A DNA stretch of 10,111 nucleotides from an uncultured archaeon. Lineage in GTDB: Archaea > Thermoproteota > Nitrososphaeria > Nitrososphaerales > CALBXV01. The stretch covers positions 1 through 10,111 of the forward strand of contig CALBXV010000182.1 in the NCBI GenBank assembly GCA_937890045.1, written 5' to 3'. This document shows positions 1-10,111 of this stretch, piece by piece. Within the stretch, counting starts at the first letter, position 1. Each line of letters begins with the position of its first letter. Made by a program: the position numbers and the translations under genes. Below the pieces are notes generated by a model. It had not been told where the DNA came from, searched no databases, and worked only from the letters and a program-made list of their open reading frames with translations.

Positions 1-2476
1 GCCATCTTCCATATTCAGTACTATATTGATAATCAGTATATCTTCTGCTCTCTTCTGTATCTTGGGTATAATCTACATTTCCAAGAAGTATTTTAGCTGT
101 TGGAGAGTCAAGCTTTGTAAGACCACTCATTATACTGAAATACTTTAAATGTCCAATTGTTGGGCCTGAAAATTCAGATAATAGACCAAATGTAGCTCTA
201 TCTTCATCCCCATATTCAACCAGATCTCTTTCAATCCTACTTAACCTATTAAGAGTCTCATTTTCTAATATATTATTAAAATTAGCATTAAATAAGATAG
301 ATCCTAGCTGTATTAGCCCAAATACACCCGCATACCGCATCACATACTGCATCTCAGGTGAAGTCCAGTTACCAGCCTTAGCTGACTGTCCTGCTGCCTT
401 TAACTGGCTTATATGCGTTTCTAGAAGACTCATAGGATAATGCATTAGGTGGAATGCTACTTCACTAAGACCTGCTCCAGCAGCTTTGGGACCTTTTCTA
501 ACTATGTAAGAATCTCCAATTTCATCTACTATCTCAATATTTTGACTGCCTCGCACCCATTTATTTTTAGCAAATGGAGCATATTCATATGCCCACCCAT
601 TTACCATTTTTAAGGCATGATTCTTAGCAAAAGTTATATTTTCTGATTCAGATAACGTATTGGTAGCAGATAATTCCTGAAATTTATTAATAAATGAAGT
701 TCTGAACATAAATTTCCTTTGTCCATTTTCAGTCCATCTATGAAAGAGCAACAAGAAACTAAGTGTTTTGTCTCCTTGCTTTTCTATCCAATCTCTTACT
801 TTAGTACCTTTATAAAAATACTCACCTTTTTGTTCATTAAATACAAGATCACCCTCACGATATTTATCCTTACCTACAATACCTTCCATCATAATGGCAC
901 TATCTTTTGGAGTAAATAGAAAACCTTCTTCTTTTTCTACCCTATCAACAATTTCTTTCATTTTCAAATTTTGATATGACTTTTTCGCATTTTTAATAGC
1001 TCTAGGACCTACCCTGGACAAATAATGCAATACACTAGCAGCATTCTTTATACCACCACTTATGTTCATTCCCATAGTTCTTCCTGTCTGGAAACGATTT
1101 ATGGTACGTGTCCAATCATTTACCCACTTAGGACGATTTCTGCCTTCAGTATTAGCTACAAGATATTCTTCCATTATAAAACTTTTCATTCCTCTTAAAA
1201 ATGCACTATCTGCATTAGGAATAGTTCTCATTGCTTCAAGATATGCCTTCTGTATATGAATATTCTTATTAAACTGAATAGCATCTCTTGAATATCTCTC
1301 CAGTATTACATATGGATCAGATTCCCATAAAAGGTTCAAGTTTCTGCTTGCTGCTTTTGTATTCTTAGGAGCTAAGTTATTCATCTGACTTAAGAGTTTG
1401 TCTGTAATACCCATCATTTCATTCATATATTGATTTGCAGTGTCTATATTAGATTCTGTTACCAGATTTTCAAGCTTTACTTTCATATCATACATAGTTT
1501 CAAGTATAATCTTTGGAAAATAATTTCCTTTTTCCATACTTTTATCTATACGAATTGCTGCAGCTTCTAATTTATCCATAAGATTAGTTCTTGCTGGATT
1601 AAACCTGGAATATTTAAAATCAATAACATTCTTCATTTCACGTAAAGCAGCAATATTAACCCTACCTACAGTATCCAACAAATTATGAGACATTTCTACT
1701 GCTTGTATTATTTTAGGATTATACTTAACCATTTTTTGTACATCTGTAACAGGATCTGTATGCAGATATCCGTTACGAATTGCTAGATCAAGTTCAGAAT
1801 TCTTAAATTTAATTGTTTCAGGATGTTTACTTGCCAACTTGACTAAAGTATGATATTCTCCTAGAAGCTTTCCATTGTCCTGTAAATAAAAACCCTTAAC
1901 AGCATCATGCATATCCTGCTCCATGTTTTCATCTTTTGCCTTTACAATCTTATCTCTTATCTTTCTATATTCCTTATAACTCTTATTACCAAAAAACCTA
2001 CCTCCCTTTCCTACATCAATATGAGCAGATAGTATCTTATCTTTAATCTCCTGAATAGAAAATTCCACCTGACTCATCTTATTACGTTCATAGTTTTTAG
2101 CACTTTCCAAATCCATTAACATTTTATTAGATGATGGATCTAACCTTGCCAAACCCCTGGGAACAGCAAAAATACCAGCTATATTCTTAAACTTTCCTGT
2201 TAAATCTTTATTATGTCCATCAATAGCTATTTTTATTCTTTCTAACTGTTTATCTGTAAAATTCTGTTCTACTTTAAATGGATAATCAAGTATATCCCAA
2301 ACATAACTTTTTAAACCATTTTCAGCCATTTCTTTTTCAAATGTTCCATCAGGCCTCGTATATCTTTTTCTGATATTAGGCTTATCAACCCAATATTTGA
2401 ATATCTTATTCATTCTTTCAGCATTGAAATCAGTATTTACTGCTGCTGACTGAACTTCATTACAAGCTATTGACAT
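1..2476 (-). CDS. Large helix-rich phage protein, candidate virion cargo or ejection protein (C-terminus outside window)
   Basis: My own reading of the minus strand gives 825 codons from ATG at 2476 with no stop, running off the left edge, so the stop and C-terminus lie outside. It begins MSIACNEVQSAA. The visible part is highly charged and mostly helical by composition, with long Lys/Glu/Asn/Met-rich segments through about residue 460. A Gly-rich turn (Asn-Ile-Ser-Gly-Gly-Ile-Lys-Asn) follows. Further on there are aromatic-rich segments and one hydrophobic stretch at about residues 715-730 (Tyr-Ala-Gly-Val-Phe-Gly-Leu-Ile). I see no enzyme motif or signal peptide. The arrangement is reminiscent of helical C-terminal modules in large phage polyvalent or ejection proteins, but I cannot name a family. 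It follows the polymerase-like gene by 105 bases on the same strand with no evident terminator, so co-transcription is likely. The ORF and start are secure, and the role is inference. Confidence 0.8.
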   Translation of the reverse strand, partial: MSIACNEVQSAAVNTDFNAERMNKIFKYWVDKPNIRKRYTRPDGTFEKEMAENGLKSYVWDILDYPFKVEQNFTDKQLERIKIAIDGHNKDLTGKFKNIAGIFAVPRGLARLDPSSNKMLMDLESAKNYERNKMSQVEFSIQEIKDKILSAHIDVGKGGRFFGNKSYKEYRKIRDKIVKAKDENMEQDMHDAVKGFYLQDNGKLLGEYHTLVKLASKHPETIKFKNSELDLAIRNGYLHTDPVTDVQKMVKYNPKIIQAVEMSHNLLDTVGRVNIAALREMKNVIDFKYSRFNPARTNLMDKLEAAAIRIDKSMEKGNYFPKIILETMYDMKVKLENLVTESNIDTANQYMNEMMGITDKLLSQMNNLAPKNTKAASRNLNLLWESDPYVILERYSRDAIQFNKNIHIQKAYLEAMRTIPNADSAFLRGMKSFIMEEYLVANTEGRNRPKWVNDWTRTINRFQTGRTMGMNISGGIKNAASVLHYLSRVGPRAIKNAKKSYQNLKMKEIVDRVEKEEGFLFTPKDSAIMMEGIVGKDKYREGDLVFNEQKGEYFYKGTKVRDWIEKQGDKTLSFLLLFHRWTENGQRKFMFRTSFINKFQELSATNTLSESENITFAKNHALKMVNGWAYEYAPFAKNKWVRGSQNIEIVDEIGDSYIVRKGPKAAGAGLSEVAFHLMHYPMSLLETHISQLKAAGQSAKAGNWTSPEMQYVMRYAGVFGLIQLGSILFNANFNNILENETLNRLSRIERDLVEYGDEDRATFGLLSEFSGPTIGHLKYFSIMSGLTKLDSPTAKILLGNVDYTQDTEESRRYTDYQYSTEYGRW

Positions 2477-2481
2477 TATTA

Positions 2482-2486
2482 CTCCT
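2482..2486 (-). promoter_or_regulatory. Shine-Dalgarno site of the second large gene
   Basis: On the minus strand AGGAG lies 5 bases before the ATG at 2476-2474 (AGGAGTAATAATG). An in-frame TGA at 2497-2495 rules out a start further upstream, and the next in-frame ATG is 21 codons later, so this site fixes the start. Such a strong site is usual in Firmicutes and Proteobacteria and their phages, but unusual in Bacteroidota. Confidence 0.8.
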
Positions 2487-2527
2487 AAAAGGTTTCAAAA
2501 TTTTGTGTGTAGGGTAGGGCACCTTTT
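2487..2527 (-). promoter_or_regulatory. Inverted repeat and GC-rich block upstream of the second gene's ribosome binding site
   Basis: The 7-base arms AAAAGGT (2487-2493) and ACCTTTT (2521-2527) are perfect inverted repeats around a 27-base loop. The loop contains the palindrome CAAAATTTTG (2496-2505) and a GC-rich block with a tandem TAGGG pair (2510-2519, plus strand). The arm nearer the gene abuts the Shine-Dalgarno site, so a fold in the mRNA could affect access by ribosomes. There is no GC-rich stem followed by a U run, so it does not look like an intrinsic terminator. The stem is short and AT-rich, and a regulatory role is speculative. Confidence 0.2.
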
Positions 2528-2581
2528 TAATATGAATTTGAAAACTTGATATATATGAGATAACTTTTTCGTTAACTTTCA

Positions 2582-5500
2582 TTATTTACATCCCATTATT
2601 TTTTCCATTATTTTATCAATGCGACCACTTTTTCTATAATCATAAAAGTAACTCTGTTTTCCATTTATATCCCTCCTTCTAGAGAAATCTCCTCTTCCCA
2701 GTATAAAACTTCTTGCATAATAACTCAACACTGGATTTACATACCAATCACTCATTAGAATATCACCAGTAGACATTCTTAATCTGTTCCAGTCTTCACG
2801 TCCTTCCATTCTCATCCTATTATATTGCTGAGTTACAAGTTCTATCTGACCAGTCTTATGGTCATGCGAAGCATTCATGTCTTTTATAATAGTTTCTATT
2901 GAAGTTCTTGGATCAAATCCAAACTTCTCTGCATTACTTGGCTCTGCACCAATTGCTGGTCTTCTCATCCAATGAAAGACAGATTCAATAAGGTGAGTAT
3001 TCATCTTAAAGTAAGGAATCTCTTCAGCACCTTCTTTTATATATACATTCCTCTGTATCTGTGGCTGAAGAAGATATCGTAGAAGTTTTTCAAAATTCCC
3101 TGATCTACCATAATCTCTAAAAAATTCTCCTATCATCCTATCAGTTATAACAGAATTATAATAATAAATATCATTTTTATCAATTGGCTGCTTATCTGCT
3201 GCATCATGTGCTTTACTGTAAGTATTAGCTACACCTCTCCTAAGAGCTTCTACAGCAGAGAAGAAACTGGTAGCACCAATAGGATTAACATCAGGATTAT
3301 ACTCAGGATCTACATCACCTGACTTCAAGGTGCCAACTCCTGTTGCCCGTGCAAAAGCTCTGTTCCATCTTACTTCTGGATCCTCAACAGTTACAAACTT
3401 GGGAGGTCTTTTATCAACAATATAAGTATAGCCCCTACGAACTCTTTCCTTACGTCCATCTCTTACTGATCCTATGTATTCAAGTGCTCCCATATGTTTT
3501 TTAGGATCTAATACATCTTTTTTTATCTTTCCCTTAACTCTATACAGATTACCATTCAACTTAAAATCTCTATACTCCCAATTAATATCATCCTTGGTAG
3601 CTTTAATATTAACAAGCTTTAAGTCTTGATCCTTACGAAGTAAGGCATGTTTAGCCATCTGTCGATCCAATGCATCAATAACATGCTGAGTTACAGTAAT
3701 CCTATCCTCTGCTCTCTCTATTTTATTTATATCTTTAAAGGTTTCATTCTTCAAAAGCCTTAAACTACTCACTGCTTTTTCATGCTGACTATTAGCAACA
3801 AATCTGATTATACCGCTATAGTTAGCATCAAACACAGACTTCCCACCTACTATCTCTGACGGTAAGGCTTTATCTGTTAGAACCATTTCATCAATTTTTT
3901 CAGGTGTTACATCTCCAAAAGACATTATAATTTCTAACTTATTTCTCAAGTTATTATAATGTGAGAACATAGTCCTATTCTTATCTGACCTATCTTTGTT
4001 ATCTCTCTCATAAAAAAGAGGATTTCTTATAACCTCATCCAAAACATGTCCACTCATACTACTCTTAATTTTAAGAGATTTGTCCAAAGTAAAATGTGGT
4101 GTTAACCCTGGTGATATATTTCCTTTCTTAAGTGCATCATATATCTTAGGGTAACTTGTTGAACCTTTTGGAATTTCAGTATAAAAGAACTCAAGTATAT
4201 TCTCAATATATTTATCTGCTCCTTCTCCATCACCTTTCTTTCTTAATCTTCTAGCATGTCCCAACAATCCTCTTATTAAATACTTGTTTGGATTATCAAA
4301 AAATGAATTAATATTAGTTCTTGCATCTCTTAATTCTTTTGTAGTTGGCTGCCTCTGTCCTGCAGTATCATGAATATCATTGTCCATAGCTCTCGATTTG
4401 CTAAGAGTCCTATGCATAATCCTAAACATTTCTCTCTCAAAGTCACTTGTTATGCCAAATCCTCTTCTCAAGAAACTTTCTGTACTATGATGCGGGCTTG
4501 GTTTTCCAAGATCTGAAGGATACAAACCATAAATAAAATAATCCTCAACATCAGTTCTTGCATCTCTAGTAGTCCTAGCAATCTTAGGAGTCTTTCCCCA
4601 TTTATCTAAAGAACTCTGAAATATTTCTCCCCCTCTTTGGAATATATCTAATGCTTTTGACAGTGATAGTTCTACATTCTTTTTATTAAAATCTTCAGAT
4701 ACAAAAGACTCCCCTCTATACTTTAACCCAGAAGTTAAAAGATAACTTAAAGTACCCTTTCTTGAAATTACATTAGAAACAATTCTATCCTTCTTAGCTA
4801 TATCATGAGCTATCTTATCAAATCCTATAGAAGAAGTCTCTTTTCCAGCAACACCATTCTTAAATCCAAACATATTCATTCCTGGAGTATACTCAACATC
4901 TTTAATAGGAGTATAATCTCTTATATCTCCCATGTCATCAGTATAATCTTTGAGCATGGACATAGGCATCTTTAGATATTTGTATATATGATCTCCATCA
5001 TTATCTCTTTGCATAGTTACACGTAAATCAAATGAATTTACGGTAGCCAACCCATTAAGATCAGAACCAAGAACCTTCTGAATACGCATCAAGGGCTGAT
5101 CCTTCATAACCTTAGGAATAGCATTCACACTCATACCTAATTGAATATTTAAATCTTTAGCTAAACGTCTAAAATCCTTGGTAAGTCCTATAGGAATTCC
5201 TGGAACAAGCCGTTTATTTTCGGATACCTTCCAAACTCTTCCATTCAATAAATCTATTAAATCACTATAAGTAACATTCTTCATAGCAAGAGTTTGTTTA
5301 TGTAAATGTTCTAATGTTTTCTGCATATTATGTAGATGAGTTTTATCTACTTCAATCCATTCATCTGGATCCAGACCTCTAATACGTGAACCTTTTCTAG
5401 CCTTTGCTTGTTCTTGAGCCTTAAGAAATGGACTATAATATTCCCACTTACCTTCATCGGTATAAGAAAAAAGTATATCCAAACCAGTTTTCTTATCTCT

Positions 5501-8500
5501 AGCTATAAAAGGAACATCCTGAATGTCAGCTACTCCCTCTACATCTCTACTAATTAATGTCTTAGCCATGGGTTGAGTAATAGAACCACCACCATACTGA
5601 TAAACACTATTAGAAGTCTTATTATTTGGAAATCCCTCAAACTGAGCATATACAGGATTACTGAGAGTATTATCTACATCAACAGCAGCAATTCCCTCTT
5701 CTCCATGCTGTGTTGGCCTGCTAGTAAGAATCTTATAAAAATCACTTTGAAGCAATCTCTGCAATGATGCCTGCAGCAAAGGATTTGATTCTCTACCCCC
5801 CCATGCAAGCAAGTCTTCAGTTAATGTATAACTACCAGTTGTTAATTGCTGACCTGATGCTTCTTGTCTTATTTTATATAGAGCTCTTAATAAATCTCCA
5901 TTAGCAAAGTCTTTATTATTATTGATCGTACCCATCTTTTGTATGATCTCATCTATTTTATATAACTTCTTTGCTTTTAGAAGATGATTTGGACTCTGAA
6001 AATCAAACATGGATGAAGAATAATTAACACCAGCATCAGAATGCGTAGTAAATGATATACCAAAATTCTTATAAGGAATATTTATAAAATTAGATGCATC
6101 CATATCAATAAGATCAACTTCCCATCCTCTCTCCAAACTTTTGGTTGGATCAATATTAAAGGCTTGAACCTTATCTAGATTTAATGTTTTAGCAACAGTC
6201 TTACCAACTAAAAGATCAATACCTATATCATTTAATACAGAAGCTATTTCTGGATTATAAACAGTAAATCCCTTGCCAAGCATATCATTGTCCATGATGA
6301 TAGTTTTAACTCCATTCCAATCACCTCCACCTTTTACTGACCTTACTAACTTACTAAAAGGAGTGCCAGAAAACTTTCCTCCATCTAAAAAGAAAGACTC
6401 AAGACTGGTATATGTTCCTTTAGTAATATCTTTAACAAAACTATTCACTATCTTTGTTTCTTGTGTGTCCTTTCCTCCAGAAATATTCTGCAAACTAATA
6501 ATTTTCTCTTCCAACTGTTTCATGATTATCTTTTTATTACTAAAGAAATGATCATCTGCCTTATTTGCTGGCTCATCATTTAGAACACCGAGCTTTATAT
6601 TTCCATTACTCAATATCTCATTAGCTTTATCTCTTACAGAAAGATTAGGGTTATAATCTCTAGACCATTCCAATGCTTGTCTTGTTAGATGAGTTGTTGT
6701 TCCACCATCAGATATTAAACCTCTTTTAAAACTATTAAACTCTATCTTGCCTCTATCCTGATCCATTTTACCCATCATCTCATCAAACTGAGGACTCATA
6801 GTTCTATTGTAATGCACAAACATCATCTTCAATCTTAGGATTTCATTATCCTGCTCAGTAGAATTAAATAAATGCTTAAAGCCTTTTTCAAAAGCAGCAA
6901 GACGTTTCTGCTGACCACGTCCTCCATATTGAGTTCTCTTCTGTACATATATATCATCAAAATCTCTATTAAGTAAATTAATATTCTGTTCATGCTTTGG
7001 AAAAACAATACGCATCATAGGACTCAAACGCATGTATACTTTATTACTATCCTTTACTGGCTTAAGACTTTCTATGCTAGGAATATCCATTACATAATCA
7101 ACATCTCTTAACCGCTCATACAAATCTTTCATCTCACTCATGTCAACAGTTATAGCTTTGTCAACATAATTCTGCATTATAAGCCAATCACCACCTATTT
7201 CAAAAGCATCATCCATATTAATAACACGATCACCAATCTTTATACTTCCATTTAAAAGCATATAGTCATACTTATATTGAGGATCTGACGTATATGTCCT
7301 ATCAAGAGTAATAGTTGAAAGAGAATGACGTGTAGGCTTATCTTCAAACTTTAACAAATGATGGTCTAGCGTAATAATTTTTCTAAGAGTCTTACCAAAA
7401 ATATTCTGGAGTAAAGGCTGTGCTTCAGTGTCGTTAAATTGCTCTATTTTTACTGCCTGCTCACCAGAATCAGAGTACTTCTTTCTTATGTCACTATAAA
7501 TATATTCTTCAAATACATCTTTAGCAGTTATATTCGGTTTTGCTGGATCAAATGCATCTGATATATCAGATACAAACTGATTATTTACAGCATTAGGATC
7601 AAGAGGATCCTGTATTGACGGATACTTAGTCAATAGCTCTTGATAATTTACAGGTCTTTCAGTATTTAACTTCTCAGCTTGAAGGTCATTTGTCATCTTA
7701 GCTGCTATATCATTATAAGCTTCCTGGTGTGTATTAAATCTACCTGCAGCTTTGACAACTGCATCAATGACAGTACGTGCATCCTTCCAATTACCAGTAT
7801 TATTAAACTCATCAATCAATTCCTGAAGAGGTGTTTCAGCTGATTTCTTATTCCCCAAAAGTTTATGAAAATCTCCAGTTAAATTTTCAAGCAATATTTT
7901 TGCATCATTATAACCTATGTTTGGATCTTTTTGTGTAAGATGATTCTCAAGTTTGATAAGAAGCTTGGAAAGCTCTGTTTTCTGAACATGGTCTGCATCC
8001 ATCTCAAACTGAATCATCTCATCAAAAGACTCAATCATTTTACCATAGTTTTCTTCACTAAAAGTCCTGGAAGGCTGCTCCTTTCCTTCTGCTATACCCT
8101 GCTCAAGAGCAGTAATAAGACCTCCTAATTTCTTGCTGGTATCTTCATCAATATTTTTCTCTGCCTTTAATGCCTCATGAATAAGCTTTGCTTCTGCAAG
8201 AGCTTTTCTTACTTTATCAAGCTCAAGTGTTTTCTTGGGACTAACAATCTCACTTTGGATTTCATCTGATAGCTCTCTCAAGGACACTATCTGTTTTACC
8301 ACCATGCTATTTTCACCAAGGTTACCAAGTGTATCATTTATGTTCTCTACAAAATCCTTAACCTTACTATGTGCAACTTGTTGATGAATGTCAATCCACT
8401 TAAGTAATTCATTACTTCCTACATGTTCTTTCGGAGCAAAATGAGACCTACCTCTCAGCTGAGGATTAAACATATCATATACCCCCTGAACTGCTTCCTT

Positions 8501-10111
8501 AACAGTCCTTACTGTTGCTCCATCTACACCAGCAAGTGCATTTTCAATAGAGTTTTCAGTAGGAAATATTATTTTTTTCATTCCCCCTTCAAACTCAAAG
8601 TCAATAAGACCTTCATCTTTAGCTCTCTGAAATGCAGTATAAGATAACTTATTACCTCCAGTAAATATTCTAGATTGAAACTCTTCTAATCCTTTAGCAT
8701 ATACATTATTTTTCCAGTCAGGAGGAAGTCTTTTTACCATATCTGTTACTTTATCAGCAACTTCCTGAACATCACCTGATTTTATATCCAACTTTCGTGA
8801 CCTAGTTTTACCTACAAATGATAGGTTCTTCATCAAATCATATACTGGCTGTATAATATATAAGTTTTCAGATATCTTTTGATCAGCAAGAAGTTCTTCT
8901 CCAGCCTTCTTATCAACTTCATTATCATATATATTATTAGAAAACTTACCCTTCTGTCCGAAAAGATTAACAAGCTCGTCTCTTAATGTAATAACATTCT
9001 TTTTCTTAGTCTCATCATGACTAACAACCTTGTATAGATCATCCTTTGCCTGGGTAGCATTTATATCCTTGATTGCTTTAAGAAAAATATTGTCATCAAA
9101 TTTTAAGTATAAATTATGGTTAAGAAATCTTCCCTCCATATCAACCATAGCTTCGTGAATAACCCCACCCAAAGCATTATCATAATCTCTTACTGACATT
9201 TTTCTGCCTTTTGCTAGATCAGTAGCTAGTAAAGGATCATCAATTATATCAATATTCAGTACAGAACCATAGTTTCTTATCAAATTATTATATTCATGTA
9301 TATTAGGAGTATTCTGTCCTTTTGGAGTATCAATCATTCTTGCAGATCCTTTTAAAGGTGCACCTTCAGGACCAGGGACAATGCTGAAAGGTATTTCAAA
9401 TCTTTCCTTAAGTAATCCAAGTATATCATACTGATCAGAAATAATCTCTGCTTTGGTTTCTCCTATTAACTCTACCTGAAGATCTTCTTTTGTCATTTCA
9501 TCAACTGACCTATCTCCAATCTTTACTTTTCCCAGATCTCTCTGAATCATATCTAATGCTTTAGAATTCATCTCATCAATAGTTATAAAGGTAAAGTTTT
9601 TATCCTTCATTTTCTTTATTGCATTATATGAACTGAGTAGTTCCTGAACCTTGCTATATTTAGTAGTAGAAATAGATTCTCCATTATTTCTCCAATCAAC
9701 ACGCTCACCCTCAAAGACACTATCAAATGTATTTACAATTTCATCAGCAATTGGATTATTCCCATGTATAATACCAAATTTATCAATCATCTCTCTAATC
9801 TTCATGACTGAAATAGTCTCATCCATCTTTGTATGATCTGTCTGGAGAAAGTTTAATGCTCGATGCATCTCCCCATACTCATCTGATATATAACCTCTCT
9901 TGCCAGCATGATCCCATGCACCCCTGCCTTTAGTCATTAGTGCTGCCATAAACAGATGAGCTGACAGTTCCTGAGGACTCATATCTTTAAAAGCACCCAT
10001 ATTTAAAGCTTCCCAATTCATAAATAATACACCTGTCCCCATACGAGGTGCAGATGCAATGAGATCTCCCCAATAATTACTATTCCACCTACGTACCAGA
10101 TTTTGTGAAAC
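2582..10111 (-). CDS. Giant phage protein with a DxDGD RNA-polymerase-like catalytic motif (N-terminus outside window)
   Basis: This is one open frame of 2509 codons ending in TAA at 2584-2582. It stays open to the right edge: 23 further residues precede the first in-window ATG at 10042, so that ATG need not be the start. Residue numbers here count from that Met. The key segment is residues 1650-1697: a Pro-Leu-Met-Arg start, a hydrophobic stretch, then Arg-Asp-Asn-Asp-Gly-Asp with D1680, D1682 and D1684, followed by a Met-Pro-Met-Ser turn. This layout resembles the DFDGD metal-binding barrel of RNA polymerase beta', which is followed by a Pro-Leu turn. Known single-chain polymerases with two such barrels (QDE-1, YonO, crAss-like gp66) use the same triad to make RNA from nucleoside triphosphates. 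A possible lysine-bearing first barrel lies near residues 1244-1290. Residues about 575-720 look helical, possibly coiled coil. No signal peptide or transmembrane segment is evident. I infer a virion-carried phage RNA polymerase. A non-catalytic large polyvalent or ejection protein is the main alternative. The ORF is near certain and the function moderate. Confidence 0.8.
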   Translation of the reverse strand, partial: VSQNLVRRWNSNYWGDLIASAPRMGTGVLFMNWEALNMGAFKDMSPQELSAHLFMAALMTKGRGAWDHAGKRGYISDEYGEMHRALNFLQTDHTKMDETISVMKIREMIDKFGIIHGNNPIADEIVNTFDSVFEGERVDWRNNGESISTTKYSKVQELLSSYNAIKKMKDKNFTFITIDEMNSKALDMIQRDLGKVKIGDRSVDEMTKEDLQVELIGETKAEIISDQYDILGLLKERFEIPFSIVPGPEGAPLKGSARMIDTPKGQNTPNIHEYNNLIRNYGSVLNIDIIDDPLLATDLAKGRKMSVRDYDNALGGVIHEAMVDMEGRFLNHNLYLKFDDNIFLKAIKDINATQAKDDLYKVVSHDETKKKNVITLRDELVNLFGQKGKFSNNIYDNEVDKKAGEELLADQKISENLYIIQPVYDLMKNLSFVGKTRSRKLDIKSGDVQEVADKVTDMVKRLPPDWKNNVYAKGLEEFQSRIFTGGNKLSYTAFQRAKDEGLIDFEFEGGMKKIIFPTENSIENALAGVDGATVRTVKEAVQGVYDMFNPQLRGRSHFAPKEHVGSNELLKWIDIHQQVAHSKVKDFVENINDTLGNLGENSMVVKQIVSLRELSDEIQSEIVSPKKTLELDKVRKALAEAKLIHEALKAEKNIDEDTSKKLGGLITALEQGIAEGKEQPSRTFSEENYGKMIESFDEMIQFEMDADHVQKTELSKLLIKLENHLTQKDPNIGYNDAKILLENLTGDFHKLLGNKKSAETPLQELIDEFNNTGNWKDARTVIDAVVKAAGRFNTHQEAYNDIAAKMTNDLQAEKLNTERPVNYQELLTKYPSIQDPLDPNAVNNQFVSDISDAFDPAKPNITAKDVFEEYIYSDIRKKYSDSGEQAVKIEQFNDTEAQPLLQNIFGKTLRKIITLDHHLLKFEDKPTRHSLSTITLDRTYTSDPQYKYDYMLLNGSIKIGDRVINMDDAFEIGGDWLIMQNYVDKAITVDMSEMKDLYERLRDVDYVMDIPSIESLKPVKDSNKVYMRLSPMMRIVFPKHEQNINLLNRDFDDIYVQKRTQYGGRGQQKRLAAFEKGFKHLFNSTEQDNEILRLKMMFVHYNRTMSPQFDEMMGKMDQDRGKIEFNSFKRGLISDGGTTTHLTRQALEWSRDYNPNLSVRDKANEILSNGNIKLGVLNDEPANKADDHFFSNKKIIMKQLEEKIISLQNISGGKDTQETKIVNSFVKDITKGTYTSLESFFLDGGKFSGTPFSKLVRSVKGGGDWNGVKTIIMDNDMLGKGFTVYNPEIASVLNDIGIDLLVGKTVAKTLNLDKVQAFNIDPTKSLERGWEVDLIDMDASNFINIPYKNFGISFTTHSDAGVNYSSSMFDFQSPNHLLKAKKLYKIDEIIQKMGTINNNKDFANGDLLRALYKIRQEASGQQLTTGSYTLTEDLLAWGGRESNPLLQASLQRLLQSDFYKILTSRPTQHGEEGIAAVDVDNTLSNPVYAQFEGFPNNKTSNSVYQYGGGSITQPMAKTLISRDVEGVADIQDVPFIARDKKTGLDILFSYTDEGKWEYYSPFLKAQEQAKARKGSRIRGLDPDEWIEVDKTHLHNMQKTLEHLHKQTLAMKNVTYSDLIDLLNGRVWKVSENKRLVPGIPIGLTKDFRRLAKDLNIQLGMSVNAIPKVMKDQPLMRIQKVLGSDLNGLATVNSFDLRVTMQRDNDGDHIYKYLKMPMSMLKDYTDDMGDIRDYTPIKDVEYTPGMNMFGFKNGVAGKETSSIGFDKIAHDIAKKDRIVSNVISRKGTLSYLLTSGLKYRGESFVSEDFNKKNVELSLSKALDIFQRGGEIFQSSLDKWGKTPKIARTTRDARTDVEDYFIYGLYPSDLGKPSPHHSTESFLRRGFGITSDFEREMFRIMHRTLSKSRAMDNDIHDTAGQRQPTTKELRDARTNINSFFDNPNKYLIRGLLGHARRLRKKGDGEGADKYIENILEFFYTEIPKGSTSYPKIYDALKKGNISPGLTPHFTLDKSLKIKSSMSGHVLDEVIRNPLFYERDNKDRSDKNRTMFSHYNNLRNKLEIIMSFGDVTPEKIDEMVLTDKALPSEIVGGKSVFDANYSGIIRFVANSQHEKAVSSLRLLKNETFKDINKIERAEDRITVTQHVIDALDRQMAKHALLRKDQDLKLVNIKATKDDINWEYRDFKLNGNLYRVKGKIKKDVLDPKKHMGALEYIGSVRDGRKERVRRGYTYIVDKRPPKFVTVEDPEVRWNRAFARATGVGTLKSGDVDPEYNPDVNPIGATSFFSAVEALRRGVANTYSKAHDAADKQPIDKNDIYYYNSVITDRMIGEFFRDYGRSGNFEKLLRYLLQPQIQRNVYIKEGAEEIPYFKMNTHLIESVFHWMRRPAIGAEPSNAEKFGFDPRTSIETIIKDMNASHDHKTGQIELVTQQYNRMRMEGREDWNRLRMSTGDILMSDWYVNPVLSYYARSFILGRGDFSRRRDINGKQSYFYDYRKSGRIDKIMEKIMGCK
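4298..4567 (-). repeat. Internal RDART motif repeat in the giant protein
   Basis: Two copies of an 11-residue pattern occur 79 residues apart, at residues 1826-1836 (bases 4567-4535) and 1905-1915 (bases 4330-4298). Both start Arg-Asp-Ala-Arg-Thr and end in Phe. The five residues between are mostly conservative changes (Asp/Asn, Val/Ile, Glu/Asn, Asp/Ser, Tyr/Phe). The first 15 bases are identical in both copies (plus-strand agttcttgcatctct at 4316-4330 and 4553-4567). The repeat lies about 140 residues after DNDGD. It may mark a small internal duplication or chance. Confidence 0.4.
4991..5005 (-). other. Putative catalytic metal-binding motif DNDGD (DxDGD class) of the giant protein
   Basis: Codons GAT AAT GAT GGA GAT encode D1680, N, D1682, G and D1684 (numbered from the Met at 10042). 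In cellular RNA polymerases the three aspartates of NADFDGD chelate the catalytic magnesium, and two-barrel single-chain polymerases keep DxDGD. Here the usual bulky Phe or Tyr is replaced by Asn and the preceding Asn-Ala by Gln-Arg, so the motif is a divergent match. Alternating hydrophobic residues before it (around V1668 to V1675) fit barrel strands. Confidence 0.55.
6172..6312 (-). other. Candidate first barrel segment of the polymerase-like core
   Basis: Residues about 1244-1290 of the giant protein begin with a hydrophobic strand and a turn of Met-Asp-Asn-Asp-Met-Leu-Gly-Lys-Gly (K1257). A Tyr-Asn-Pro segment follows, then Gly-Ile-Asp and two spaced lysines (K1281, K1285). In two-barrel polymerases the barrel N-terminal to the DxDGD barrel supplies basic residues that contact the nucleotide. 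The distance of about 400 residues to DNDGD is of the right order. This is pattern resemblance only, and I cannot align it rigorously. Confidence 0.25.

Follow-up and report, generated by a model that had tools for sequence, protein, structure and literature searches.

What does the giant ORF in this 10,111-nucleotide stretch of DNA (hereafter the window) encode? An initial annotation, made from the letters of the sequence, read it as an RNA polymerase (RNAP) of a phage and pointed to one short acidic motif, DNDGD. The minus strand of the window consists of two ORFs (Table 1). From the first ATG of the giant ORF, at position 10042, a protein of 2,486 aa is encoded. A full-length counterpart, P0003 (2,927 aa), is 99% identical to the window protein, with an offset of +418 and 14 differences over 2,509 positions; judged from this counterpart, the complete protein would have about the same length.

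Table 1. Features of the window; model residues refer to the predicted core of the window protein.
Feature	Position	Strand	Basis or remark
Giant ORF	2582..10111	-	2,509 aa, 5' end open at window edge
Catalytic core as modelled, two-barrel RNA polymerase fold	4346..7648	-	1,101 aa; AlphaFold, Foldseek, VIA
Beta-like (first) barrel region, approximate limits	6014..6436	-	DSSP strands, model residues 424-534; limits are a reading
Candidate active-site lysine in NGxKT, invariant (model residue 448)	6305..6307	-	61/61
Candidate active-site lysine in GKG[FY], invariant (model residue 459)	6272..6274	-	61/61
Candidate active-site lysine, invariant (model residue 487)	6188..6190	-	61/61
Beta'-like half with aspartate motif, approximate limits	4499..5731	-	Model residues ~640-1050; aligned by multi-subunit large subunits
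DNDGD, presumed metal-binding motif	4991..5005	-	D1680-N1681-D1682-G1683-D1684 from first ATG; QRDxDGDH in family
30-residue helix after motif, candidate bridge helix	4730..4819	-	Model residues 944-973, DSSP
Downstream ORF, likely ejected partner protein	2..2476	-	825 aa, cut by window end; function inferred

The DxDGD motif and its conservation

The motif and its surroundings are as first described: the three aspartates bear the same numbers when counted from the first ATG, PLMRI begins 30 residues before the first of them, and MPMS lies 8-11 residues past the last. No other D-x-D-G-D was found in any of the six frames of the window. At the composition of the window protein about 0.1 such motifs are expected per 2,509 aa, so the motif alone is weak evidence.

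A total of 64 relatives were pooled from three protein searches. Most of them (57/64) are 2,919-3,108 aa long, and the remaining seven range from 1,538 to 2,747 aa. The core alignment contains 61 rows, namely the window core and 60 relatives, with P0003 and the last three relatives omitted. Pairwise identity in the core has a median of 33% and a minimum of 23%, and single linkage at 50% core identity separates the 61 sequences into 13 groups. All seven fixed residues of QRDxDGDH are nevertheless invariant (61/61), and each of the 64 relatives carries exactly one DxDGD, always inside QRDxDGDH. The motif, whose lack of conservation in homologues was to count against the polymerase reading, is thus retained throughout the family. 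Its occurrence goes beyond chance because QRDxDGDH is conserved across the family, and it appears from the alignment to be held by strict constraint.

The position x of DxDGD is occupied by N in 43 rows; the others have Y (7), H (5), L (3) or F (3). Counted over the 64 proteins, N occurs 45 times. Asn prevails in the family, with the window's own closest relatives as an exception, and the initial annotation was mistaken in treating it as a peculiar replacement of a bulky residue. This active-site position varies even among near-identical sequences: the window has N and P0003 has F, which is one of the 14 differences between them.

Searches for a known family

The giant protein had no family match above threshold in PHROGs and Pfam. 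Four members of the family gave nothing above the Pfam cut-off, the T7-like RNA polymerase domain included, and that domain (PF00940) was matched in none of 12 relative contigs, with the control genomes equally silent. An HMM search of the PDB returned few matches, at E 0.03 or worse, to designed and other unrelated chains. No match was obtained by tblastn of P0001, P0026 and P0062 against 50,697 phage records, nor by the family HMM against the genome of the crAss-like phage phi14:2. A pattern scan of one genome for each of 84,980 prokaryote species (GTDB), a method that can miss relatives, matched 175 stretches, none of which was confirmed. The name of one relative, P0006, refers to a Flammeovirgaceae MAG; the binning of viral contigs is unreliable, so no host is drawn from this name. 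Profile A5, used to see whether the 12 relative contigs encode another two-barrel RNAP, gave a single match in each of them. Among the matches listed from the open-licence PMC literature, no description of this polymerase family was found.

Profile-profile comparison (hhalign) of the whole core with 72 crAss-like RNAP sequences gave a probability of 0.2%, and the alignment lay away from the motif. When 111-column windows around both motifs were compared, the DxDxD columns fell in register with a score of 10.4. Among the controls, the top score was 15.7 for 56 sliding gp66 windows and 14.0 for 40 sliding windows of the family itself; all eight windows listed for each of these sets outscored 10.4, and the reversed control scored 8.4. 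The in-register alignment with gp66 was dropped as evidence because the sliding-window controls scored higher. The sequence and profile searches that were run do not link the family to known RNAPs.

Predicted structure of the core

The core of the window protein was modelled by AlphaFold with a pLDDT of 82.8 and a pTM of 0.81, and the core of a relative with 28% identity gave a second model with a pLDDT of 78.2. The top structural matches of both models are single-chain two-barrel RNA polymerases (a crAss-like phage vRNAP, QDE-1, RDR2 and P23-45-type phage RNAPs), which supports the class proposed at the outset. In Foldseek, the crAss-like phage vRNAP is the sole PDB match at E ≤ 0.001, and the PDB matches with E below 0.5 are all two-barrel-type polymerases in both lists. 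The highest VIA Z values belong to QDE-1 (16.0) and RDR2 (14.9) for the window model, and to RDR2 (14.3) and QDE-1 (14.2) for the second model.

Multi-subunit beta'-type chains are weak matches limited to the aspartate-bearing half, and the multi-subunit large subunits align from residue 570-644 of the window model. On the trimmed second model, the alignments of the 16 single-chain rows begin at residue 6-22, and those of the other 34 listed rows, one of which (9fyx_A) comes from an influenza-polymerase entry, at residue 196-262. As modelled, both barrels appear to lie on one chain with the beta-like barrel ahead of the beta'-like one, and the aspartate triad DxDxD is placed within the second, beta'-like barrel.

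Across the 61 rows, the three candidate active-site lysines precede the first aspartate by 387-494 residues; the lysine at model position 308 is likewise invariant (61/61). Single-chain two-barrel polymerases bring two basic residues of the beta-like barrel into the active site, and the three lysines in that region are candidates for this role. The 30-residue helix that follows the motif has a comparable counterpart at residues 561-589 of the second model, and we infer from the models that it may be the bridge helix. Structure prediction had been suggested as a check of the initial annotation; it returned matches to the two-barrel polymerase fold, but the motif loop was modelled with low confidence, the pLDDT of the active-site loop being below 50 in the window model and the motif block averaging 64 in the second model.

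Genomic context

The partner ORF was looked for in 12 relative contigs, which were chosen from the contigs of 39 loci. In all 12 it follows the polymerase core, downstream and in the same orientation, and its open frames in the relatives measure 871-961 aa. In contig G001, one strand carries TerL and portal, then capsid after a scaffold-like ORF; past further ORFs come a tail-type protein and smaller ORFs, and behind these the polymerase (2,943 aa) and the partner (885 aa), with opposite-strand ORFs beyond; the labels "scaffold" and "tail-type" were given from position and likeness. The same order is seen in G004 and G007 if these contigs are taken to be circular, and in part in G003, where the capsid gene was not seen. 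The three contigs scanned with PHROGs (G001, G004 and G007) share as best matches TerL phrog_38, portal phrog_156 and capsid phrog_1328. The opposite strand of G004, and of G004 only, has named genes for a DnaB-like helicase, a Sak4-like annealing protein and a RusA-like resolvase.

The G001 proteins match those of isolates weakly. Its TerL matched 613 isolate records, with about 25% identity in the best, its portal matched two records annotated as P22-like, and its capsid matched 21, 16 of which are Pseudomonas phages, with 22-27% identity among the matches listed. The isolates VS-ABTNL-3 and CRP-810 both have a distantly similar capsid protein, and one of them a similar terminase too. Each carries a giant gene (1,790 and 2,016 aa, respectively) at a comparable place, preceded by genes whose annotation is DNA-injection or internal virion protein. 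They were considered as isolates that might carry a divergent copy of the polymerase and were set aside, since both giant proteins are without DxDxD and without a profile match. Direct repeats, sought as possible promoters in the early regions of two contigs, formed only short, weak families.

Some other features of the relatives were recorded. In the opposite-strand cluster of the two relatives examined, a ThiF/E1-like protein (Pfam E 4e-19 and 4e-17) has as its neighbour a Prok-JAB-like protein (E about 2e-4, below the Pfam cut-off), at L124:11346-12873 (-) and L128:1-1556 (-). We read this pair as a phage-borne ubiquitin-like module, possibly for host takeover or counter-defence. An ORF of 293-355 aa stands directly ahead of the tail-type protein in three relatives (L123:3551-4618, L129:8713-9618 and L135:4554-5435). 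Its N-terminal paired cysteines are zinc ribbon-like, and the Pfam matches are weak and below cut-off, to an NrdR-type Zn ribbon in one and to a calcineurin-like phosphoesterase in another. The 62-kb G004 starts and ends with gene strings that are similar, not identical (for example ORFs L123:505-954 and L126:1137-1586), a redundancy that may reflect a wrapped or mixed-strain assembly.

Proposed role and alternative explanations

We estimate at about 80% the probability that the giant ORF encodes a single-chain two-double-psi-barrel RNAP of an uncultured tailed phage, most likely carried inside the particle and injected, with ends that serve packaging and transfer. The core, in the middle third, would consist of a beta-like barrel with the invariant lysines followed by the QRDxDGDH loop of the beta'-like barrel, whose three aspartates would bind metal. 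The approximately 1,240 residues before the core, the approximately 590 after it and the neighbour of about 900 aa would have their part in packaging and in entry into the cell. The protein would be packed in the virion, injected along with the DNA and, after entry, would transcribe the early genes of the phage from a DNA template. Virion packaging is proposed because of analogy, size, gene position and the constant partner, and catalysis is very likely because the motif is strictly conserved. The motif, its conservation and the gene order are read from sequence, and the overall fold from predicted models.

The same two-barrel polymerase could also be made after infection and act outside the virion on middle or late genes, like YonO and P23-45 gp64. 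Presence in particles is presumed here, from gene position, and P23-45 gp64 is described as absent from virions (PMC10770324) and YonO as transcribing late genes (PMC5467207). However, the known non-virion enzymes are small (about 100 kDa for YonO, 593 aa in the structure of P32 gp64) compared with the 2,919-3,108 aa of most proteins here, and the present gene comes after the virion genes and is followed by its partner in every contig searched. We consider a non-virion role unlikely.

If the slot rather than the fold is given weight, the protein might be a giant internal virion protein, ejected with the DNA, that has an RNAP-like fold and is inactive as a polymerase. The giant genes of VS-ABTNL-3 and CRP-810, which lack DxDxD, indicate that this slot is not tied to polymerase activity, and the loop with the motif has a poor model. 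Drift is what one would expect of a dead fold, whereas the three aspartates and three lysines are invariant in 61/61 rows at identities down to 23%, as an active site would show, and this makes an inactive protein very improbable. Least credible is an incidental acidic loop, for example an EF-hand-like calcium-binding one, in a structural protein; the chance expectation of such motifs and the failure to match any family by sequence would fit it, but two-barrel polymerases head the matches of both models and make up all PDB matches with E below 0.5, and the motif sits in the half that beta'-type chains align. These predicted fold matches largely refute it, leaving it a negligible chance.

Comparison with known polymerases

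To our knowledge, and with the families named in PMC10770324 and PMC7281927 included, rather few phage groups have a one-chain relative of cellular RNA polymerase. The present family adds a diverse phage group with such an enzyme and with head and packaging genes unlike those of phi14:2. It widens the data for deciding if the single-chain enzymes of viruses derive from cellular polymerases by capture and reduction or represent older forms. It suggests that particle-carried RNAPs may be more widespread in tailed phages than one would conclude from the crAss-like case alone.

The vRNAP of crAss-like phage phi14:2 (gp66; PDB 6VR4; Phi14:2_gp077, KC821624), whose sequence is that of the PDB entry, shows no significant sequence or profile similarity to the present family. 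Its motif is DFDID and not the DxDGD that the initial annotation had ascribed to gp66 and that the present family carries. The expectation of a protein of more than 2500 residues, longer than gp66, proved right: the phi14:2 enzyme has 2,180 aa, whereas P0003 has 2,927 aa and the family about 2,930 aa. TerL phrog_6681, portal phrog_6547 and capsid phrog_11589 of phi14:2, the one crassvirus scanned, differ from those of G001, G004 and G007. The phi14:2 genome is 100 kb, and the 12 relative contigs, possibly incomplete genomes, are at most 62 kb. Neither detectable sequence homology to gp66 in the family nor TerL, portal and capsid of Crassvirales type in the three contigs scanned was found.

P23-45 gp96, a vRNAP without a clamp, is fused to a tail tape measure protein; a giant virion protein and a two-barrel RNAP are thereby joined in one chain (PMC10770324). 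The gp64-type and P74-26 gp62 nvRNAPs are chains of only about 590 aa. According to PMC5467207, YonO of SPbeta has two barrels on one chain and an aspartate triad required for activity; it is an enzyme of about 100 kDa for late genes, and its likeness to the present family is by description. The closest predicted viral structures are BFVD A0A516L9L2 and other unnamed viral proteins (E 2.5e-24, TM 0.55, 13% identity).

QDE-1 and RDR2, which are cellular RNA-silencing enzymes, have the highest VIA Z with both models, and no sequence similarity to them was found. In QDE-1 the lysine barrel precedes the aspartate barrel, the same order as predicted for the present family (PMC1750930). The Foldseek order places the crAss-like enzyme above QDE-1 and RDR2, and their high VIA Z may come from the size of the chains or the state of the crystals, not from kinship. 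It is in our view quite improbable that the family is a new branch in the sense of a deep, separate group of two-barrel RNAPs, independent of the crAss-like enzymes, with a core nearer to QDE-1 and RDR2 and with lineages that were possibly the source of the eukaryotic enzyme.
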